NCBI GenBank assembly: GCA_016187935.1
Contig: JACPIU010000026.1
Span: 124,001 to 188,000, forward strand
Direction: 5' to 3'
Source: Bdellovibrio sp.
GTDB lineage: Bacteria; Bdellovibrionota; Bacteriovoracia; Bacteriovoracales; Bacteriovoracaceae
DNA length: 64,000 bases
Position numbers and translations under genes: made by a program. The first letter of the stretch is position 1. The number at the start of each line of letters is the position of its first letter. Positions 1-64,000 of the stretch are shown one piece after another. The notes under the pieces were generated by a model that was not told where the DNA came from, made no database searches, and saw only the letters and a program-made list of their open reading frames with translations.

Positions 1-1
1 T

Positions 2-574
2 TTTGCTGGAAAATGTCTTGCAAAAGTTGAATTACAGGGATCAAAGCCACACTTTATAACCATTCGGCCAAATGCTTTAGGCCTACCAAGTGCACCGAAA
101 TCAGCATCACCAACAACTTCTGAATTCTCACATGATGTCACATCAATGCGCGCCGTGATTAAAGAGATAGTTAAAGGTGCTTCAGAAAAATTAGATCTGA
201 CCGAAGCCAATATCATTGTAAGCGGTGGTCGTGCCATGGGAAATGCTGATAATTTTAAAGTTTTAAATCAATTGGCCGATGTCATTGGAGCAACTGTAGG
301 AGCTAGCCGTGCTGCTGTTGATTCAGGTTTTGCACCTCACTCTATGCAGGTCGGACAAACGGGTAGAACCGTTTCTCCCTCACTTTACATTGCATGTGGG
401 ATTTCTGGGGCCATTCAGCACTTGGCAGGAATGCGTACATCTAAAGTCATTGTTGCCATCAATACAGATAAAGATGCACCTATCTTTACTAAAGCCGATT
501 ATGGAATCGTTGGGGATTTATTTAAAGTCGTACCTGTTTTGACGCAAGAATTAAAAAATCTACTTGGGAAATAG
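2..574 (+). CDS. etfA: Electron transfer flavoprotein alpha subunit, C-terminal part (cut by window edge)
   Basis: The frame is open from base 2, so the gene starts before the window; about 190 residues are visible. ETF alpha, paired with the beta subunit, carries electrons from acyl-CoA and other flavin dehydrogenases to the quinone pool through FAD. The visible part is the FAD-binding domain: GGRAMGN, then [10 protein letters not shown], then the family signature [12 protein letters not shown] and the [13 protein letters not shown] tail. The first visible residues ([11 protein letters not shown]) match the end of the N-terminal domain. The gene ends 16 bp before a strong hairpin. etfB would be expected just upstream, outside the window. 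The identification is secure; only the 5' end is missing. Confidence 0.94.
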
Positions 575-588
575 TGAAATGATATCCC

Positions 589-618
589 TAAAAAAGGCTG
601 CTTTTGCAGCCTTTTTTA
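589..618. terminator. Bidirectional terminator between etfA and the convergent gene
   Basis: The GC-containing stem ggctgc / gcagcc has a 3-4 nt loop, is preceded by an A-run and followed by a T-run (ctttttta). It therefore reads as an intrinsic terminator on both strands. It sits between the convergent ends of etfA and the leftward gene at 616 and overlaps the stop codon of the latter. Confidence 0.85.
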
Positions 619-1779
619 TTTACTGGCAATATCTCTTGCTGTTTTAGCTCCGAAATCAAAACCACTTGCTTGGATTTTTTCTGCCATCTCTTCTGGAGTT
701 ACAGTTTCAGTGGTCACTTCTTCAACGGGCGGAGCTGATTCTATTTTGGTATTCTGCAATTCACGCTGTTCAGCAGCTTGTTCTTGTTCTTCTATTTTTG
801 CACGTACCATTTCTTGCGCATTATCAACACGATCCTCGACTACATTCTCAACTGCAGGAGTCTGTGACATGTCTTCTCTTAAATCTTGCTGCTTTTCAAA
901 TTCACTTTGAGTTATAAAATTCAGGATTGCACCGGCCATAGGCCCTGTTGCGAAACGAACTCTAAAGGCACTTTGGCCGTTGTTGGTCAGAATTCCTGAT
1001 ACCGACTGACCTTCTAAATCAGCCGTAAACTGTCCACCGTCATTAATTTCAGCAAATGGAATTTCTATAGAATAGCTCTGGCCGTTGGCCGAAACTCTCA
1101 CATCAACATATTGAAGAACACCATCTCTAATTGTAGCTTTACCAGAGATAGCATCTCCTTCTAAAATTACATTCGTGACAGAGGGTAATAAAGCCTTCTC
1201 TAAAACTAATTCAACATCACTCAGAATCAAACCTTTCTTTTCTTCCTGCACAGAGGTTTTTGAAGTCTTATTTTCCTTATATTTCCCAACTGCTACTGCC
1301 ACTCTAGATTTTTCTTCATTTATCTTTCTAGCTTCGAGGATTTCAAAACCATTTTTCAATTTCTTAAAAATAGCTATCGTTTCCTGTTCTGAATAGAAGC
1401 TAATCCAGAAGATTTGCTGTTCATCATTATCAAGTTTGATTTGGCCATTTCCGATGAGTTCAAGTTTTACTTTAACATTCATGGCTTCATCTTCATCGCG
1501 AGTATTGATAAAATTATAGACCTGCCATGTACCAGTTATCTTACTATAATTTTCAGGGTTCAAAGGCATATAGCGGATGGCCGGTTCCTTTTTAAAGCCT
1601 GAAGCTACCTGCCGGGTAGAATCGTCGATGCGCTTTGAAAGAACCTGTGGCTTGTGTGCCATCATGAACTGACGAGAATGAAAGCTGAGATCATTAACCA
1701 TTCCCCAGGCCACGTATGCGCTACACAGAGGTATTAACCACAAGCAAGAGCGCATTTGATTTTTTTTGGCCTTGGCCAT
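616..1779 (-). CDS. Hypothetical membrane-anchored protein with charged C-terminal tail
   Basis: I do not recognise the family. From the chosen start (MAKAKKNQMRS) the protein has 387 residues: a short basic N-terminus, one hydrophobic segment at about residues 11-28 (signal anchor or signal peptide), then a mixed alpha/beta region, and from about residue 300 a Glu/Gln-rich, probably helical tail. The product is likely held in the inner membrane with its bulk outside the cytoplasm. An ATG 45 bp further upstream is open in frame but has no Shine-Dalgarno sequence. The ATG at 1779 has GGAG six bases before it and a cleaner signal-anchor layout, so I prefer it. It is convergent with etfA and probably monocistronic. 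Confidence 0.6.
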   Translation of the reverse strand: MAKAKKNQMRSCLWLIPLCSAYVAWGMVNDLSFHSRQFMMAHKPQVLSKRIDDSTRQVASGFKKEPAIRYMPLNPENYSKITGTWQVYNFINTRDEDEAMNVKVKLELIGNGQIKLDNDEQQIFWISFYSEQETIAIFKKLKNGFEILEARKINEEKSRVAVAVGKYKENKTSKTSVQEEKKGLILSDVELVLEKALLPSVTNVILEGDAISGKATIRDGVLQYVDVRVSANGQSYSIEIPFAEINDGGQFTADLEGQSVSGILTNNGQSAFRVRFATGPMAGAILNFITQSEFEKQQDLREDMSQTPAVENVVEDRVDNAQEMVRAKIEEQEQAAEQRELQNTKIESAPPVEEVTTETVTPEEMAEKIQASGFDFGAKTARDIASK

Positions 1780-1913
1780 GCAAAACTCCACGTTTGGATG
1801 TAACTTGTGCACAATTGATGCCATGTGCCCAAACGGAGTCCCAATGACCTAAAAATACTCAATTTGTCTGGTAAGTTCTCGATTTTATTTAATTAGATTA
1901 GGTACAAATTTAA

Positions 1914-1944
1914 ACACTCAAAATTTTGAAGTGTCTCTTTTTTT
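1914..1944 (+). terminator. Weak hairpin with T-run, no gene upstream on this strand
   Basis: ACACT-CAAAA pairs with TTTTG-AGTGT (one bulged base) and is followed by ctcttttttt. On the plus strand this looks like a weak intrinsic terminator, but no plus-strand gene precedes it. It may instead be a regulatory palindrome in the leader of the leftward gene at 616-1779, or the 3' end of a small RNA. The stem is AT-rich and may not be functional. Confidence 0.25.
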
Positions 1945-1965
1945 GACAGTCACATCTGAGTTCGA

Positions 1966-1994
1966 CAAAAAGGCCCAGGAAATACCTGGGCCTT
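1966..1994 (-). terminator. Intrinsic terminator of hppA
   Basis: The 8-bp GC-rich stem ggcccagg / cctgggcc with a 5-nt loop is followed on the minus strand by a run of five T. It lies 30 bp after the hppA stop codon and is a textbook rho-independent terminator for that gene. Confidence 0.88.
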
Positions 1995-2024
1995 CAGTTA
2001 AAAAGATCTTATAGAAATATTTAA

Positions 2025-4487
2025 TTAGACGGTTGCTGATGCGTGAGCATTTTTGCTCTTATCGCCACCTTCGTTTAATTGTGTTGTCGACTTAGTCTTA
2101 CCAATTCGCATTCCATAGAAGGAGCGAATCACGAAGCCAAATCCTACCAAGAGTAACACGACAGCTAAAACAGTTCTAAATCCTGTTGCCATTTCTACTG
2201 CAATTTCAACAGCTAAAAGCCCAAATAGGGTTGTAAATTTGATGATCGGATTCAATGCTACAGAAGACGTATCTTTAAATGGATCACCAACAGTATCACC
2301 TACAACAGTAGCTGCATGCAGTGGAGTGCCCTTCTCTCTTAAATCAACTTCAACAACTTTTTTGGCATTATCCCAAGCTCCACCAGCATTTGCCATAAAC
2401 ATAGCTTGATAAAGCCCGAATACGGCAATTGAAATTAGATACGCTGCAAAGAAAGTAGGTTCGAAGAAAGCAAAAGCTAAGGTAAAGGCAAAAATTACTC
2501 CAAAGATATTAATCATGCCAGCTTGCGCGTAGATGGTACAAATCTTTACTACTTCTTTAGAATCATGCACCGATGCCTTTTCGGTTGTCTCAAGTTTAAT
2601 ATTTTTCTTGATAAATTCGACAGCACGATAAGCACCCGTCGAGACAGCTTGAATGGAAGCTCCGCAAAACCAAAAGATAACCGCTCCACCGGTCACAAGA
2701 CCCAGAAGAACTCTAGGATCAAGGAGATCCAGTTTCAAATTGAGGAGAAGAATAATGGAAAAAATCATGGTTGTGGCACCAATAACAGCAGTACCAATGA
2801 GTACTGGCTTAGCAGTGGCCTTAAAGGTATTTCCCGCAGAGTCATTTTCTTCAAGGTAGAGTTTCCCTTGCTCAAAATTTGGCGTAATACCAAAATCTTT
2901 TTTAATTTCCTCCTTAATACCTGGAAGAGTTTCAATTTGAGAAAGTTCAAATACTGATTGGGCGTTATCAGTAACAGGTCCGTATGAATCAACAGCTATC
3001 GTAACAGGTCCCATTCCTAAAAAGCCGAAGGCCACAAGACCAAAAGCAAAAACTGCAGGATATACCATGAACGAATCTAAACCCGTGCTACTTGTGAGAT
3101 AGGCAACATACATAAGGCCGACCATCGCGATCCCTTTCCAAAATGCGCCGAAATTACCAGCAACGAGACCTGCAAGAATGTTGAGCGAAGCCCCTCCCTC
3201 ACGTGAAGCTGTTACAATCTCATCAACGTGGGCAGATTTTGATGAAGTAAAAAGTTTAGTCAGTTCGGGGATAAGCGCTGAAGCCAAAGTTCCACAACTG
3301 ATGATGGTGGAAAGTTTCCACCACAGACCCTCTCCCATACTGCCAAGGAGCATATTACTTACCCAAAAGGTGACAAGAATGGAGATAACTGAGGTGATCC
3401 AAACAAGTGATGTCAATGGTGCTTCAAAATCAAAGTGATCAGCATTGCCGAATCTTGCTCTGGAAATCCAACCATTCACAAGGTAAGAACCAATCGATGT
3501 CGCCACCATGAGGATACGCATTACAAAAATCCAGACAATTAAATTTGCCTGAATAATTTCACCATTAGCGGTCAAAGTTAATTTCCCATCTGGTCCTACG
3601 CCCATACCGACCGCAAGAACAATGAAACTAATAAGAGCGACACCTGTAACACCATACGTTTCAAAACCGTCAGCGGTGGGTCCCACAGAGTCACCAGCAT
3701 TGTCACCTGTACAATCGGCAATAACACCAGGATTTCGAGCATCATCTTCCTTAATGTTGAAAACAATTTTCATGAGGTCTGAACCAATGTCTGCAATCTT
3801 CGTGAAGATACCACCACAAATACGCAGAACTGAAGCCCCAAGAGACTCGCCAATAGCAAAGCCGATAAAACATGCACCGGCTGATTCTCGTGGAACAAAG
3901 AGCAAAATGAAGAGCATCATGATAAGTTCAACACAGATCAGAAGCACGCCAATACTCATACCTGAAGTTAGCGGAATGTTCATGACTTCATAAGGCTTAC
4001 CTTGAAGTGAGGCAAAGGCGGTACGGCTGTTTGCGTAAGTATTGATCCGAATTCCAAACCAAGCCACACCCATGGAACCAAGAATTCCTAAGATAGACCA
4101 GGAAAGCACAAGTAGAACCTTTGATGCTTCCATGTGTTTCAGAACACCAAAATAATAGACGATACAAGCACCAATCATCAGTTCCAAAAATACTAGCAAC
4201 TTTCCTTGTTGAAAAAGATATGTTTTGCAGGTCTGATAAATGAGATCAGAAATCTCGAGCATAGAGCGGTGAGCTGGAAGTCCTTTAATCTTTAAAAACT
4301 CGAAAATTCCAAAGACCATGCCTATGGCGACCACAATTAAACCCAGCAACAAGAGTGTATTACCTGTTACCGTTGTCCCAAAAAGCTCAAATGTGTTTGT
4401 GAGCTCAGGGATCCTCAGATCTACTTCACTTGATATCGCCAGGGCCGGCGCAAGCATGCTCACTAAGATGCTAAATAATTTAATCAT
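2025..4487 (-). CDS. hppA: Membrane-bound proton- or sodium-translocating pyrophosphatase
   Basis: Hydrolyses cytoplasmic pyrophosphate and uses the energy to pump H+ or Na+ across the inner membrane. The polytopic protein has the family's substrate-site motifs: GGIFTKIADIGSDL (about 225-238), EDDARNPGVIADCTGDNAGD (247-266), VDSYGPVTDNAQ (499-510) and, near the end, VVGDTVGDPFKDTSS. At the position that decides potassium dependence it reads GNTFKATAK with Lys556; Lys there is typical of K+-independent enzymes, so I infer no K+ requirement. At 820 residues it is longer than most bacterial forms; the extra length includes a signal-like N-terminus. AAGGA lies 8 bases before the ATG. It is transcribed alone, with a promoter upstream and a strong terminator after it. 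Confidence 0.96.
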   Translation of the reverse strand: MIKLFSILVSMLAPALAISSEVDLRIPELTNTFELFGTTVTGNTLLLLGLIVVAIGMVFGIFEFLKIKGLPAHRSMLEISDLIYQTCKTYLFQQGKLLVFLELMIGACIVYYFGVLKHMEASKVLLVLSWSILGILGSMGVAWFGIRINTYANSRTAFASLQGKPYEVMNIPLTSGMSIGVLLICVELIMMLFILLFVPRESAGACFIGFAIGESLGASVLRICGGIFTKIADIGSDLMKIVFNIKEDDARNPGVIADCTGDNAGDSVGPTADGFETYGVTGVALISFIVLAVGMGVGPDGKLTLTANGEIIQANLIVWIFVMRILMVATSIGSYLVNGWISRARFGNADHFDFEAPLTSLVWITSVISILVTFWVSNMLLGSMGEGLWWKLSTIISCGTLASALIPELTKLFTSSKSAHVDEIVTASREGGASLNILAGLVAGNFGAFWKGIAMVGLMYVAYLTSSTGLDSFMVYPAVFAFGLVAFGFLGMGPVTIAVDSYGPVTDNAQSVFELSQIETLPGIKEEIKKDFGITPNFEQGKLYLEENDSAGNTFKATAKPVLIGTAVIGATTMIFSIILLLNLKLDLLDPRVLLGLVTGGAVIFWFCGASIQAVSTGAYRAVEFIKKNIKLETTEKASVHDSKEVVKICTIYAQAGMINIFGVIFAFTLAFAFFEPTFFAAYLISIAVFGLYQAMFMANAGGAWDNAKKVVEVDLREKGTPLHAATVVGDTVGDPFKDTSSVALNPIIKFTTLFGLLAVEIAVEMATGFRTVLAVVLLLVGFGFVIRSFYGMRIGKTKSTTQLNEGGDKSKNAHASATV

Positions 4488-4521
4488 CTGTTTTTCCTTG
4501 TGCTGAGTTAATATTGATCAC

Positions 4522-4551
4522 TTTGTAAAATAATTATGAAATCTATGTCAA
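4522..4551 (-). promoter_or_regulatory. Candidate sigma-70 promoter of hppA
   Basis: On the minus strand a perfect -35 box TTGACA (4546-4551) is followed after 18 bp by TACAAA (4522-4527, four of six consensus matches). The hppA start codon lies about 35 bp downstream. Called by eye from consensus only. Confidence 0.45.
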
Positions 4552-4577
4552 AGTAAAAAACTACTCTGAAACGAGAA

Positions 4578-4593
4578 ATTGAGAATTCTCAAT
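4578..4593. promoter_or_regulatory. 16-bp perfect palindrome upstream of hppA promoter
   Basis: ATTGAGAATTCTCAAT is its own reverse complement. It lies about 27 bp upstream of the -35 box of hppA and 32 bp after the end of the leftward gene at 4626. The length and symmetry suit a dimeric regulator's operator; there is no T-run, so it is not a canonical terminator. The function is unknown. Confidence 0.35.
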
Positions 4594-4625
4594 ACCGTCC
4601 GTTGCCCAGGGAGTCAATTCGCTCA

Positions 4626-4817
4626 TTAGTCCAGTTTGGGAAGTTTATCATCTAGCTCTGCATGAGAAGATCTATATCTTTTAAGCGCCACAACAACCAA
4701 TTCATCAACAGGGATACCTGCCTTTTTGGCCATTTTTTCAGTTGCTTCGGCAATGTCTTTTTCAATTTTCACTGTAAGTGACTTGAGTTCACCCTGGTTG
4801 TGCTTTTGTGTTTTCAT
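4626..4817 (-). CDS. Small ribbon-helix-helix-like protein
   Basis: A 63-residue protein. After a polar N-terminus it has an alternating strand SLTVKIEKDI followed by two helices (AEATEKMAKKAG and PVDELVVVALKRY). This is the layout of a ribbon-helix-helix (CopG/Arc-like) DNA-binding dimer, although I cannot name the family. A GTG at 4829 overlaps the upstream stop codon, but the ATG at 4817 has GGGGGA four bases before it and is preferred. It is translationally linked to the gene upstream. It might act as an autoregulator of the pair, or as an antitoxin-like protein without a recognisable toxin partner. Confidence 0.55.
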   Translation of the reverse strand: MKTQKHNQGELKSLTVKIEKDIAEATEKMAKKAGIPVDELVVVALKRYRSSHAELDDKLPKLD

Positions 4818-4828
4818 ACGTTCCCCCA

Positions 4829-5371
4829 CTATTGGTCACTCACGACAGCAAGAGCACCTTTTTTACGAAGCCCAATTAAGCCTTGAGTCACCTCAGTTTC
4901 TTCAATATCTGAATTTGCGTATATATCACTGACTTTTGCATATTCCGTCAACAGTTTTAACAAATCAAACTCTCGTGCCGTGACATCGGTGCCGCTAAGA
5001 AAAAAATCCGTAACAATGGCAAGTTTAAGATGCCCTGGTGGTTTTAACTTCTTAGTATCACGCAATTCCCTCATCAAATTTTGGAGTTCGTGAAGCATTT
5101 GCTCTTTTGTTAACCGAAATTCTGCAATGGAATCGTCAAGTATTTCTGGCTCAGAGATATGTTTGATTGTTGTTAGAACAAGTGATTCATGGAGTGCCTT
5201 GTATAGACCTTTTTTGCCCCCTATCCCTCTATATAGACACTTAACAATTAATCCGTCGATCTGATAGATGGCGCCTAAAAACTGGCTTGAATTTCGATCA
5301 AGGATATTGGTTCTCCCTGTAAAGCCAAAATCAAATTGCTCGCCGATGACATCCACTAAATTATTACTCAT
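4829..5371 (-). CDS. Hypothetical protein, possible DUF4388 (PatA-like) N-terminal domain
   Basis: A 180-residue cytoplasmic protein with no signal peptide or membrane segment. The first 70 residues (FTGRTNILDRNSSQFLGAIY, then QIDGLIVKC.Y) resemble the DUF4388/PatA N-terminal fold found in two-component and gliding proteins of myxobacteria and relatives. The C-terminal part (about 130-175) has a helix-turn-helix or winged-helix look (TAREFDLLKLLTEYAKVSDI..). Both domain calls are by impression only. It is followed directly by the small ribbon-helix-helix-like gene. Divergent from the HAMP-like gene at 5511 across a 139-bp gap in which I see no clear promoter boxes. Confidence 0.5.
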   Translation of the reverse strand: MSNNLVDVIGEQFDFGFTGRTNILDRNSSQFLGAIYQIDGLIVKCLYRGIGGKKGLYKALHESLVLTTIKHISEPEILDDSIAEFRLTKEQMLHELQNLMRELRDTKKLKPPGHLKLAIVTDFFLSGTDVTAREFDLLKLLTEYAKVSDIYANSDIEETEVTQGLIGLRKKGALAVVSDQ

Positions 5372-5510
5372 GTGCAGATTATAGACCCAAAATTGAAGTT
5401 AAACATTTGTCTTTGCTTGTACGGAAAAATTTTGTCATAGCTAAGAATTGTAGCTTGATTTAAAATATATGGAATTGTGGTGGTTTATGATAAAATTTGG
5501 AGTTTTTTAG

Positions 5511-6077
5511 GTGGGTATTAATAAAAGAAGAATTTATCTTGTAAACCCTTCATTTCAATTACGCTTTAGCATTTATGTGTGTCTCATCGTTTTTATTTCC
5601 AGTTTGATATACCCGCTCGTTATCTATGATGTCTTGACAGAAATTATTGAAAAAAATGCTCAAGTCTCAGCAGACATTGCATCTCGCCTTCCACAGACAC
5701 GTCGTGAACTACTTATTATCTTAAGCTTATGGCAGATTGGATTTACCGGTATGATTTTTGTTATTTGCATATTTTTCAGTCACAAGATTGCTGGCCCACT
5801 ATATAAACTTATGAAATTTTTCAAAGCGATTCGTGCCGGGGAAAGCCCTGGCCGTCTATTCTTTCGGAAAGGGGATTATTTTAATGAAGTTGCTGATGAA
5901 TTTAATTTAACCTTTGAACAAATTCAGGAAAATTATAAGAAAGATCTAGTTTACCTCAGTGAAGTTAATACCTATCTCGCAAATTTAAGTATGGTGGTCC
6001 CTGATGACAAGAAGGTCGTCTTAAATGAAATAAACAGGAAGTTGACTGAGATTCAAGAAAGATTTAATTCGATCTAA
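5511..6077 (+). CDS. Membrane protein with HAMP-like domain, no output domain
   Basis: A 188-residue inner-membrane protein. It has two hydrophobic segments (about 18-42 and 68-90) around a short periplasmic loop. The second runs into SHKIAGPLYKLMKFFKAIRAG, which has the proline and heptad pattern of a HAMP linker, followed by a helical, coiled-coil-like tail. There is no kinase, cyclase or methyl-accepting domain, so it may signal through a partner or brace an envelope complex. The start is GTG at 5511 with GGAG eight bases before it. The next gene, a lytic transglycosylase, starts 27 bp downstream and may be co-transcribed. Confidence 0.6.
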   Translation: MGINKRRIYLVNPSFQLRFSIYVCLIVFISSLIYPLVIYDVLTEIIEKNAQVSADIASRLPQTRRELLIILSLWQIGFTGMIFVICIFFSHKIAGPLYKLMKFFKAIRAGESPGRLFFRKGDYFNEVADEFNLTFEQIQENYKKDLVYLSEVNTYLANLSMVVPDDKKVVLNEINRKLTEIQERFNSI

Positions 6078-6104
6078 TCTTGTACACAATGAAATGGAGG
6101 TCAT

Positions 6105-8066
6105 TTGTACAAGTACATTATGTACATTACGCTATTAATATATTCTGTCTGGGCATTGGCGGAGACGACTATTGATCGTAAATCAATTTCTACGGGTGAG
6201 AATATTATTGTCTTGTTAAAAAACAAGAAGAGTGCAACTCATACTCAAATTAATGCCCTTAAAACATCAATAAAGGACACACCCTTTTCAAAATTGCATA
6301 CAACCTTGAATAACTTATCAGAACTGATGGCGAATAAATCAGCGGACATGGCCCAATGTTCACTGATATCTAAATTAGAGAGCAATGATTTCCTAGAAAG
6401 AGCATTCAGGACACTTTATACAAAACAATGTGTCTCTAATGTTTTTACTTATGCACTCCAAGATGCAAATACCGAAATCACGGATACCACGCTGAAATAT
6501 TTAACAGAATTCGTCGCTCACGGTAGTACCGATCAGGTTCTTAATCTCGTTAAAAAGCAAAAAAATAATATAAAAAATTCACAAAAAATTTCTACATGGG
6601 TAAATCAATTAATGAGCAATGATTTACTTCTTCCAAATGACGAACTTATTGAGAATATAGAAATAGATCCCACAATTACGAACAATATCTACAAAAAGAT
6701 GGATACCCAACTTAACTTTATTTCCTTCAAAAATGAGATCAGCTCAATGTCACTTGGCCTGATGAATAGCGGAAACCAAGAGGACATCAGCAATAATACA
6801 AAGTATTTTATTTCTTACCTTCATCAAAATCGCGACTTTTTACAAAGTCGTTTTATCAGCGAAACTCTCAATAAGACTGGTCGCTTTCTCATTATGAATG
6901 ATTTTAACCAAGAGGCCAAAGAGCTTTTTACGTACAATTCTCTCATTGGCGGTGCCGACCTTGATGTTGATTCCATTTTTTACAACCTCATTTTGTCTAT
7001 TACTCAGGGAGATGAAAAGACTATTGCTTCTATTATCTCCAAGCATAAATTAATTGAAAATTATCACGATTTGCCACCGAGATTAAAGTATTGGGTGGCC
7101 AACCAAAGTGAAAAGGAAGCTCAAAAAGCTCTGGAAATGTATGAATCCCTAATTGCTGACCATCCGTTTGATTTTTATTCTATTGCGGCAATTACAAGAT
7201 ATCAGAACTTAAAAGGCAAAGAAGCGGGCCTCCAAAGAGCGCGCATGACTTATCTAAAATCAATTCCAGCAATTGTCAAAAAGCAGACAAAAGTATACTC
7301 ATTAGACCATTTCAAAAGGCTCCTGGTCTGGTTGAAGCTAGGCAACCATAATTTTTCCGTTCAGGAAGTAAAAACTATTTTACAAATTCTTAATGAAAAG
7401 ACATTTCGTGCCAACGTCGGACGCGGTGGGATGATTTTTCACACCCAGTATCTTTCTAAAATTCTTTCGGAAAACAATGGTCTAATTCATCTTTTTTCTA
7501 ACTTGCAAAAAATTCATTCACTTAATGACAATGAGACATCATTAGATACCTTAAGGATCTTCTTTCCCTTGCGCTACTCTGCTTTCATCAAACAGAATTC
7601 AACTTCTGATTTGCAGTACTTGATACTTTCTCTGATGCGGCAGGAAAGTGCTTTCCAAGAAAAGGCCCTTTCCGGAGCGGGAGCAATTGGGCTGATGCAG
7701 ATCATGCCCAAGACTGGCAGTTCGGTGCAAAGAGGAATCACACCTCGAAAACTCTTTCACCCAGCAACCAATATCAAGATTGGAACGAAATATTTAAAAC
7801 ATCTGATTAGCTATTACAGTGGCAATGTCATTTATGCTCTTGCTTCTTATAATGCGGGAACACATCGTGTGAACCGATGGAGTAAGATATTAGATAAATT
7901 CAAGGACAATCCCATGCTCATTATGGAACTCATTCCCTATGATGAAACAAACAACTATGTAAAATTAATTTATCGCAATCTTTTCTTCTACAACTTACTC
8001 TATGAAAAGAAGGCAAATTTACCAAACACGACATTGGATTTTGCTACAGGCATGCTCGAATCTTAG
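6105..8066 (+). CDS. Periplasmic soluble-type lytic transglycosylase (Slt70-like)
   Basis: Cleaves the MurNAc-GlcNAc bond of peptidoglycan to give 1,6-anhydro ends. The N-terminal 20 residues form a signal peptide (hydrophobic, ending WALAET). About 480 residues of alpha-helical repeats follow, as in the Slt70 ring. The catalytic SLT domain starts near residue 500, with LMRQESAFQ (Glu514 as the acid), GAGAIGLMQIMPKTG, ALASYNAGTHRVNRW and a C-terminal PYDETNNYVK motif. The length of 653 fits Slt70. The start is TTG at 6105 with GGAGG four bases upstream; an ATG 15 bp further on would place the ribosome site too far away. It ends 6 bp from the convergent ychF remnant with no terminator between them. 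Confidence 0.88.
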   Translation: MYKYIMYITLLIYSVWALAETTIDRKSISTGENIIVLLKNKKSATHTQINALKTSIKDTPFSKLHTTLNNLSELMANKSADMAQCSLISKLESNDFLERAFRTLYTKQCVSNVFTYALQDANTEITDTTLKYLTEFVAHGSTDQVLNLVKKQKNNIKNSQKISTWVNQLMSNDLLLPNDELIENIEIDPTITNNIYKKMDTQLNFISFKNEISSMSLGLMNSGNQEDISNNTKYFISYLHQNRDFLQSRFISETLNKTGRFLIMNDFNQEAKELFTYNSLIGGADLDVDSIFYNLILSITQGDEKTIASIISKHKLIENYHDLPPRLKYWVANQSEKEAQKALEMYESLIADHPFDFYSIAAITRYQNLKGKEAGLQRARMTYLKSIPAIVKKQTKVYSLDHFKRLLVWLKLGNHNFSVQEVKTILQILNEKTFRANVGRGGMIFHTQYLSKILSENNGLIHLFSNLQKIHSLNDNETSLDTLRIFFPLRYSAFIKQNSTSDLQYLILSLMRQESAFQEKALSGAGAIGLMQIMPKTGSSVQRGITPRKLFHPATNIKIGTKYLKHLISYYSGNVIYALASYNAGTHRVNRWSKILDKFKDNPMLIMELIPYDETNNYVKLIYRNLFFYNLLYEKKANLPNTTLDFATGMLES

Positions 8067-8072
8067 GGATAT

Positions 8073-9142
8073 CTATACATTAAACCGGAAGTGCATGATA
8101 TCCCCATCTTGCACAACATATTCTTTTCCTTCAAGTCGAAACTTGCCGGCCTCTTTTACTTTAGCTTCACTTCCGTATTTAAAGAGATCTTCACAGTGAA
8201 AAACCTCGGCACGAATAAACCCTTTCTGAAAATCCGAATGAATAATTCCTGCTGCTTCTGGGGCCTTAATCCCTTGTTCAAAAGTCCATGCCCGCACTTC
8301 TTTTTCACCTACCGTAAAATAGGTTCTAAGACCTAACATTCTATATGCAATAGTTGTTAACTGAGACAGACCAGTTGTCTCTAAACCCATTTCTGCGAGA
8401 AATTGCTTTCGCTCTTCAGCATTAGAAAAATTGGCCACCTCAGCTTCAAGTTTTCCACATAACTTAAATACTTCTTCATTATTTCTCTGGGCATATTCCC
8501 GAACTTTTTTAATATGGTCATTATCAGCAGAAATATTCGCTTCATCAACATTGCACAAATACAGCATTTTTTTCAATGTGATCAAATTTAGATCCCTTAT
8601 CGCAAGCTCTTCTTCCGTTGATAGGTTAGCTTTTCGTGCCGGAACCCCTTGTGCGAGACTCTTTTGCAATTTTTCTAATATTGGTGCCTGAATTTTTGCT
8701 TTGCTAATTGCGTCTTTGTTTTGACTACCTCTAAGTCGGCCAGCGCCAATTCAATATTAATCGTTTCAATATCATCTAATGGGTCTACCTTCCCGGTAAC
8801 ATGGATAATATTATTATCTTCAAAACATCTTACGACATGAACAATGGCATTCACATTCCTGATATGTCCCAAGAATTGATTTCCAAGTCCCTCACCTTTC
8901 GAAGCACCTTTGACAAGACCGGCAATATCTACAAATTCCACAACTGCAGGAATTACTTTCTGCGGCCTTGCTATTTTTGCCAAATGATCTAAACGTTCAT
9001 CAGCAACTTCAACAATTCCGACATTGGGCTCAATTGTGCAAAATGGATAATTGGCGACTTCAGCCGGTGCTGAAGTTATGGCCTGAAAAATAGTGGATTT
9101 CCCTACATTTGGCAGTCCAACAATTCCGCAATTTAATGGCAT
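8073..9142 (-). pseudogene. ychF: YchF/OLA1-type ATPase, split by a frameshift
   Basis: YchF is a ribosome-associated Obg-family ATPase. The N-terminal half (from 9142) reads [12 protein letters not shown] (P-loop), [20 protein letters not shown] and the ALADLE helix, then stops at 8675. The C-terminal half, including the TGS domain (TYFTVGEKEVRAWT, GFIRAEV, KDGD-like end), continues in the -1 frame down to 8073. The break lies in the coiled-coil insert, between about 8728 and 8693. The loss of 3n+1 bases explains it: either one missing base in the T5 run at 8693-8697, or a deletion of about 28-40 bases, because the insert is also shorter than usual. No standard slippery heptamer is seen. All other motifs look intact, so a sequencing error or a very recent mutation is more likely than an old pseudogene. 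Confidence 0.85.
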
Positions 9143-9170
9143 AGCATCTCCCTAAACGATTTTCAAAGAA

Positions 9171-9749
9171 TTAAGAGGGAAGCACTGTCTTTCGACTATA
9201 TAGGCTGCTGGCCTTCTCAAAATTTTCATTGATATAGCAATTTATTGCATCAGATGCCAAATTTAAAAATGCTTCAAGCAATTTTTCCTCGTCTGGATTA
9301 AAACCAGAGAGGACAAATGATGATGAAATCATGTCACCGATTGGGCGACCAATTCCCATACGTAATCTTTTAAATTCTTGCGTTCCCGTTTTTTCAATAA
9401 TCGATTTAATTCCATTATGCCCCGCTGCTCCTCCATTACTTTTAAAGGTGATCGTGCCAAATGGAGTGTCCATATCATCATGAATTATTATTACATCAGA
9501 CAAAGGAATCTTATAAAATTGAGCAAATTCAACGACGCTTTCGCCACTTTTATTCATAAAAGTTTTAGGCTTGAGAAAAAAAATTTTTTCATTTCTTCCA
9601 GTTAGCTCTAAATAAGAACCTTTAAATTTATCTTTCCATATAAGGTTATTTGAACTTGTAACCCTATCTAAGACCATCCAACCTATATTGTGCCGAGTTC
9701 TACTATAATTACGACCGGGATTTCCAAGACCAACAATTAATTTGGGCAT
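9171..9749 (-). CDS. pth: Peptidyl-tRNA hydrolase
   Basis: Frees tRNA from peptidyl-tRNAs that fall off the ribosome. The 192-residue length is normal. The bacterial Pth active site is complete: GLGNPG with Asn10, RHNIGW with His20, FLKPKTFMNKSG, HDDMD with the catalytic Asp, and GGAAGHNGIKS. It starts 6 bp after the prs stop codon, so prs and pth are one operon, and ychF follows 28 bp later. The prs-pth-ychF order is common in bacteria, which supports all three assignments. Confidence 0.96.
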   Translation of the reverse strand: MPKLIVGLGNPGRNYSRTRHNIGWMVLDRVTSSNNLIWKDKFKGSYLELTGRNEKIFFLKPKTFMNKSGESVVEFAQFYKIPLSDVIIIHDDMDTPFGTITFKSNGGAAGHNGIKSIIEKTGTQEFKRLRMGIGRPIGDMISSSFVLSGFNPDEEKLLEAFLNLASDAINCYINENFEKASSLYSRKTVLPS

Positions 9750-9755
9750 GATCTT

Positions 9756-10700
9756 CTATATAAAAAGAGAACTGACTGAATCATTGTTGAATGTTCTATG
9801 GATAGCTTTCGAAAGAATTTCAGCAGTTGAAAGAACAATAATTTTATCAATTTTATGACCGTCCTCTGATAGGGGAATTGTATCTGTGACTATTACTCTA
9901 TCTAATTCTGCACAGTTCTTAATTCTTTCCAATGCTGGTGGGCTAAAGACTGGGTGTGTAGCGCAAGCATAAACCTTAGTTGCTCCTTTTTCCTTTAATA
10001 CTTTACAGGCTTCTATCAAAGTTCCCGCAGTATCAATCATATCATCAATGATGATGCACTCTTTGCCATTAATTTCTCCGATAATATTCATGGCCTTGGC
10101 AACATTCTTGGCCGTCCGACGTTTATCAATCATGGCAATGTCTGTTTTTAGTTTGTTGGCAAAATGTCGAACACGTTCAACTCCACCGGCATCGGGAGAT
10201 ACAAAGATAGTAGTTTCACTAAAAAGCTCTCGATGAATATAATCGATGAGCACTGGGGAAGCGTAAATGTTATCAAATGGAATATTAAAGAAACCTTGAA
10301 TCTGTCCTGCATGCAAATCCATGGTAATCACGCGAGAAGCCCCGGCCACTGTCAATATATCCGCGACCAGTTTAGCGGAGATGGGTGTTCGGGGACTGAC
10401 TTTGCGATCTTGGCGTGCGTATCCATAATGTGGCATTACGGCAGTAATAGACATTGCGGAAGCTCTTTTAAGAGCGTCAATAGTAATCAATAACTCCATC
10501 AATGTGTCATTTGCCGGTGGACATGTTGATTGAATTACAAATACATCGGCACCGCGAACATTTTTTTCTATCTCACAGAAAATCTCACCGTTTGCAAATC
10601 GCACAACTTGCGGATCAACTAGGGGGACATCTAGATATTCAGAAATTTTTTTAGATAGACCCGGATTAGATGTTCCAGACACAAGAACAATTCTCTTCAC
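9756..10700 (-). CDS. prs: Ribose-phosphate pyrophosphokinase (PRPP synthase)
   Basis: Makes PRPP from ribose 5-phosphate and ATP for nucleotide, histidine and tryptophan synthesis. The 314 residues cover the class I family: the N-terminal RFANGEI, the flexible catalytic loop HYGYARQDRKVSPRTPIS, the pyrophosphate/metal site MDLHAGQIQGFF, and the PRPP-binding loop IIDDMIDTAGTL. The start is GTG with GGAGG four bases upstream. A promoter candidate lies about 75 bp before the start, and a palindrome sits in the leader. First gene of the prs-pth-ychF run. Confidence 0.97.
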   Translation of the reverse strand: MKRIVLVSGTSNPGLSKKISEYLDVPLVDPQVVRFANGEIFCEIEKNVRGADVFVIQSTCPPANDTLMELLITIDALKRASAMSITAVMPHYGYARQDRKVSPRTPISAKLVADILTVAGASRVITMDLHAGQIQGFFNIPFDNIYASPVLIDYIHRELFSETTIFVSPDAGGVERVRHFANKLKTDIAMIDKRRTAKNVAKAMNIIGEINGKECIIIDDMIDTAGTLIEACKVLKEKGATKVYACATHPVFSPPALERIKNCAELDRVIVTDTIPLSEDGHKIDKIIVLSTAEILSKAIHRTFNNDSVSSLFI

Positions 10701-10722
10701 ATATCCTCCGGTATAAATGGAA

Positions 10723-10739
10723 GTTAGATTGAATCTAAC
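10723..10739. promoter_or_regulatory. Inverted repeat in the prs leader
   Basis: GTTAGATT-g-AATCTAAC is a perfect 8+8 bp inverted repeat around one base, 22 bp upstream of the prs start and just before its Shine-Dalgarno sequence. It falls inside the predicted transcript. The one-base centre makes an operator more likely than an RNA hairpin. No regulator can be named. Confidence 0.35.
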
Positions 10740-10774
10740 GGCAATTACTACTACTTAATTATTAATTTTAGGAT

Positions 10775-10803
10775 ATTGTAAGAAATGGCCCTCCATTCTT
10801 CAA
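10775..10803 (-). promoter_or_regulatory. Candidate sigma-70 promoter of prs
   Basis: On the minus strand TTGAAG (10798-10803) and TACAAT (10775-10780, five of six consensus matches) are spaced by 17 bp. This lies between tRNA-Gln and prs and would give a leader of about 65-70 nt. Called by consensus only. Confidence 0.5.
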
Positions 10804-10860
10804 GATGAATTAACATTGATTACGCAATTTAAATAAGAGATATTTTGCTGTGGTATTAGA

Positions 10861-10935
10861 TGGCTGGGGTGGTAGGGATCGAACCTACGAATGGCAGAAT
10901 CAAAATCTGCTGTCTTACCACTTGACGACACCCCA
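10861..10935 (-). tRNA. tRNA-Gln (anticodon TTG)
   Basis: A 75-nt gene on the minus strand including an encoded CCA end. The acceptor stem TGGGGTG pairs with CACCCCA. The anticodon stem GCAGA / TCTGC encloses TTTTGAT, giving anticodon TTG (reads CAA). The T arm has GTAGG-TTCGATC-CCTAC. It lies between the class A penicillin-binding protein gene and prs, all on the minus strand. Confidence 0.97.
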
Positions 10936-10976
10936 ACGATTTCAAATAACAGATGTATTTTATACAATCCTGCACC

Positions 10977-12875
10977 TTATAAAGCAAGATTGTTCTCCTG
11001 CGCCATTATCTTGTCTCGCAGTGTGGCACAGTCTACATCCGAAAATCTTTTGCCTCTTTCAAAGACCCAATCCTGAAACAATTGAAAAGCAGTACTGCTC
11101 CCATAGGTCTTAGTGTCCTCATTTTTCCTTTCCATTTCGTTTCCGACCCAAATTGCCCCGAGAATGTCACCTGTGATAAATACGAACCAATTGTCCTGAC
11201 CAAAATTAGTAGTGCCTGTTTTTCCAAAAAAACGCATTTGCTTAAGATCGCGATTCACACGATGAGCAATGGTTGTTTGAGAGGGATCAGCCATTGCATC
11301 GATGAGAGAAAATTTACCATCATTGAAACGCTGGCAATCCCTCCGTAAAAATTCCGAATATACTTTTATGATAGCATTCACGGACAATTCAATAGTACCT
11401 AATAACTGAGAAGGATAACTCTCTATTGATTGAACCTTTGGGAAATATTTTTTTAAACCTTCTTCAACTCTAAGAAAACCGCTCCTTTTCGCCAAATCAA
11501 TCATAGGGTTGTTTAAAGACTTGCGAAGAATATCAATTGCAGCAAGTTTACTTCCCCATTCCACATTCCCGGCTTCCTTTGGAGTCCATTGGCCCGAGGG
11601 CAAATTGATGGTCATTTTTTTTAGTTCTATTTCTTCATCTGGATCAATTCCTAGATCAACAAGGACATCAAAAACGATGGGTTTAATAATTGAACCTATA
11701 CTGTGAGTCTCGTCCAATAAGGCCTTGTTTAAATCTCGCTCATATCTTGAGTAATACGCCGATAATGTATTATTGGCCAAATTATAAATTTGCCCTTTAA
11801 TACTCCATCCTACATTTGAATGCTCTTTGGTAAGCTTTCTTAACATGGATTTAGATTTCAAACATAATACATAAGAATCGTAAGATAAATATTCTTTATG
11901 TCTGCCAATTTCCTCAAAACATTTATGTCCTTGGAGTTGGTTATTATTCTCTAATTGCTCCATCCATTCTTTCCAGTTGGTATCAGACCAGTCCTTCAAA
12001 TGTTCTATAGAAAAATGTTTCTCTTCCTTTAGTTTTTTAAATAAAGCTGAAACACGAGTACGAAGTAATGCTGGATGCTTTAAAGGGCCATAAAGATTTG
12101 GCCCCTTGAGTAATGAAATTAGAATTGCCGACTCGTAATTTTTTAACTGAAGAGGTGTTTTATTAAAATAAAAGATTGAAGCTGCATAAATCCCCTTTAT
12201 CCTTACCCCTTGAAGTGAGCCCCAATAAACTTCATTCAAATAAATTTCTAGAATATCCTTTTTATCGAATTTTGCTTCGAGATAAAGTGAGATTATGGCT
12301 TCTTTAATCTTACGGTAGAATGTTTTTTCTGAACTTAAAAAGAGATTTTTTACCAGTTGCTGAGTTAAGGTAGAGCCACCCTCCTTAAGACGAAGTGTCA
12401 GAAGATTCTTAATGGCTGCTCTAAAAATTGAAAAAAAATCGATGCCTTGATGATCTAGAAAACGAAAATCCTCTATCGAGATGAGAGTCTTCCATAAATG
12501 GGATGGTAGTCCATTCAAGTTCGTTCTATGCTGATAACAATTCAGTTCTACGCAATCGTTTTGATAATATTTCTGCAATTTAATCATCTCGCGAAGCCCA
12601 ACTTGGGGATTGAGCATTGTATTTTTCATACTTTCACTTGTATTTGTTTGAACAAAAAAGGCCTGAAAAGCATTAAAGTGTGAAGTATTTATTGAGCTGC
12701 TTTTTTCCAATTCGATCGGTATTTCAAGTTGCTGAGTAACTTCTTCTTTAATTATCCAATTTTCGAAACTGAAATCGCTCACGACACTTACAATCCAAAT
12801 CAAAAGTAGCAAAGCTAGAGAACATGAACCCAGTGCCAAATAAATATAAATTTTCTTAATCTTTACTTTTTGCAT
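10977..12875 (-). CDS. Class A penicillin-binding protein (glycosyltransferase plus transpeptidase)
   Basis: Polymerises and cross-links peptidoglycan at the outer face of the inner membrane. One N-terminal transmembrane helix (about 10-33) is followed by the GT51 domain: SIEDFRFLDHQGID with catalytic Glu135, GGSTLTQQLVKNLFL, and IYLNEVYWG. The transpeptidase domain has the SxxK motif in HSIGSIIKP, SLN in RKSLNNP, and KTGT in FFGKTGTTNFGQ, so both activities look intact. At 632 residues it is short for class A, nearer PbpC/PbpF-type lengths. No clear ribosome site precedes the ATG. The tRNA-Gln gene follows 41 bp downstream. Confidence 0.9.
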   Translation of the reverse strand: MQKVKIKKIYIYLALGSCSLALLLLIWIVSVVSDFSFENWIIKEEVTQQLEIPIELEKSSSINTSHFNAFQAFFVQTNTSESMKNTMLNPQVGLREMIKLQKYYQNDCVELNCYQHRTNLNGLPSHLWKTLISIEDFRFLDHQGIDFFSIFRAAIKNLLTLRLKEGGSTLTQQLVKNLFLSSEKTFYRKIKEAIISLYLEAKFDKKDILEIYLNEVYWGSLQGVRIKGIYAASIFYFNKTPLQLKNYESAILISLLKGPNLYGPLKHPALLRTRVSALFKKLKEEKHFSIEHLKDWSDTNWKEWMEQLENNNQLQGHKCFEEIGRHKEYLSYDSYVLCLKSKSMLRKLTKEHSNVGWSIKGQIYNLANNTLSAYYSRYERDLNKALLDETHSIGSIIKPIVFDVLVDLGIDPDEEIELKKMTINLPSGQWTPKEAGNVEWGSKLAAIDILRKSLNNPMIDLAKRSGFLRVEEGLKKYFPKVQSIESYPSQLLGTIELSVNAIIKVYSEFLRRDCQRFNDGKFSLIDAMADPSQTTIAHRVNRDLKQMRFFGKTGTTNFGQDNWFVFITGDILGAIWVGNEMERKNEDTKTYGSSTAFQLFQDWVFERGKRFSDVDCATLRDKIMAQENNLAL

Positions 12876-12950
12876 TGTGTTGTTTTGACTAACATTTCAT
12901 GTACCTATATAGTCTATTAAAATTCCATCAAGCAGTTCTATTTTACTAGG

Positions 12951-14423
12951 ATGAGAAGTGTGAAAAAATTATTTTTTTTAGCGGCCATTTGTTCTCTTGC
13001 CTCTTTCGATGCTCTGGCCCTTCCTATGGATTGGCACGGAGTCTTTGGTGTAGATTCTGCCACGATTGATAGCTATAGGCGAATCGAAGAAACCCAACAA
13101 CAAACAACCGGACCAGGGACACAGGAATATCAGTTGGCCAATGGACAGCATGCCGCAGCGCGCTTTCAGACTTACCTTCTTCGATTATCGCCTGAAATAA
13201 TCGTTAACGATTCTTCGACTTTTAAGGCCGAACTTACAACTGGCTATGGTCGAGGTGGAAGATTAGGTGATTCTTCCACTACTAATGCGGGTACTAGTTC
13301 AGAAAGTATGGCTAATGCTCTGTACTATTATAACACTAATGCCGGCGGTTCCTCGGTATTACAAGTATCACAATTCAACATGACACTTTACTCGGATACT
13401 GCAACATATATTATTGGCCGACATACTTACCATTGGGGATTAGGTGCTGTGATTAATGATGGCCACCAGATTTGGGATCGACAAATATATATTCGTGATG
13501 GGCTGACCGCAAAATTCAAAATTGGTAATTTTGATATTGCGCCTTTTTTCTCTAAAATTGGCTCAAATGAATCTTTGACTCGTGCTACTCGTGTTCGTGA
13601 ATATGGCGCTTCGCTATTATATGATAATCCAGATAATGATATTGCTTTTGGGATTTATTACAGCAAAAAGCAAAACAACGCATTTAATGGAACGGTTTTA
13701 GTCGATATCCAAAACACTGGCACAGCTACTCCACTTGGGAAAACCGATACAAAGCTTACAGATTTCTATTTAAAAAAATCTTTTGGCAAGACAAGTATTC
13801 AAGGAGAAGTACCTATTTTAAGCGGTGAGATTGGGCATCTATACAACTCAACCTCTACTTCCAAATATGGGGCAAAGGCATTTATCTTTGAAGCTAAGCA
13901 TGAACTCAGTGATAGCACGACATTTTTTGCCAACTTTGGACATGTGTCAGGTCATTCAGGTGTTGAAAGTTCATATGATGCAATGTATTTGAACCCTAAC
14001 TACCAAATTGCCAATTTACTATTTCGGTATAACCTTATGGCAGTTGGTGATACGACTAGAAATGTCTTTGATTCTTATATTACTAATGCAAAATATTTTA
14101 AATTGGGGTCCACACTTCGTTCTGATCGGTCAACTTGGAATTTCGCTGCAATCTATGCAGTAGCGAATGAGACTGCTGTGGCGGATACTAAAAGCTATAA
14201 TCACGACACCAACCGGATTTTTACTGCAACAACTTCCCAAGATAATAGTCTGGGAACAGAACTTGATGTTGATTTTGATTATCGATGGAATAACGAAACC
14301 CACTTAGGCGCTTCTGTGGGATATCTCTTCACGGGTGATTATTATGCTTATACCAATACAACGACGGAGAATACTGCCAAAAACTCTTTCGTAATTCTCT
14401 TTAAATCGTCACTCGAATTCTAA
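12951..14423 (+). CDS. Exported beta-barrel-like outer membrane protein
   Basis: A 490-residue protein with a typical signal peptide (MRSVKKLFFLAAICSLASF, cut near ALA-LP). The mature part is rich in alternating, aromatic-ended strands (NDIAFGIYYSKKQN, TSIQGEVPIL) and ends in an aromatic residue (SSLEF), the usual C-terminal signal for BAM insertion. I read it as a porin-like or alginate-export-like barrel of uncertain family. The ATG at 12951 overlaps an AGG; a GTG three codons on is an alternative. It diverges from the penicillin-binding protein gene (75-bp gap) and runs to within 11 bp of the convergent gene at 14435. Confidence 0.68.
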   Translation: MRSVKKLFFLAAICSLASFDALALPMDWHGVFGVDSATIDSYRRIEETQQQTTGPGTQEYQLANGQHAAARFQTYLLRLSPEIIVNDSSTFKAELTTGYGRGGRLGDSSTTNAGTSSESMANALYYYNTNAGGSSVLQVSQFNMTLYSDTATYIIGRHTYHWGLGAVINDGHQIWDRQIYIRDGLTAKFKIGNFDIAPFFSKIGSNESLTRATRVREYGASLLYDNPDNDIAFGIYYSKKQNNAFNGTVLVDIQNTGTATPLGKTDTKLTDFYLKKSFGKTSIQGEVPILSGEIGHLYNSTSTSKYGAKAFIFEAKHELSDSTTFFANFGHVSGHSGVESSYDAMYLNPNYQIANLLFRYNLMAVGDTTRNVFDSYITNAKYFKLGSTLRSDRSTWNFAAIYAVANETAVADTKSYNHDTNRIFTATTSQDNSLGTELDVDFDYRWNNETHLGASVGYLFTGDYYAYTNTTTENTAKNSFVILFKSSLEF

Positions 14424-14434
14424 GCTTTTAGACT

Positions 14435-16447
14435 CTAGTAAGGTGCCAATCCACCATTGTAAGGATTACCTCCCATCATTCCCATGCCACTGTTGAATGG
14501 GTTTCCACCCATCATCCCCATGCCGCCGCCGTAAGGGTTCCCGCCCATCATCCCCATTCCACCACCGTAAGGATTTCCCCCCATCGTTCCCATACCTGCA
14601 CCCATGGAATACATAGATGATGGATCATACCCGGAATAGTCTTCAAACATTCCATATGAACCGAGTCCGTCACTCACATAACCTGGACCTGTTCTTTCAG
14701 ATGCCAACCTTCTTTGTGCTTCAATCTCATATGAATTATATCTCTCATACCGCCCCATTTCGGCTCCTAGATTGCGATTGAATCTTTCCCGTCGGCTCAT
14801 GGCCTGACGTTGCCATAGGGCCATGTTTCTTTGAGCGTAATTGCATCGGGCCGGATTTTGCATAAAACCAAATGCTGTCCGTTGACATGCTTGTAGGTTG
14901 TTTTGAATTCGTCCCATATCTTCTTGCCAAACCCGATCACGCGCTCGCCTTGTTGATTCTATTCTATAACCTATCTCTCTGGTGTAAGTTCTCTGACCTG
15001 TTTTGGCCAAATACATTCTTTCAGCTTCTACAGCACGTGTCTCAAATCTTTTCAATTCACTTTGCAATAGTGATTCTGCCTGAGTAAAAGATAAACGTTC
15101 CCCTCTCCCAGAAGCGCGGTTGTCCAAATACACTCGGCTATAAATATCAGACTTGAGTTTTAACTCTGCTATACCAATGGCTTCATCTTTAACGCCAAAT
15201 TCGAGTAGCTTGTCTATAACTGTCCCAATTTTGAATCTGGATGAGGAACGGGAATAAAATCCAATTTTATCATTGAGTTCTTTGATACGCTTATCAATAA
15301 CTTTCCTCTCCTCCTCACCAACTTCGCGTCTTCTGGTGAGTAAAGTCTTAAGTTCCTCAATGGCAGGTTTCATCACAAGGTCATCAATACGGCGAAGCAC
15401 CTGAAGATATTTTCCTCCAGCATCACGAATGCTCTCTTCATCTGTACTGGATGTGATCGTCCTGGCCAATTCCTCCAGCTCTCTATATTTTTTTTCTGCT
15501 TCTTGTTGTCCTTCTCTCTCTAATGCTCTTTCCATGATGGCACGCAATTCAGGAGCATTTCCTAGACTAGAAAGCGTGGCGCGAATAGCACTATAATCGT
15601 GTCCCCTGCATACTTCGAACAATCTAAATCTTCGTGCCTCTTCCCGTGTATAAGCATAAACACTATCCTGGCCCAACTCCTCAAGTTTCATACATCCATT
15701 TGGTGAATTTGAGACCATATCAAAGCCATGGAGTGGCCCATAGGAATTTGCATGTCCATTTGTCGTTGCGTAAAGTACTTTGACCGGTTGCTCAGGATCA
15801 AATGAAATGTCTTTCTCCACGCTGTAACTGGCATAGCTTGCACCAGGGGATGTTCTATCTAGTGTTGTTTGACCGGTTGTAGTTTTCTTTAATACTCCTT
15901 TAAATACCAAACATGATTCATACAATTGATAGGGAGAGAGCCCTGCAAGATACTCACTGGTAATCGTTACGTCGACCCCATCTAAATCCTTATATGTTTT
16001 TCCAATTTCTCTGCTCATCTCAGTTCGAAGATCGGCGACATTATTTCGATAGGACATCACAACGTTATTACCGATAGTCCTCATTTCTAGATCTAGTTTT
16101 TTAATACAGCTACTTAAAATGGCAGGTATTTTTGCCCGCACCCGCAATTTAGGACGTTCACCATTCGCTTGAGGTATAATCGATTTTTCAATTTCAATTC
16201 CTGTATTTCCTTGTGATAAAAGATTAATCAGTTTTAGCGGCACATAATCTTCATCCTTGCATTCAATGACAGTTGTCGTGACTGCGGGTGTGCTTACAAC
16301 TGGTGTAATACTCGCTGCACCAACTGCACCTCCGCCACTATTCACTGGAACCACAGGTGTTCGAACACCGGGGTCTTGTATGATGGCGAACGCATCCATT
16401 CCAATAGTAAAAGCCACAAGAACAATCAGACCGATAAGTGATTTCAT
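14435..16447 (-). CDS. Exported protein with coiled-coil middle and Gly-Met-Asn-Pro repeat tail
   Basis: A 670-residue protein of no family I know. The signal peptide (MKSLIGLIVLVAFTIGMDAF) is followed by a Pro/Val/Thr-rich linker and a domain at about 60-280 with several cysteines. A long charged, helical stretch (about 285-560, rich in E, R, K) then looks coiled-coil. The last 52 residues are four 12-residue repeats of the form MGMMGGNPYGGG, ending LAPY. Such tails are found in surface or adhesive proteins. GGGAA lies about 8 bases before the ATG. The gene is convergent with 12951-14423 and in line with the exported-protein gene at 16549. Confidence 0.6.
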   Translation of the reverse strand: MKSLIGLIVLVAFTIGMDAFAIIQDPGVRTPVVPVNSGGGAVGAASITPVVSTPAVTTTVIECKDEDYVPLKLINLLSQGNTGIEIEKSIIPQANGERPKLRVRAKIPAILSSCIKKLDLEMRTIGNNVVMSYRNNVADLRTEMSREIGKTYKDLDGVDVTITSEYLAGLSPYQLYESCLVFKGVLKKTTTGQTTLDRTSPGASYASYSVEKDISFDPEQPVKVLYATTNGHANSYGPLHGFDMVSNSPNGCMKLEELGQDSVYAYTREEARRFRLFEVCRGHDYSAIRATLSSLGNAPELRAIMERALEREGQQEAEKKYRELEELARTITSSTDEESIRDAGGKYLQVLRRIDDLVMKPAIEELKTLLTRRREVGEEERKVIDKRIKELNDKIGFYSRSSSRFKIGTVIDKLLEFGVKDEAIGIAELKLKSDIYSRVYLDNRASGRGERLSFTQAESLLQSELKRFETRAVEAERMYLAKTGQRTYTREIGYRIESTRRARDRVWQEDMGRIQNNLQACQRTAFGFMQNPARCNYAQRNMALWQRQAMSRRERFNRNLGAEMGRYERYNSYEIEAQRRLASERTGPGYVSDGLGSYGMFEDYSGYDPSSMYSMGAGMGTMGGNPYGGGMGMMGGNPYGGGMGMMGGNPFNSGMGMMGGNPYNGGLAPY
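14450..14593 (-). repeat. Four 36-bp tandem repeats coding a Gly/Met-rich tail
   Basis: Four in-frame 36-bp units code for 12-residue repeats (MGTMGGNPYGGG, MGMMGGNPYGGG, MGMMGGNPFNSG, MGMMGGNPYNGG). The two middle units are closest to each other at DNA level; the outer ones have diverged at wobble positions. The copy number is likely to vary between strains. Confidence 0.85.
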
Positions 16448-16548
16448 ACTTAAATTCCCATTTTATCAGGCCATGTGGACCTGAGAATTCAAATACTCAT
16501 CGGTGAAATTTTTAAAACATTAAGAAAGATGAGAGTAAACTAAGTGGA

Positions 16549-17526
16549 TTAATTCATGAGTAAAAAGGACGGATTTTTTGCGTTAGAATTATCGGGAGGG
16601 AGTTTCAATTTTGATACTTCCGCTAAAATTTTCTTAAATTGATTATTTTTATCATCGCTATAGTTCACATCTAAAATTGTCAAGTTTGTCTGACCTTTTC
16701 CTTCATTTACTATGTTAATTGTTCGAGGAAATTCATGTGTGCCATCCATCAGGATATAATTAGTAAAATCGTATGAAATAACTTGATCATATAAATTTGA
16801 TTTAAACTTTTTTAGTCTAAATGTTTCATTATCAAAATAAGCATCAACATTTTCAAATTTTATAACCCAACTTATCTCTCTACCTATTTTTACCATTTTC
16901 AAGTTTGTCGATGTGGGAAGCTTGTAAAATCTCATACTCATTAACTCATCTATTTTGTTTTTTTCAGCATCACTTTTTGGCCTTAAAGGGCTGTTTCCAG
17001 AATCTGGGGTTTCTCCTGATTTTAAAAACCCCAAATACGCTTCTAATAATTTGATCTTCTCTTGATTTAATATTTCCTTCTCATTTACAAAATCACTGTT
17101 TCTCTTTTTCATAAATGTACTTATGATTTTTGAATTATTGCTCCCGAGCATAGACATTAATGCATAAAAACTTAATGAAACATCTTCTTCGCCTTTAGCG
17201 ATTGAAGCTGAAACATCATCGAAATATTTATAATCTACAATCGTTTTATAATTACAATCGGGGGATGTATGAATAGTGTGCAAGACATCTAGCTGATGGT
17301 CATTGCGCTTTAAAAGCATCATCTTAAGGTAATATTCTTTGGACTGTCCCTCTTGAGTATCTGATATCACCTCTGTCTGAACTTTGGCCTTAATTGTGAC
17401 AAGTTTTTCCGTAACAGGTTTATTATTCAGATTTTTAAAGAGACCCTCTATTGAAGGCACTGCAGAAAAAGAATTTGGTATATTGATCGTCAAAAAAATC
17501 AAAAAGTAAGCAATATTAAATTTCAT
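16549..17526 (-). CDS. Hypothetical exported protein
   Basis: A 325-residue protein with a signal peptide (MKFNIAYFLIFLTINIPNSF, cut after FSA). The mature part alternates strands and short helices, and its second half (MVKIGREISWVIKFENVDAY, FRLKKFKSNL, then TNLTILDVNYSDD) recalls the half-barrel of LolA/LolB-type lipid-carrier folds. That resemblance is weak and I would not assign a function. It starts 13 bp after the galU stop codon, so it is probably co-transcribed with galU, and it lies before the repeat protein gene on the same strand. Confidence 0.5.
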   Translation of the reverse strand: MKFNIAYFLIFLTINIPNSFSAVPSIEGLFKNLNNKPVTEKLVTIKAKVQTEVISDTQEGQSKEYYLKMMLLKRNDHQLDVLHTIHTSPDCNYKTIVDYKYFDDVSASIAKGEEDVSLSFYALMSMLGSNNSKIISTFMKKRNSDFVNEKEILNQEKIKLLEAYLGFLKSGETPDSGNSPLRPKSDAEKNKIDELMSMRFYKLPTSTNLKMVKIGREISWVIKFENVDAYFDNETFRLKKFKSNLYDQVISYDFTNYILMDGTHEFPRTINIVNEGKGQTNLTILDVNYSDDKNNQFKKILAEVSKLKLPPDNSNAKNPSFLLMN

Positions 17527-17539
17527 GCGTGTTCCCTGT

Positions 17540-18418
17540 TTATAAGTCTTTTGCCAATTTTTTTATTAAATCCGATGCATAATTCTTTAATCGAAGATCG
17601 GCCAATGCAAAATTAAGTGTTGCCTCAAAATAGCCAAAAATGTTACCGGTATCATATCTCCTACCTGTAAAGAAATGTGCGTAAACGGGTCCTGATTTAC
17701 ACATGAGATTAATGGCATCAGTGAGCTGATATTCATCTCCGGCTCCGCGCTTAATTCTCTTGAGATATTCAAAAATATCACTGCTCAAAATATATCGTCC
17801 TGGAGTGGCCCACGTTGTGGGTGTTTTGGATGGAAGTGGCTTTTCTATCATGTCTTTCATCAAAACTGTCTGTTTATCACCTTCCATAAAAGTTCCATCA
17901 ATAATTCCGTATTTAGAGACATCATCCTTGGGTACATCCATGATACCAATGACCGGCCTATCTCCATATGTTTCTGAAACTTTCATGAGTTGTTTTGTGC
18001 AAGGTTCAGCACCTTTAATGAGATCATCCCCCAAAAGGACAGCAAAGTTATTCTTACCAATCAACCGATCAGTGGCCAAAATGGCATGTCCTAATCCAAG
18101 TTGCTCTTTTTGTCTCACAGATACAATTTCAACCAAATTACCGATCTTTTGGATTAATTCCAGCTCTTTATGCTTGTTATTGGCCTCAAGAAATTTTTCC
18201 AAAGCGTAATTGCGGTCAAAATAATTCTCAATACTCTCTTTGTGGGAGGAATTAACAAACACTATTTGTTCAATACCGGAATCTATCGCCTCCTGAACAA
18301 TATAATGAATCATGGGGATATCAATTATAGGGATCATTTCTTTTGGGATTTCTTTCGTTGCTGGAAGAAATCGCGTGCCTTTGCCTGCAACTGGGATGAC
18401 GGCCTGCTTAATTTTCAT
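17540..18418 (-). CDS. galU: UTP--glucose-1-phosphate uridylyltransferase
   Basis: Makes UDP-glucose from glucose 1-phosphate and UTP for envelope polysaccharides. The 292 residues fit the bacterial GalU family: the nucleotide-binding VIPVAGKGTRFLPATKEIPKEM with the conserved GxGTRxLP and catalytic Lys, then LGLGHAI, LLGDDLI, and GRYILSSDIFEYL near the product-binding end. AAGGA lies about 9 bases before the ATG. Its start codon is 26 bp from the divergent start at 18445, so its promoter must overlap the other gene's 5' end. It is followed by an exported protein gene at a 13-bp distance. Confidence 0.95.
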   Translation of the reverse strand: MKIKQAVIPVAGKGTRFLPATKEIPKEMIPIIDIPMIHYIVQEAIDSGIEQIVFVNSSHKESIENYFDRNYALEKFLEANNKHKELELIQKIGNLVEIVSVRQKEQLGLGHAILATDRLIGKNNFAVLLGDDLIKGAEPCTKQLMKVSETYGDRPVIGIMDVPKDDVSKYGIIDGTFMEGDKQTVLMKDMIEKPLPSKTPTTWATPGRYILSSDIFEYLKRIKRGAGDEYQLTDAINLMCKSGPVYAHFFTGRRYDTGNIFGYFEATLNFALADLRLKNYASDLIKKLAKDL

Positions 18419-18444
18419 TACACTAATCCTTGGAGATTCGTTTT

Positions 18445-19362
18445 ATGGTTTTTTTTAAATGTAAATATACAACTTTTTTGTGTCCAATTCTAATTTTCTC
18501 TTCTCTGGCGTCTGCTGGCGCTTTGCAGAATTTTGAAACTACTCGATTGAAATCTACTGCGGGCGCTGGAGTGGGATCAATTTTAATGGACGAATCCACA
18601 GTATTAAATCCAGCACCCCTGGCTTTTTTTAATCTTTCGGCCTTTTACATTCAAAAGGCTTCGGCCACTCATACTTTCGCCAATGATGACATGCAATCAA
18701 CAAGCGCGCCAGAAAAGAGCGAACAACTTGGAATTATTGCAAGTGATGGTCGGGGCAAAGTGGCCGGATCTGTTAGTTTTAATAAAATTGATATCGATTC
18801 TCAAGAACATAAACGTATGGCCGCTTCTGTGGCCTATAGAGCGAGCGATACATCAGCAATTGGTATCGCTTATAAGATGAATGAAGCCGCCACAAAAGAT
18901 GCTTCAGCCGTGGACTATCTCACCAAAAAATACAGTACTATTTCCATCGGTATTACAAATGTTTTTGAGAATGGTTTTTCCTTGGGACTTCTTGCCGATG
19001 ATCCTCAAGAAAAGGGCCCAAACGGAGGGCGCGGAACAATTGGATTACAATATGTTTACAAGAATTTTGTTACATTAATGACTGATATTGGATCCAAATA
19101 CAAGGCAGATACTTTTTCTGAGAATTTGTTTTACCGCATTGGAGCACAATTTTCACTTTTTAAGGATTTATATCTCCGTATCGGAACGAACTATGATCAT
19201 GGCCTTGCAACAAAATCTCAGGGAATTGGTCTTTCGTGGATTCAACCCAGACTGATGCTCGATTTCGCCTTACAGAATGTAACCTTTATGTATGATGAAA
19301 GTTTACATCAAAAAAATAGTAAAGAGAAAGAGTCAAGCTTATCATTATCTTATCGCTTCTAA
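18445..19362 (+). CDS. Exported outer-membrane beta-barrel-like protein
   Basis: A 305-residue protein. The signal peptide (MVFFKCKYTTFLCPILIFSS, cut near ASA-GA) is followed by a conserved-looking N-terminal stretch (GAGVGSILMDESTVLNPAPL) of the type seen in PorV/FadL-like barrels. About a dozen amphipathic strands follow, with a final aromatic residue (SLSYRF). The frame is open from a TTG at 18430, but that TTG forms part of the GGAG ribosome site nine bases before the ATG at 18445, so the ATG is the start. The substrate is unknown. It diverges from galU across only 26 bp. Confidence 0.65.
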   Translation: MVFFKCKYTTFLCPILIFSSLASAGALQNFETTRLKSTAGAGVGSILMDESTVLNPAPLAFFNLSAFYIQKASATHTFANDDMQSTSAPEKSEQLGIIASDGRGKVAGSVSFNKIDIDSQEHKRMAASVAYRASDTSAIGIAYKMNEAATKDASAVDYLTKKYSTISIGITNVFENGFSLGLLADDPQEKGPNGGRGTIGLQYVYKNFVTLMTDIGSKYKADTFSENLFYRIGAQFSLFKDLYLRIGTNYDHGLATKSQGIGLSWIQPRLMLDFALQNVTFMYDESLHQKNSKEKESSLSLSYRF

Positions 19363-19420
19363 TCAGTATTAGCACATCTAATTAAATCAAACTATCTTTC
19401 CGGCCGAATAGGTATCTGCT

Positions 19421-20134
19421 ATGGCAGCAAAAAAACAGCAAAATACTAATTCAGGTGAGGAGCAAGAACGCCCGAAATACATTATTCAAAAATACCGTGA
19501 TCGCTTAAGTCTCTTGAGACATGCACAAGAATTTTCGCAGAAAGATGATATACCAAGAACTGTCACTGCGTATATGAAGTACCTTGATTCCTTGGCAGCA
19601 TATTTTGAAACCACTGAAGATAAACTTCATCCTGAACTTTTTACCAAGGACAAAAACTTGGCCGAAATCTTGCTTATTAGCCAGGTTTATTGGGATCTTG
19701 CCAAAGCATATGACAGATCGCCAAGACTCAAAAAAGAATGCGAGCGTTGCCTAAAACAATTTGTCAAATTTAGTTTAGGTTTCAAATTCCAGTTCATAAA
19801 CAGTGAAATGCTAAGAAAATTTATCAAAAAAAAGGCAGCATATAATCCAAAACTCTTTAATGATGCATTCCAGAAACTTAAACTTAATTCGAAAAGTTGT
19901 TATATTGCAACTTATTCTTTCAGTGAAAATTCCAGAATTGTTCACGATCTCAGATTATATAAGCAGAAATTGGTTCAACTCCGGTTCGGGTCATCACTTA
20001 TTCATTATTATTATCAACAATCGCCAAACTTGATCGATTTGTTCATTGAGCACCCTAATCTGGGCTTAGCAGTTAATTCAATTTTCATTAGACCATGCCT
20101 TAGAGTATTTAGTTTCTTTTCAAAAATTCTATAA
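19421..20134 (+). CDS. Protein with C-terminal CFI-box-like domain
   Basis: A 237-residue protein with no signal peptide. The first 150 residues are helical and charged and resemble a TPR-like bundle. The last 80 (SKSCYIATYSFSEN, HDLRLYKQKLVQLRFG, YYYQQSPNLIDLFIEHPNLG, then a hydrophobic tail) follow the pattern of the CFI-box C-terminal domain (C-[FY]-I-A-T, Arg-rich helix, YYxxSP). The function of that domain is unknown. The glycine usually found after the CFIAT box is missing. It is followed 17 bp later by an LptF/LptG-like gene, which hints at an envelope role. Confidence 0.55.
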   Translation: MAAKKQQNTNSGEEQERPKYIIQKYRDRLSLLRHAQEFSQKDDIPRTVTAYMKYLDSLAAYFETTEDKLHPELFTKDKNLAEILLISQVYWDLAKAYDRSPRLKKECERCLKQFVKFSLGFKFQFINSEMLRKFIKKKAAYNPKLFNDAFQKLKLNSKSCYIATYSFSENSRIVHDLRLYKQKLVQLRFGSSLIHYYYQQSPNLIDLFIEHPNLGLAVNSIFIRPCLRVFSFFSKIL

Positions 20135-20151
20135 GTCTCTATAATTTCCTA

Positions 20152-21261
20152 ATGACGAAGTTGCAGCGAATGATCACACTTGAATGGATCAAATTTTTCA
20201 TAGGTTCCGTGATCGCCTTTGTACTCCTAATGTCTGTTGCTAATCTTATTAGTGGATTATTGCGGACAAATGTAACCGCATATGAGGTCTTGATTAATCA
20301 CTTAATTGAACTTCCGGGCAATGCATCTAAAATATTTCCCATCTCCTGCCTTACAGGAACTCTTTTTTGCATCAATAAATTGCAAAGTCGCAATGAACTT
20401 GTTGCCATTTTTGCATCTGGATTTTCAAGGATGAAATTCGTTTTTACTATAATTATTCTTTCTTTGCTGGCTTCTGCCGTTCAAATTTATCTCGCTGGAT
20501 ACGTTTATCCGTTTGCTAAGTCGAAGAAAAATGTTTTCATCGAACAAAGCGAATCCAAATTCCGAAACTTGAAAACGAAAGCAATTACGTCTAGTACAAT
20601 CGGCACTGGTAAAATCTGGTTTAAAGGGAGCAATTATTTTTTTTCCTTCACCCATTATGATAAATCCTCCAAGGGTTTGATAGACCTAGGCATTTATGCT
20701 TATGACAAAAACTTCTTACTCACTGATAAAACATTCACATCTAAAGCCATTTTTGAAACCGCTACAGGCAAGTGGACATCAGAGAATAGTTCGCTTATTT
20801 CTGGTCTCAATAATCATGAACATCCACGGATGACGATATCTGGACCTGGCAACGTGGCACTGGCAGAGACACCTGATGATTTTATCAGACTTGAGTCTGA
20901 TATTAATTCTCTTAACTTACATGGCCTCTATCATCATTTAAAAAACATCAGACGATCTGGGATTAATATTGATGAATATCTTGTTCAGTTCTATGACAAA
21001 ATCAATGCAGCAATCTCATGCGTTTTGCTTTCCATTTTTGCGGCCATTTCCATTTTCCGACCAAATCGCCGACAGTCATCATTTGGAAGAACAATTGCAT
21101 TTGTATTCGTATTCACTTTAGTTTTTTGGTTACTCATCAGCTATTTCCAAGAACTCGGAAATAGTTCTCGCTTACCTCCTGTTTATGCCTGTTTTTCTGT
21201 GAGCTTTGGTTTTCTAATATACTTATCATTCATCTATATAAAAAACAGAAAGCTAACATGA
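20152..21261 (+). CDS. LPS export permease of the LptF/LptG family
   Basis: The YjgP/YjgQ family forms the membrane part of the LptB2FG transporter, which extracts lipopolysaccharide from the inner membrane. Over 369 residues there are three N-terminal membrane segments, including the family motif GNASKIFPISCLTGTLFC and LQSRNELVAIFASGFSRMKF. A periplasmic beta-jellyroll region (about 130-270) follows, then three C-terminal segments (SCVLLSIFAAISIF onwards). Only one member is in the window, and I cannot tell LptF from LptG, though the layout leans to LptG. No clear Shine-Dalgarno precedes the ATG. It overlaps the next gene by 4 bp (ATGA). Confidence 0.85.
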   Translation: MTKLQRMITLEWIKFFIGSVIAFVLLMSVANLISGLLRTNVTAYEVLINHLIELPGNASKIFPISCLTGTLFCINKLQSRNELVAIFASGFSRMKFVFTIIILSLLASAVQIYLAGYVYPFAKSKKNVFIEQSESKFRNLKTKAITSSTIGTGKIWFKGSNYFFSFTHYDKSSKGLIDLGIYAYDKNFLLTDKTFTSKAIFETATGKWTSENSSLISGLNNHEHPRMTISGPGNVALAETPDDFIRLESDINSLNLHGLYHHLKNIRRSGINIDEYLVQFYDKINAAISCVLLSIFAAISIFRPNRRQSSFGRTIAFVFVFTLVFWLLISYFQELGNSSRLPPVYACFSVSFGFLIYLSFIYIKNRKLT

Positions 21262-22856
21262 CTTTTACTTTGCCAAAATATGATAGTAAAACATGGTCTT
21301 ATATCACATTAATATTTATTTTTTTTCTTTTTCTTTTTCATATCGGAGATCAGTCTTCTCCAAGGCAGGGAACCGAGGGTTTTTATCTCCAAATTTCCAA
21401 GGAAATGTTTTCTAAAAAATCCTATCTCATTCCGTATTATTTGGGAGAACCACATTTCTCGAAGCCACCATTGCAGTTTTGGCTGACAACTCCTTTCTAT
21501 TTTATTTTTGGTGAAGGTTTGTGGTCTGCTCGAATATCTATTTTCGTAATTACATGCTGTCTCATAGCTTGCACCTCGAAGCTACTAAGTCGATCTAGCT
21601 CTCTCACAAGTTTGGGTATATTTATACTTTTTATTTCTACTTTTGGGATGATTAAGTATTCTCGCATATATATGATGGATGCTTTTTTTACTCTGTTTAC
21701 GGGGATTGGAACACTTTTTGCCTATGAATATTTTAGCACCAAAAAGTTTTCTATATTAATACTTAGCTCCTTATTATTGGCCGCATCTTCACTTATTAAG
21801 GGTCCGATTTCAATTATCATGGCATTAGCTTCCCTCTTTGCCTTTCTCCTGATCCGTCGTGAACGATCATTATTTAAGGCTTTTTTTAGACTTATCATTT
21901 TCATTATAATCCCAGCATCTCTTTGGTATATTGCTTGCTCCTATAAATTTGGCAGTCAATTTTTTGATTACTTTTTTATTCGTGAAAATCTAGGTAAATT
22001 CACTGCAAGAACTTATAGTCCTCTCGTATTGGTTCAAGGTTTGTTTCTTTTCTCATTCCCCTTGATCATCCCTTTTGCAGTTATCTTATATCGAGATATA
22101 AAATCTCATACTCTTTTTAAAAATGATCTGAAATTATTTTTGGCAATCTGTTTTAGTGTTTTTTGGATTATCTGGATTTTTCCCGCCCAACGTTCACACC
22201 ATTATGCTATGCCTGCTACATTTTTTGTCATTTCCTATCTGGCAGTATCCTCTTTTGATTTTCCTTGGTTTACTAAATTGATCAATTTTCTTTCGATCAG
22301 TCTGAGTACACTCGCTATAGGAACTATTATTTTTATTTTAGTCTATCAACAATTTTTGCCAATGTTTTCAACCATCACCTGTTATGTCGTTCTACTCTTC
22401 TTGATTACAAATATTTGCTTGTATTTTATCACGACAGGAACAATCACTCTACGTCTTACACAATACACCATCACAACTCTCTTAATTTGGTACCATATCG
22501 CTTCAATGATGGCCTTACCAATAATCCCAAATCAAGTAAGAGAACATCTTGTGAGTGTCGATTCTCACACCCGTATTGGAGTTGTATATCGTAAGCCATA
22601 TTTTGTTTCGGAACTTCTCGGTCGAAGTATTGAGCCGATATCACAACCTCAAGCCGATCAAGAGTTAGTAAGCAATAACTACGACTATCTTATAATGCCT
22701 TTATCTGCAATCTCGACAAGCGCCAATTTTCAAATTATGAATTCTTGGTATATTTGGAAAAGAGGTCTTCGCATTGGACAGATAATTGATAATTTGATGA
22801 ATAATAAACTGGCCGAATTACAAGAATCGTATGCACTTTTTCGCCGGAAGCAATAG
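21258..22856 (+). CDS. GT39/ArnT-like integral membrane glycosyltransferase
   Basis: A 532-residue protein with about twelve hydrophobic segments. The first periplasmic loop carries GDQSSPRQGTEGFYLQISKEM, the acidic-Arg-Glu-Tyr pattern of PMT/ArnT (GT-C fold) enzymes, followed by the HFSKPPLQFWL motif that is typical of this group. Such enzymes move a sugar from a polyprenyl phosphate carrier to lipid A, protein or glycan; ArnT adds aminoarabinose to lipid A. Its start overlaps the LptF/LptG gene by 4 bp, so a lipid A or LPS acceptor is a reasonable inference. The donor sugar is not known. Confidence 0.78.
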   Translation: MTFTLPKYDSKTWSYITLIFIFFLFLFHIGDQSSPRQGTEGFYLQISKEMFSKKSYLIPYYLGEPHFSKPPLQFWLTTPFYFIFGEGLWSARISIFVITCCLIACTSKLLSRSSSLTSLGIFILFISTFGMIKYSRIYMMDAFFTLFTGIGTLFAYEYFSTKKFSILILSSLLLAASSLIKGPISIIMALASLFAFLLIRRERSLFKAFFRLIIFIIIPASLWYIACSYKFGSQFFDYFFIRENLGKFTARTYSPLVLVQGLFLFSFPLIIPFAVILYRDIKSHTLFKNDLKLFLAICFSVFWIIWIFPAQRSHHYAMPATFFVISYLAVSSFDFPWFTKLINFLSISLSTLAIGTIIFILVYQQFLPMFSTITCYVVLLFLITNICLYFITTGTITLRLTQYTITTLLIWYHIASMMALPIIPNQVREHLVSVDSHTRIGVVYRKPYFVSELLGRSIEPISQPQADQELVSNNYDYLIMPLSAISTSANFQIMNSWYIWKRGLRIGQIIDNLMNNKLAELQESYALFRRKQ

Positions 22857-22910
22857 GCCGCTACCTGCCTAGACTGTTATTCCGCTCTGTGGTAGAAGTT
22901 TTCCATTAAT

Positions 22911-23861
22911 ATGAGTAATAAAATTTTTAAAACCATTTTTTTTGGCACTCCCGATTTCTCAATACCATGTCTCGAAATGTTGGCCAATCATTCCAGAATC
23001 AATCTTGTCCATGTCATTTGTTCTCCTGATAGGCCATCTGGTAGAGGCCTAGAGATTAAACCCCAACCAGTGGCAAGATTTGCTATTGAAAATAAGATCC
23101 CTCTTTTTCAGACTGCACATATTAATAAGGAAGAAGCTTTTATAAATCAGCTTGCTACTGAATCCATTGACCTCATTATCGTCATCGCTTTCTCACAATT
23201 TCTCTCATCCAAGATTCTTAGTATTCCATCTTTGGGTTCCTTTAACATACACACATCTCTATTGCCAAAATTTCGTGGAGCTTCTCCTATTCACCATGCC
23301 TTGCTTCAGGGTGAATCCGCAACAGGAATTTCTATACAAAAAATGGTAAAAAAAATGGATGCTGGTGATATCTATTATCAAAGCAACATCCCAATTAATT
23401 CAGAAGAAGTATTTACAGAACTTTACACCCGCCTTAAATTTCAATCAGCACTCACGCTCTATGATTTTGTACAAGTGCTTGCATATATAGGGTTACCAAT
23501 TCCAACCATTCAAGATGAAGCGAAAGTCAGTTTCGCTCCTATTATCGATAAAACTTTGGGGCATTTGCGATTTACCACCACAACAGCACGAGACATTTTA
23601 AACAAAATACGTGCTCTTAACCCATGGCCTTCAACTTTTTGTTTTATCAATTCCCACAGAGTTAAAATTTTAAAGGCCAGGATTGTATATGATAGTGTCA
23701 TTTCCCCCGGCAAAATCAATATATCAGGACAAAAGTTACTCATTGGTTGCGCTGATTCCACTCTTGAAATTGAAAGAGTTTGCCCGGAAGGTAAAAAAGA
23801 CATGAGTTCACAACAATTTTTAGCAGGACTGCGCAATCAGGACAATCTCACACTGGAGTAA
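22911..23861 (+). CDS. fmt: Methionyl-tRNA formyltransferase
   Basis: Formylates Met-tRNAi with 10-formyl-tetrahydrofolate to allow initiation. The 316-residue length is normal. The N-terminal domain has FFGTPDFSIPCLEML and the formyl-folate site HTSLLPKFRGASPIHHALLQGE, with the catalytic Asn-His-Asp set (FNIHTS and KMDAGDI). The C-terminal OB-fold begins near residue 205 (ARDILNKIRALNPWPSTFCF). def, its usual neighbour, is absent here. First gene of a tight rightward run with rpe and hutHUI; the 54-bp gap before it shows no clear promoter boxes. Confidence 0.95.
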   Translation: MSNKIFKTIFFGTPDFSIPCLEMLANHSRINLVHVICSPDRPSGRGLEIKPQPVARFAIENKIPLFQTAHINKEEAFINQLATESIDLIIVIAFSQFLSSKILSIPSLGSFNIHTSLLPKFRGASPIHHALLQGESATGISIQKMVKKMDAGDIYYQSNIPINSEEVFTELYTRLKFQSALTLYDFVQVLAYIGLPIPTIQDEAKVSFAPIIDKTLGHLRFTTTTARDILNKIRALNPWPSTFCFINSHRVKILKARIVYDSVISPGKINISGQKLLIGCADSTLEIERVCPEGKKDMSSQQFLAGLRNQDNLTLE

Positions 23862-23866
23862 ACGTA

Positions 23867-24517
23867 ATGGCGAGGATAATTTCTCCAAGTATCTTGGCAT
23901 GTAACTTCCTAAGGCTGGAAGAGGAAATTCTAACTATCAATAGAATACCAAACATCTGGTACCACCTCGATGTTATGGATGGTCATTTTGTTCCCAACTT
24001 AACATTCGGACAACCATTAATTGAACAAATAAAAACCATTGCTGAGCATCCACTAGACGCACATTTGATGGTAGCCAATCCAGAATTTTATTTTAATGCT
24101 TTTCGTGAATACAATATACACAACATTACTTTCCACATAGAAACTCTTGTACAGGCAGTAGATTTTATTCAAAAGGCCAAAGTAGAATACAAATCAGTGG
24201 GTATCAGTTTAAGACCTAGCACTCCAGAGACAATTTTAAATAGCGCCATTCTTTCAAATATTGATTTACTCCTTGTCATGTCTGTTGAGCCTGGCTTTGC
24301 AGGACAAAAATTTATTGAAAGTACATGGAACAGAATTGCATATTTTAAAAATCTTAAGGAAAGAAATAACTATCACTACCAAATTCAGGTCGATGGTGGC
24401 GTAAGCGATAAGAATAGTCATCAACTATTTGAGGCCGGTGCCGACAACCTTGTAACTGGATCATATCTCTTTCGGCAAAAGGGAAAATATCTAGAAGCCA
24501 TTCAAAAGTTGCGTTAA
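23867..24517 (+). CDS. rpe: Ribulose-phosphate 3-epimerase
   Basis: Interconverts ribulose 5-phosphate and xylulose 5-phosphate in the pentose phosphate pathway. The 216-residue TIM barrel has ISPSILACNFLRLEEE, the metal ligands His33 and Asp35 in HLDVMDGHFVPN, His65 in LDAHLMV, and Asp175 in QVDGGVS. The MSVEPGFAGQKF loop and the GSYLF phosphate site are also present. GGAG lies eight bases before the ATG, only 5 bp after the fmt stop codon. The hutH gene starts 15 bp after its end. Confidence 0.96.
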   Translation: MARIISPSILACNFLRLEEEILTINRIPNIWYHLDVMDGHFVPNLTFGQPLIEQIKTIAEHPLDAHLMVANPEFYFNAFREYNIHNITFHIETLVQAVDFIQKAKVEYKSVGISLRPSTPETILNSAILSNIDLLLVMSVEPGFAGQKFIESTWNRIAYFKNLKERNNYHYQIQVDGGVSDKNSHQLFEAGADNLVTGSYLFRQKGKYLEAIQKLR

Positions 24518-24532
24518 AAAAGGATTTGTTTC

Positions 24533-26071
24533 ATGTCTGCTAATCAATTTTTACTCGATCAGCGTTTGGATATACGAGATATTTGGAATATTTCTCGCAC
24601 CGATACAGAAATTAGCGTTGTTTTATCTCAAGCTGCGAAGAACCGTATTATTAAATCTCGCGATTATGTTGAAAAGATTGTGACATCTGATCGAATTGTA
24701 TACGGGATTAACACCGGCTTTGGTGCTCTTTCCTCTAAAAAGATCGATCGGAGAGATCTTGAGCAACTTCAAAGTAATTTAATCCGTTCTCATTGCACCG
24801 GGGTAGGCAATCCCTTCAGTGAGAGAATTTCTCGGGCGATATTACTTGTTCGTACCTTTTGTTTGGCCCAAGGCTTTAGTGGTATTTGTTCCAACGCAGT
24901 AGATTTATTAATTGATTTTCTTAATCATAAAATCCACCCTGTGATACCTGAAAAGGGTTCTGTCGGTGCTTCGGGGGATCTCGCCCCTTTAGCGCATATG
25001 GCGCTGGCCCTGATTGGTGAAGGCGACGTTGTTTTTAACAACAAAACAATTAATTCTTCGTACGCCATTCACCATATTAACCGCACTCCCTTGAAATTGG
25101 GTGCGAAAGATGGTCTCGCCTTAATCAACGGTACTTCTGTAATGTCCGCAATCGGTGCATTGTGCATATATGAAGCAGCTTTATTGGCAAAGATGGCCGA
25201 TATCGTTGCCATGTTAACGCTTGAGGGTGTTAAAGGGAGTATCAAGGCTTTTCATCCGCTCATCACAGGCCTTAAACCACATCCTGGACAAGTCGCAGTA
25301 GTTCAAAACTTAAATAAAATTTTACCTGATTCTGAAATAATGCGTTCTCATCATGACTGCAATAAAGTTCAAGATCCTTATTCTCTTCGATGTATTCCTC
25401 AAGTTCATGGTGCTGCCCGACAAACCTTGCAGCATGCCTGGGATGTTATTTCAACTGAAATTAATTCGGTAACAGACAATCCATTAATTTTTTCCAACGA
25501 AGATCTAATTCTTTCAGGCGGGAATTTTCATGGCCAATCAATCGCTTTGGCGATGGATTATTTAGCAATGGGCCTCTCTGAACTTGGATCTATTTCAGAA
25601 CGACGTATTGAGAAAATGATGAATCCATCTTTTTCTGATCTTCCGGCCTTTTTGACCAAAAATGCTGGATTAAATAGCGGTCTCATGATTGCCCATGTAA
25701 CTTCCGCTGCCCTAGCTTCTGAAAATAAGGGATTATGTCATCCGGCCTCTATAGATTCTATACCTACGTCAACTGATAAGGAGGATCATGTTTCAATGGG
25801 AGTAACTTCAGCGCGTAAGTTGCAGGAGGTTATATCAAATGTGAAGCATATCTTGGCGATTGAGACATTATGCGCTTATCAGGCATTGCAATTTCAACAT
25901 CCTTTAAAAAGTTCGGCAGCATTAGAGAATGTTATTCTACTTTTATCGAAGCATATTGCTCCAATTGATAGTGATCGCCCTTTTTTCCGTGACATTAATA
26001 AGATCGTCTCACTTTTCGAAGAGCAGGAAATCATTGCTGCGGCTGAAAGAATTACAGGAGTATTAAACTAA
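24533..26071 (+). CDS. hutH: Histidine ammonia-lyase
   Basis: First step of histidine breakdown: histidine to urocanate plus ammonia. The 512 residues are full length. The Ala146-Ser147-Gly148 triad in [14 protein letters not shown] forms the MIO prosthetic group by autocatalysis; [11 protein letters not shown] (57-67), GNFHGQS and the FQHPLKSS region complete the active site. AGGA lies eight bases before the ATG. It shares one base with hutU (TAATG), which implies translational coupling. No hutC-type repressor is visible in the window. Confidence 0.97.
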
Positions 26072-27732
26072 TGGGCCCCAATCAATTTGTTATTCCACTT
26101 CCACCTACTGGACCTACTTTAACTTGCAAAGGTTGGCATCAAGAAGCTGCTCTTCGCTGTTTGCTCAATAATTTGCACCCAGATGTCGCTGAAGACCGTG
26201 AGCACCTCGTTGTCTATGGTGGTAATGGGCAAGCTGCAAGAAATATCGAGTGCCTCGAAAGTATCATTCATTCCCTCAAATCGCTTGAAAATGACGAGAC
26301 ATTGCTCATCCAATCGGGCAAGCCCGTCGGCATCTTAAAATCACATGCATCGTCTCCTCGTGTCCTTATAGCAAATTCAAATCTTGTTCCCCATTGGGCC
26401 ACATGGGAACACTTCAATCATCTTAAGGATGAAGGCAAAATAATGTACGGCCAGATGACCGCCGGTTCTTGGATTTACATTGGCAGTCAAGGAATTTTGC
26501 AGGGCACCTATGAGACTTTTATGGCCGCAGCGGCCCGCCATTTTGGTTTGGATGCTGATTTGTCAGGAAAGCTCATTCTCTCTGCTGGAATCGGTGGCAT
26601 GGGCGGAGCTCAACCTCTTGCTGTTAAAATGGCAGGAGGTGTTTTTCTAGGTTGTGATGTCGATGTGAATCGTATTAAAAAGCGTTTGCAAACCTCATAC
26701 CTCGATTATCTTGCCACATCATTCGACGAGGCCATATCAATCGCTCAGGAAAAAGCTGCAAATGGTATTGCTTATTCCGTGGCCGTTACTGGGAATGCTG
26801 CAGATTTTTTTGAATATGTACTGAAGAAAGGAATTGTGCCATCTCTAGTCACCGACCAGACATCGGCCCACGATCCACTCAACGGATATGTTCCAAGAGG
26901 CATGGATTTGAATGATGCTTATTCATTTCGGTGGCAAAATCCTAAAAAGTATGCAGAGCTTTCATATAAAACAATGCGAGATCATGTTGCTAGTATGATT
27001 GAATTTCAAAAGCTTGGATCCTATGTGTTCGATTATGGCAACAATCTCAGGCAAGGAGCATTGATTGCTGGACTGGAAAATGCGTTTTCATTCCCAGGAT
27101 TTGTTCCCGCCTATATCAGACCTCTTTTTTGTGAAGGATATGGCCCTTTTCGCTGGATCGCACTTTCGGGTGATCCGGAGGATATTTATAAAACTGATGC
27201 TGCTATATTAGATCTCTTTCCAAACGATAGAAAACTTCATACATGGCTGAACAAGGCCAAAAGTATGGTCAAGTTTCAAGGATTGCCAGCTCGAATCTGC
27301 TGGCTGAAATATGGTGAGCGCGCAAAGGCAGGTCTTCTTTTCAATAAAATGGTTCGCGACAAGGTTTTACATGCGCCAATTGCTATCGGACGTGATCACC
27401 TTGATTGTGGCTCCGTCGCCTCTCCAAACCGCGAAACAGAAGGCATGCTCGATGGTACTGATGCTGTATCAGATTGGGCCATTCTCAATTTGATGATTAA
27501 TACAGCAAATGGTGCATCATGGACAAGCTTCCATCACGGTGGAGGTGTAGGAATTGGATATTCCCAACATGCTGGAATGGTTATTGTAGCTGATGGTTCG
27601 AAAGAAATGGATGAGCGCCTTAATCGTGTTCTTACTTCAGACCCTGCTATGGGTATTTTAAGACACTATGATGCAGGCTATGCGGAAGCAATAAATTTTG
27701 CCAAATCGACCGATTTTAAAATTCCTAAATAA
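26071..27732 (+). CDS. hutU: Urocanate hydratase
   Basis: Second step of histidine breakdown: urocanate to imidazolonepropionate, using tightly bound NAD+ as an electrophile. The 553-residue length is as expected. Landmarks are the NAD-binding [20 protein letters not shown], the [15 protein letters not shown] loop, [34 protein letters not shown] and [20 protein letters not shown]. The start overlaps the hutH stop codon by one base, and hutI follows after 17 bp. Confidence 0.97.
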
Positions 27733-27749
27733 TTTTTTGGATAAACTCC

Positions 27750-28991
27750 ATGACTTTACATCTTTGGAAAAATTTTGAGCAAGTTGTATCTCTCCAAGGC
27801 GTAGTCTCTAAGGATGGAAGAAAGCTCATTCCGTCTGATCTCTCTATTATACCCAATGGTGCTGTTATTTTTTCAGATGAGGCAATCTTATGGGTTGGGA
27901 AGTCTAATAATATTCCCAAGCAATTTGACATAGATTATTCAGATTCATTTCATGGACATGTGCTTTTACCAGAAATCATAGATTCACATACCCATCTTAT
28001 TTTTGGTGGTGATCGAGCTCATGAATACGCCCAGAGACTAAATGGTGTCGATTACCAGGAAATTGCGAAGCAGGGTGGGGGTATTAATTACACTGTTTCA
28101 GAAACAAATAAGCTGACTTACGATGAATTATTTAGCATAGCGGAACGACGAATGCATAAGATTTCACAATATGGCATTGGGTCGCTGGAAATAAAAACAG
28201 GATATTCTTTAAATATCGACGGTGAAATTCAACTCTGCAGAATAATACACAAGTTAAAGGAGAAATATTCACCACGTCTTCGAATTTTTTGCACTTTGAT
28301 GGCGGCCCACGCCATTCCTCCTAATTATAATCATTCTGCGGACTATATTCAGGCAGTTGCAATTCCATGTCTCGAAATGACGGCCAAGGAAGGTCTTATC
28401 GATTTTGTAGATATTTTTCATGAACGTGGCTATTTTACTGACGAAGACTTAGAGAAAATCGCATCTACTGCCGCTCGCCTTGGCGTAGCACTTAAAGTTC
28501 ACGCTGACGAGTTTAATGATAACCACGGAGCCTTTTTTGCCGCCCATTTCAATGCTGTAAGCGCTGATCATTTATTAAAAGTATCCAATGCCGGAATCAA
28601 TGCACTAGCACAATCAAAAACTGTTGCAACATTGCTTCCGGGTACTGGTCTCTTTCTTGGCAAGGGAATGGCAAACGCACGTCAACTTCTAGATGCAGGT
28701 GTTAAAGTTGCTCTTGCCTCAGATTATAACCCCGGAAGCTGCCATTATGATAATCTCTTGTTTCTCGCAAGTATCGCTGCCCCCTCTTATAAGATGAATC
28801 TGGCAGAACTTTGGGCAGGGATTACTTTTAATGCCGCAGGTGCTTTAGGCCTCATGACAAGTGGTGCAATTCTCCCAGGTTTTTTACCTAGATTTTCCAT
28901 ATTTAAAACAAAGAGTTTTGAACATATTACCTACACTTGGGGAGAAAATACTTTCGTTCAGGACAAGCGGTATTCAGAAACTAAGGTTTAA
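27750..28991 (+). CDS. hutI: Imidazolonepropionase
   Basis: Third step of histidine breakdown: opens imidazolonepropionate to N-formimino-glutamate. This metal-dependent amidohydrolase of 413 residues has the DSHTHLIFGGDRAHEYAQRL metal site, GGGINYTVSETN, the catalytic HADEFND and SDYNPGSCHYDNLLFLAS near the end. It is the last gene of the run: the enzyme for the following step (HutG, or HutF/FtcD) is not in the window. Its last 11 bp overlap the end of the convergent thioredoxin-like gene, with no terminator. Confidence 0.96.
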   Translation: MTLHLWKNFEQVVSLQGVVSKDGRKLIPSDLSIIPNGAVIFSDEAILWVGKSNNIPKQFDIDYSDSFHGHVLLPEIIDSHTHLIFGGDRAHEYAQRLNGVDYQEIAKQGGGINYTVSETNKLTYDELFSIAERRMHKISQYGIGSLEIKTGYSLNIDGEIQLCRIIHKLKEKYSPRLRIFCTLMAAHAIPPNYNHSADYIQAVAIPCLEMTAKEGLIDFVDIFHERGYFTDEDLEKIASTAARLGVALKVHADEFNDNHGAFFAAHFNAVSADHLLKVSNAGINALAQSKTVATLLPGTGLFLGKGMANARQLLDAGVKVALASDYNPGSCHYDNLLFLASIAAPSYKMNLAELWAGITFNAAGALGLMTSGAILPGFLPRFSIFKTKSFEHITYTWGENTFVQDKRYSETKV

Positions 28992-29550
28992 GCGCTAGCC
29001 TAATCGATTCTGAAAATTCCTTTGCCGTAAAATCCTTTTGCCCTTGAATTACATCGATGATTTTCCCATTCTTAAAAATCAGGGTTTGAGGAATAGTAGA
29101 AATGAAAAGTCGATTAGCCAATATTGAATCTTTATCAGGAATCAGGGGAAATTGAATTGAGAACTTTGAAGAAATTTTTTCAATATTTTTTTGTTGATCC
29201 TCAGTATCTTCATTGACACCAAAAATCATCACTTCATTTTTATTAAATTGCTTATGCAAATCAACTAACCCAGGCATTTCTTCTAAACAAGGCATACACC
29301 ATGCTGCCCAAAAATTTATCACAATAATCTTGGCCGGCATCTTTGAAGCTTCATAAACAACACCATTGTAATCAACTAAATTAAGAGTTTTAAAGACATG
29401 CTCAAGTTGGGCGGCACGATTACTTTCGAGAGTCGTAGGTCCAGCTACCAATTTAAAATTATTAAAAATAATTTGACCAACCAACACACCCGTAAATGTT
29501 AGAATGAAGAATAAAAGCGGTAGTATTTTCGCTCTATTAATTAACTTCAT
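28981..29550 (-). CDS. TlpA-like membrane-anchored thioredoxin
   Basis: A 189-residue protein with an N-terminal hydrophobic anchor (about 8-30) and a periplasmic thioredoxin fold. The active site is WAAWCMPCLEEMP, with Cys85 and Cys88, and the conserved cis-Pro lies in ISTIPQTLIF. TlpA/ResA-type proteins reduce disulfides in periplasmic partners such as cytochrome c apoproteins. No partner is encoded nearby. The frame is open to an ATG at 29595, but the ATG at 29550 starts directly before the basic anchor with AAGG just upstream, so it is preferred. Convergent with hutI, with an 11-bp overlap. Confidence 0.85.
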   Translation of the reverse strand: MKLINRAKILPLLFFILTFTGVLVGQIIFNNFKLVAGPTTLESNRAAQLEHVFKTLNLVDYNGVVYEASKMPAKIIVINFWAAWCMPCLEEMPGLVDLHKQFNKNEVMIFGVNEDTEDQQKNIEKISSKFSIQFPLIPDKDSILANRLFISTIPQTLIFKNGKIIDVIQGQKDFTAKEFSESIRLALKP

Positions 29551-29598
29551 AAACCTTAAAATTATATGAAATTGGTAAAATTGCAAGGTAGTCATAAC

Positions 29599-29808
29599 AT
29601 GGGCGATCTAAATAAGAAACCCGATTTTTGTACTCAACTTAGTCATGAATCAGGCCAAACGTTCATTGAATTCATGTTTTTATTTCTAGTTGTACTATTT
29701 CTGTCTTACGGCATGATTAAAGGTCTCGATGTAGGAATTGGCGGTCAATGGGAAAAGTTAGTTAAAAAAATAGCTGCACCTACTGGCGATGCAATTAAAG
29801 TTCGCTAA
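29599..29808 (+). CDS. Tiny pilin-like or TadE-like protein
   Basis: A 69-residue protein. After 18 polar residues it has SGQTFIEFMFLFLVVLFLSY: Gly-Gln-x-x-Ile-Glu followed by a hydrophobic helix, the hallmark of type IV pilin, Flp-pilin and TadE N-termini, in which Glu5 of the mature protein matters for assembly. A short charged tail (GIGGQWEKLVKKIAAP) follows. No prepilin peptidase or Tad gene is nearby. An in-frame ATG at 29566 exists but would leave only 15 bp to the divergent gene; the ATG at 29599 has AAGG ten bases upstream. It sits 28 bp before glpK. Confidence 0.55.
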   Translation: MGDLNKKPDFCTQLSHESGQTFIEFMFLFLVVLFLSYGMIKGLDVGIGGQWEKLVKKIAAPTGDAIKVR

Positions 29809-29836
29809 AATTGTGGATACTTTATAGGTTAAAAAT

Positions 29837-31327
29837 ATGAAATATTATTTGGCCATCGATCAAGGTACTACTGGCACTACCGCTCTGCTGGTTGATGCTA
29901 ATACATTTAACTTTATTGATAAGGTAACTTTAGAGCATCCTCAATTCTACCCCACCCCTGGTCATGTTGAGCATAGTCTTGTTGAAATATGGAAAACAGT
30001 TCGTGAATCTATCTCCATGCTTCTCACCAAAACAAAATCTAATGCTAAAGATATTGTTGGAATTGGCATTACAAACCAACGCGAAACTACTTGCGCTTTT
30101 GACCGCAAAGGCAATGCTTTGGCAAAGGCCATCGTATGGCAAGATCGCCGTACGATAAATTTCTGCAAGGAAATTGTAAGAGATGGGAAACAAGATCTTA
30201 TCAAAGCAAAAACAGGACTTCCTGTTGATCCCTATTTTTCCGCAACAAAAATTCATTGGCTTCTTAATTACAATGAAAACGTAAAAGTTGAAAATAGAAG
30301 TGATAATGTTCTCTTTGGTACCATAGACACTTATTTGACCTTTAAACTTTCCGGTGGCAGGGCCTATGTGACTGAGCCAAGTAATGCTTCTCGCACGATG
30401 CTGATGAATTTAAAAACGTGCCAATGGGATGATGAGTTGCTTAGTTATTTCAAAGTCAGAAAAACCTCTCTTCCTCAAATTCATGATACTTTTGGGCATT
30501 TTGGTGTAACACATGGTCTAGATTTCCTGCCGGATAACATACCTATTTCATGCCTTTTTGGGGATCAGCAATCTGCCCTATTCGGACAAGCTTGCTTAAG
30601 GCCAGGTTCTATAAAATGTACATATGGCACCGGAGCTTTCCTACTGCTCAACACTGGTAGCAATATTGTCTTTTCGAATAACGGCTTACTAACTACCATT
30701 GCCTATTCATGCAAAGGGGAGAAACAATACGCGATTGAAGGTAGCTGTTATATTGCAGGAGCAGCAGTTCAATGGCTTCGTGACAATCTGAAAATTATAA
30801 ATTCAAGTAGTGAAATCGAGGTACTTGCAAAGCAAGTTTCAAATTTGACAGAGATGGAATTTATATATTTTCTACCATTTTTCACAGGTCTTGGTTCACC
30901 CTACTGGGTTAGTGAGGCCAAAGCGGCACTCGTTGGTCTTACACGTGATTCCGGGCCATCTCACATTGCACGAGCATGTTTAGAGGGGATCTGTTTTTCA
31001 ATCAATGATTTGATTCAAACAATGCGCAATGACTCAGGTCTACTTATCACGACTCTGAAGGTTGATGGAGGAGCTGTTGTTAATGACTTACTTATGTCTA
31101 TGCAGGCAACAATTTCTAATTCACAAATTATCCGCCCACGCGTGATTGAAACGACTGCCTACGGAGCCGCATTAGGTGCCGCAATCGGTCTTGGCAATTT
31201 GCAAATGGAAGGAATTTCCCATCTATGGAAGGAGGACGCTATCTTTGAAAAAAATCCTGAGTGGACAGATTATTTCAACACTAAGTACGCAGGTTGGGGA
31301 AAGTTAATTAAGAAATTATATCTCTGA
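29837..31327 (+). CDS. glpK: Glycerol kinase
   Basis: Phosphorylates glycerol to glycerol 3-phosphate. The 496 residues are full length for the FGGY family: the N-terminal phosphate loop AIDQGTTGTTALL, GITNQRETT, IVWQDRRT, the glycerol-site GTIDTYLTFKLSGG, LFGDQQSALFGQACLRPG, KCTYGTGAFLL and the C-terminal DGGAVVND. The glycerol facilitator (glpF) and dehydrogenase (glpD) are not adjacent, so it seems to be transcribed alone or after the small pilin-like gene. Its last 20 bp overlap the end of convergent radA. Confidence 0.96.
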   Translation: MKYYLAIDQGTTGTTALLVDANTFNFIDKVTLEHPQFYPTPGHVEHSLVEIWKTVRESISMLLTKTKSNAKDIVGIGITNQRETTCAFDRKGNALAKAIVWQDRRTINFCKEIVRDGKQDLIKAKTGLPVDPYFSATKIHWLLNYNENVKVENRSDNVLFGTIDTYLTFKLSGGRAYVTEPSNASRTMLMNLKTCQWDDELLSYFKVRKTSLPQIHDTFGHFGVTHGLDFLPDNIPISCLFGDQQSALFGQACLRPGSIKCTYGTGAFLLLNTGSNIVFSNNGLLTTIAYSCKGEKQYAIEGSCYIAGAAVQWLRDNLKIINSSSEIEVLAKQVSNLTEMEFIYFLPFFTGLGSPYWVSEAKAALVGLTRDSGPSHIARACLEGICFSINDLIQTMRNDSGLLITTLKVDGGAVVNDLLMSMQATISNSQIIRPRVIETTAYGAALGAAIGLGNLQMEGISHLWKEDAIFEKNPEWTDYFNTKYAGWGKLIKKLYL

Positions 31328-32681
31328 TTTCAATTGCATTTTTTATTCCAATTATCTCAAGGTCAAAATGACCTATCAATTTTTTGGCAGCTTGTGTCGA
31401 ACAGATCATTTTTTTGTAGTTCATTAAAGCAATTTCTTTTGCTCTTAGTTCTGGAAATTGAACACTCCTGACTTCTCCAGTTAAACCTACTTCCCCCAAA
31501 AATATAGTCCGCTCTAATATTGGCCTTGATAAAAAAGAACTAACTAGGGATGCAATAATCGATAAATCACTATCTCTTCCGGTTAATTTAAGACCTCCCA
31601 CAACATTCACGTAAATATCGCTGTAGCTAACAGGCATTTTGAAATATTTCTCAATAATTGCAATGAGCAAATTAAGACGATTAAGCTCTAGACCTTGAGT
31701 TGTTCTGCGGCCATTTCCATATTTATTCTCTACAACTAATGCTTGTGTTTCAACAATAAGTGGTCTTGTTCCTTCAAGCAAACATGTTAATGATCTTCCA
31801 TGTCCTGATTCAATACTTTCTACTAGAAAAACTTTACTCGGATTCGGAACTTCTTCAAGCCCATCTTCCGTCATTTGAAAAATACCAACTTCATTCGTGC
31901 TCCCAAAGCGATTTTTAATACATCGTAAAAATCGATAATTATTAAGTGAATCACCTTCAAAATAAATTACGCAATCAACCATATGCTCAAGCATTTTCGG
32001 TCCAGCGATGTTTCCTTCTTTGGTCACATGTCCTACTACAAAAGTGGTAATTGCATTTTGCTTTGAAATTGACATCAATTGATAAGTCACTTCCCGAATC
32101 TGAGTAACAGTACCTGGAGGAGCGTCAATATCTTCTGAAAATATTGTTTGGATAGAATCGACAATCAGGAACTTCGGTCTTAGCTTGGTTAAAGTATTTT
32201 TAATCTTTTCAATTGAACAATCGTTCAAAAAATGGATATTTTTTGCATCTATTTTCAGTCTTTGTGCTCTCTGATTAACTTGATGACCTGATTCTTCGCC
32301 ACTTATATAAAGCAACTTATCACTTGTAACATCAACAATCTTGCCCGCTGTCATTAAAAGCAATGTCGATTTCCCAATACCAGGCTCTCCGCCAATAAGA
32401 ACAAAGCTTGATTTTGTTACTCCTCCTCCAAGAACCCTATCAAATTCAGCGATACCAGTTTGAACTTTTAATGATTCATTTAAATCTTCAGAAAAGTTAG
32501 CTAATTCTCTAGCTTCATTTTTTTGATCTTCAATATTAAGTCTGCGAGCTGCAATTTTACCTGTCGATTCAATTTCTTCTGTAAAAGAATTCCATTGTTC
32601 ACATTCAGGGCATCGGCCCATCCATTTTTGAGTTTGATAAGTGCAGTTTGTGCACACAAAATTGATATTTTTCTTACTCAT
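31308..32681 (-). CDS. radA: DNA repair protein RadA (Sms)
   Basis: A RecA-like branch-migration helicase that helps process recombination intermediates. The 457 residues have the expected layout: a C4 zinc finger (Cys10, Cys13, Cys24, Cys27), Walker A GGEPGIGKSTLLL, the RadA-specific KNRFGS motif, and a C-terminal Lon-like domain (VNVVGGLKLTGRDSDLSI, LGEVGLTGEVRSV). Its ATG lies inside the end of ligA (8-bp overlap), so ligA and radA are one operon joining two repair functions. Confidence 0.95.
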   Translation of the reverse strand: MSKKNINFVCTNCTYQTQKWMGRCPECEQWNSFTEEIESTGKIAARRLNIEDQKNEARELANFSEDLNESLKVQTGIAEFDRVLGGGVTKSSFVLIGGEPGIGKSTLLLMTAGKIVDVTSDKLLYISGEESGHQVNQRAQRLKIDAKNIHFLNDCSIEKIKNTLTKLRPKFLIVDSIQTIFSEDIDAPPGTVTQIREVTYQLMSISKQNAITTFVVGHVTKEGNIAGPKMLEHMVDCVIYFEGDSLNNYRFLRCIKNRFGSTNEVGIFQMTEDGLEEVPNPSKVFLVESIESGHGRSLTCLLEGTRPLIVETQALVVENKYGNGRRTTQGLELNRLNLLIAIIEKYFKMPVSYSDIYVNVVGGLKLTGRDSDLSIIASLVSSFLSRPILERTIFLGEVGLTGEVRSVQFPELRAKEIALMNYKKMICSTQAAKKLIGHFDLEIIGIKNAIEIRDIIS

Positions 32682-34557
32682 TTAAATGGCCTATCATTTT
32701 GTAAAAATCATGCTCCGATATAATCGGTACACCTATCTTTTTTGCCTTTTCAAATTTTGAAGAACTCGATTCCTTTTCGTTACTAACCAGAAAATCGGTA
32801 TTTTTCGACACAGAGTTACTAACGATTCCCCCATTCTTCCGAACAAGTTCTTCAAATTCATTTCTTTTTATAGATAATTCCCCAGTCAAGGCAAACACTT
32901 TCCCACCTAAGATGTCATTTGTTTCACTTTTTTCAATTATGAAACCTAATTTTAATAATTTATCGATTATCGGTTTTTTTTCTCGAAAAGATTTTAGGAA
33001 CTCGGTAGCGCTCTTCTCGGCCAATCCTTCTACTTTTAACAAATCATCAAGTTTAGCATTTTCTAATTTTTCCAATGAATCAAAGCCTGCTTGCACAATT
33101 TTTTCACTTTTATTTATGCTAACTCCGGTAATCCCAAGACTGCCCAAGAGTTTTGTGAGCGATGTCGTTTTTGTGATCTGTATATTTGCATATAGTTTAT
33201 CTGCCAGCTTTTCCTTTGTTTTCTCCAATGAAAGTAGGTCTTCCCTTGTAAGTCGATACAGATCAGGAATCTCCTTTACTAATCCTTTTTTGATCATTTC
33301 CAGCAATCTTTTTTCGGAAATGTCATAGATTCCCATTTTACTAATAAAATCCAAAATGCCCTGTTTGATCCGCTCAGGACATTTTTTGTTCAAACACATT
33401 AATCTGATGCGATCGATGGAAAGTGGTCCTTCGCACGAAGGACACCTTTCTGGAATTTCAATTTCTCCTCTTGTCGAAATTTCAACCGAAAGAAATTTTG
33501 GAATGACTTCTCCAGACCTTATTATCTCAATTGTATCGCCTACCTTTATGTTGAATTGTTTAACAATCCCGTAATTGTGCAGTGTAACATTTGAAACTTT
33601 TGCGCCAGAAAGTTCCACTGCTGCTACTTCTGCCACAGGTGTTAGTATCCCATTTTTTGATGGATACCAATTTATCTTGTTGATTTTTGTTTTTTTTGAT
33701 TGCCCTTGAAATTTAAAAGCGATTTTATACTTCGGGTGGTGGGAAGTTTGCCCCAATTCATTGTGGAGCTTCACGTTGTCAAATCCGACGACCATTCCAT
33801 CTATTAGAAGATCTCCAGATTCCATCATATTTTTTATTTCATCAATTTCATCGCACAACTCTTTCTTGTGCTTTACCAACTGATAATGGGGGATTTTAAA
33901 ACCGATTCGTTCAAGTAATTTAAACTTATCATGCTCGTGCTCAATCTTGATGTCTGTGTCGAGAATATCAAAAGCAATAAAATTCAAATATCGGCAGAGT
34001 TCAATATGATCTTTTCTTGAGATCAAACCGGCAACAATATTTCTTTGCGATGATGGCGGATCCAATTCAGCTTTTTTCATTTCCTCTGCGAGTTGTAAAA
34101 AAGGTTCCATCTCACAATATAGTTCTCCACGAATCTCTGCATTCATCTCCAACTTTTTTGGAATAGCATCAATCCAAATAACCTTTTCCGTAATATCCTC
34201 TCCATACTCACCATCACCTCTAGTTTTGGCCATTTTGAGCCTTCCATCTTCATACACAAGTGAACAGCTCACACCGTCTATTTTCGGCGTAATGACAACT
34301 TCGCGATTTTGCATCCATTCTAGAAGATCATCTAAAATATAAGTTTTATCCAGGCTCAACATTTTGTGACTATGCTTGATTTTCTTGCTTGAAAACGTCG
34401 CTGTACCAACGATATTTAATGCATAATTTGTCGGATCTCTTTTTCTCAATTCGTCTTCGAGGGCGTCATATTCACTATCAGATATCTCCGGCTTACCCTG
34501 GTAATAAAGGGCCTTGTGCCGTTTTATCAGCTTCTCTAATTCCTCCACTCTCGTCAT
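32674..34557 (-). CDS. ligA: NAD-dependent DNA ligase
   Basis: Seals nicks in replication and repair. The order of domains is standard: domain Ia (SDSEYDALEDEL), adenylation site TPKIDG with Lys92, SSQRNIVAGLISRKD, OB-fold, a four-cysteine zinc finger (CPSCEG...CLNKKC), HhH repeats (LGSLGITGVS, LLKVEGLAEKSA) and a C-terminal BRCT domain (LGGKVFALTGEL onward). At 627 residues it is about 40 shorter than E. coli LigA; the active-site Lys at 92 instead of about 115 shows a shortened N-terminal domain. GAGG lies six bases before the ATG. Co-transcribed with radA. Confidence 0.95.
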   Translation of the reverse strand: MTRVEELEKLIKRHKALYYQGKPEISDSEYDALEDELRKRDPTNYALNIVGTATFSSKKIKHSHKMLSLDKTYILDDLLEWMQNREVVITPKIDGVSCSLVYEDGRLKMAKTRGDGEYGEDITEKVIWIDAIPKKLEMNAEIRGELYCEMEPFLQLAEEMKKAELDPPSSQRNIVAGLISRKDHIELCRYLNFIAFDILDTDIKIEHEHDKFKLLERIGFKIPHYQLVKHKKELCDEIDEIKNMMESGDLLIDGMVVGFDNVKLHNELGQTSHHPKYKIAFKFQGQSKKTKINKINWYPSKNGILTPVAEVAAVELSGAKVSNVTLHNYGIVKQFNIKVGDTIEIIRSGEVIPKFLSVEISTRGEIEIPERCPSCEGPLSIDRIRLMCLNKKCPERIKQGILDFISKMGIYDISEKRLLEMIKKGLVKEIPDLYRLTREDLLSLEKTKEKLADKLYANIQITKTTSLTKLLGSLGITGVSINKSEKIVQAGFDSLEKLENAKLDDLLKVEGLAEKSATEFLKSFREKKPIIDKLLKLGFIIEKSETNDILGGKVFALTGELSIKRNEFEELVRKNGGIVSNSVSKNTDFLVSNEKESSSSKFEKAKKIGVPIISEHDFYKMIGHLNE

Positions 34558-34565
34558 TGAATTCC

Positions 34566-36038
34566 TCAGAAGGAAAAAGTCGTACCAAATTTTAAAGAAG
34601 TTCTCTTGTTGCCTACTTCTCTATTATTTGAAAACTGTGCATTAGTAGTTTGAATATTCACTTCCCCATCCAATGTCATGCCTGGCGAATAATTGTATTT
34701 ACCAAAAAAACTTAGATCATACCCTGATGTAGATTCTGCCTCACCGTAAATATTTATCTCTTCTGCATATTTTGGCGACACCAATATATCTAATCCGATT
34801 CCGGCGCGAAATATGTTTTTTATGGGAATCGTACCTCGCACGGCAAACAGCAGACCTTTGTAAGAAAATTTTGTCAGCCCATCTGTGGTATTGTTGTCAT
34901 GAGAGAAAGAATACTTTCCATATCCTATGCCGACATCTAGTTGTGGGCCGTAAAAAAATCCTAACGGCAAATATTTGTAGCCAAATTTTAACTTCAAAGC
35001 TGAAGGCCCGACTGTATAAGAACTATTCTGGAACGTACCTTCCTTTTGCTTGAGAGAAGCGAATGCCTTATCTATATAGAGCGATGACCAAAAAACTCTT
35101 GTAATCCAACTTTCCACGCCGACTCCGACGCCTGCCCCAAATCCACCAATTTCTTTGGCAGTACCAGAACTATCGGTCAGAGTGGTTGAAATATTGTTAA
35201 ATGAGAGACCTACGCTGGCTTCACCCAATTTTCCGAATTTATTACTCTCATCAATTTTTGATACAGCAGTTTCTTTTGTAGTGCTCTCTATTCTCACAAT
35301 CCAATCGCCAACACTGATACTACTCTGTTTATTTAATTCGTTTATTTTTCCTTGCGACTGTGAGTTATTTGTGTGAAAAATTGTTCCCCTTCCAATAACT
35401 GCCGTTTCCCAGTCGACTATTTCTTTTAAGAGTGGATGTGCGCGCTTCCTTAGAGGTTTTACAATTTTAAATTCACTGCCTTCATGGAGGCCATTGTCGC
35501 TGCCAGCGTCAATAGCAACTTGCATGCCTATTATTGATGTAATCAAACCGTCATATGGAATTGTCTTTTGATATTCATTTAACCAGTTGAAAACTGTTTG
35601 AGAAATTAAATCGACATCAAGTTCTTTGATTGTCGCACTTTCATTAAAGTAAATGTCTGAGCCATTTTGACCAATTATAGTGACTTGCACCATATTTCCC
35701 GCTTGTCCTGGTCTTATCTGTATTCTTATTAATGATCCTGCGCCTGTCTTTTCCGCAACCGCAGAAATTACCTCAGGATATTGCAAGTGCGTTGAGAGAT
35801 TTTTACGATAATTGTTAAGGATGTTGATAACTTCAGAATTCGATCTATAGTAGCACCAACTGCTCTCCCTCAAATGTTTTTCGACATTTTCAAAAACTTT
35901 GAAACCGATTGAATTATCTAATTCATCGGTTATGGGAAGTAAAACGCATCTTCGCATCGTAAGTGTTTCTGTCGCAAAAGCAGAAACCATCATAAAAGAC
36001 AAAGCCGTGCAAATCAGTTTTGTAATTATTTTTCTCAT
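34566..36038 (-). CDS. Exported two-domain protein with C-terminal outer-membrane barrel
   Basis: I do not know this family. It has 490 residues: a signal peptide (MRKIITKLICTALSFMMVSA, cut at AFA), then a periplasmic-looking domain to about 250 (an alpha/beta stretch MRRCVLLPITDELDNSIGFK resembling the start of TolB- or LpoB-like domains, then a small beta domain with GSDNGLHEGSEFKIV). From about 265 come some eight amphipathic strands ending in LKFGTTFSF with a terminal Phe. This suggests an outer-membrane protein with a periplasmic sensor or scaffold domain. It lies 8 bp after ligA's upstream end on the same strand and is divergent from the patatin gene. Confidence 0.55.
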   Translation of the reverse strand: MRKIITKLICTALSFMMVSAFATETLTMRRCVLLPITDELDNSIGFKVFENVEKHLRESSWCYYRSNSEVINILNNYRKNLSTHLQYPEVISAVAEKTGAGSLIRIQIRPGQAGNMVQVTIIGQNGSDIYFNESATIKELDVDLISQTVFNWLNEYQKTIPYDGLITSIIGMQVAIDAGSDNGLHEGSEFKIVKPLRKRAHPLLKEIVDWETAVIGRGTIFHTNNSQSQGKINELNKQSSISVGDWIVRIESTTKETAVSKIDESNKFGKLGEASVGLSFNNISTTLTDSSGTAKEIGGFGAGVGVGVESWITRVFWSSLYIDKAFASLKQKEGTFQNSSYTVGPSALKLKFGYKYLPLGFFYGPQLDVGIGYGKYSFSHDNNTTDGLTKFSYKGLLFAVRGTIPIKNIFRAGIGLDILVSPKYAEEINIYGEAESTSGYDLSFFGKYNYSPGMTLDGEVNIQTTNAQFSNNREVGNKRTSLKFGTTFSF

Positions 36039-36120
36039 AACCTTAATTGGATAAAATTATCATCATTTTTTTGTTATAATTATATCTTAATTATTTCTTT
36101 CTGTTTTAAAAGACTATAGA

Positions 36121-37293
36121 ATGCAAAGCGTCAACCTACTTCCATTCAAGAATAAAAAAGTTGCCTTAGTGCTTTCAGGTGGAGTTGTCAAGGCAGCGGC
36201 TTGGCACCTTGGTGTTTCATTAGCACTTGAGGAACTCGGATTTGTTTTAAAAAATAACAATTCTGACCCAAAGGCCGATTTTGAAATAGGAACTTATGTT
36301 GGCAGTAGTGCTGGCGCTCTTGTTTCTTTATTTTTTGCATGTGGAATAAAACCAATTGATGTCATCCAAGCCTCGGTCGATCCACGAAATGCACGGATTC
36401 GACCTATCACCTACAAAGACATGTTATATCTCGGGCATCCACGCAAGAGACCACCACGTCCATTAATATTTGATCCATTTGAGGATTTCCCTTTTATCAT
36501 TCGTAAGGTTCTTTCTCCCTTTCTAAATATCAGCGGAATTTTTAGTACTAAGGGTTTGTATAAATACATCATTGATAATGTATTGGTGGCCAGCGATTAT
36601 TGTGATTATAAGGCCGACTTGTTTGTTGTTGCAACGCAACTTGATCATTCTCGCAAAGTTATTTTTAGTAAGTATAATTACCCAAGCCCTCTTCATGATA
36701 GCACCGCTCATTATTACACCGGAATTCCTGTCGCCGACTCGGTATGCGCAAGTATGTCTGTTCCTCCATTTTATGTTCCCTATCCCATTGTCAATAATCA
36801 CACTTCTCAAGTTGATTATTATATAGACGGTGAGATCCGAGAGACTCTTTCAACTCACGTTTCGGTTGATAATGGTTGTGAATTTATCATCTCTAGTTGG
36901 ACTCATACACCATATCACTATCAGGATGAAATTGGCTCTCTTGTAAATTACGGTTTACCTGCAATTTGTGTTCAATCTATTTACCTTTTGATTCAGAAAA
37001 AGATTGTAGAATCTCGCGCCAGACGTGCTACCGCGAAAGATATTTTGGATACTGTCTATGATTTTATGCATGGAAATCAATTTTCAAAAAGTGACACTAA
37101 TAAGCTTCTTTCCATTTTGGAACGCAAATTGAACTACAATCCAAAAGTTAGACTTATTGATATTTATCCTACAAATGAGAATTTTAAACTTTTCTTTACA
37201 AATTCTTTTTCTCTTAATTCTGAGAAAATGAGTTACATAGTCAAAATGGGATATAAGCGGACTTTGGAAGTTTTTAAAGAATTTGAATGCTAA
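36121..37293 (+). CDS. Patatin-like phospholipase
   Basis: A 390-residue protein of the patatin/RssA-like serine lipase group. The oxyanion-hole motif is LVLSGGVVKAAAWHLG (Ser19-Gly20-Gly21), the nucleophile elbow is GSSAG with Ser63, and the catalytic Asp of the dyad is Asp236 in YIDGE, where the usual DGG or DGA has become DGE. There is no signal peptide, so it acts in the cytoplasm or is exported by another route. Helical extensions follow from about residue 280. It overlaps the next gene by 7 bp (a lytic transglycosylase), an unusual pairing of a lipase with a wall-cutting enzyme. Confidence 0.82.
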   Translation: MQSVNLLPFKNKKVALVLSGGVVKAAAWHLGVSLALEELGFVLKNNNSDPKADFEIGTYVGSSAGALVSLFFACGIKPIDVIQASVDPRNARIRPITYKDMLYLGHPRKRPPRPLIFDPFEDFPFIIRKVLSPFLNISGIFSTKGLYKYIIDNVLVASDYCDYKADLFVVATQLDHSRKVIFSKYNYPSPLHDSTAHYYTGIPVADSVCASMSVPPFYVPYPIVNNHTSQVDYYIDGEIRETLSTHVSVDNGCEFIISSWTHTPYHYQDEIGSLVNYGLPAICVQSIYLLIQKKIVESRARRATAKDILDTVYDFMHGNQFSKSDTNKLLSILERKLNYNPKVRLIDIYPTNENFKLFFTNSFSLNSEKMSYIVKMGYKRTLEVFKEFEC

Positions 37294-38576
37294 TTTTTTA
37301 TCTAGTTCTCCTATTCTTAGTTCCTGTTGAAACTTCTCTCTCTCAGGAAATTCAGACTGATAAATTAACGGATGCAAGTTCGGCTTCTGGAAAATTTTGG
37401 TTCTATTCCCATGATCAGGAAGATTTAATTTATGGCCCATTCAAATATAAAAATGAATTTTTTTATGAAATTTCTTTCTGGTTTGACTTATATGCCACAT
37501 ATCAATCTAGTACCATTATCATTCATGATTCTGAGGATTTGCGTATTATTTATGATGTTTTCAGTGCCGATGCTCTCTATAAAAATGACCTGAATCGTTT
37601 CACAAAGGATGCTCTATCAAAAGATCTTCTAAACATGCGTCTTCAGCAAATGCGTGATGAGTTTTCGGCACTTTCAATTGGAAAGCATGATGGTCCAGTT
37701 GCGCACAAAATTCTTAAGACTTTAAAGGCGCATCGAATAAAGATTCCAAGTAATCGCACAAAGGCCAGGAAATTCTTTACATCGCTGGGTGAAAATTTAC
37801 GATATCAGATCGGCCAAAGAGATAGTGTAATAACCGCGATTAGCAAGCTCGGCCCTTATCTCTCGACTATTGATTTCCTTTTAACAATTTTCAAACTTCC
37901 GCTCGATTTAAGAACTATCTCAATTTTAGAGTCGAGTTTTTATTCAGATGCAATTTCAAGAGTTGGAGCAGCTGGCGTTTGGCAAATCATAGATAGCGTT
38001 GGTGAAAAGTTTTTAGTTGTTAATAAATATGAGGATCAACGAAGAAATCCAATTATCTCTGCGCTTGCAGCATTCCGCATCTTAAGCGAGAACTTTAGAA
38101 TCACGAAGAGCTGGGATTTTACTCTGCTTGCATATAATTCAGGAATTTCGCATATCTTGAATTTTAAAAAATCGTCTCCGCTAGATATTAAAAAATATCT
38201 GACTACTTATACCCATGATAGTTTTGGCTTTGCCTCACGTAATTATTTATTCGAGTTTTATTCTCTTAATTACGCTCTGGCTTATAAGAAATATCTTTTT
38301 CCTGAAGTTATGGCCCTTTCTGGGGCAATTGATGGTAATTTTTCGATTTACGTATCGCTTTGTCCTTTTGATCTCGTGAAGGATAAGCCCTTCTCATTTC
38401 TTGCTGCTTATAACACACAATTTTTTGGTTCCACCATTCAGAGAGGTAGTTCTGTGATTTCGAAATCTCCCTTGCCAGCATCGCGATTCTATAAGTTGAA
38501 CGAGACAGACTTGCTGACCAATTACCCCAATAAATTTATTAATCTAATTCAAGGTCAGAGTTGTTCGACTAGATAG
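37287..38576 (+). CDS. MltD-like lytic transglycosylase
   Basis: A 429-residue exported protein. The signal peptide (MLIFYLVLLFLVPVETSLSQ) is followed by an unfamiliar N-terminal region to about 190, then a lytic-transglycosylase domain: LRTISILESSFYSDAISRVG with catalytic Glu215, AAGVWQI (usually GAxGxWQF in MltD), and LLAYNSG. No LysM repeats follow, unlike classical MltD. The C-terminal 110 residues have no family I recognise. The ATG lies inside the end of the patatin-like gene, which implies coupled translation. The last 22 bp overlap the convergent gene at 38555. Confidence 0.78.
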   Translation: MLIFYLVLLFLVPVETSLSQEIQTDKLTDASSASGKFWFYSHDQEDLIYGPFKYKNEFFYEISFWFDLYATYQSSTIIIHDSEDLRIIYDVFSADALYKNDLNRFTKDALSKDLLNMRLQQMRDEFSALSIGKHDGPVAHKILKTLKAHRIKIPSNRTKARKFFTSLGENLRYQIGQRDSVITAISKLGPYLSTIDFLLTIFKLPLDLRTISILESSFYSDAISRVGAAGVWQIIDSVGEKFLVVNKYEDQRRNPIISALAAFRILSENFRITKSWDFTLLAYNSGISHILNFKKSSPLDIKKYLTTYTHDSFGFASRNYLFEFYSLNYALAYKKYLFPEVMALSGAIDGNFSIYVSLCPFDLVKDKPFSFLAAYNTQFFGSTIQRGSSVISKSPLPASRFYKLNETDLLTNYPNKFINLIQGQSCSTR

Positions 38577-40048
38577 ACATCTTCGGCACAAAAGGTCCTG
38601 AAAACCGTTTTATCTTTTCTGAAATTTTCTACTGATAGATCGACTATTCCATTGAAATTCCCAACGAGAAATATTTTCTCTGTAAGTTCACTCAATTCAT
38701 TTGTGATTTTTCCATCAGAATCCCAGTAGAATTGCTCTACTCCCTCTTGAGCTATCTCAGAATATCCCTTTGCTTTTAAATCCTTGCAAGGCTCTTTCAA
38801 ATTTATTTGAATGATGCATGCTCTTTTTAGTGATGTAACACCAGTTTCATCCAGTATCATCTTATACAACGTAGACGAAGGAATTTCGATAATTTTGGAA
38901 TTATCCAGACCAACCATTAATGTGTCATCTAAATATGCAATCTCTAGATATCGTCGAGTCCCAAGAGGGTAAATGACATTCCTGATTTCATACATAGAAT
39001 TTGAGAGTTTAAGCGAGTGCTCTCTGGGATGATTAAAGGCCCATATTTTTTCTTCTGCTAAATCAACTTCTAGTGGGATCGTAGCAAGCAAATCTCTTTT
39101 AAAAATATTAACTTGATATTTTTCCAATCGTTGTAATTCGATATTTTCAAAGGAAATTTCATCTAAGAAAATATGTGTTACAAGTTCAGTCTCTCCAAAT
39201 TCGCCATATACAGATACGAGAACATTACCTGTAGACACTTTTGTAAAAATCACGTACTCGGCATTTTCAAACTCTTCAACAACATCAAATTTGTTGTCCA
39301 AGTACTTATGTGTTTCGTAGGGTCTATCAATTCCAATGCGCGCAACTCTAGAGGACAGTTTTACAATCAAATGCCCAACATCTCTCTTTTGCTGCTGGTT
39401 CTCCTGTGATTCTTCGCCATTTAATTTTGCTATTTTTTCCTCTGAAAAAGAGATGACTTGAAAGTACTTCGCCTCATCATTACTTATATTTATATTTACT
39501 GGCAGACAGTCACCCCCCAAGAGTGATCCCAGTATCCTCTCACCCACAACGCTCTCGAGACGACCTTTCTCGACTGAGATGACTTCATTTTCATCATACG
39601 ACGGGATGTAATCAAATTCCTTCAGATATTCAATGTCCGAACACGTCGCACCAACACAGCGCGATGGTCTTGCACTTCCATCTTGGTGTTCCGAAATGCA
39701 AATGAGTTCTAATGGTGAGAAGTTGGCCGATTTTGATATTTGCTTTGTCTCTCTCTTGGGCGCAGATTGCCTCATGGATATTTTTGATGTTTGTATCTCC
39801 CTTCTAATCGCATTATCTACATTTTTTGAGAGTGTGGTGTTTTCATCGAGCACGGTTTCACGTTTTAAATCAATGTAGACTGAGTCATCAATATTCAGAT
39901 CAAAGGCTTGCCATTTTACTTCAGCATCAAAAACCTTGCTTTGGGAATCAAATTCCTCAAAGTAATTGAACATCTGTGCTTTTGTGATAATCGGAAAAAG
40001 AAGAACCAAAATACAAAACTGAAAATGTTTTAATTTGAACATGAGCAT
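38555..40048 (-). CDS. Hypothetical large exported protein
   Basis: A 497-residue protein with a signal peptide (MLMFKLKHFQFCILVLLFPI, cut near TKA-QM). The mature part is acidic and strand-rich; a Cys-containing segment (about 110-140, SPLELICISEHQ...SRCVGATC) may hold disulfides. I see no known domain. It follows atpC on the same strand but is separated from it by two stem-loops; one of them covers AGGGA, the ribosome site five bases before the ATG at 40048. A second ATG two codons on is an alternative start. Convergent with the MltD-like gene, with a 22-bp overlap. Confidence 0.55.
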   Translation of the reverse strand: MLMFKLKHFQFCILVLLFPIITKAQMFNYFEEFDSQSKVFDAEVKWQAFDLNIDDSVYIDLKRETVLDENTTLSKNVDNAIRREIQTSKISMRQSAPKRETKQISKSANFSPLELICISEHQDGSARPSRCVGATCSDIEYLKEFDYIPSYDENEVISVEKGRLESVVGERILGSLLGGDCLPVNINISNDEAKYFQVISFSEEKIAKLNGEESQENQQQKRDVGHLIVKLSSRVARIGIDRPYETHKYLDNKFDVVEEFENAEYVIFTKVSTGNVLVSVYGEFGETELVTHIFLDEISFENIELQRLEKYQVNIFKRDLLATIPLEVDLAEEKIWAFNHPREHSLKLSNSMYEIRNVIYPLGTRRYLEIAYLDDTLMVGLDNSKIIEIPSSTLYKMILDETGVTSLKRACIIQINLKEPCKDLKAKGYSEIAQEGVEQFYWDSDGKITNELSELTEKIFLVGNFNGIVDLSVENFRKDKTVFRTFCAEDVYLVEQL

Positions 40049-40076
40049 AAGTCCCTAAATTTAATGATAGGGCCTT
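40049..40076 (-). promoter_or_regulatory. Stem-loop covering the ribosome site of the gene at 38555-40048
   Basis: On the minus strand AAGGCCCTA pairs with TAGGGACTT (8 of 9 positions) around a 10-nt loop. The right arm contains AGGGA, the likely Shine-Dalgarno, and ends at the start codon. If it folds, it would hide the ribosome binding site and lower or regulate translation. Confidence 0.4.
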
Positions 40077-40081
40077 ATGAA

Positions 40082-40109
40082 TTTTTAGCAAGAGACTTAT
40101 TGCTAAAAA
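40082..40109. promoter_or_regulatory. 10-bp perfect inverted repeat after atpC
   Basis: TTTTTAGCAA and TTGCTAAAAA (plus and minus strand alike) enclose an 8-nt spacer, 3 bp after the atpC stop codon. The A-run, not a T-run, follows the stem, so it is not a standard terminator. It may protect the atp mRNA 3' end or mark a processing site. Confidence 0.4.
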
Positions 40110-40111
40110 AG

Positions 40112-40546
40112 CTAGTGCTTATTGTTCGCAGCAGCAAACTCTTTGGCTATCTGGATACGGAGATGAGCGCGTTCAATTTTTCTTGTGTATTTCACAAACT
40201 CATCTGGAGTAAGTGTCATTGTATCAAGCTTTTCCTGAGCAAAGGCAAGTGCCCGTTCAGCACGCTCTTGGCTGATTTCATGCTGCTCTTCAGACACGTT
40301 AGAAAGTATTGTGATTTTTTTGCCAAGTACTTTACAAATTCCGGTCGTTATTGAGAAATGCCGGTCAGGATCATCCTCTGCTCCCATGATTGAAAGCATT
40401 CCGGTATCCAGCTTTGCAATTATGTGCGTATGCTCCGGCAGAATATTGATCTCACCGCGTATAGTAGGGACAAAGAGAGATTCTGCAGGAATATTTCTAC
40501 CAAGAACTCTATACGGGGTAAGCACATCAACCATGAAGTAATTCAT
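40112..40546 (-). CDS. atpC: ATP synthase epsilon subunit
   Basis: Part of the central stalk of F1; couples rotation to catalysis and can inhibit hydrolysis. The 144 residues have the N-terminal beta sandwich (VPTIRGEINILPEHTHIIAKL) and a C-terminal two-helix arm (ERAERALAFAQEKLD, RKIERAHLRIQIA). It starts 9 bp after the atpD stop codon and ends the atp operon. An ATG four codons in (MVDVLTPYRV) is a possible alternative start. Confidence 0.93.
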   Translation of the reverse strand: MNYFMVDVLTPYRVLGRNIPAESLFVPTIRGEINILPEHTHIIAKLDTGMLSIMGAEDDPDRHFSITTGICKVLGKKITILSNVSEEQHEISQERAERALAFAQEKLDTMTLTPDEFVKYTRKIERAHLRIQIAKEFAAANNKH

Positions 40547-40555
40547 AAATATATT

Positions 40556-42851
<2,296 letters not shown>

Positions 42852-42862
42852 TGCGTACCTGT

Positions 42863-44374
42863 TTATTGATAAGTTTGAGTTGTAAAAAATTCTTTAATGA
42901 TGCCCACTAACTTGGTTTCATTTTGAGCATCAATAACACTTGTCTTGCTAATATCTGAATATAGCTGTTGATAACGTGACTTAATGTGATCAACAAGATC
43001 CTTTTCTGCCACACGTATTTTTGGCACCGGAATATGGTCCATAAAACCCTTGGTAGCAGCGAAAATTCCAAGCACCTGATCAATAACATCTACAGGTCGA
43101 TACTGGTCTTGCTTGAGTAGCTCAACTAAACGGGCCCCACGCGCAAGCTGCTTCTGGGTAGCATCATCCAAATCAGAACCAAATGCTGCAAAAGCCGCTA
43201 ACTCCCTGTATTGGGCAAGATCTAGTCTAAGAGTTCCCGCGACCTTTTTCATTGCTTTGATTTGCGCATTACCACCGACCCGCGAGACTGAGATACCTAC
43301 GTTTACAGCAGGTCGAATACCACTATTAAAAAGATCTGCCTCTAAAAAGATCTGGCCGTCTGTGATAGAAATAACGTTCGTAGGAATATAAGCGGAAACG
43401 TCACCCTCTTGTGTTTCAATAACGGGAAGTGCCGTGAGGGAACCGCCTCCCAATTTATCTGAAAGCTTAGATGCTCTCTCGAGAAGGCGTGAGTGCAGAT
43501 AGAAAACATCACCAGGAAACGCTTCACGTCCCGGTGGTCTTCGGAGGAGTAATGACATCTGCCTATAGGCTTGGGCCTGTTTAGTTAAGTCATCATAAAT
43601 GACGAGTGCATGTCGACCACTATCTCTATAGTATTCACCAATGGTGCAACCTGTGTACGGTGCCAAAAACTGAAGAGGAGCTGAGTTTGAAGCTGTGGCA
43701 GAAACAATCACGGTATAATCCATTGCACCTGCTTCTCTTAATCGCTGGTGAATAAGACGCACTGTAGATTGTTTTTGTCCAATAGCAACATAAATACAAA
43801 TAACATCTTTACCTTTTTGATTAATAATTGTGTCAATCGCAACAGCGGTTTTACCCGTTTTGCGGTCACCGATAATTAGCTCGCGCTGCCCACGTCCGAT
43901 TGGAATCATGGAGTCAATGGCCTTAATCCCAGTTTGTAAAGGTTGATGAACGGATTTTCTTGCTATAATACCTGGGGCCTTTAACTCTACTTGCCTAAAT
44001 TGCTGAGATTTGATCTCACCCTGACCATCAATGGCTTCACCAATCGCATTCAATACACGACCAAGAAGCGCATCGCCGACTGGAACTTCAACAATTTTCT
44101 CCGTTCGCTTAACTGATGAACCCTCTTTAATATTGGGATCATCACCTAAAACAGCAACACCCACGTTATTCGTCTCAAGATTAAGCACCATTCCCTTTGT
44201 GCCTGTCTCGAATTCTACGAGTTCACCGGCCATAGCATTTTTCAAACCAAAAACTCGCGCAACACCATCACCGACAGTGAGTACTGTACCCACCTCATCA
44301 ACTTTCAAGCGTGATTCAAAGTTAGAGATTCGTTCCCTTATAATACTTGTAATTTCTTCTGGGTGAACTGACAT
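42863..44374 (-). CDS. atpA: ATP synthase alpha subunit
   Basis: Non-catalytic nucleotide-binding subunit of F1. The 503 residues show the delta-binding N-terminus ([17 protein letters not shown]), Walker [16 protein letters not shown], the [20 protein letters not shown] stretch, [15 protein letters not shown] and [19 protein letters not shown]. Length and motifs are standard. It is followed by atpG with an 11-bp gap and preceded by atpH with a 20-bp gap. Confidence 0.98.
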
Positions 44375-44394
44375 TCATAACCTCATCTTGCAAA

Positions 44395-44934
44395 TTATTT
44401 TTTATTAAATGACTGCTTTAAACTCTCTAGTTGCGAATCAATTGTTGCGTCTACTTGCAAATCCTGCACAGTAGCGCGAAAGCCTGCAGTGATATTTGTG
44501 TTTTTTTTATATTCAAGTTCTGGAGAAACACCCAAGCGTTTCGCAAGAATTGCTTTAATTTGATTTTTCATCTCTGCACTAATTGAATCTTCAATACCTT
44601 CTATGCTTCCTTTGAGAAATCCCATCGAATCATCTTCAAGAACAGTCACTGATTTATAAATTAAGGGTAATAAACCAATACGTCCCTCTTGCAGTAAAAA
44701 GGCAAAAAAATTCTTTGTCTCTTGCTTAAATTGTACTTTAGCGTAAATTCCTTCCAAAACTGCATTTTTCTCAGCATTAGTAAATAGATCTAGAAACAAT
44801 ACATTCTCAAGATCATCAGATTTATTAATAAGCTCTGTTAATTTCGTTAATTCGGCAGTTACTGAAATTTTATTTTCTCGGCATAACTCGAAAATGGCTT
44901 TGGCATAGGCCTTTGCTACTTTTTGTGTTTTCAT
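44395..44934 (-). CDS. atpH: ATP synthase delta subunit
   Basis: Links the peripheral stalk to the top of F1. The 179 residues show the helical N-terminal domain (VAKAYAKAIFELC, then NFFAFLLQEGRIGLLPLIYK) and the small C-terminal domain (LAKRLGVSPELEYKKNTNIT followed by AGFRATVQDLQVDATI), which match the OSCP/delta family. It follows atpF after only 3 bp. Confidence 0.94.
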   Translation of the reverse strand: MKTQKVAKAYAKAIFELCRENKISVTAELTKLTELINKSDDLENVLFLDLFTNAEKNAVLEGIYAKVQFKQETKNFFAFLLQEGRIGLLPLIYKSVTVLEDDSMGFLKGSIEGIEDSISAEMKNQIKAILAKRLGVSPELEYKKNTNITAGFRATVQDLQVDATIDSQLESLKQSFNKK

Positions 44935-44937
44935 AAG

Positions 44938-45492
44938 TTATTTTGCCTTCTTAAGCAAACTTGCAGCCAAATTACTTTTCAGCTCTGCACTTTCAGATAT
45001 TTTTGTCTTAGTCTTTGCTATCACAGTCGACAGTAGTTCCGCCCCAATCTTATGCACAATCTGTTGTTGTTCATGCTCAATCTTATCTTTCGCTTCGCGA
45101 TTAAGGCGTTCTATAAGTTTGGTATTTTCCTCTTGAGTATCATGGTCGAACTTCAAAACATCGATTTTGGCATCATCAAAAACCTTTTTACTCTGCTCTT
45201 CAAGCGTATTTAATTTTGCCTCATATATATCAAGCTTCATTTCAGCATCTTTATGTTTTTCAGCAGCATGATTGAATAAAGATTGTATATTTGCTCTTTT
45301 GTCCTGGAAGCTTTTTCGAATGGGTCCTTTCAATTTATAGATCATGAAGGAAAAAAGAATAATGAAGTTAACTGCAGCCCACTTCAAATCATAGACGGAT
45401 GGTTCATGGTGTGTTGCTTCGCTTGAACTGGCAGCAACTCCAATCCAAAAAACATTGACTATCAGATAGAATTTTAAATCTTTCGTAATCAA
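44938..45492 (-). CDS. atpF: ATP synthase b subunit
   Basis: Half of the peripheral stalk. The 184 residues begin with a hydrophobic, signal-like segment (5-22), then a polar loop (SEATHHEP), then the membrane helix (DLKWAAVNFIILFSFMIYKL) and a long charged helix (60-175). The extra N-terminal segment before the membrane helix is also seen in b subunits of deltaproteobacteria. Its start overlaps the end of the upstream b'-type gene by 4 bp. Confidence 0.85.
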   Translation of the reverse strand: MITKDLKFYLIVNVFWIGVAASSSEATHHEPSVYDLKWAAVNFIILFSFMIYKLKGPIRKSFQDKRANIQSLFNHAAEKHKDAEMKLDIYEAKLNTLEEQSKKVFDDAKIDVLKFDHDTQEENTKLIERLNREAKDKIEHEQQQIVHKIGAELLSTVIAKTKTKISESAELKSNLAASLLKKAK

Positions 45493-45929
45493 CCTAACTT
45501 CTCCAACAAATCCTGTGTCAATTGTTCAGAAGATTTCAATACAATAGCTTTCTTTCCTTGTGCGTCTTGATTGAAAACTTCGACATCGTTTTCAATTTTC
45601 TCCTGGAGTCTGGCTTCTTCTTGTTTAATTATCACTCGCTGATTTTCCAGGATTGCTTCTTTTTTTGTTTTCATGAAATCAAATGCACTTTGGTGAACTT
45701 TAGAAATCTCTGATTTGTATTTTTCCGCTAATTTATTTGCCTCCATGAGTTTTTCATTGGCATCCTCATCGAGCTTGGTGGTTTTATTTTCACGCGTTTC
45801 AATTACAAATCGAATTTTAGAAAATAAAATAGTACTGAGTAAAACAAAGAGGATTAAAAAAATAACGAACTGGTGCGGAAGTGTATAATCAGCACCCAAT
45901 TGCTTAAATATAGCAAGTATTGGATTCAT
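45489..45929 (-). CDS. ATP synthase b'-type subunit
   Basis: A 146-residue second stalk subunit: a short periplasmic N-terminus, one membrane helix (about 19-38, FVIFLILFVLLSTILFSKIR) and a long charged helix. As in cyanobacteria, alphaproteobacteria and many deltaproteobacteria, b and b' probably form a heterodimer. It is the first gene of the operon b'-b-delta-alpha-gamma-beta-epsilon. The a and c subunits (atpB, atpE) are not here, so they must be encoded elsewhere. Confidence 0.85.
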   Translation of the reverse strand: MNPILAIFKQLGADYTLPHQFVIFLILFVLLSTILFSKIRFVIETRENKTTKLDEDANEKLMEANKLAEKYKSEISKVHQSAFDFMKTKKEAILENQRVIIKQEEARLQEKIENDVEVFNQDAQGKKAIVLKSSEQLTQDLLEKLG

Positions 45930-45956
45930 TGATCGCCTTAATCTTTTAAAAGCACA

Positions 45957-45985
45957 GTGATAATCTGATGGCTTTTTTTAGTCAA
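45957..45985 (-). promoter_or_regulatory. Candidate sigma-70 promoter of the atp operon
   Basis: On the minus strand TTGACT (45980-45985, five of six matches) and TATCAC (45957-45962, four of six) are spaced 17 bp apart. The b' start codon lies 28 bp after the -10 box, giving a short leader. Called from consensus only. Confidence 0.45.
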
Positions 45986-46044
45986 GTTGAAAACGAAATA
46001 GCTTTTTTATTTTTTTAAACTTGGCGCGTTACGGTGAATTCAAT

Positions 46045-46380
46045 TTAAGTATCATCGCGCATCCTGGTTGTGCCGTGAAAAATCACACCTTCTTCCACTA
46101 TTAATGAAGGAGTTGTAATTGTCCCTTCAAATCTCGCTGATTTTAGAATTTCCACTCGTGAGCTAGCACGGACATTTCCTCTGACAGTTCCTGAAATCAA
46201 AATGACGTTTGCATTAATGTCAGCATTAATCACAGCAGATTCAGAGATGATAATGGAATCATTAGAATAAATTGTGCCATCGACGATACCAGCGATTCTG
46301 GCGACGCCGCTAAAAGACAAATTACCCTCAAATCGACAACCTTCTTCGATAATCGCAATAACACTACTTTGAACTTGCAT
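46045..46380 (-). CDS. Bactofilin
   Basis: A 111-residue polymer-forming cytoskeletal protein. Nearly the whole length is a right-handed beta-helix with hydrophobic repeats of about 17-18 residues (CRFEGNLSFSGVARIAG, then IYSNDSIIISESAVINA, then VILISGTVRGNVRASSRVEI), the bactofilin core, with very short tails. Its start shares one base with the parB stop codon (TAATG), so it is translationally coupled to parB. In Myxococcus xanthus, bactofilins encoded beside ParAB scaffold the partition system; a similar role here is inference. Confidence 0.9.
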   Translation of the reverse strand: MQVQSSVIAIIEEGCRFEGNLSFSGVARIAGIVDGTIYSNDSIIISESAVINADINANVILISGTVRGNVRASSRVEILKSARFEGTITTPSLIVEEGVIFHGTTRMRDDT

Positions 46381-47300
46381 TACTTTCTGCTCGCAAAAAA
46401 GTTATAAATTTCATTTAACTCTGCTTCATTGCTAAATACAAGCCCAATGTGCCCTGCTCCGCTTTTGTTGACTTTTATTTTAATCTGAAGCCCCGATTTT
46501 TGCTCTATTGCTTGCCTAATTGAATCATATTTCGCCATATTTTGGTGAGTGACTTCATTAAGACTAGCGTCTTTATCAATTTTTTTTGTTTTACTCTGCT
46601 CCTCAAGCATTCTAACTGACCATTGCTCCGCAAGGGCCTTACTGGCGAGTCGAATCACTTCTTCTCGATCTTCAATACCAGCAAGGATTTTGCCATGTCC
46701 AAAAGATAACTGATCTTTTTGTAAAAATTCGATAACATTTCTAGGTAGTTTTAAAATTCTTAAATAATTTGAAACCGCAGAACGGTCTTTGCCTAATCTT
46801 TTAGCAACTTCTTCCTGGGTTAATTGAAAATCATTCATGAGTTGGTAATAAGCAAGTGCCTCTTCAACACAATTCAAATCTGCGCGCTGGATATTTTCAA
46901 GGAGTGCAATAATATTTCTTTCTCGGTCTGTAGCACTTCTTACAATGGCGGGGATATACTCAATACCCGCTTTTTTAGCTGCTCTCAAACGTCTTTCACC
47001 AGCAATGAGTTCAAAACCAGTATCGACTTTTCTCACAATGATAGGTTGAATGATGCCGTTTTCTTTAATCGATTGTGCAAGTTCTTCAAGCTCTTTTTCT
47101 TTAAATATTTTTCTCGGTTGTCCAGGATTTGCTTTCACTGCTTCAATGGGTATCATGAGCGGGCCAGATTCAACTTTTTCCTTCATAACGACTTCTGGTC
47201 TTTCATCATTACTATCCAGGAGGTTGTTCGCATGGATTGCTTTTGGTACTTCCTGGATCAGAGACGCAATTCCTTTTCCAAGGACTAATTTTTTTGCCAT
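46380..47300 (-). CDS. parB: Chromosome partition protein ParB
   Basis: Binds parS, loads as a CTP-dependent clamp and spreads to build the partition complex. The 306 residues include the N-terminal ParA-contact part (LGKGIASLI), the CTP-binding core (PGQPRKIF, GFELIAGERRLRAAKKAG, ALLENIQRADLNCVEEA), the helix-turn-helix (LTQEEVAKRLGKDRSAVSNYLR, here shown as two overlapping halves in the family) and the dimerising C-terminus. AGGAG lies seven bases before the ATG. It follows parA after 10 bp. Two parS-like sites lie upstream, in and beside rsmG/mnmG. Confidence 0.97.
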   Translation of the reverse strand: MAKKLVLGKGIASLIQEVPKAIHANNLLDSNDERPEVVMKEKVESGPLMIPIEAVKANPGQPRKIFKEKELEELAQSIKENGIIQPIIVRKVDTGFELIAGERRLRAAKKAGIEYIPAIVRSATDRERNIIALLENIQRADLNCVEEALAYYQLMNDFQLTQEEVAKRLGKDRSAVSNYLRILKLPRNVIEFLQKDQLSFGHGKILAGIEDREEVIRLASKALAEQWSVRMLEEQSKTKKIDKDASLNEVTHQNMAKYDSIRQAIEQKSGLQIKIKVNKSGAGHIGLVFSNEAELNEIYNFFASRK

Positions 47301-47310
47301 TGTTCACTCC

Positions 47311-48117
47311 TCACGATAAATAATTCGTCTCTGTCGTTGTTTGTACTGACATTCTTTGTCTAATAATTAATTCTTTTGCCAAGCTTAAATAAGCCTCACT
47401 ACCTTTTGACTCAATGTCATAAAGAATTATAGGCTTTCCAAAACTCGGGCATTCGGACAATTTCACATTTCGTGGTACTACAGTTGAGAAAACTTTATCT
47501 GCAAAATGAGTTTGAATCTCACTGGCGACCTGCTTATGAAGATTGGCCCGAGCATCGAACATGGTGAGAAGTATGCCCTCCATTTCAAGATTAGGATTAA
47601 TTGAATTCCTTATCAATCTCACGGTATTTAACAACTGCGCAAAACCCTCCATTGCAAAATACTCTGTTTGCATTGGAACAATGAAGCTATCAGATGCATT
47701 AAGTGCATTAACTGTCAAAAGTCCCAAGGACGGTGGACAATCTATAATGATGAAATCAAATTTATCTCTAATTGTTGCAAGAGCACTTTTCAATTTGCTC
47801 TCGCGCGCAAGTTCGCTTACTAACTCAATCTCCGCTCCAATCAAATTGTTATCAGCAGGGCATACATGCAAAAAAGGTAGTTCTGTAGAATACATGACTT
47901 CTTTGATCGGACATTCTCCAATGAGTGCATGATACAAATTTTTATTTTTATAGCTTTCACTATTGAGTCCAAGACCAACGCTGGCGTTTCCTTGAGGATC
48001 AAGATCTAAAAGAAGTGTTCGTTTTTCCGCAACAGATAAACATGCCGCTAAATTGATCGCAGATGTAGTTTTACCAACGCCGCCTTTTTGATTTACCATC
48101 GCAATAATTTTAGACAT
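47311..48117 (-). CDS. parA: Chromosome partition ATPase ParA (Soj)
   Basis: ATP-dependent DNA-binding protein that moves ParB-parS complexes and so segregates origins. The 268 residues have the deviant Walker A KGGVGKTTSAINLA, the LDLDPQGNAS motif, Walker B in FIIIDCPPSLGLLT and the C-terminal VPRNVKLSECPSFGKP, which is typical of chromosomal Soj/ParA. AAGG lies eight bases before the ATG. It sits between rsmG and parB, the classic origin-proximal order. Confidence 0.97.
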   Translation of the reverse strand: MSKIIAMVNQKGGVGKTTSAINLAACLSVAEKRTLLLDLDPQGNASVGLGLNSESYKNKNLYHALIGECPIKEVMYSTELPFLHVCPADNNLIGAEIELVSELARESKLKSALATIRDKFDFIIIDCPPSLGLLTVNALNASDSFIVPMQTEYFAMEGFAQLLNTVRLIRNSINPNLEMEGILLTMFDARANLHKQVASEIQTHFADKVFSTVVPRNVKLSECPSFGKPIILYDIESKGSEAYLSLAKELIIRQRMSVQTTTETNYLS

Positions 48118-48142
48118 TTGTACGACCTTTGCTGAATTTTCT

Positions 48143-48784
48143 CTACTCTAAAATTAATTCAGAAAGTTTGACAAGACTTTTATTGCTGAATGTTCCACGT
48201 GGAACATTATGATAAAGCAGAGTCGCTCTGTTGGACTGATCAGGAAGTTTGTACTCAAAGATTTCACTCAATGACCAGCTCGGATTCACAAAAGCAAGCT
48301 CCTCACTAAACGATGGACCCTTATAAAAAAGGACTGAGACATCACATTCCTGAGCAACATTAATAAACGGTAGCAGATCTTCAATTCTTCCAACCGCCTT
48401 GAAAGTGATCAAAGCGTCGCGATCTATAAGAATCTTCTCAACTCGATTGTTAATCAACGTTATATTTGCTAGTCCAAGAGAATCCTTGATCTGTCCACAG
48501 GCCCTAACCTTCTTACCGATTGACTCAATCCCGATGACTCGCTCTTCGCTGAATTCGATAGCAAGAGGAAAAAGGGGGAAACCACCACCAAAGCCTACAT
48601 CCACAATTAAGTGATGTCTGCCAATTATCTCGCTGAGTTTCGATGAACGTCTCATTGGTATCACAGAATCGAGAACCTGCTTATTAAAAATATCCTCACG
48701 ATTAAGAATTCTTGTTAAATTCAGACCTTTAAGGGGGCCATTTAATAAAGCAAGATAGCGATCAGTAAAAATATCCAAATTCAA
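48143..48784 (-). CDS. rsmG: 16S rRNA (guanine-N7)-methyltransferase RsmG
   Basis: Methylates G527 of 16S rRNA using S-adenosylmethionine. The 213 residues have the SAM-binding VDVGFGGGFPLFPLAI and IGIESIGKKVRAC motifs, and NRVEKI further on. The start is TTG at 48784, which overlaps the mnmG stop codon (TTGA); no ATG in range fits better. The segment NVPRGT near the C-terminus is encoded by an embedded parS site, so this gene doubles as partition DNA. Confidence 0.93.
   Translation of the reverse strand: MNLDIFTDRYLALLNGPLKGLNLTRILNREDIFNKQVLDSVIPMRRSSKLSEIIGRHHLIVDVGFGGGFPLFPLAIEFSEERVIGIESIGKKVRACGQIKDSLGLANITLINNRVEKILIDRDALITFKAVGRIEDLLPFINVAQECDVSVLFYKGPSFSEELAFVNPSWSLSEIFEYKLPDQSNRATLLYHNVPRGTFSNKSLVKLSELILE
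48191..48206. promoter_or_regulatory. parS site inside rsmG
   Basis: TGTTCCACGTGGAACA is a perfect palindrome that differs from the common TGTTTCACGTGAAACA by one symmetric base pair per half. This variant is known to act as parS in several bacteria. It is read in frame as Asn-Val-Pro-Arg-Gly-Thr in RsmG and lies about 7.8 kb from the likely oriC. Confidence 0.9.
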
Positions 48785-50625
48785 GTTAATAATCCCGCGA
48801 CATAGGACAACGTTGCTGGTCGAATTCCCTCTATACGTTGCAGTTGATAGAAATTTTCAGGCATAAATTTTCCAATTCTCTGCCGACACTCATAAGAAAT
48901 ATTTTTATTCATCATGAGAGACTTCCAATCGACCGCGCGAACTTTAAGTTTTGCAAATCTACTATTCGTCTCATAATCACGAGAAATATGGCCCTCATAT
49001 TTGATCATTATAGCTACAGCTGCAACAACTCTCTCTGAAATAGATATCCCGATTCGATTGATCTCATCTTGTAACACCTTAATAGGATTAAATTCTGGCC
49101 TCTTTAGCAGATCAGAAATCCCTAGTGGCGCATCTAAAATACCATAATCAGAAATTTCACGGGAAATACTAATTTTATGTACAAGAGACTCGAGAAATTC
49201 AAATTCATCCAAGAGTCCATTTAAGCGAAAATCGAAGGAATTATTCAACTTAATCTGCCGGCGATACTTGCTCATGCGAATGAAAGCATTATCCTCTCTT
49301 AAAAAAAGTCGATTCTCACTTCTCGCAGTGAAGAGTCTGTACGGTTCATCACGCTGGGATGAAACAAGATCATCAATCATGACTCCAATATATGAATCAG
49401 CGCGATCGAAGAAAATCAATTCTCGCTTTTGGGCCCTTAAGGCAGCATTTAATCCTGCGACTAAACCCTGACCTGCAGCCTCCTCATAGCCAGAAGTTCC
49501 ATTAATCTGTCCTGCAAAGAATAGGCCGGAAATCTCACGATGCTCGAGACCATGATTAAGAGTAGAAGTATCGACAACGTCATATTCAACAGCATAACCA
49601 TATTGAAAAATTTCGACGGCCTCAAGGCCAGAAATTGTGCGCAAGAAACTCTCTTGCACATCTTTAGGAAGACTCGTAGATATTCCACTTGGATAGATGC
49701 TCTCTGTAGATAACCCCTCGGGCTCTAGAAAAATCTGATGACTGTCTCTATCTAAATATCTAAAGGCCTTATCCTCAAGAGAGGGGCAATATCGCGGGCC
49801 TATGCCAACAATTTGTCCATTAAAGAGAGGACTACGGTGCTTATTCTCACGGATAATCGATAAGGTCTTCTCATTTGTTCTGGTCAAATAACAGGCAATT
49901 TGCGGTAGGTTCCGCGCACGGCCGGGAGTAAAAAGATGAAAAGCAGAAGCTAACGAATCAGAGTGCTGAGGCACTAACGAAGTAAAATCTATTGAAGAAC
50001 GCTGCAAGCGTGGCGGAGTTCCTGTCTTAAAGCGGATATCCCTAAATCTTAAAAAAGGAACAACCTTCTGAAGGCCCGCTGAACTCTGACAATCATAACG
50101 TCCACCACTCCAACTCTCAGGCCCTGTATGCAGCAAGCCTCCTAAAAAGGTTCCCGCTGTAACAACAACACACCTTGCGAAGAGAGATTCGTGATCGCTG
50201 AGAAAAATTTGAAAAACATCATTTGCACTACGCTCGATTGACTGGACTGCGCAATAGCGCAAGGAAAATCCTGGAATCCCGACTAGGGTCTGATATGCAT
50301 ATTGAGAGTAAAGCTCTTTATCAATTTGAACTCTTGTCGATTGCACTGCAAATCCCTTCGATTCATTTAGAGTGCGAAAGTGAATTCCAGCGCGATCAGC
50401 AAGGATCCCCATTAGACCACCCATCGCATCAAGCTCACGAACGACTTGGCCTTTCCCCACGCCTCCGATCGATGAATTGCATGGTGCGCTAGCGATCGGC
50501 ACCTCGGGAAAAGATAAAAGACAGATGCGAAGCTCACTGAACTGTGAAGCCATCCAAGCAGCTTCAACACCAGCATGCCCACCACCAATGATACAAACAT
50601 CAAAATGATTCAAAAGTGCACTCAA
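48781..50625 (-). CDS. mnmG: tRNA uridine-5-carboxymethylaminomethyl modification enzyme MnmG (GidA)
   Basis: With MnmE, modifies U34 of certain tRNAs using FAD and folate. The 614 residues have the FAD site IGGGHAGVEAAWMASQF, SCNSSIGG-like PCNSSIGGVGKGQVVRELDA (shown as PCNSSIGGVGKG), KTGTPPRL, PRYCPSLEDK, EPEGLSTESIYPSGISTSLP and NGTSGYEEAAGQG. The motifs are normal. It follows mnmE with a 65-bp gap that holds the second parS, and it is coupled by a 4-bp overlap to rsmG. Confidence 0.97.
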   Translation of the reverse strand: MSALLNHFDVCIIGGGHAGVEAAWMASQFSELRICLLSFPEVPIASAPCNSSIGGVGKGQVVRELDAMGGLMGILADRAGIHFRTLNESKGFAVQSTRVQIDKELYSQYAYQTLVGIPGFSLRYCAVQSIERSANDVFQIFLSDHESLFARCVVVTAGTFLGGLLHTGPESWSGGRYDCQSSAGLQKVVPFLRFRDIRFKTGTPPRLQRSSIDFTSLVPQHSDSLASAFHLFTPGRARNLPQIACYLTRTNEKTLSIIRENKHRSPLFNGQIVGIGPRYCPSLEDKAFRYLDRDSHQIFLEPEGLSTESIYPSGISTSLPKDVQESFLRTISGLEAVEIFQYGYAVEYDVVDTSTLNHGLEHREISGLFFAGQINGTSGYEEAAGQGLVAGLNAALRAQKRELIFFDRADSYIGVMIDDLVSSQRDEPYRLFTARSENRLFLREDNAFIRMSKYRRQIKLNNSFDFRLNGLLDEFEFLESLVHKISISREISDYGILDAPLGISDLLKRPEFNPIKVLQDEINRIGISISERVVAAVAIMIKYEGHISRDYETNSRFAKLKVRAVDWKSLMMNKNISYECRQRIGKFMPENFYQLQRIEGIRPATLSYVAGLLT

Positions 50626-50637
50626 AATATTGCCCTA

Positions 50638-50653
50638 TGTTCCACGTGGAACA
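50638..50653. promoter_or_regulatory. parS site between mnmE and mnmG
   Basis: A second exact copy of TGTTCCACGTGGAACA, 12 bp upstream of the mnmG start codon and about 5.4 kb from oriC. ParB bound here could also affect mnmG transcription, as the site lies in the mnmE-mnmG gap. Confidence 0.9.
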
Positions 50654-50690
50654 ATTTAACACTGTATCTAGCTGATTTTAATAAAATAGT

Positions 50691-52172
50691 CTACTTTCCT
50701 ATGCAAAACTTAGAAAAGATCAAGTCAAGAGAATCCTCGGGAATAACAACCCCTATTAACTCGCTCACAACTATACCTAAGGATTCAATATTATTAGACA
50801 ATATACCGAGATCTGTACAACCATCAAGCGAAGGAAGTGATATGTATCTATCGTAAATAGCTGATATTACATATTTATGACGATCAACTAAAATGGGATT
50901 CTTGTCTACTATTGAACGATATTTTGAAATAACTAACTCATTGAAAACACGTCTAAGATCGCTATTATCTGGTCCTATAGAACCATCCCTCAAATTCACT
51001 GCACCTAAAATTTTGTAATTAAATAGTGCTGGTTCTATAGGACCACTGATCTGCTGATCTGGTCCTATAGAACCAAGGCCATTTTGAATCGGGCCAATTA
51101 ACAAAATTGGACACTCATATCTCTGAGAAAAGGCCATTAACTGTGTATTAGAAAATGAATGAAGCTCGTAATGAGTCACTAGAAGCAAATCAAAATCAAA
51201 AGATTCACAAAATGCCGCCTCAATATCTAAAGCAGATAGTACCAAAATCTTGAAAAAAGAGTCACGGAGTAATGATTGAGAGCGACGAATGCCCTCCTCC
51301 TCAATAACGTTTTCGGCAAAATCTCGAACGCCTGCAGAGTCCGTAAAAATAAACAAATCACCATCAATCTCAATATTTTCAGAAATAAAATCACGAGTTG
51401 TTCCAGCGATTGAACTCACAATTGATCTATTTTCAGAAAGGATAAAATTAAAAAAAGTACTCTTCCCTGCATTTGTGGGACCAAAAATTAAGATACGAGG
51501 AACACGAGCAGCAGGTGCTTGAATTGATGCGCGATGATACAGATCAGAAATTACAACACCAAAATTTCGCATAGAAATCGCAAGAAGGGATTTCGCCTCA
51601 AGTTCACCGACATCCTCAGAAAAATCAATTAAAAGATTTAAGGCGGATTTAATAGCAATAAACTCATCATAAAGCTTACGGTAAGAACGGAATAAATCAC
51701 CATTGAGAATCTGCAATCCCTGATTGAAAGCAAAATGTGAGTTAGCATTAAGAAGTAACTCAAGGCCTTCCACTTGTGAAAAACTCAATTTCTTATTGTT
51801 TAACGCTCTAAAAGTAAACTCACCGGGCCCGGCCTGTCTTAATCCAAAGTTTTTAATAAATGCACTAATAATTCTCCGAACATTTAAAACATTACCGTGC
51901 GGATAAAGTTCCAAAATATCTTCACCTGAGTAGCTATTAGGACTCTGAAAAAAACAAAACAAAAGATCATCAAGAATAATGCCATTATCTATGATTCTAC
52001 TTAAATACATTTTCCGAGGAGCAACATTGCTGAGGGGCCTAAAAAATATTGTTTGAAATTTTTCGAGAGAAAAAAAACCACTTATGCGAACTACTGAGAT
52101 GGCAGAATTTGCAATACTCCCACTACTACATCCGATAATAATATCATTTTGTGAGCTATTGCTTATCGCCAT
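50691..52172 (-). CDS. mnmE: tRNA modification GTPase MnmE (TrmE), divergent G domain
   Basis: Partner of MnmG in U34 modification. The 493 residues keep the folate-binding N-terminal domain (SPNSYSGEDILELYPHG, RQAGPGEFTFRALNNKKLSF), G1 GPTNAGKST, G2 AGTTRD, G3 DSAGVRD and the essential C-terminal CIGK. The G4 motif NKxD, which reads guanine, is not recognisable: the expected strand reads LLLVTHYEL (Thr333 to Glu336). The G5 region is also unusual and contains an insert with three copies of a 16-bp near-palindrome. The enzyme may still work with MnmG, but its nucleotide specificity is in doubt. It follows yidC with a 9-bp gap. Confidence 0.92.
   Translation of the reverse strand: MAISNSSQNDIIIGCSSGSIANSAISVVRISGFFSLEKFQTIFFRPLSNVAPRKMYLSRIIDNGIILDDLLFCFFQSPNSYSGEDILELYPHGNVLNVRRIISAFIKNFGLRQAGPGEFTFRALNNKKLSFSQVEGLELLLNANSHFAFNQGLQILNGDLFRSYRKLYDEFIAIKSALNLLIDFSEDVGELEAKSLLAISMRNFGVVISDLYHRASIQAPAARVPRILIFGPTNAGKSTFFNFILSENRSIVSSIAGTTRDFISENIEIDGDLFIFTDSAGVRDFAENVIEEEGIRRSQSLLRDSFFKILVLSALDIEAAFCESFDFDLLLVTHYELHSFSNTQLMAFSQRYECPILLIGPIQNGLGSIGPDQQISGPIEPALFNYKILGAVNLRDGSIGPDNSDLRRVFNELVISKYRSIVDKNPILVDRHKYVISAIYDRYISLPSLDGCTDLGILSNNIESLGIVVSELIGVVIPEDSLDLIFSKFCIGK
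50970..51075. repeat. Three copies of a 16-bp near-palindrome inside mnmE
   Basis: TGGTCCTATAGAACCA occurs at 50970-50985 and 51060-51075, and its exact reverse complement TGGTTCTATAGGACCA at 51030-51045. The last two form a perfect 16-bp hairpin with a 14-nt loop. All three are in frame and code for Ser-Ile-Gly-Pro-Asp or Gly-Pro-Ile-Glu-Pro stretches in the G5 region. I saw no further copy elsewhere in the window by eye. Confidence 0.9.
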
Positions 52173-52181
52173 TATATCAGA

Positions 52182-53645
52182 CTACTTCGCAGTCTTGAAA
52201 ACAAGCATTTGCTGCAAAATACCTATCAAAGTAGAAACACAAATATAAAGAACCAATCCTGAAGGCAGGTCCTTCATTATGAAACCGAAGACAATAGGCA
52301 TCAAAAGCATAATCCTCTGCTGCATTGGATCTGCTGTTGTCGATGGAGTCATTTTCTGCTGCAAGAACATCAGAACAATCATAATTATTGGCAAAACAAA
52401 AATTGGATCCTTTACACTCAAATCATGGATCCAACCATAAAAAGGACTTCCAACTAACTCAACAGCAGCATAAAGAACCTTATAAAAGGCGAAAAAAATT
52501 GGCATTTGCGCCAAAAGAGGAAGGCAGCCTCCAAGGGGATTAGCACCACTCCGTTTAAAAAGCTCCATCGTCTCCTTTTGAAGCCTTGGAGCGTCGTCTT
52601 TATACTTCTCCTTAAGTTTAGCAAGCTCAGGCTGTAATACTTGCATCTTCTTCATAGAAACAAACGATTTGTATTGAAGAGGGAAAGTAATCAAACGAAT
52701 CACGATCGTTAATAAAATAATAGCAATGCCATAATTGGGAATATATTTGTAAAAAAACTGCAATCCGCGCAAAATCGGAACCGCAATAACTCCAAGAATT
52801 CCAAAATCAACAGACAGCTCAAGTGAGGACCCGAGAGCACTTAACATATCATAATTCTTTTTACTATAAACAAATTCCCCCTCAAATACTTGAGTAGGTA
52901 CAGATGTTGACAATGTCATAATGCCAGCCTCCTGCACAACTACACGTGCAGGCCATGGCGAAGCACTTGTCATCACAAAAAGGTGGTAATCGTGATCAAC
53001 ACCGAACCATTTGTAATTAGCTTCATCACTAGAAGAATTTCCAAGAACAAAAAAAGAAACATCCTTACCATTAACGATAAAACTACGTTCCTTATTTGCT
53101 TGAGTCTTTGCTGCAACTGATTTGAATGTGATATACGGTGCTCTAGCAGACTTAAAAGTCAGCCTATATTTCAATTTTCCCTTATCATCTAATTCAAGAA
53201 AAAAAGAATCCCCATTAGTAAAAGTCCCCTTAGAAGAAGACTCATTAATCTTTTCGAAGTTCTCTATCACAAGAGGTACATCAGAGACTGTAATTTTAAA
53301 ATCGAACTCGGGCCCTACAATATTCTCAAACTTCTCCGAAGTTGCAATTAAGGAAAAATTACGAATCTTCAAGTAGCGATCAAACGAAACAGATAATTGC
53401 TCCCTTGAAAGGGTGTAAACTTTGTTGTCATTGAGATCGACTGGACTAACATCGACAGCAGTCTTCTTCTCCGTTGTTGGAGTATCTCCACTCTGCCCAT
53501 CAATCTCATTAGTGGTGGATTTTACAGCAACATTTTCAGTTATCGGCGCAGGGGGAGTTTTTGGCACAAAAAAATATTGCCACGCAAAAAGTACAATCCC
53601 GGAAAGAACCACGGCAACTAACGCACGTCTTTGCTCCGACTCCAT
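52182..53645 (-). CDS. yidC: Membrane protein insertase YidC
   Basis: Inserts and folds inner-membrane proteins with or without SecYEG. The 487 residues have the Gram-negative layout: an N-terminal membrane helix (RRALVAVVLSGIVLFAWQYF), a large periplasmic domain (about 60-290), then five membrane segments with FPLQYKSFVSMKKMQ, GGCLPLLAQMPIFFAFYKVL and the C-terminal LPSGLVLYI. The frame is open to 53675, but that would overlap rnpA; the ATG at 53645 has GGAG five bases upstream and leaves an 8-bp gap to rnpA. yidD, often found between them, is absent. Confidence 0.96.
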   Translation of the reverse strand: MESEQRRALVAVVLSGIVLFAWQYFFVPKTPPAPITENVAVKSTTNEIDGQSGDTPTTEKKTAVDVSPVDLNDNKVYTLSREQLSVSFDRYLKIRNFSLIATSEKFENIVGPEFDFKITVSDVPLVIENFEKINESSSKGTFTNGDSFFLELDDKGKLKYRLTFKSARAPYITFKSVAAKTQANKERSFIVNGKDVSFFVLGNSSSDEANYKWFGVDHDYHLFVMTSASPWPARVVVQEAGIMTLSTSVPTQVFEGEFVYSKKNYDMLSALGSSLELSVDFGILGVIAVPILRGLQFFYKYIPNYGIAIILLTIVIRLITFPLQYKSFVSMKKMQVLQPELAKLKEKYKDDAPRLQKETMELFKRSGANPLGGCLPLLAQMPIFFAFYKVLYAAVELVGSPFYGWIHDLSVKDPIFVLPIIMIVLMFLQQKMTPSTTADPMQQRIMLLMPIVFGFIMKDLPSGLVLYICVSTLIGILQQMLVFKTAK

Positions 53646-53653
53646 AAAAGCTC

Positions 53654-54016
53654 CTAATGACCAACTAATCCACACTTGAGTAAGTGAAAACTTCTTTTAA
53701 AATCCACAAGGTAAGGCCATTTTACAGTATGTGTCCGTAAATTTGGGCCAATTATCATTTTATAAGGGAGAGATTTTAATACATTATCCTGTCTTACAAT
53801 TTCTCTGACAATCCTTTTGAATCTGTTCCTATGCACTGCGTTGCCATAATGCTTGGGAACCGAAATTCCCAACTTGAGACCACTTCCAGTATCTGAATCA
53901 CCAGCTAACATTATCACAAACAATTCACCAAATACGCGAATTTTCCCACTCTTTCGAATCTCGAAGAATTCATCCTTATTGCGTACACGAAGTTCTTTGG
54001 GAAAAGTGTAATTCAA
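53654..54016 (-). CDS. rnpA: Ribonuclease P protein component
   Basis: Protein subunit of RNase P, which matures tRNA 5' ends. The 120 residues show the basic RNR-type motif GNAVHRNRFKRIVREIVRQ and the central-cleft residues of the N-terminal part (FPKELRVRNKDEFFEI). It lies just after rpmH (6-bp gap) and before yidC, the usual origin-proximal order. Confidence 0.95.
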   Translation of the reverse strand: MNYTFPKELRVRNKDEFFEIRKSGKIRVFGELFVIMLAGDSDTGSGLKLGISVPKHYGNAVHRNRFKRIVREIVRQDNVLKSLPYKMIIGPNLRTHTVKWPYLVDFKRSFHLLKCGLVGH

Positions 54017-54022
54017 GATTGA

Positions 54023-54175
54023 TTACTTGGATCCAGTCTTAACAGACAGTTTCTTTCGCCCTTTGGCACGTCTACGACTAATAACATCACGTCCAGTAGT
54101 CGAAGACATTCTTGTTAAAAAACCATGTTTACGCATTCTTTTTTTTCTCTTGGGCTGCCAAGTACCTTTTTCCAT
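54023..54175 (-). CDS. rpmH: 50S ribosomal protein L34
   Basis: A 50-residue, very basic ribosomal protein. It reads [20 protein letters not shown], then [20 protein letters not shown] and [10 protein letters not shown], the L34 pattern (TxQPxxRKR...HGFxxRM...[18 protein letters not shown]) with a few extra residues at both ends. GGAG lies six bases before the ATG. First gene of the leftward run on the left side of the origin. Confidence 0.96.
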
Positions 54176-54213
54176 AAAAATCTCCGAAACGACGCTTGCT
54201 TTCTAAACCTCGA

Positions 54214-54242
54214 CTTTTACCCTTTAGGACTTTAAAAATCAA
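54214..54242 (-). promoter_or_regulatory. Candidate promoter of rpmH-rnpA-yidC
   Basis: On the minus strand TTGATT (54237-54242) and TAAAAG (54214-54219) are spaced 17 bp apart, about 40 bp before the rpmH start. Only four of six bases match at each box, so this is weak. Confidence 0.35.
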
Positions 54243-54298
54243 GACTTATAAAAGCACTTCATTATATCAAAAAAATTTCAGACAACTACCTTTCAAAA

Positions 54299-54314
54299 AA
54301 CACTTATTAGTGTT
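54299..54314. promoter_or_regulatory. Short hairpin in the dnaA leader
   Basis: AACACT-tatt-AGTGTT, a 6-bp stem with a 4-nt loop, lies 47 bp upstream of the dnaA start. It could be an operator or leader hairpin. No DnaA box with at most one mismatch was noticed in this 185-bp rpmH-dnaA gap. Confidence 0.25.
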
Positions 54315-54360
54315 ACAGAATCCGTCCACCATTATGCTTCTTTTTAGGGGTTTGGAATTT

Positions 54361-55989
54361 ATGTCAAGCGAATTCCCGTTTGATCATTTTTTAAAAAAAA
54401 ACCATCCGAGCAAGCTTTTTTCAAATCCACAGATCAATGCTTCACCAGACCTAAAGGTCAATGAAAATGATGACATTGGAGAACTTAAAGAGCTTGAAAA
54501 TGAAATCCTTGGACTCCTTAGAGACTCTATTCCAAAGCAAAAGTTTAATGCCTACTTTGAAAATACTTTTGAAATTATTTCATTTGAAGGCAACCAAATC
54601 GTCTTCTCATGTTCAACGCAATTTATACAGCACATTATAACAAGTCAGTATCTTGTCCATATCGAAAATGCAATTTTTGCAACGATAGGTAAAAAGGTGA
54701 TTATTGATATCCAAGTTAGGTCTAAAAATACGAGTCTAAGTTCTAATGATAAAAACATCTTCAGAACGCAAAATTCTACCGCTCTGCTTTCTAATGAAAA
54801 AAATACAGAAACTACAAAATCCTCTATTAAAAAACCAGGGGATTTTAAATTTGTTCTGGATCTAAATCAAACATCAGACGATTTAACAAAGGTTGCTGAA
54901 TCTAAGTTTTTATCACATGTTCGTTCTGATATGGGGAACATATTGATTGATGCTAGTAAAACTTTCGATAATTTTATAGTTGGGAATTCCAATGCCATAG
55001 CCCACGCAACAGCAATTGCCGTTGCTAATGAACCAAGTCGCCAAGGAAAACAATGCAAATATCAATGCCTCTATATTCATAGCGGTTCAGGACTAGGTAA
55101 GACTCACCTTCTTCATGCCATAGCTAATAAAGTGAAAGAACTTTACCCAAACCTTGTTGTTGCACTGGTCACTGCACGAGACTTTACTAAAGAGATGGTT
55201 AATTCAATTCACGATAAAACAATGCCTGACTTTCAAAAAAAATATTCAGAGATTGTCGACATTCTTATGGTCGATGATATTCACGAACTGAGGAACAAGC
55301 CAGCAACACAAAATGAATTTTTTCACATTTTTAACGAATTACAGAACAGAGGTAAACAGCTAGTTTTTACCAGTGATAAATTACCTTCTGAAATTGATGG
55401 AATCCCTGAGAGACTCATGACCCGTCTTCAGTGGGGGCTTTTGATCGATATTCAACGCCCCGATTACGAGACGCGCCTGGCTATTTTAAAGCGGAAATCT
55501 GCAGAACTGGATCTATACTTACAAGAAGATATTTTTCAGCTAATGGCTTCAAATCTTACACATAGTATCCGCGAATTAGAAGGTTATTTAATCCGTCTAT
55601 CGGCCCATAAGGATCTGTTAAAAGTTGAAATAGATATAGAGATGGCAAAGGAAGTGCTAAACCTAACTTCAAAACCACGTGAAGAAAAACTTAGCGCGGA
55701 GACAATTTCTAAAGTCGTTGCTAATTTTTATAAAATACCCGTCATTGATATCAGATCGAAATCACGAACCAAGAAGATTACCCATTCTAGACATGTTGCA
55801 ATGTATTTAATTCAAAAGCACTTAAATGCAACACTTGCTGAAATTGGTGCATTTTTTGGAGGTCGAGATCACACTTCTGTTATTCATGGCATAAAAAAGA
55901 TTGAACAGGAAATCCAATTAAGTGGTTTTGTAAAACAAGAAATCAACGGACTCGAAAGTGCTCTTTCAGAGCAAAGCGAAATTTTCTAG
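54361..55989 (+). CDS. dnaA: Chromosomal replication initiator DnaA
   Basis: Binds DnaA boxes and melts the origin. From the chosen ATG it has 542 residues: domain I (ENEILGLLRDSIPKQKFNAY), a loose linker (about 130-195), the AAA+ domain with Walker A HSGSGLGKTHLL and Walker B ILMVDDIHEL (normally DDIQF), and domain IV with the DNA-reading GGRDHTSVIHGIKKIE. The frame is open 165 bp further upstream, but that part is unlike DnaA. The ATG at 54361 follows GGA by six bases and gives the normal N-terminus, apart from about 40 extra residues (SSEFPFDHFLKKN...) before domain I. Confidence 0.96.
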   Translation: MSSEFPFDHFLKKNHPSKLFSNPQINASPDLKVNENDDIGELKELENEILGLLRDSIPKQKFNAYFENTFEIISFEGNQIVFSCSTQFIQHIITSQYLVHIENAIFATIGKKVIIDIQVRSKNTSLSSNDKNIFRTQNSTALLSNEKNTETTKSSIKKPGDFKFVLDLNQTSDDLTKVAESKFLSHVRSDMGNILIDASKTFDNFIVGNSNAIAHATAIAVANEPSRQGKQCKYQCLYIHSGSGLGKTHLLHAIANKVKELYPNLVVALVTARDFTKEMVNSIHDKTMPDFQKKYSEIVDILMVDDIHELRNKPATQNEFFHIFNELQNRGKQLVFTSDKLPSEIDGIPERLMTRLQWGLLIDIQRPDYETRLAILKRKSAELDLYLQEDIFQLMASNLTHSIRELEGYLIRLSAHKDLLKVEIDIEMAKEVLNLTSKPREEKLSAETISKVVANFYKIPVIDIRSKSRTKKITHSRHVAMYLIQKHLNATLAEIGAFFGGRDHTSVIHGIKKIEQEIQLSGFVKQEINGLESALSEQSEIF

Positions 55990-56355
55990 TTATCCACATA
56001 TAATATTGTTGATAAGTAGAAGAAAATTATTCACTGAACAATTTGGGAATAAAATGTGGGAAAATTATCAAATCGTGGCTAACGCATCACGGTGACATGC
56101 GACTTTTCCAACAAGTTATCAAGACTCGTTTTGTGTAAAGATCAATAAGTGAATTTTTTTTGATCAAAGTTGATTTTGGCAGGACACGCGAGGGTAACTA
56201 TCTCCAATACTTTTTTGTTTTTTCAACTAGTTAACAGGTTTATACACTATTTCACATTCTAATAATAAATATATTAATTATAGTCTCCTTAAAAATATTC
56301 TTTAACTCCAAAGAGGTTTACATTCATTCCATTTCTCTGTTTAATGTTTCCCCTG
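55990..56355. other. Likely chromosomal origin of replication (oriC)
   Basis: A 366-bp gene-free gap between dnaA and dnaN. DnaA boxes: TTATCCACA at 55990-55998 (perfect), TTATCAACA on the minus strand at 56007-56015, TTATTCACT at 56027-56035 and TTATACACT at 56240-56248 (one mismatch each). An A/T-only stretch at 56259-56283 next to the last box could be the unwinding element. The change of gene direction at rpmH/dnaA supports an origin here. The exact unwinding site is not shown by sequence alone. Confidence 0.75.
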
Positions 56356-57471
56356 ATGATTATTAATTTAAATATATTAAGTTTCAGAGAAGCCATTAAT
56401 ACTCTTTTATCGGTCGTGGATAAAAAGAATACCAGACCTATTTTGAGCTATATTCTATTTTCCGCTTCAAGCCAGAAATTAACCTTAACAGCAACAGACC
56501 TAGAAGTATCAGCAAAGATAATTTTAGATGCTGAAATACAGGGAGAAGGAACATTTTGTGTTAATGGAAAAAATCTTTTTGATATTGTTCGAGAGTTGCC
56601 AAACGAAAATCTTGTACTCTCAATTAATGATAAAACTAATACCTTAAATTTAAATTGCGCTCTGATAGAATACTCACTGCTGATCTTAGGTTCCGAAGAT
56701 TTTCCAAAAGTAGACTTTCAAACATCTCTCCCAACATTTGAAATTAATTCTGCAAAACTCAGAGAATTAATTTCAAAGACATCTCATGCAATTTCAAATG
56801 ATGAAACAAGGATTTATCTCAATGGAATTTTCCTTCAAGAGGTTAATTCCAGATTGAGAGCTGTGGCCACAGATGGGCATAGATTATCCTTGTATGAGAT
56901 GGATATTGATGATAAACAAAAAATAGATGCCCTTATTAACGGGGTTATTATTCCTAAGAAAGGAGTGTTCGAGCTAAAAAGAATGGCAGAAACGGATCTG
57001 TCATCTATCAAGATTGCGTTAGACGAAAGTTTTCTGTTGTTAAATTCATCAGAAAATTATTTTCTATCCATCCGATTAATATCGAGAGAGTATCCCAAAT
57101 ATCAAGCAGTAATTCCTTCGCGAACCTCGTTTAAGCTTGTTACAGATAAAAATTTGCTTTTTAACGCTATTAAAAGAATAAAAATAATGGCGAATGAAAA
57201 AAGTAACGGTGTAAGAATAAAAATCTCGAATAGAGAGCTTGTTATCACTGCCAATCATCCATCACTTGGAAATGCACAGGAAAAGATGGATGTAAATTAT
57301 GATGGGAAGGAAATGGTTATTGGTTTTAATGCAAAATATTTAATGGAAACTCTTTCAGCTCTAGACGAAGGAGAAGTAAGTTTTGAATTAAACAATGAAC
57401 TTAGTCCTGTCATAGTAAAATCTGATCAACACCCAAATTACCTAGGCATTGTTATGCCTTTGAAGCTTTAA
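56356..57471 (+). CDS. dnaN: DNA polymerase III beta subunit (sliding clamp)
   Basis: Ring clamp that tethers polymerase to DNA. The 371 residues show three repeated clamp domains: NTRPILSYILFSASSQKLTL, RAVATDGHRLSLYEM and the C-terminal YLGIVMPLKL. From the ATG at 56356 the distance to the NTRPIL motif equals that in E. coli; an ATG 12 bp upstream adds MFPL. Neither has a good ribosome site. AGAGG at 56312-56316 would fit an AUU codon at 56326, an exotic option. It shares one base with recF (TAATG). Confidence 0.95.
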   Translation: MIINLNILSFREAINTLLSVVDKKNTRPILSYILFSASSQKLTLTATDLEVSAKIILDAEIQGEGTFCVNGKNLFDIVRELPNENLVLSINDKTNTLNLNCALIEYSLLILGSEDFPKVDFQTSLPTFEINSAKLRELISKTSHAISNDETRIYLNGIFLQEVNSRLRAVATDGHRLSLYEMDIDDKQKIDALINGVIIPKKGVFELKRMAETDLSSIKIALDESFLLLNSSENYFLSIRLISREYPKYQAVIPSRTSFKLVTDKNLLFNAIKRIKIMANEKSNGVRIKISNRELVITANHPSLGNAQEKMDVNYDGKEMVIGFNAKYLMETLSALDEGEVSFELNNELSPVIVKSDQHPNYLGIVMPLKL

Positions 57472-58568
57472 TGCTCCTTTCTCTTCGAAAAATTGCTATA
57501 GAAAATTTTCGAAATATAAAACCCCTGCCAATTGAATTTTCTCCATTTATTAATGTTGTTTTTGGAAAAAACGGTAATGGGAAAACCAATATTCTTGAAG
57601 CAATATATCTTTTATTTAAGAAAAAATCATTCAGGAAAAACACAGGACTTTCTCAAATTTTAAGCTATGACAATGAAGATACATTTATTCACTTGAATGC
57701 AGCAATTTCAACCACTGAAGGGATGCAACATCTAAGTCTAAGAATTTCAAAAGACAAAACTGAATATTTTATCAATGGAAAAAAAGCAAGAAGCAATAGA
57801 TATGGAACAACCTTATTCATTGGACCTTTTGATTCGGGCCCATTTTTTTTAAACGCTAGTGAAAGAAGAGATCTGATTGATGAATTGATTTGTGAGATTA
57901 GTGAAGATTACAAGAAGATCCTTAGAAAATATTTTGCGGCTTTAAAGTTTAGGAATATCCTTCTGCAAAAAAAACCAACAAAATATCGGGAGCAAATTAA
58001 GGCAATTAATCTTCAAATGGCAGAATATTCATGCTTCTTATTCACAAACAGAAATCAGTATGTGCAAAACCTTAATAAATATTTAACAGAAACCTATAAG
58101 CAACTTTTTTCTGAAGAAATTAATTTAAAAATACAATATTGCCCAACACTTCCTTTGAACAAATCATCTGAAGAAATCTCAAAAATATTTGAAATGAGCT
58201 TAGAGAAAGATGAAAAAACTTGCCATACAACTGTGGGCCCGCACAGAGATGATTATCTTGTTTTATTTAATAATTATAACGCATTAGAATTCTGCTCTTT
58301 AGGACAGCAAAAAATGGCCTATCTAAGCATTTTGTTTGGTCATCTCGATTTTGTGCTTGAAAAGTATAATTTGAAGCCAATAATACTCATCGATGACATC
58401 TCAGGTGAGCTAGACTCTGTGCGTTGGTCTAATCTTATTAATTTTCTCAGTAAGCGACGACAACAAATATTCATTACGACAGCAAATGAGGCCTTCAAGG
58501 ATGCTTTAAATACGATCCAAGACGCTAAAAGCATTTTCGTTTCATCCGGAGAAATATACACTACATAG
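57471..58568 (+). CDS. recF: Recombination mediator RecF
   Basis: SMC-like ATPase that, with RecO and RecR, loads RecA at gaps. The 365 residues have the Walker A FGKNGNGKTNILEAIYLL, the signature SLGQQKMAYLSI (ABC-type, usually SxGQ) and Walker B ILIDDISGELD. Its ATG overlaps the dnaN stop codon, the classic dnaA-dnaN-recF-gyrB order. Confidence 0.94.
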   Translation: MLLSLRKIAIENFRNIKPLPIEFSPFINVVFGKNGNGKTNILEAIYLLFKKKSFRKNTGLSQILSYDNEDTFIHLNAAISTTEGMQHLSLRISKDKTEYFINGKKARSNRYGTTLFIGPFDSGPFFLNASERRDLIDELICEISEDYKKILRKYFAALKFRNILLQKKPTKYREQIKAINLQMAEYSCFLFTNRNQYVQNLNKYLTETYKQLFSEEINLKIQYCPTLPLNKSSEEISKIFEMSLEKDEKTCHTTVGPHRDDYLVLFNNYNALEFCSLGQQKMAYLSILFGHLDFVLEKYNLKPIILIDDISGELDSVRWSNLINFLSKRRQQIFITTANEAFKDALNTIQDAKSIFVSSGEIYTT

Positions 58569-61052
<2,484 letters not shown>

Positions 61053-61077
61053 TTGATTATGATATGGGGCTAAATGC

Positions 61078-63549
61078 ATGAGTGAAGAAATAAATCCAGC
61101 TGATAAGAGTGTTATTCCCGTTGTTATTCAGAAAGAGATGCGCGATTGTTATCTCGATTATGCTATGTCGGTTATCATTGGGCGCGCATTGCCTGATGTG
61201 AGAGATGGCCTTAAGCCTGTTCATCGACGTGTCCTATATACGATGAGCACGATGAATAATTACCACAATAAGCCATACTTAAAGTCTGCCAGAGTGGTCG
61301 GTGATGTCATGGGTAAATATCACCCACACGGAGATTCTGCGATCTATTCAACAATTGTTCGAATGGCCCAGGATTTTTCACTTCGATATCCGTTAATTGA
61401 TGGACAAGGGAATTTTGGATCTATTGATGGCGATGAAGCAGCCGCAATGAGATACACCGAGATGCGGATGAACAAAATGACCGAAGAGATGCTTCAAGAT
61501 TTAGATAAAGATACTGTCGAATGGCAACCAAACTATGACGGTTCCTTGAATGAACCAAAGGTTTTGCCAACAAAAATACCTAATCTATTGATCAATGGTT
61601 CTGCTGGAATTGCTGTGGGTATGGCCACAAACATTCCCCCCCATAATTTTAAAGAAGTAACTAAGGCACTCATCTATTTGCTCGATACTCCCGATTGTTC
61701 GATTGACTCACTAATTAAAATTATTCCAGGTCCTGATTTCCCTACAGCTGGTACCATTCATGGACTTGAGGGAATTAAATCTGCTTACCATACCGGGAAG
61801 GGAATAATTCAAATTAGAGGTAATGCTGATATCGAACCTTTTGGTAAGGATCGCGAAAGAATCGTGATTAAGGAAATTCCTTATCAAGTCAATAAGGCCA
61901 AATTGATAGAGCGAATCGCAGAGCTTGTTAATGAAAAGATCCTTACAGGAATTTCTGATATCAAGGACGAATCAAATAAAGAAGGAATTCGAGTCGTTAT
62001 TGAATTGAAAAAGGGAGAGATTGGGTCTGTTGTTTTGAATCGACTATACAAATCCACTCAAATGCAAGTGTCCTTTGGGATTATCTTTTTGTCGATTAGC
62101 AATGGTTCTCCTAAAGTCCTTAATCTGAAAGACCAGCTTCAGTGTTTTCTTGATCATCGGCGTGAAATTGTTATCAGAAGAACGGTTTTTGATCTAAAGC
62201 GCGCCCGTGAAAAGGCGCATATCTTAGAAGGCTTGAAAATTGCCGTTGAAAATATCGATGCAATTATTGCTTTGATAAAGAGTTCAGAAGGTCCACAGCA
62301 GGCCCGTGAACAGTTAATGGCAAATTTTAGCCTATCGGAAAAACAATCCCAGGCAATTTTAGAATTACGACTGCAGAGACTGACTGGACTTGAGCGAGAT
62401 AAGATAATCCAAGAATTTCAGGATATTTTAAAAGAAATAGAGCGCCTCGAAAGAATCCTTGGCAGTGAAGATGAAATTAAGCAAATCATTAAAAATGAGT
62501 TTAATGATGTTCTCGAAAAATATGGTGATGAGAGACGAACAAAAATTGAAGGTTTAGCAGAAGAGATTCAAATTGAAGATTTGATAAAGAAAGAAGATCA
62601 AATTATTACGGTAACTCACAAGGGTTATATCAAAAGAATGGCACTAGATACCTATAAATCGCAAAAAAGAGGTGGAATGGGACTTAAGGGGGCCGATCAA
62701 TCTGATGATGATATATATACTCATTTTTTTACAGCTGATACGCACTCAGATCTCTTATTTTTTACGAATAAAGGCACATGCCTATCTGTCAAAGTCTACA
62801 ATATTCCTGAGGGATCACGCATTAACAAGGGTCGAAATATTGTTAACCTAGTTTCAATACCATCGGGAGAATACCTGAAAGAAATTTTGTGCATAAGAAC
62901 TGATCAAAATCTTGAAAATCAATTTCTTATTTTTGCCACAGAAAAAGGAATCGTAAAAAAATCCGAATTGTCCGAATACAAACATATCAAGCAGGCAGGA
63001 TTACGGGCAATTAAGATTCAGGATGGTGATTCATTGCGAAGTGTTCGTATAACCGATGGTAAAAAAGATGTTTTATTATGTAGTTCATCCGGAAAGATCA
63101 TACGTTTCCCTGAATCAGAATGTCGGCCAATGGGAAGAGTTTCTCAAGGCGTGAAAGGTATTTCGCTAAATGATAATGAAAAAATTATTGGAATGGAAAT
63201 TATCGATGATTCCGTGGAAATTTTATCCATCACCGAAAATGGATTTGGAAAGCGGACAAAATCTTCAGACTATCGCAAGCAGAGTCGAGGTGGAAAAGGT
63301 ATTTTAGCAATGCGACTTACTGAAAAAAATGGTGATATTATTGCGATAAAACCTGTCACAGATAAAGATGATTTGATGATTATTACCGATAAGGGGCAGG
63401 TTATTAGAACAAAAATTGCAGGAATATCTTTAATGGGTCGGACCACACAAGGCGTTATTTTAATCAGGTTAAAAGAAAATGAAAAAGTTGTGGCCGTGGA
63501 AAAGATAATAGAGGCAGATGACGAAGAAAATACTCAGTTACCTCAATAA
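61078..63549 (+). CDS. gyrA: DNA gyrase subunit A
   Basis: Cuts and rejoins DNA in gyrase. The 823 residues have the winged helix with catalytic Tyr126 (AAMRYTE), the quinolone-site helix YHPHGDSAIYSTIVRMAQ, and a C-terminal pinwheel with QKRGGMG as the GyrA box and a second RGGKG. At the position of E. coli Ser83 it has Ser87, but at Asp87 it has Ser91 instead of the usual Asp or Glu. It is about 50 residues shorter than E. coli GyrA in the C-terminal tail. Paired with gyrB. Confidence 0.97.
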   Translation: MSEEINPADKSVIPVVIQKEMRDCYLDYAMSVIIGRALPDVRDGLKPVHRRVLYTMSTMNNYHNKPYLKSARVVGDVMGKYHPHGDSAIYSTIVRMAQDFSLRYPLIDGQGNFGSIDGDEAAAMRYTEMRMNKMTEEMLQDLDKDTVEWQPNYDGSLNEPKVLPTKIPNLLINGSAGIAVGMATNIPPHNFKEVTKALIYLLDTPDCSIDSLIKIIPGPDFPTAGTIHGLEGIKSAYHTGKGIIQIRGNADIEPFGKDRERIVIKEIPYQVNKAKLIERIAELVNEKILTGISDIKDESNKEGIRVVIELKKGEIGSVVLNRLYKSTQMQVSFGIIFLSISNGSPKVLNLKDQLQCFLDHRREIVIRRTVFDLKRAREKAHILEGLKIAVENIDAIIALIKSSEGPQQAREQLMANFSLSEKQSQAILELRLQRLTGLERDKIIQEFQDILKEIERLERILGSEDEIKQIIKNEFNDVLEKYGDERRTKIEGLAEEIQIEDLIKKEDQIITVTHKGYIKRMALDTYKSQKRGGMGLKGADQSDDDIYTHFFTADTHSDLLFFTNKGTCLSVKVYNIPEGSRINKGRNIVNLVSIPSGEYLKEILCIRTDQNLENQFLIFATEKGIVKKSELSEYKHIKQAGLRAIKIQDGDSLRSVRITDGKKDVLLCSSSGKIIRFPESECRPMGRVSQGVKGISLNDNEKIIGMEIIDDSVEILSITENGFGKRTKSSDYRKQSRGGKGILAMRLTEKNGDIIAIKPVTDKDDLMIITDKGQVIRTKIAGISLMGRTTQGVILIRLKENEKVVAVEKIIEADDEENTQLPQ

Positions 63550-64000
63550 TATTGTCGTATTACTTTTTCTAGTTTCATGTAATCTCAATCCAAGGATTGA
63601 GCATGAATTGATTCTTGCACAGGAATTAATCAAATCCCAGAAATACAGTGAAGCGATTTTTTTGTTAGAAAAGATCTTAAAAGGAACTGTTCCAACTACA
63701 CTGAAGGGAAAGGTATATTATCAATTAGGAGAACTTTATTCCCTTCACTTCAGAGATTATCAAACATCGCTTAAATATTATGAAAAATTGAGACAAATTT
63801 CAGAAGATCCAAAGTGGCAAATAAAGGCGGAAGAAAAGAAGGCTGAAATTTATTTTTTATTTTTTAGGAATTATAACGAAAGCATCAAAATCTATTCGAA
63901 GTTAGTTTCATTTACACCACGGTTGGAAAACTATAGTTTATTTCTTTTGAGACTCGGTCAATCTTATCTATATAATAAGAATTTTGAACAAGCTGAAGTT
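63518..64000 (+). CDS. TPR-like lipoprotein, cut by window edge
   Basis: The frame is open from ATG 63518 to the end of the window (161 residues visible) and the start lies inside the gyrA 3' end (32-bp overlap), with GAGG just upstream. The N-terminus MTKKILSYLN is followed by a hydrophobic stretch and the lipobox LVSC (Cys21), with Asn next, which predicts an outer-membrane lipoprotein. The rest is helical pairs with TPR character (AQELIKSQKYSEAIFLLEKI, YYQLGELYSLHFRDYQTSLK, NYNESIKIYSKLV). A scaffold or BamD-like role is possible but not shown. Confidence 0.75.
   Translation, partial: MTKKILSYLNNIVVLLFLVSCNLNPRIEHELILAQELIKSQKYSEAIFLLEKILKGTVPTTLKGKVYYQLGELYSLHFRDYQTSLKYYEKLRQISEDPKWQIKAEEKKAEIYFLFFRNYNESIKIYSKLVSFTPRLENYSLFLLRLGQSYLYNKNFEQAEV

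Follow-up and report, generated by a model that had tools for sequence, protein, structure and literature searches.

A family-specific array of parS-like 16-mers beside the replication origin of Bacteriovoracaceae

The canonical parS site follows the consensus TGTTYCACGTGRAACA, and Rickettsia palindromic elements (RPE) are palindromes carried in frame within protein genes and spread through many of them. Noc, a ParB paralogue, has a distinct 16-bp site (NBS) in the same genome as ParB and parS, and NBS are scattered around the chromosome according to the available part of the published work (PMC4331003). For Bdellovibrio bacteriovorus, the accessible text of the relevant account describes one ParA/ParB and two parS sites, identical and near oriC (PMC10547168). 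Here we describe, from the same phylum, an array of 16-mers in Bacteriovoracaceae, termed class-2 sites, that resembles each of these systems in part.

Like parS, class-2 sites are 16-bp dyads near oriC (taking the dnaA–parAB region as the origin), lie in and between genes of the same neighbourhood and have the TGNTYC part of the half-site in common. They do not follow TGTTYCACGTGRAACA: their halves differ from those of parS at T3 (to G), A7 (to T, C or G) and C8 (to A), counting the first T as 1, and a second half-site type, TGCCCC, occurs. They form dense arrays at 24–30 bp spacing that coexist with true parS, TGGTYCNATNGRACCA being present in 1–12 copies per genome that has it (17 in G046) as against one or two parS in nine genomes. 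In contrast to the scattered NBS of the source text (PMC4331003), class-2 sites stay beside origin genes; no NBS-like scatter was found, the window's genome holding the mnmE cluster only and seven relatives holding their strict-form sites on one contig within 21 kb. ParB2, our candidate binder, has Noc and Spo0J as its best solved relatives; it differs from Noc in having its own ParA, in failing the Noc model and in lacking the QKKR contact set. As for the ParABS system of B. bacteriovorus, genomes of the phylum outside the family are, with one exception in 193, without class-2 sites and without ParB2 (0 of 193). RPE likewise show palindromic DNA tolerated in frame within a protein gene, but they are spread across many genes, whereas class-2 sites keep to the neighbourhood of the origin, with no dispersed copies. 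The array, parS-like in its presumed work and in its neighbourhood, is thus neither parS by sequence nor NBS by distribution. We consider it probable that the family carries a second class of origin-proximal, parS-like docking arrays, most likely for ParB2.

Three 16-mers in mnmE and their genomic setting

The window, the whole stretch of 64,000 nucleotides analysed, carries on its minus strand the gene order rnpA–yidC–mnmE–mnmG–rsmG–parA–parB–ATP synthase genes; dnaA and dnaN lie beyond its rnpA end. The features are as follows.

40112–40546, minus strand: atpC (Pfam ATP-synt_DE_N), end of the ATP synthase genes
46380–47300, minus strand: parB, encoding ParB1 (Pfam ParB_N and HTH_ParB)
47311–48117, minus strand: parA, encoding ParA1 (Pfam AAA_31 and ParA-like matches)
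48143–48784, minus strand: rsmG (gidB)
48191–48206, plus strand: second canonical parS, TGTTCCACGTGGAACA, within rsmG
48781–50625, minus strand: mnmG
50638–50653, plus strand: canonical parS, TGTTCCACGTGGAACA, in the mnmG–mnmE gap, its start 332 bp from that of class-2 site 1
50691–52172, minus strand: mnmE (MnmE domains by Pfam)
50970–50985, plus strand: class-2 site 1, TGGTCCTATAGAACCA, in mnmE, minus-strand reading GSIGP
51030–51045, minus strand: class-2 site 2, in the opposite orientation, in mnmE, reading GPIEP
51060–51075, plus strand: class-2 site 3, in mnmE, reading GSIGP
54196–55989, plus strand: dnaA, taken as the marker of the region's oriC end (oriC position assumed)

For the mnmE product, the best NCBIfam model is MnmE, with a score below the model's cut-off. 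The three exact 16-mers in +,−,+ order that the original prediction placed inside mnmE are present at these positions, and the 16-bp hairpin that it saw in sites 2 and 3 is real in the window, with a gap of 14 nt between the arms as its loop. This hairpin is not conserved: the sister genome G002 (L160) has all three copies in the same orientation.

Allowing up to three mismatches, TGGTCCTATAGAACCA has six strand-wise matches in the window, which are the same three sites read on both strands, as against a mean of 0.49 and a maximum of 3 in 100 shuffles. The original prediction had also proposed a search of the whole genome, and this returned no copy beyond the mnmE cluster: across all 4.40 Mb there is no further exact TGGTCCTATAGAACCA outside the trio, up to two mismatches add 2 places (6 for the reversed control pattern) and the TGCCCC variant is absent. 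The two parS copies, TGTTCCACGTGGAACA, are the only genome-wide matches to TGTTCYAYRTRGAACA.

Composition, placement and distribution of class-2 sites

A class-2 site is a dyad of 8-bp half-sites, each TGGTYCNA or TGCCCCNA; the consensus is TGGTYCNATNGRACCA, with TGCCCCNA as the alternative half. We classified 491 de-duplicated sites from 85 sources (84 loci, 64 of them pre-chosen for two sites, and the window). TGGTYCNA was paired with itself in 324, with TGCCCCNA in 69, and TGCCCCNA with itself in one; the other 97 were parS/parS, and none of the 491 joined a parS half to a class-2 half. That the two class-2 half types mix freely is the pattern expected from a homodimer reading two independent halves, and the lack of parS/class-2 hybrids alongside this mixing suggests that the class-2 reader is distinct from the parS reader. 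Ordinary parS sites persist beside the class-2 sites, with one or two in each of nine genomes checked and a match with at most one mismatch in 20 of 21 origin regions (the best in L172 has two).

The placement of class-2 sites was mapped for 395 de-duplicated sites from 80 sources. The mnmE gene holds 328, distributed 324, 3 and 1 over the three frames. Of the 67 outside it, 35 lie 1–117 bp 3′ of parB, forming a second cluster directly behind the ParB1 gene in many relatives, and atpC is the nearest mapped gene for ten, six of them 28–61 bp and four 1.1–1.2 kb (up to 1229 bp) downstream; such sites downstream of atpC occur in some relatives and not in the window. The remainder are in or near dnaA, mnmG, mnmE, rsmG, parB, atpD, yidC and atpF′. 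Neighbouring sites are 24, 27 or 30 bp apart in 180 of 246 cases within mnmE, where every spacing but one is a multiple of three, and 22–31 bp apart in 18 of 22 cases between genes. Taken together, 21 origin regions (about 0.4 Mb) contain 117 class-2 sites against 0.014 expected with uniform bases.

Of the two readings offered by the original prediction, the local array of binding sites stands; the small palindromic element that had entered a gene does not. There are no dispersed copies in the window's genome, and in each of the seven relatives for which whole-genome listings with a looser pattern are complete (G004, G009, G012, G016, G023, G065 and G073) the strict half-site form is found, in genes and between them, on a single contig within 21 kb and nowhere else; looser forms have further matches elsewhere. 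Contig C1 of G004, at 3.44 Mb, is approximately the whole genome; the nine strict-form sites of G004 lie within 12.6 kb. A mobile or dispersed palindrome is rejected on this confinement beside origin genes in the window's genome and the seven relatives. Some class-2 sites lie on the far side of dnaA, such as one in G012 (C5:227410), about 10 kb beyond it. Stray single matches to the degenerate pattern on other contigs (for example, G039 C72) may be due to chance, the pattern being looser than the strict form. The 17 sites of G046 are on at least three contigs (C45, C109 and C140), two of which have a ParB1-like match, and this genome may be a mixed bin or have a duplicated origin region.

Within the family, TGGTYCNATNGRACCA was found in 119 of 129 genomes (reversed control pattern, 4 of 129) and in 71 of the 73 with completeness of 90% or more and contamination of 5% or less. 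Six of the ten genomes without it (G044, G075, G104, G117, G129 and G130) are all less than 90% complete; the other four belong to genus g5, in which G006, G134 and G135 have TGCCCC-type sites and G132 has none. Across 290 genomes sampled evenly from the phylum, the strict form TGGTYCTATAGRACCA occurs in 91 of 97 family members as against 1 of 193 others. A scan of genomes from 84,980 species for two sites 5–35 bp apart returned 64 stretches, most of them titled Bacteriovoracaceae, Halobacteriovoraceae, Bacteriovorax, Halobacteriovorax, Bacteriovoracales, Bacteriovoracia, Bdellovibrio, Bdellovibrionales or Bdellovibrionota; eight bear vaguer titles (four Oligoflexia, two Deltaproteobacteria, one ‘Epsilonproteobacteria’ and one ‘bacterium’). 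The strict motif occurs in 60 stretches of IMG/VR; gauged against an approximate figure for the size of that collection, this is in our judgement close to what chance would give. Just one of them has two copies: L293, a phage-like contig in which a collagen-like gene (1392–2825) encodes GPIGP. A phage or plasmid origin is therefore rejected, the L293 copies arising by GPIGP coding alone. A literature search for the 16-mers themselves found no paper containing them, and among the matches listed on segregation in Bacteriovorax and Halobacteriovorax, parS, ParB, MnmE and nucleoid occlusion, as far as their available text goes, there was nothing on such sites.

That the array is real, acts at the level of DNA, is bound to the origin and is specific to the family is in our view practically certain. 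We infer protein binding at the 16-mers, which are almost certainly DNA docking sites, and a role in the segregation or organisation of the origin is likely.

ParB2 and other candidate binders

Searching with the ParB HTH family gave a second, weak match in several genomes. ParB2 of the window's genome is a ParB-like protein of 283 aa adjoining a ParA, encoded as follows.

G000:C6:151923–152771 and the neighbouring gene (L180 6921–8621): ParA2/ParB2 pair, a second chromosomal pair conserved through the family

The genes after the pair are, we take it, LemA-like and M48 protease-like. At each of the 39 loci checked, some of which share a genome, ParA2 and ParB2 are neighbours, as in a second ParABS system. 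Full ParB2 matches (at least 257 bits) occur in 118 of 129 family genomes, and in the phylum sample 91 of 97 family members have ParB2, as against none of 193 others (best other score, 74.7 bits), although this co-occurrence with the sites exists only at the level of one family and many other family-specific genes would match likewise. G093, the only genome at least 90% complete in which ParB2 was not found, is rejected as a counter-example of sites without ParB2: its ParA2 is cut short where contig C53 ends, and ParB2 probably falls in the assembly gap beyond. Of five genomes of genus g5, four retain ParB2 and have no TGGTYC/TGGTYC site; three of these four have one or two TGCCCC-type sites and the fourth, G132, has none. 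Plasmid matches to ParB2 by tblastn are all below 60% identity, with none covering 80%.

ParB2 has the ParB-type fold by ParB_N (61.7 bits, cut-off 26.3) and TIGR00180 (90.8 bits, cut-off 58.45) and is borderline for HTH_ParB (20.5 and 22.7 bits, cut-off 22.6). Against the Noc model (cut-off 315) it scores 97.7 bits and ParB1 225.7 bits. It keeps the stretches ENxxR and GERRxRA, presumably the CTP-binding motifs. Residues contacting DNA were taken from the available part of PMC7383237 (R173, N178 and G201 in Caulobacter ParB; Q173, K179, K184 and R201 in Noc) and transferred through the shared (L)G-x-x-[RK] stretch, with no Caulobacter sequence in the alignment. At these transferred positions, family ParB1 keeps the equivalents of R173, N178 and G201, whereas in ParB2 Lys, Arg and Tyr occupy 173, 178 and 201, respectively, and the GHA[RK] stretch is missing; at the Noc positions, as given in that text, the window's ParB2 reads K, G, R, Y and most others K, S, K, Y in place of QKKR. 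The presumed recognition helix of ParB2, LGISKSEVHRSL, is nearly invariant in 40 sequences (several from the same genome). A nearly invariant helix with changed contacts fits a stable non-parS site, without showing which.

No class-2 or parS-like sites lie in 41 parAB2 loci (203 kb, several of the loci sharing a genome), in which the centromere of an ordinary pair would be sought. Nor was a separate ParB2 site recognised beside parAB2, the best shared palindromes being a 14-mer in 8 of 35 loci and a 10-mer in 10 of 35. In G004, parB2 is about 0.37 Mb from the class-2 sites, unlike the usual ParABS arrangement.

That ParB2 reads the class-2 sites is a tentative assignment, slightly less probable than not, and ParB2 is the most likely of the binders considered. 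We propose that the 16-mers would act as double-stranded docking sites for a dimeric DNA-binding protein; that ParB2, with its own ParA2 encoded elsewhere, would nucleate on the arrays as a CTP-dependent clamp and build a second nucleoprotein complex beside the ParB1–parS centromere; and that this complex would serve origin segregation, tethering or nucleoid-linked division control. Both the clamp loading with CTP and the cellular role of ParB2 arrays are steps that we infer.

Since the site architecture needs only a dimer and the co-distribution does not single out ParB2, the reader could instead be a different family-specific dimeric binder, such as an origin or nucleoid-occlusion factor of TetR or XRE type. 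We hold this to be unlikely, if still a serious contender, because ParB2 is a ready candidate with a fitting fold family, distribution and altered contact residues.

A further alternative, rather unlikely in our assessment, is that ParB1 binds both parS and class-2 sites, the latter being extra sites for loading or for the control of spreading. Class-2 sites lie all around parS and parB, a parS-like site is 0.3–0.9 kb away from most mnmE copies of the 21 origin regions, the TGNTYC positions are common to both half-sites, and ParB1 was found in the family genomes searched, except in incomplete G001. The census, however, holds no hybrid although class-2 halves mix, and each half differs at three positions. 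A ParB HTH match is present in 14 of 14 genomes from other families, yet the strict site is in only 1 of 193 genomes outside the family. ParB1 also keeps the R173/G201-type pair, which according to the available part of PMC7383237 goes with parS.

Selection on the DNA of the MnmE linker

MnmE homologues were found in 24 genomes of the same family and in all 14 other-family genomes searched; identity to the window's protein is 58 and 64% within the genus and 37–46% in the rest of the family. We aligned 25 of the proteins, 22 from the family (including the window's) and three from other families. After the G domain, most family members have a linker with a variable number of GPIGP, GSIGP, GPIEP, GPMGP or GSMGA-type repeats, missing in four of the 22 (L024, L027, L028 and L029; L026 is partly masked) and in the three other-family proteins aligned. 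The DNA under each repeat is approximately the same 16-mer, in flanking sequence that is not conserved, and strict copies reach 11 per mnmE gene among relatives. In an AlphaFold2 model built on an alignment of 41 family MnmE proteins, residues 362–385 and 389–403, which hold all three repeats of the window, have pLDDT below 50, and the stretch 362–403, mostly of low confidence, is flanked by better-predicted domains. This stretch is probably a disordered linker tolerant of repeats, so that an array would be able to sit in mnmE; most sites would lie there because mnmE is between dnaA and parAB and its linker accommodates GPIGP-type repeats.

Three other features of MnmE stand apart from the linker array. 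Two genomes, L167 8368 (= L013) and L023, have an extra class-2 site at residue 35, near the N terminus. In G005 (L162 11308), which lacks the linker array, a canonical parS lies within mnmE itself. NKxD is the G4 motif in the G domain of MnmE; in most family members TH or SH replaces NK (window, approximately 51165–51180), the corresponding stretch in the three other-family proteins being TKSD, SKSD and NKSD, and the GTP specificity of MnmE may, from this substitution, be altered in the family.

The repeats could be a matter of protein alone, a GPIGP-type linker with the likeness of the DNA as a by-product. One frame accounts for 324 of the 328 mnmE copies, the repeats are in a linker, and the collagen-like gene of L293 yields the same 16-mer twice by GPIGP coding. 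To avoid circularity, we selected motifs by their amino acids, G[PS][IM][GE]P, which gave 296 motifs in 69 unique mnmE genes. The base immediately before the motif is T in 291 of 296, compared with 41% for the remaining Gly codons of these genes; GGT opens 294 of 296 (37.5% elsewhere); and the Ile codon is ATA in 272 of 276 (24.8% elsewhere). Binomial P values are below 1e-100 for all three biases and are indicative only, as the sequences are related and most loci were chosen for two sites. Synonymous positions, which a protein repeat would leave free, and the preceding base are thus fixed far beyond amino-acid need, which is DNA-level selection on the motif. The same DNA recurs between genes and in other frames, and variation in the residues (S/P, I/M, G/E and P/A) follows that in the DNA half-sites. 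A protein repeat alone is rejected on the codon and flank statistics, and we rate that reading as highly improbable. The original prediction had held that a single locus with the same residues in relatives would point to protein repeats only; at face value this is nearly what was found, yet the rule misleads, because the codons and a base outside the motif are fixed at the DNA level and the same 16-mer is also present in intergenic DNA next to parB and atpC.

A structured mnmE transcript, in which single copies or inverted pairs form hairpins, is extremely improbable and is rejected despite the strong fold of the window's +,−,+ stretch (z = −4.95, 0 of 200 shuffles as good), by a mismatch bias on the sense strand (TGGTCC/TGGTTC, giving C·A, in 136 sites against TGGTTC/TGGTCC, giving G·U, in 40), by TGCCCC halves that break the stem on the left (15) and right (39), by the unconserved inverted order (L160) and by the 45 of 395 sites nearest to the 3′ side of parB or atpC.

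MnmE thus carries its GPIGP linker because the underlying DNA is under selection, a clear case of selection at the DNA level moulding a conserved protein. The array provides a testable second origin-proximal docking site across the family, including Bacteriovorax and Halobacteriovorax, together with a candidate binder; if the ParB2 assignment is true, it would be a further example in nature, alongside Noc, of a ParB paralogue gaining a new site with parS left in place. It is possible, and we advance it with caution, that two ParB-type clamps operate at a single origin in Bacteriovoracaceae: ParB1 would act on parS, and ParB2–ParA2 on an orthogonal centromere-like array that has spread into mnmE, a conserved gene for tRNA modification. 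This would amount to a layer of segregation or division control beyond ParABS and Noc, perhaps tied to the predatory multi-copy growth cycle.
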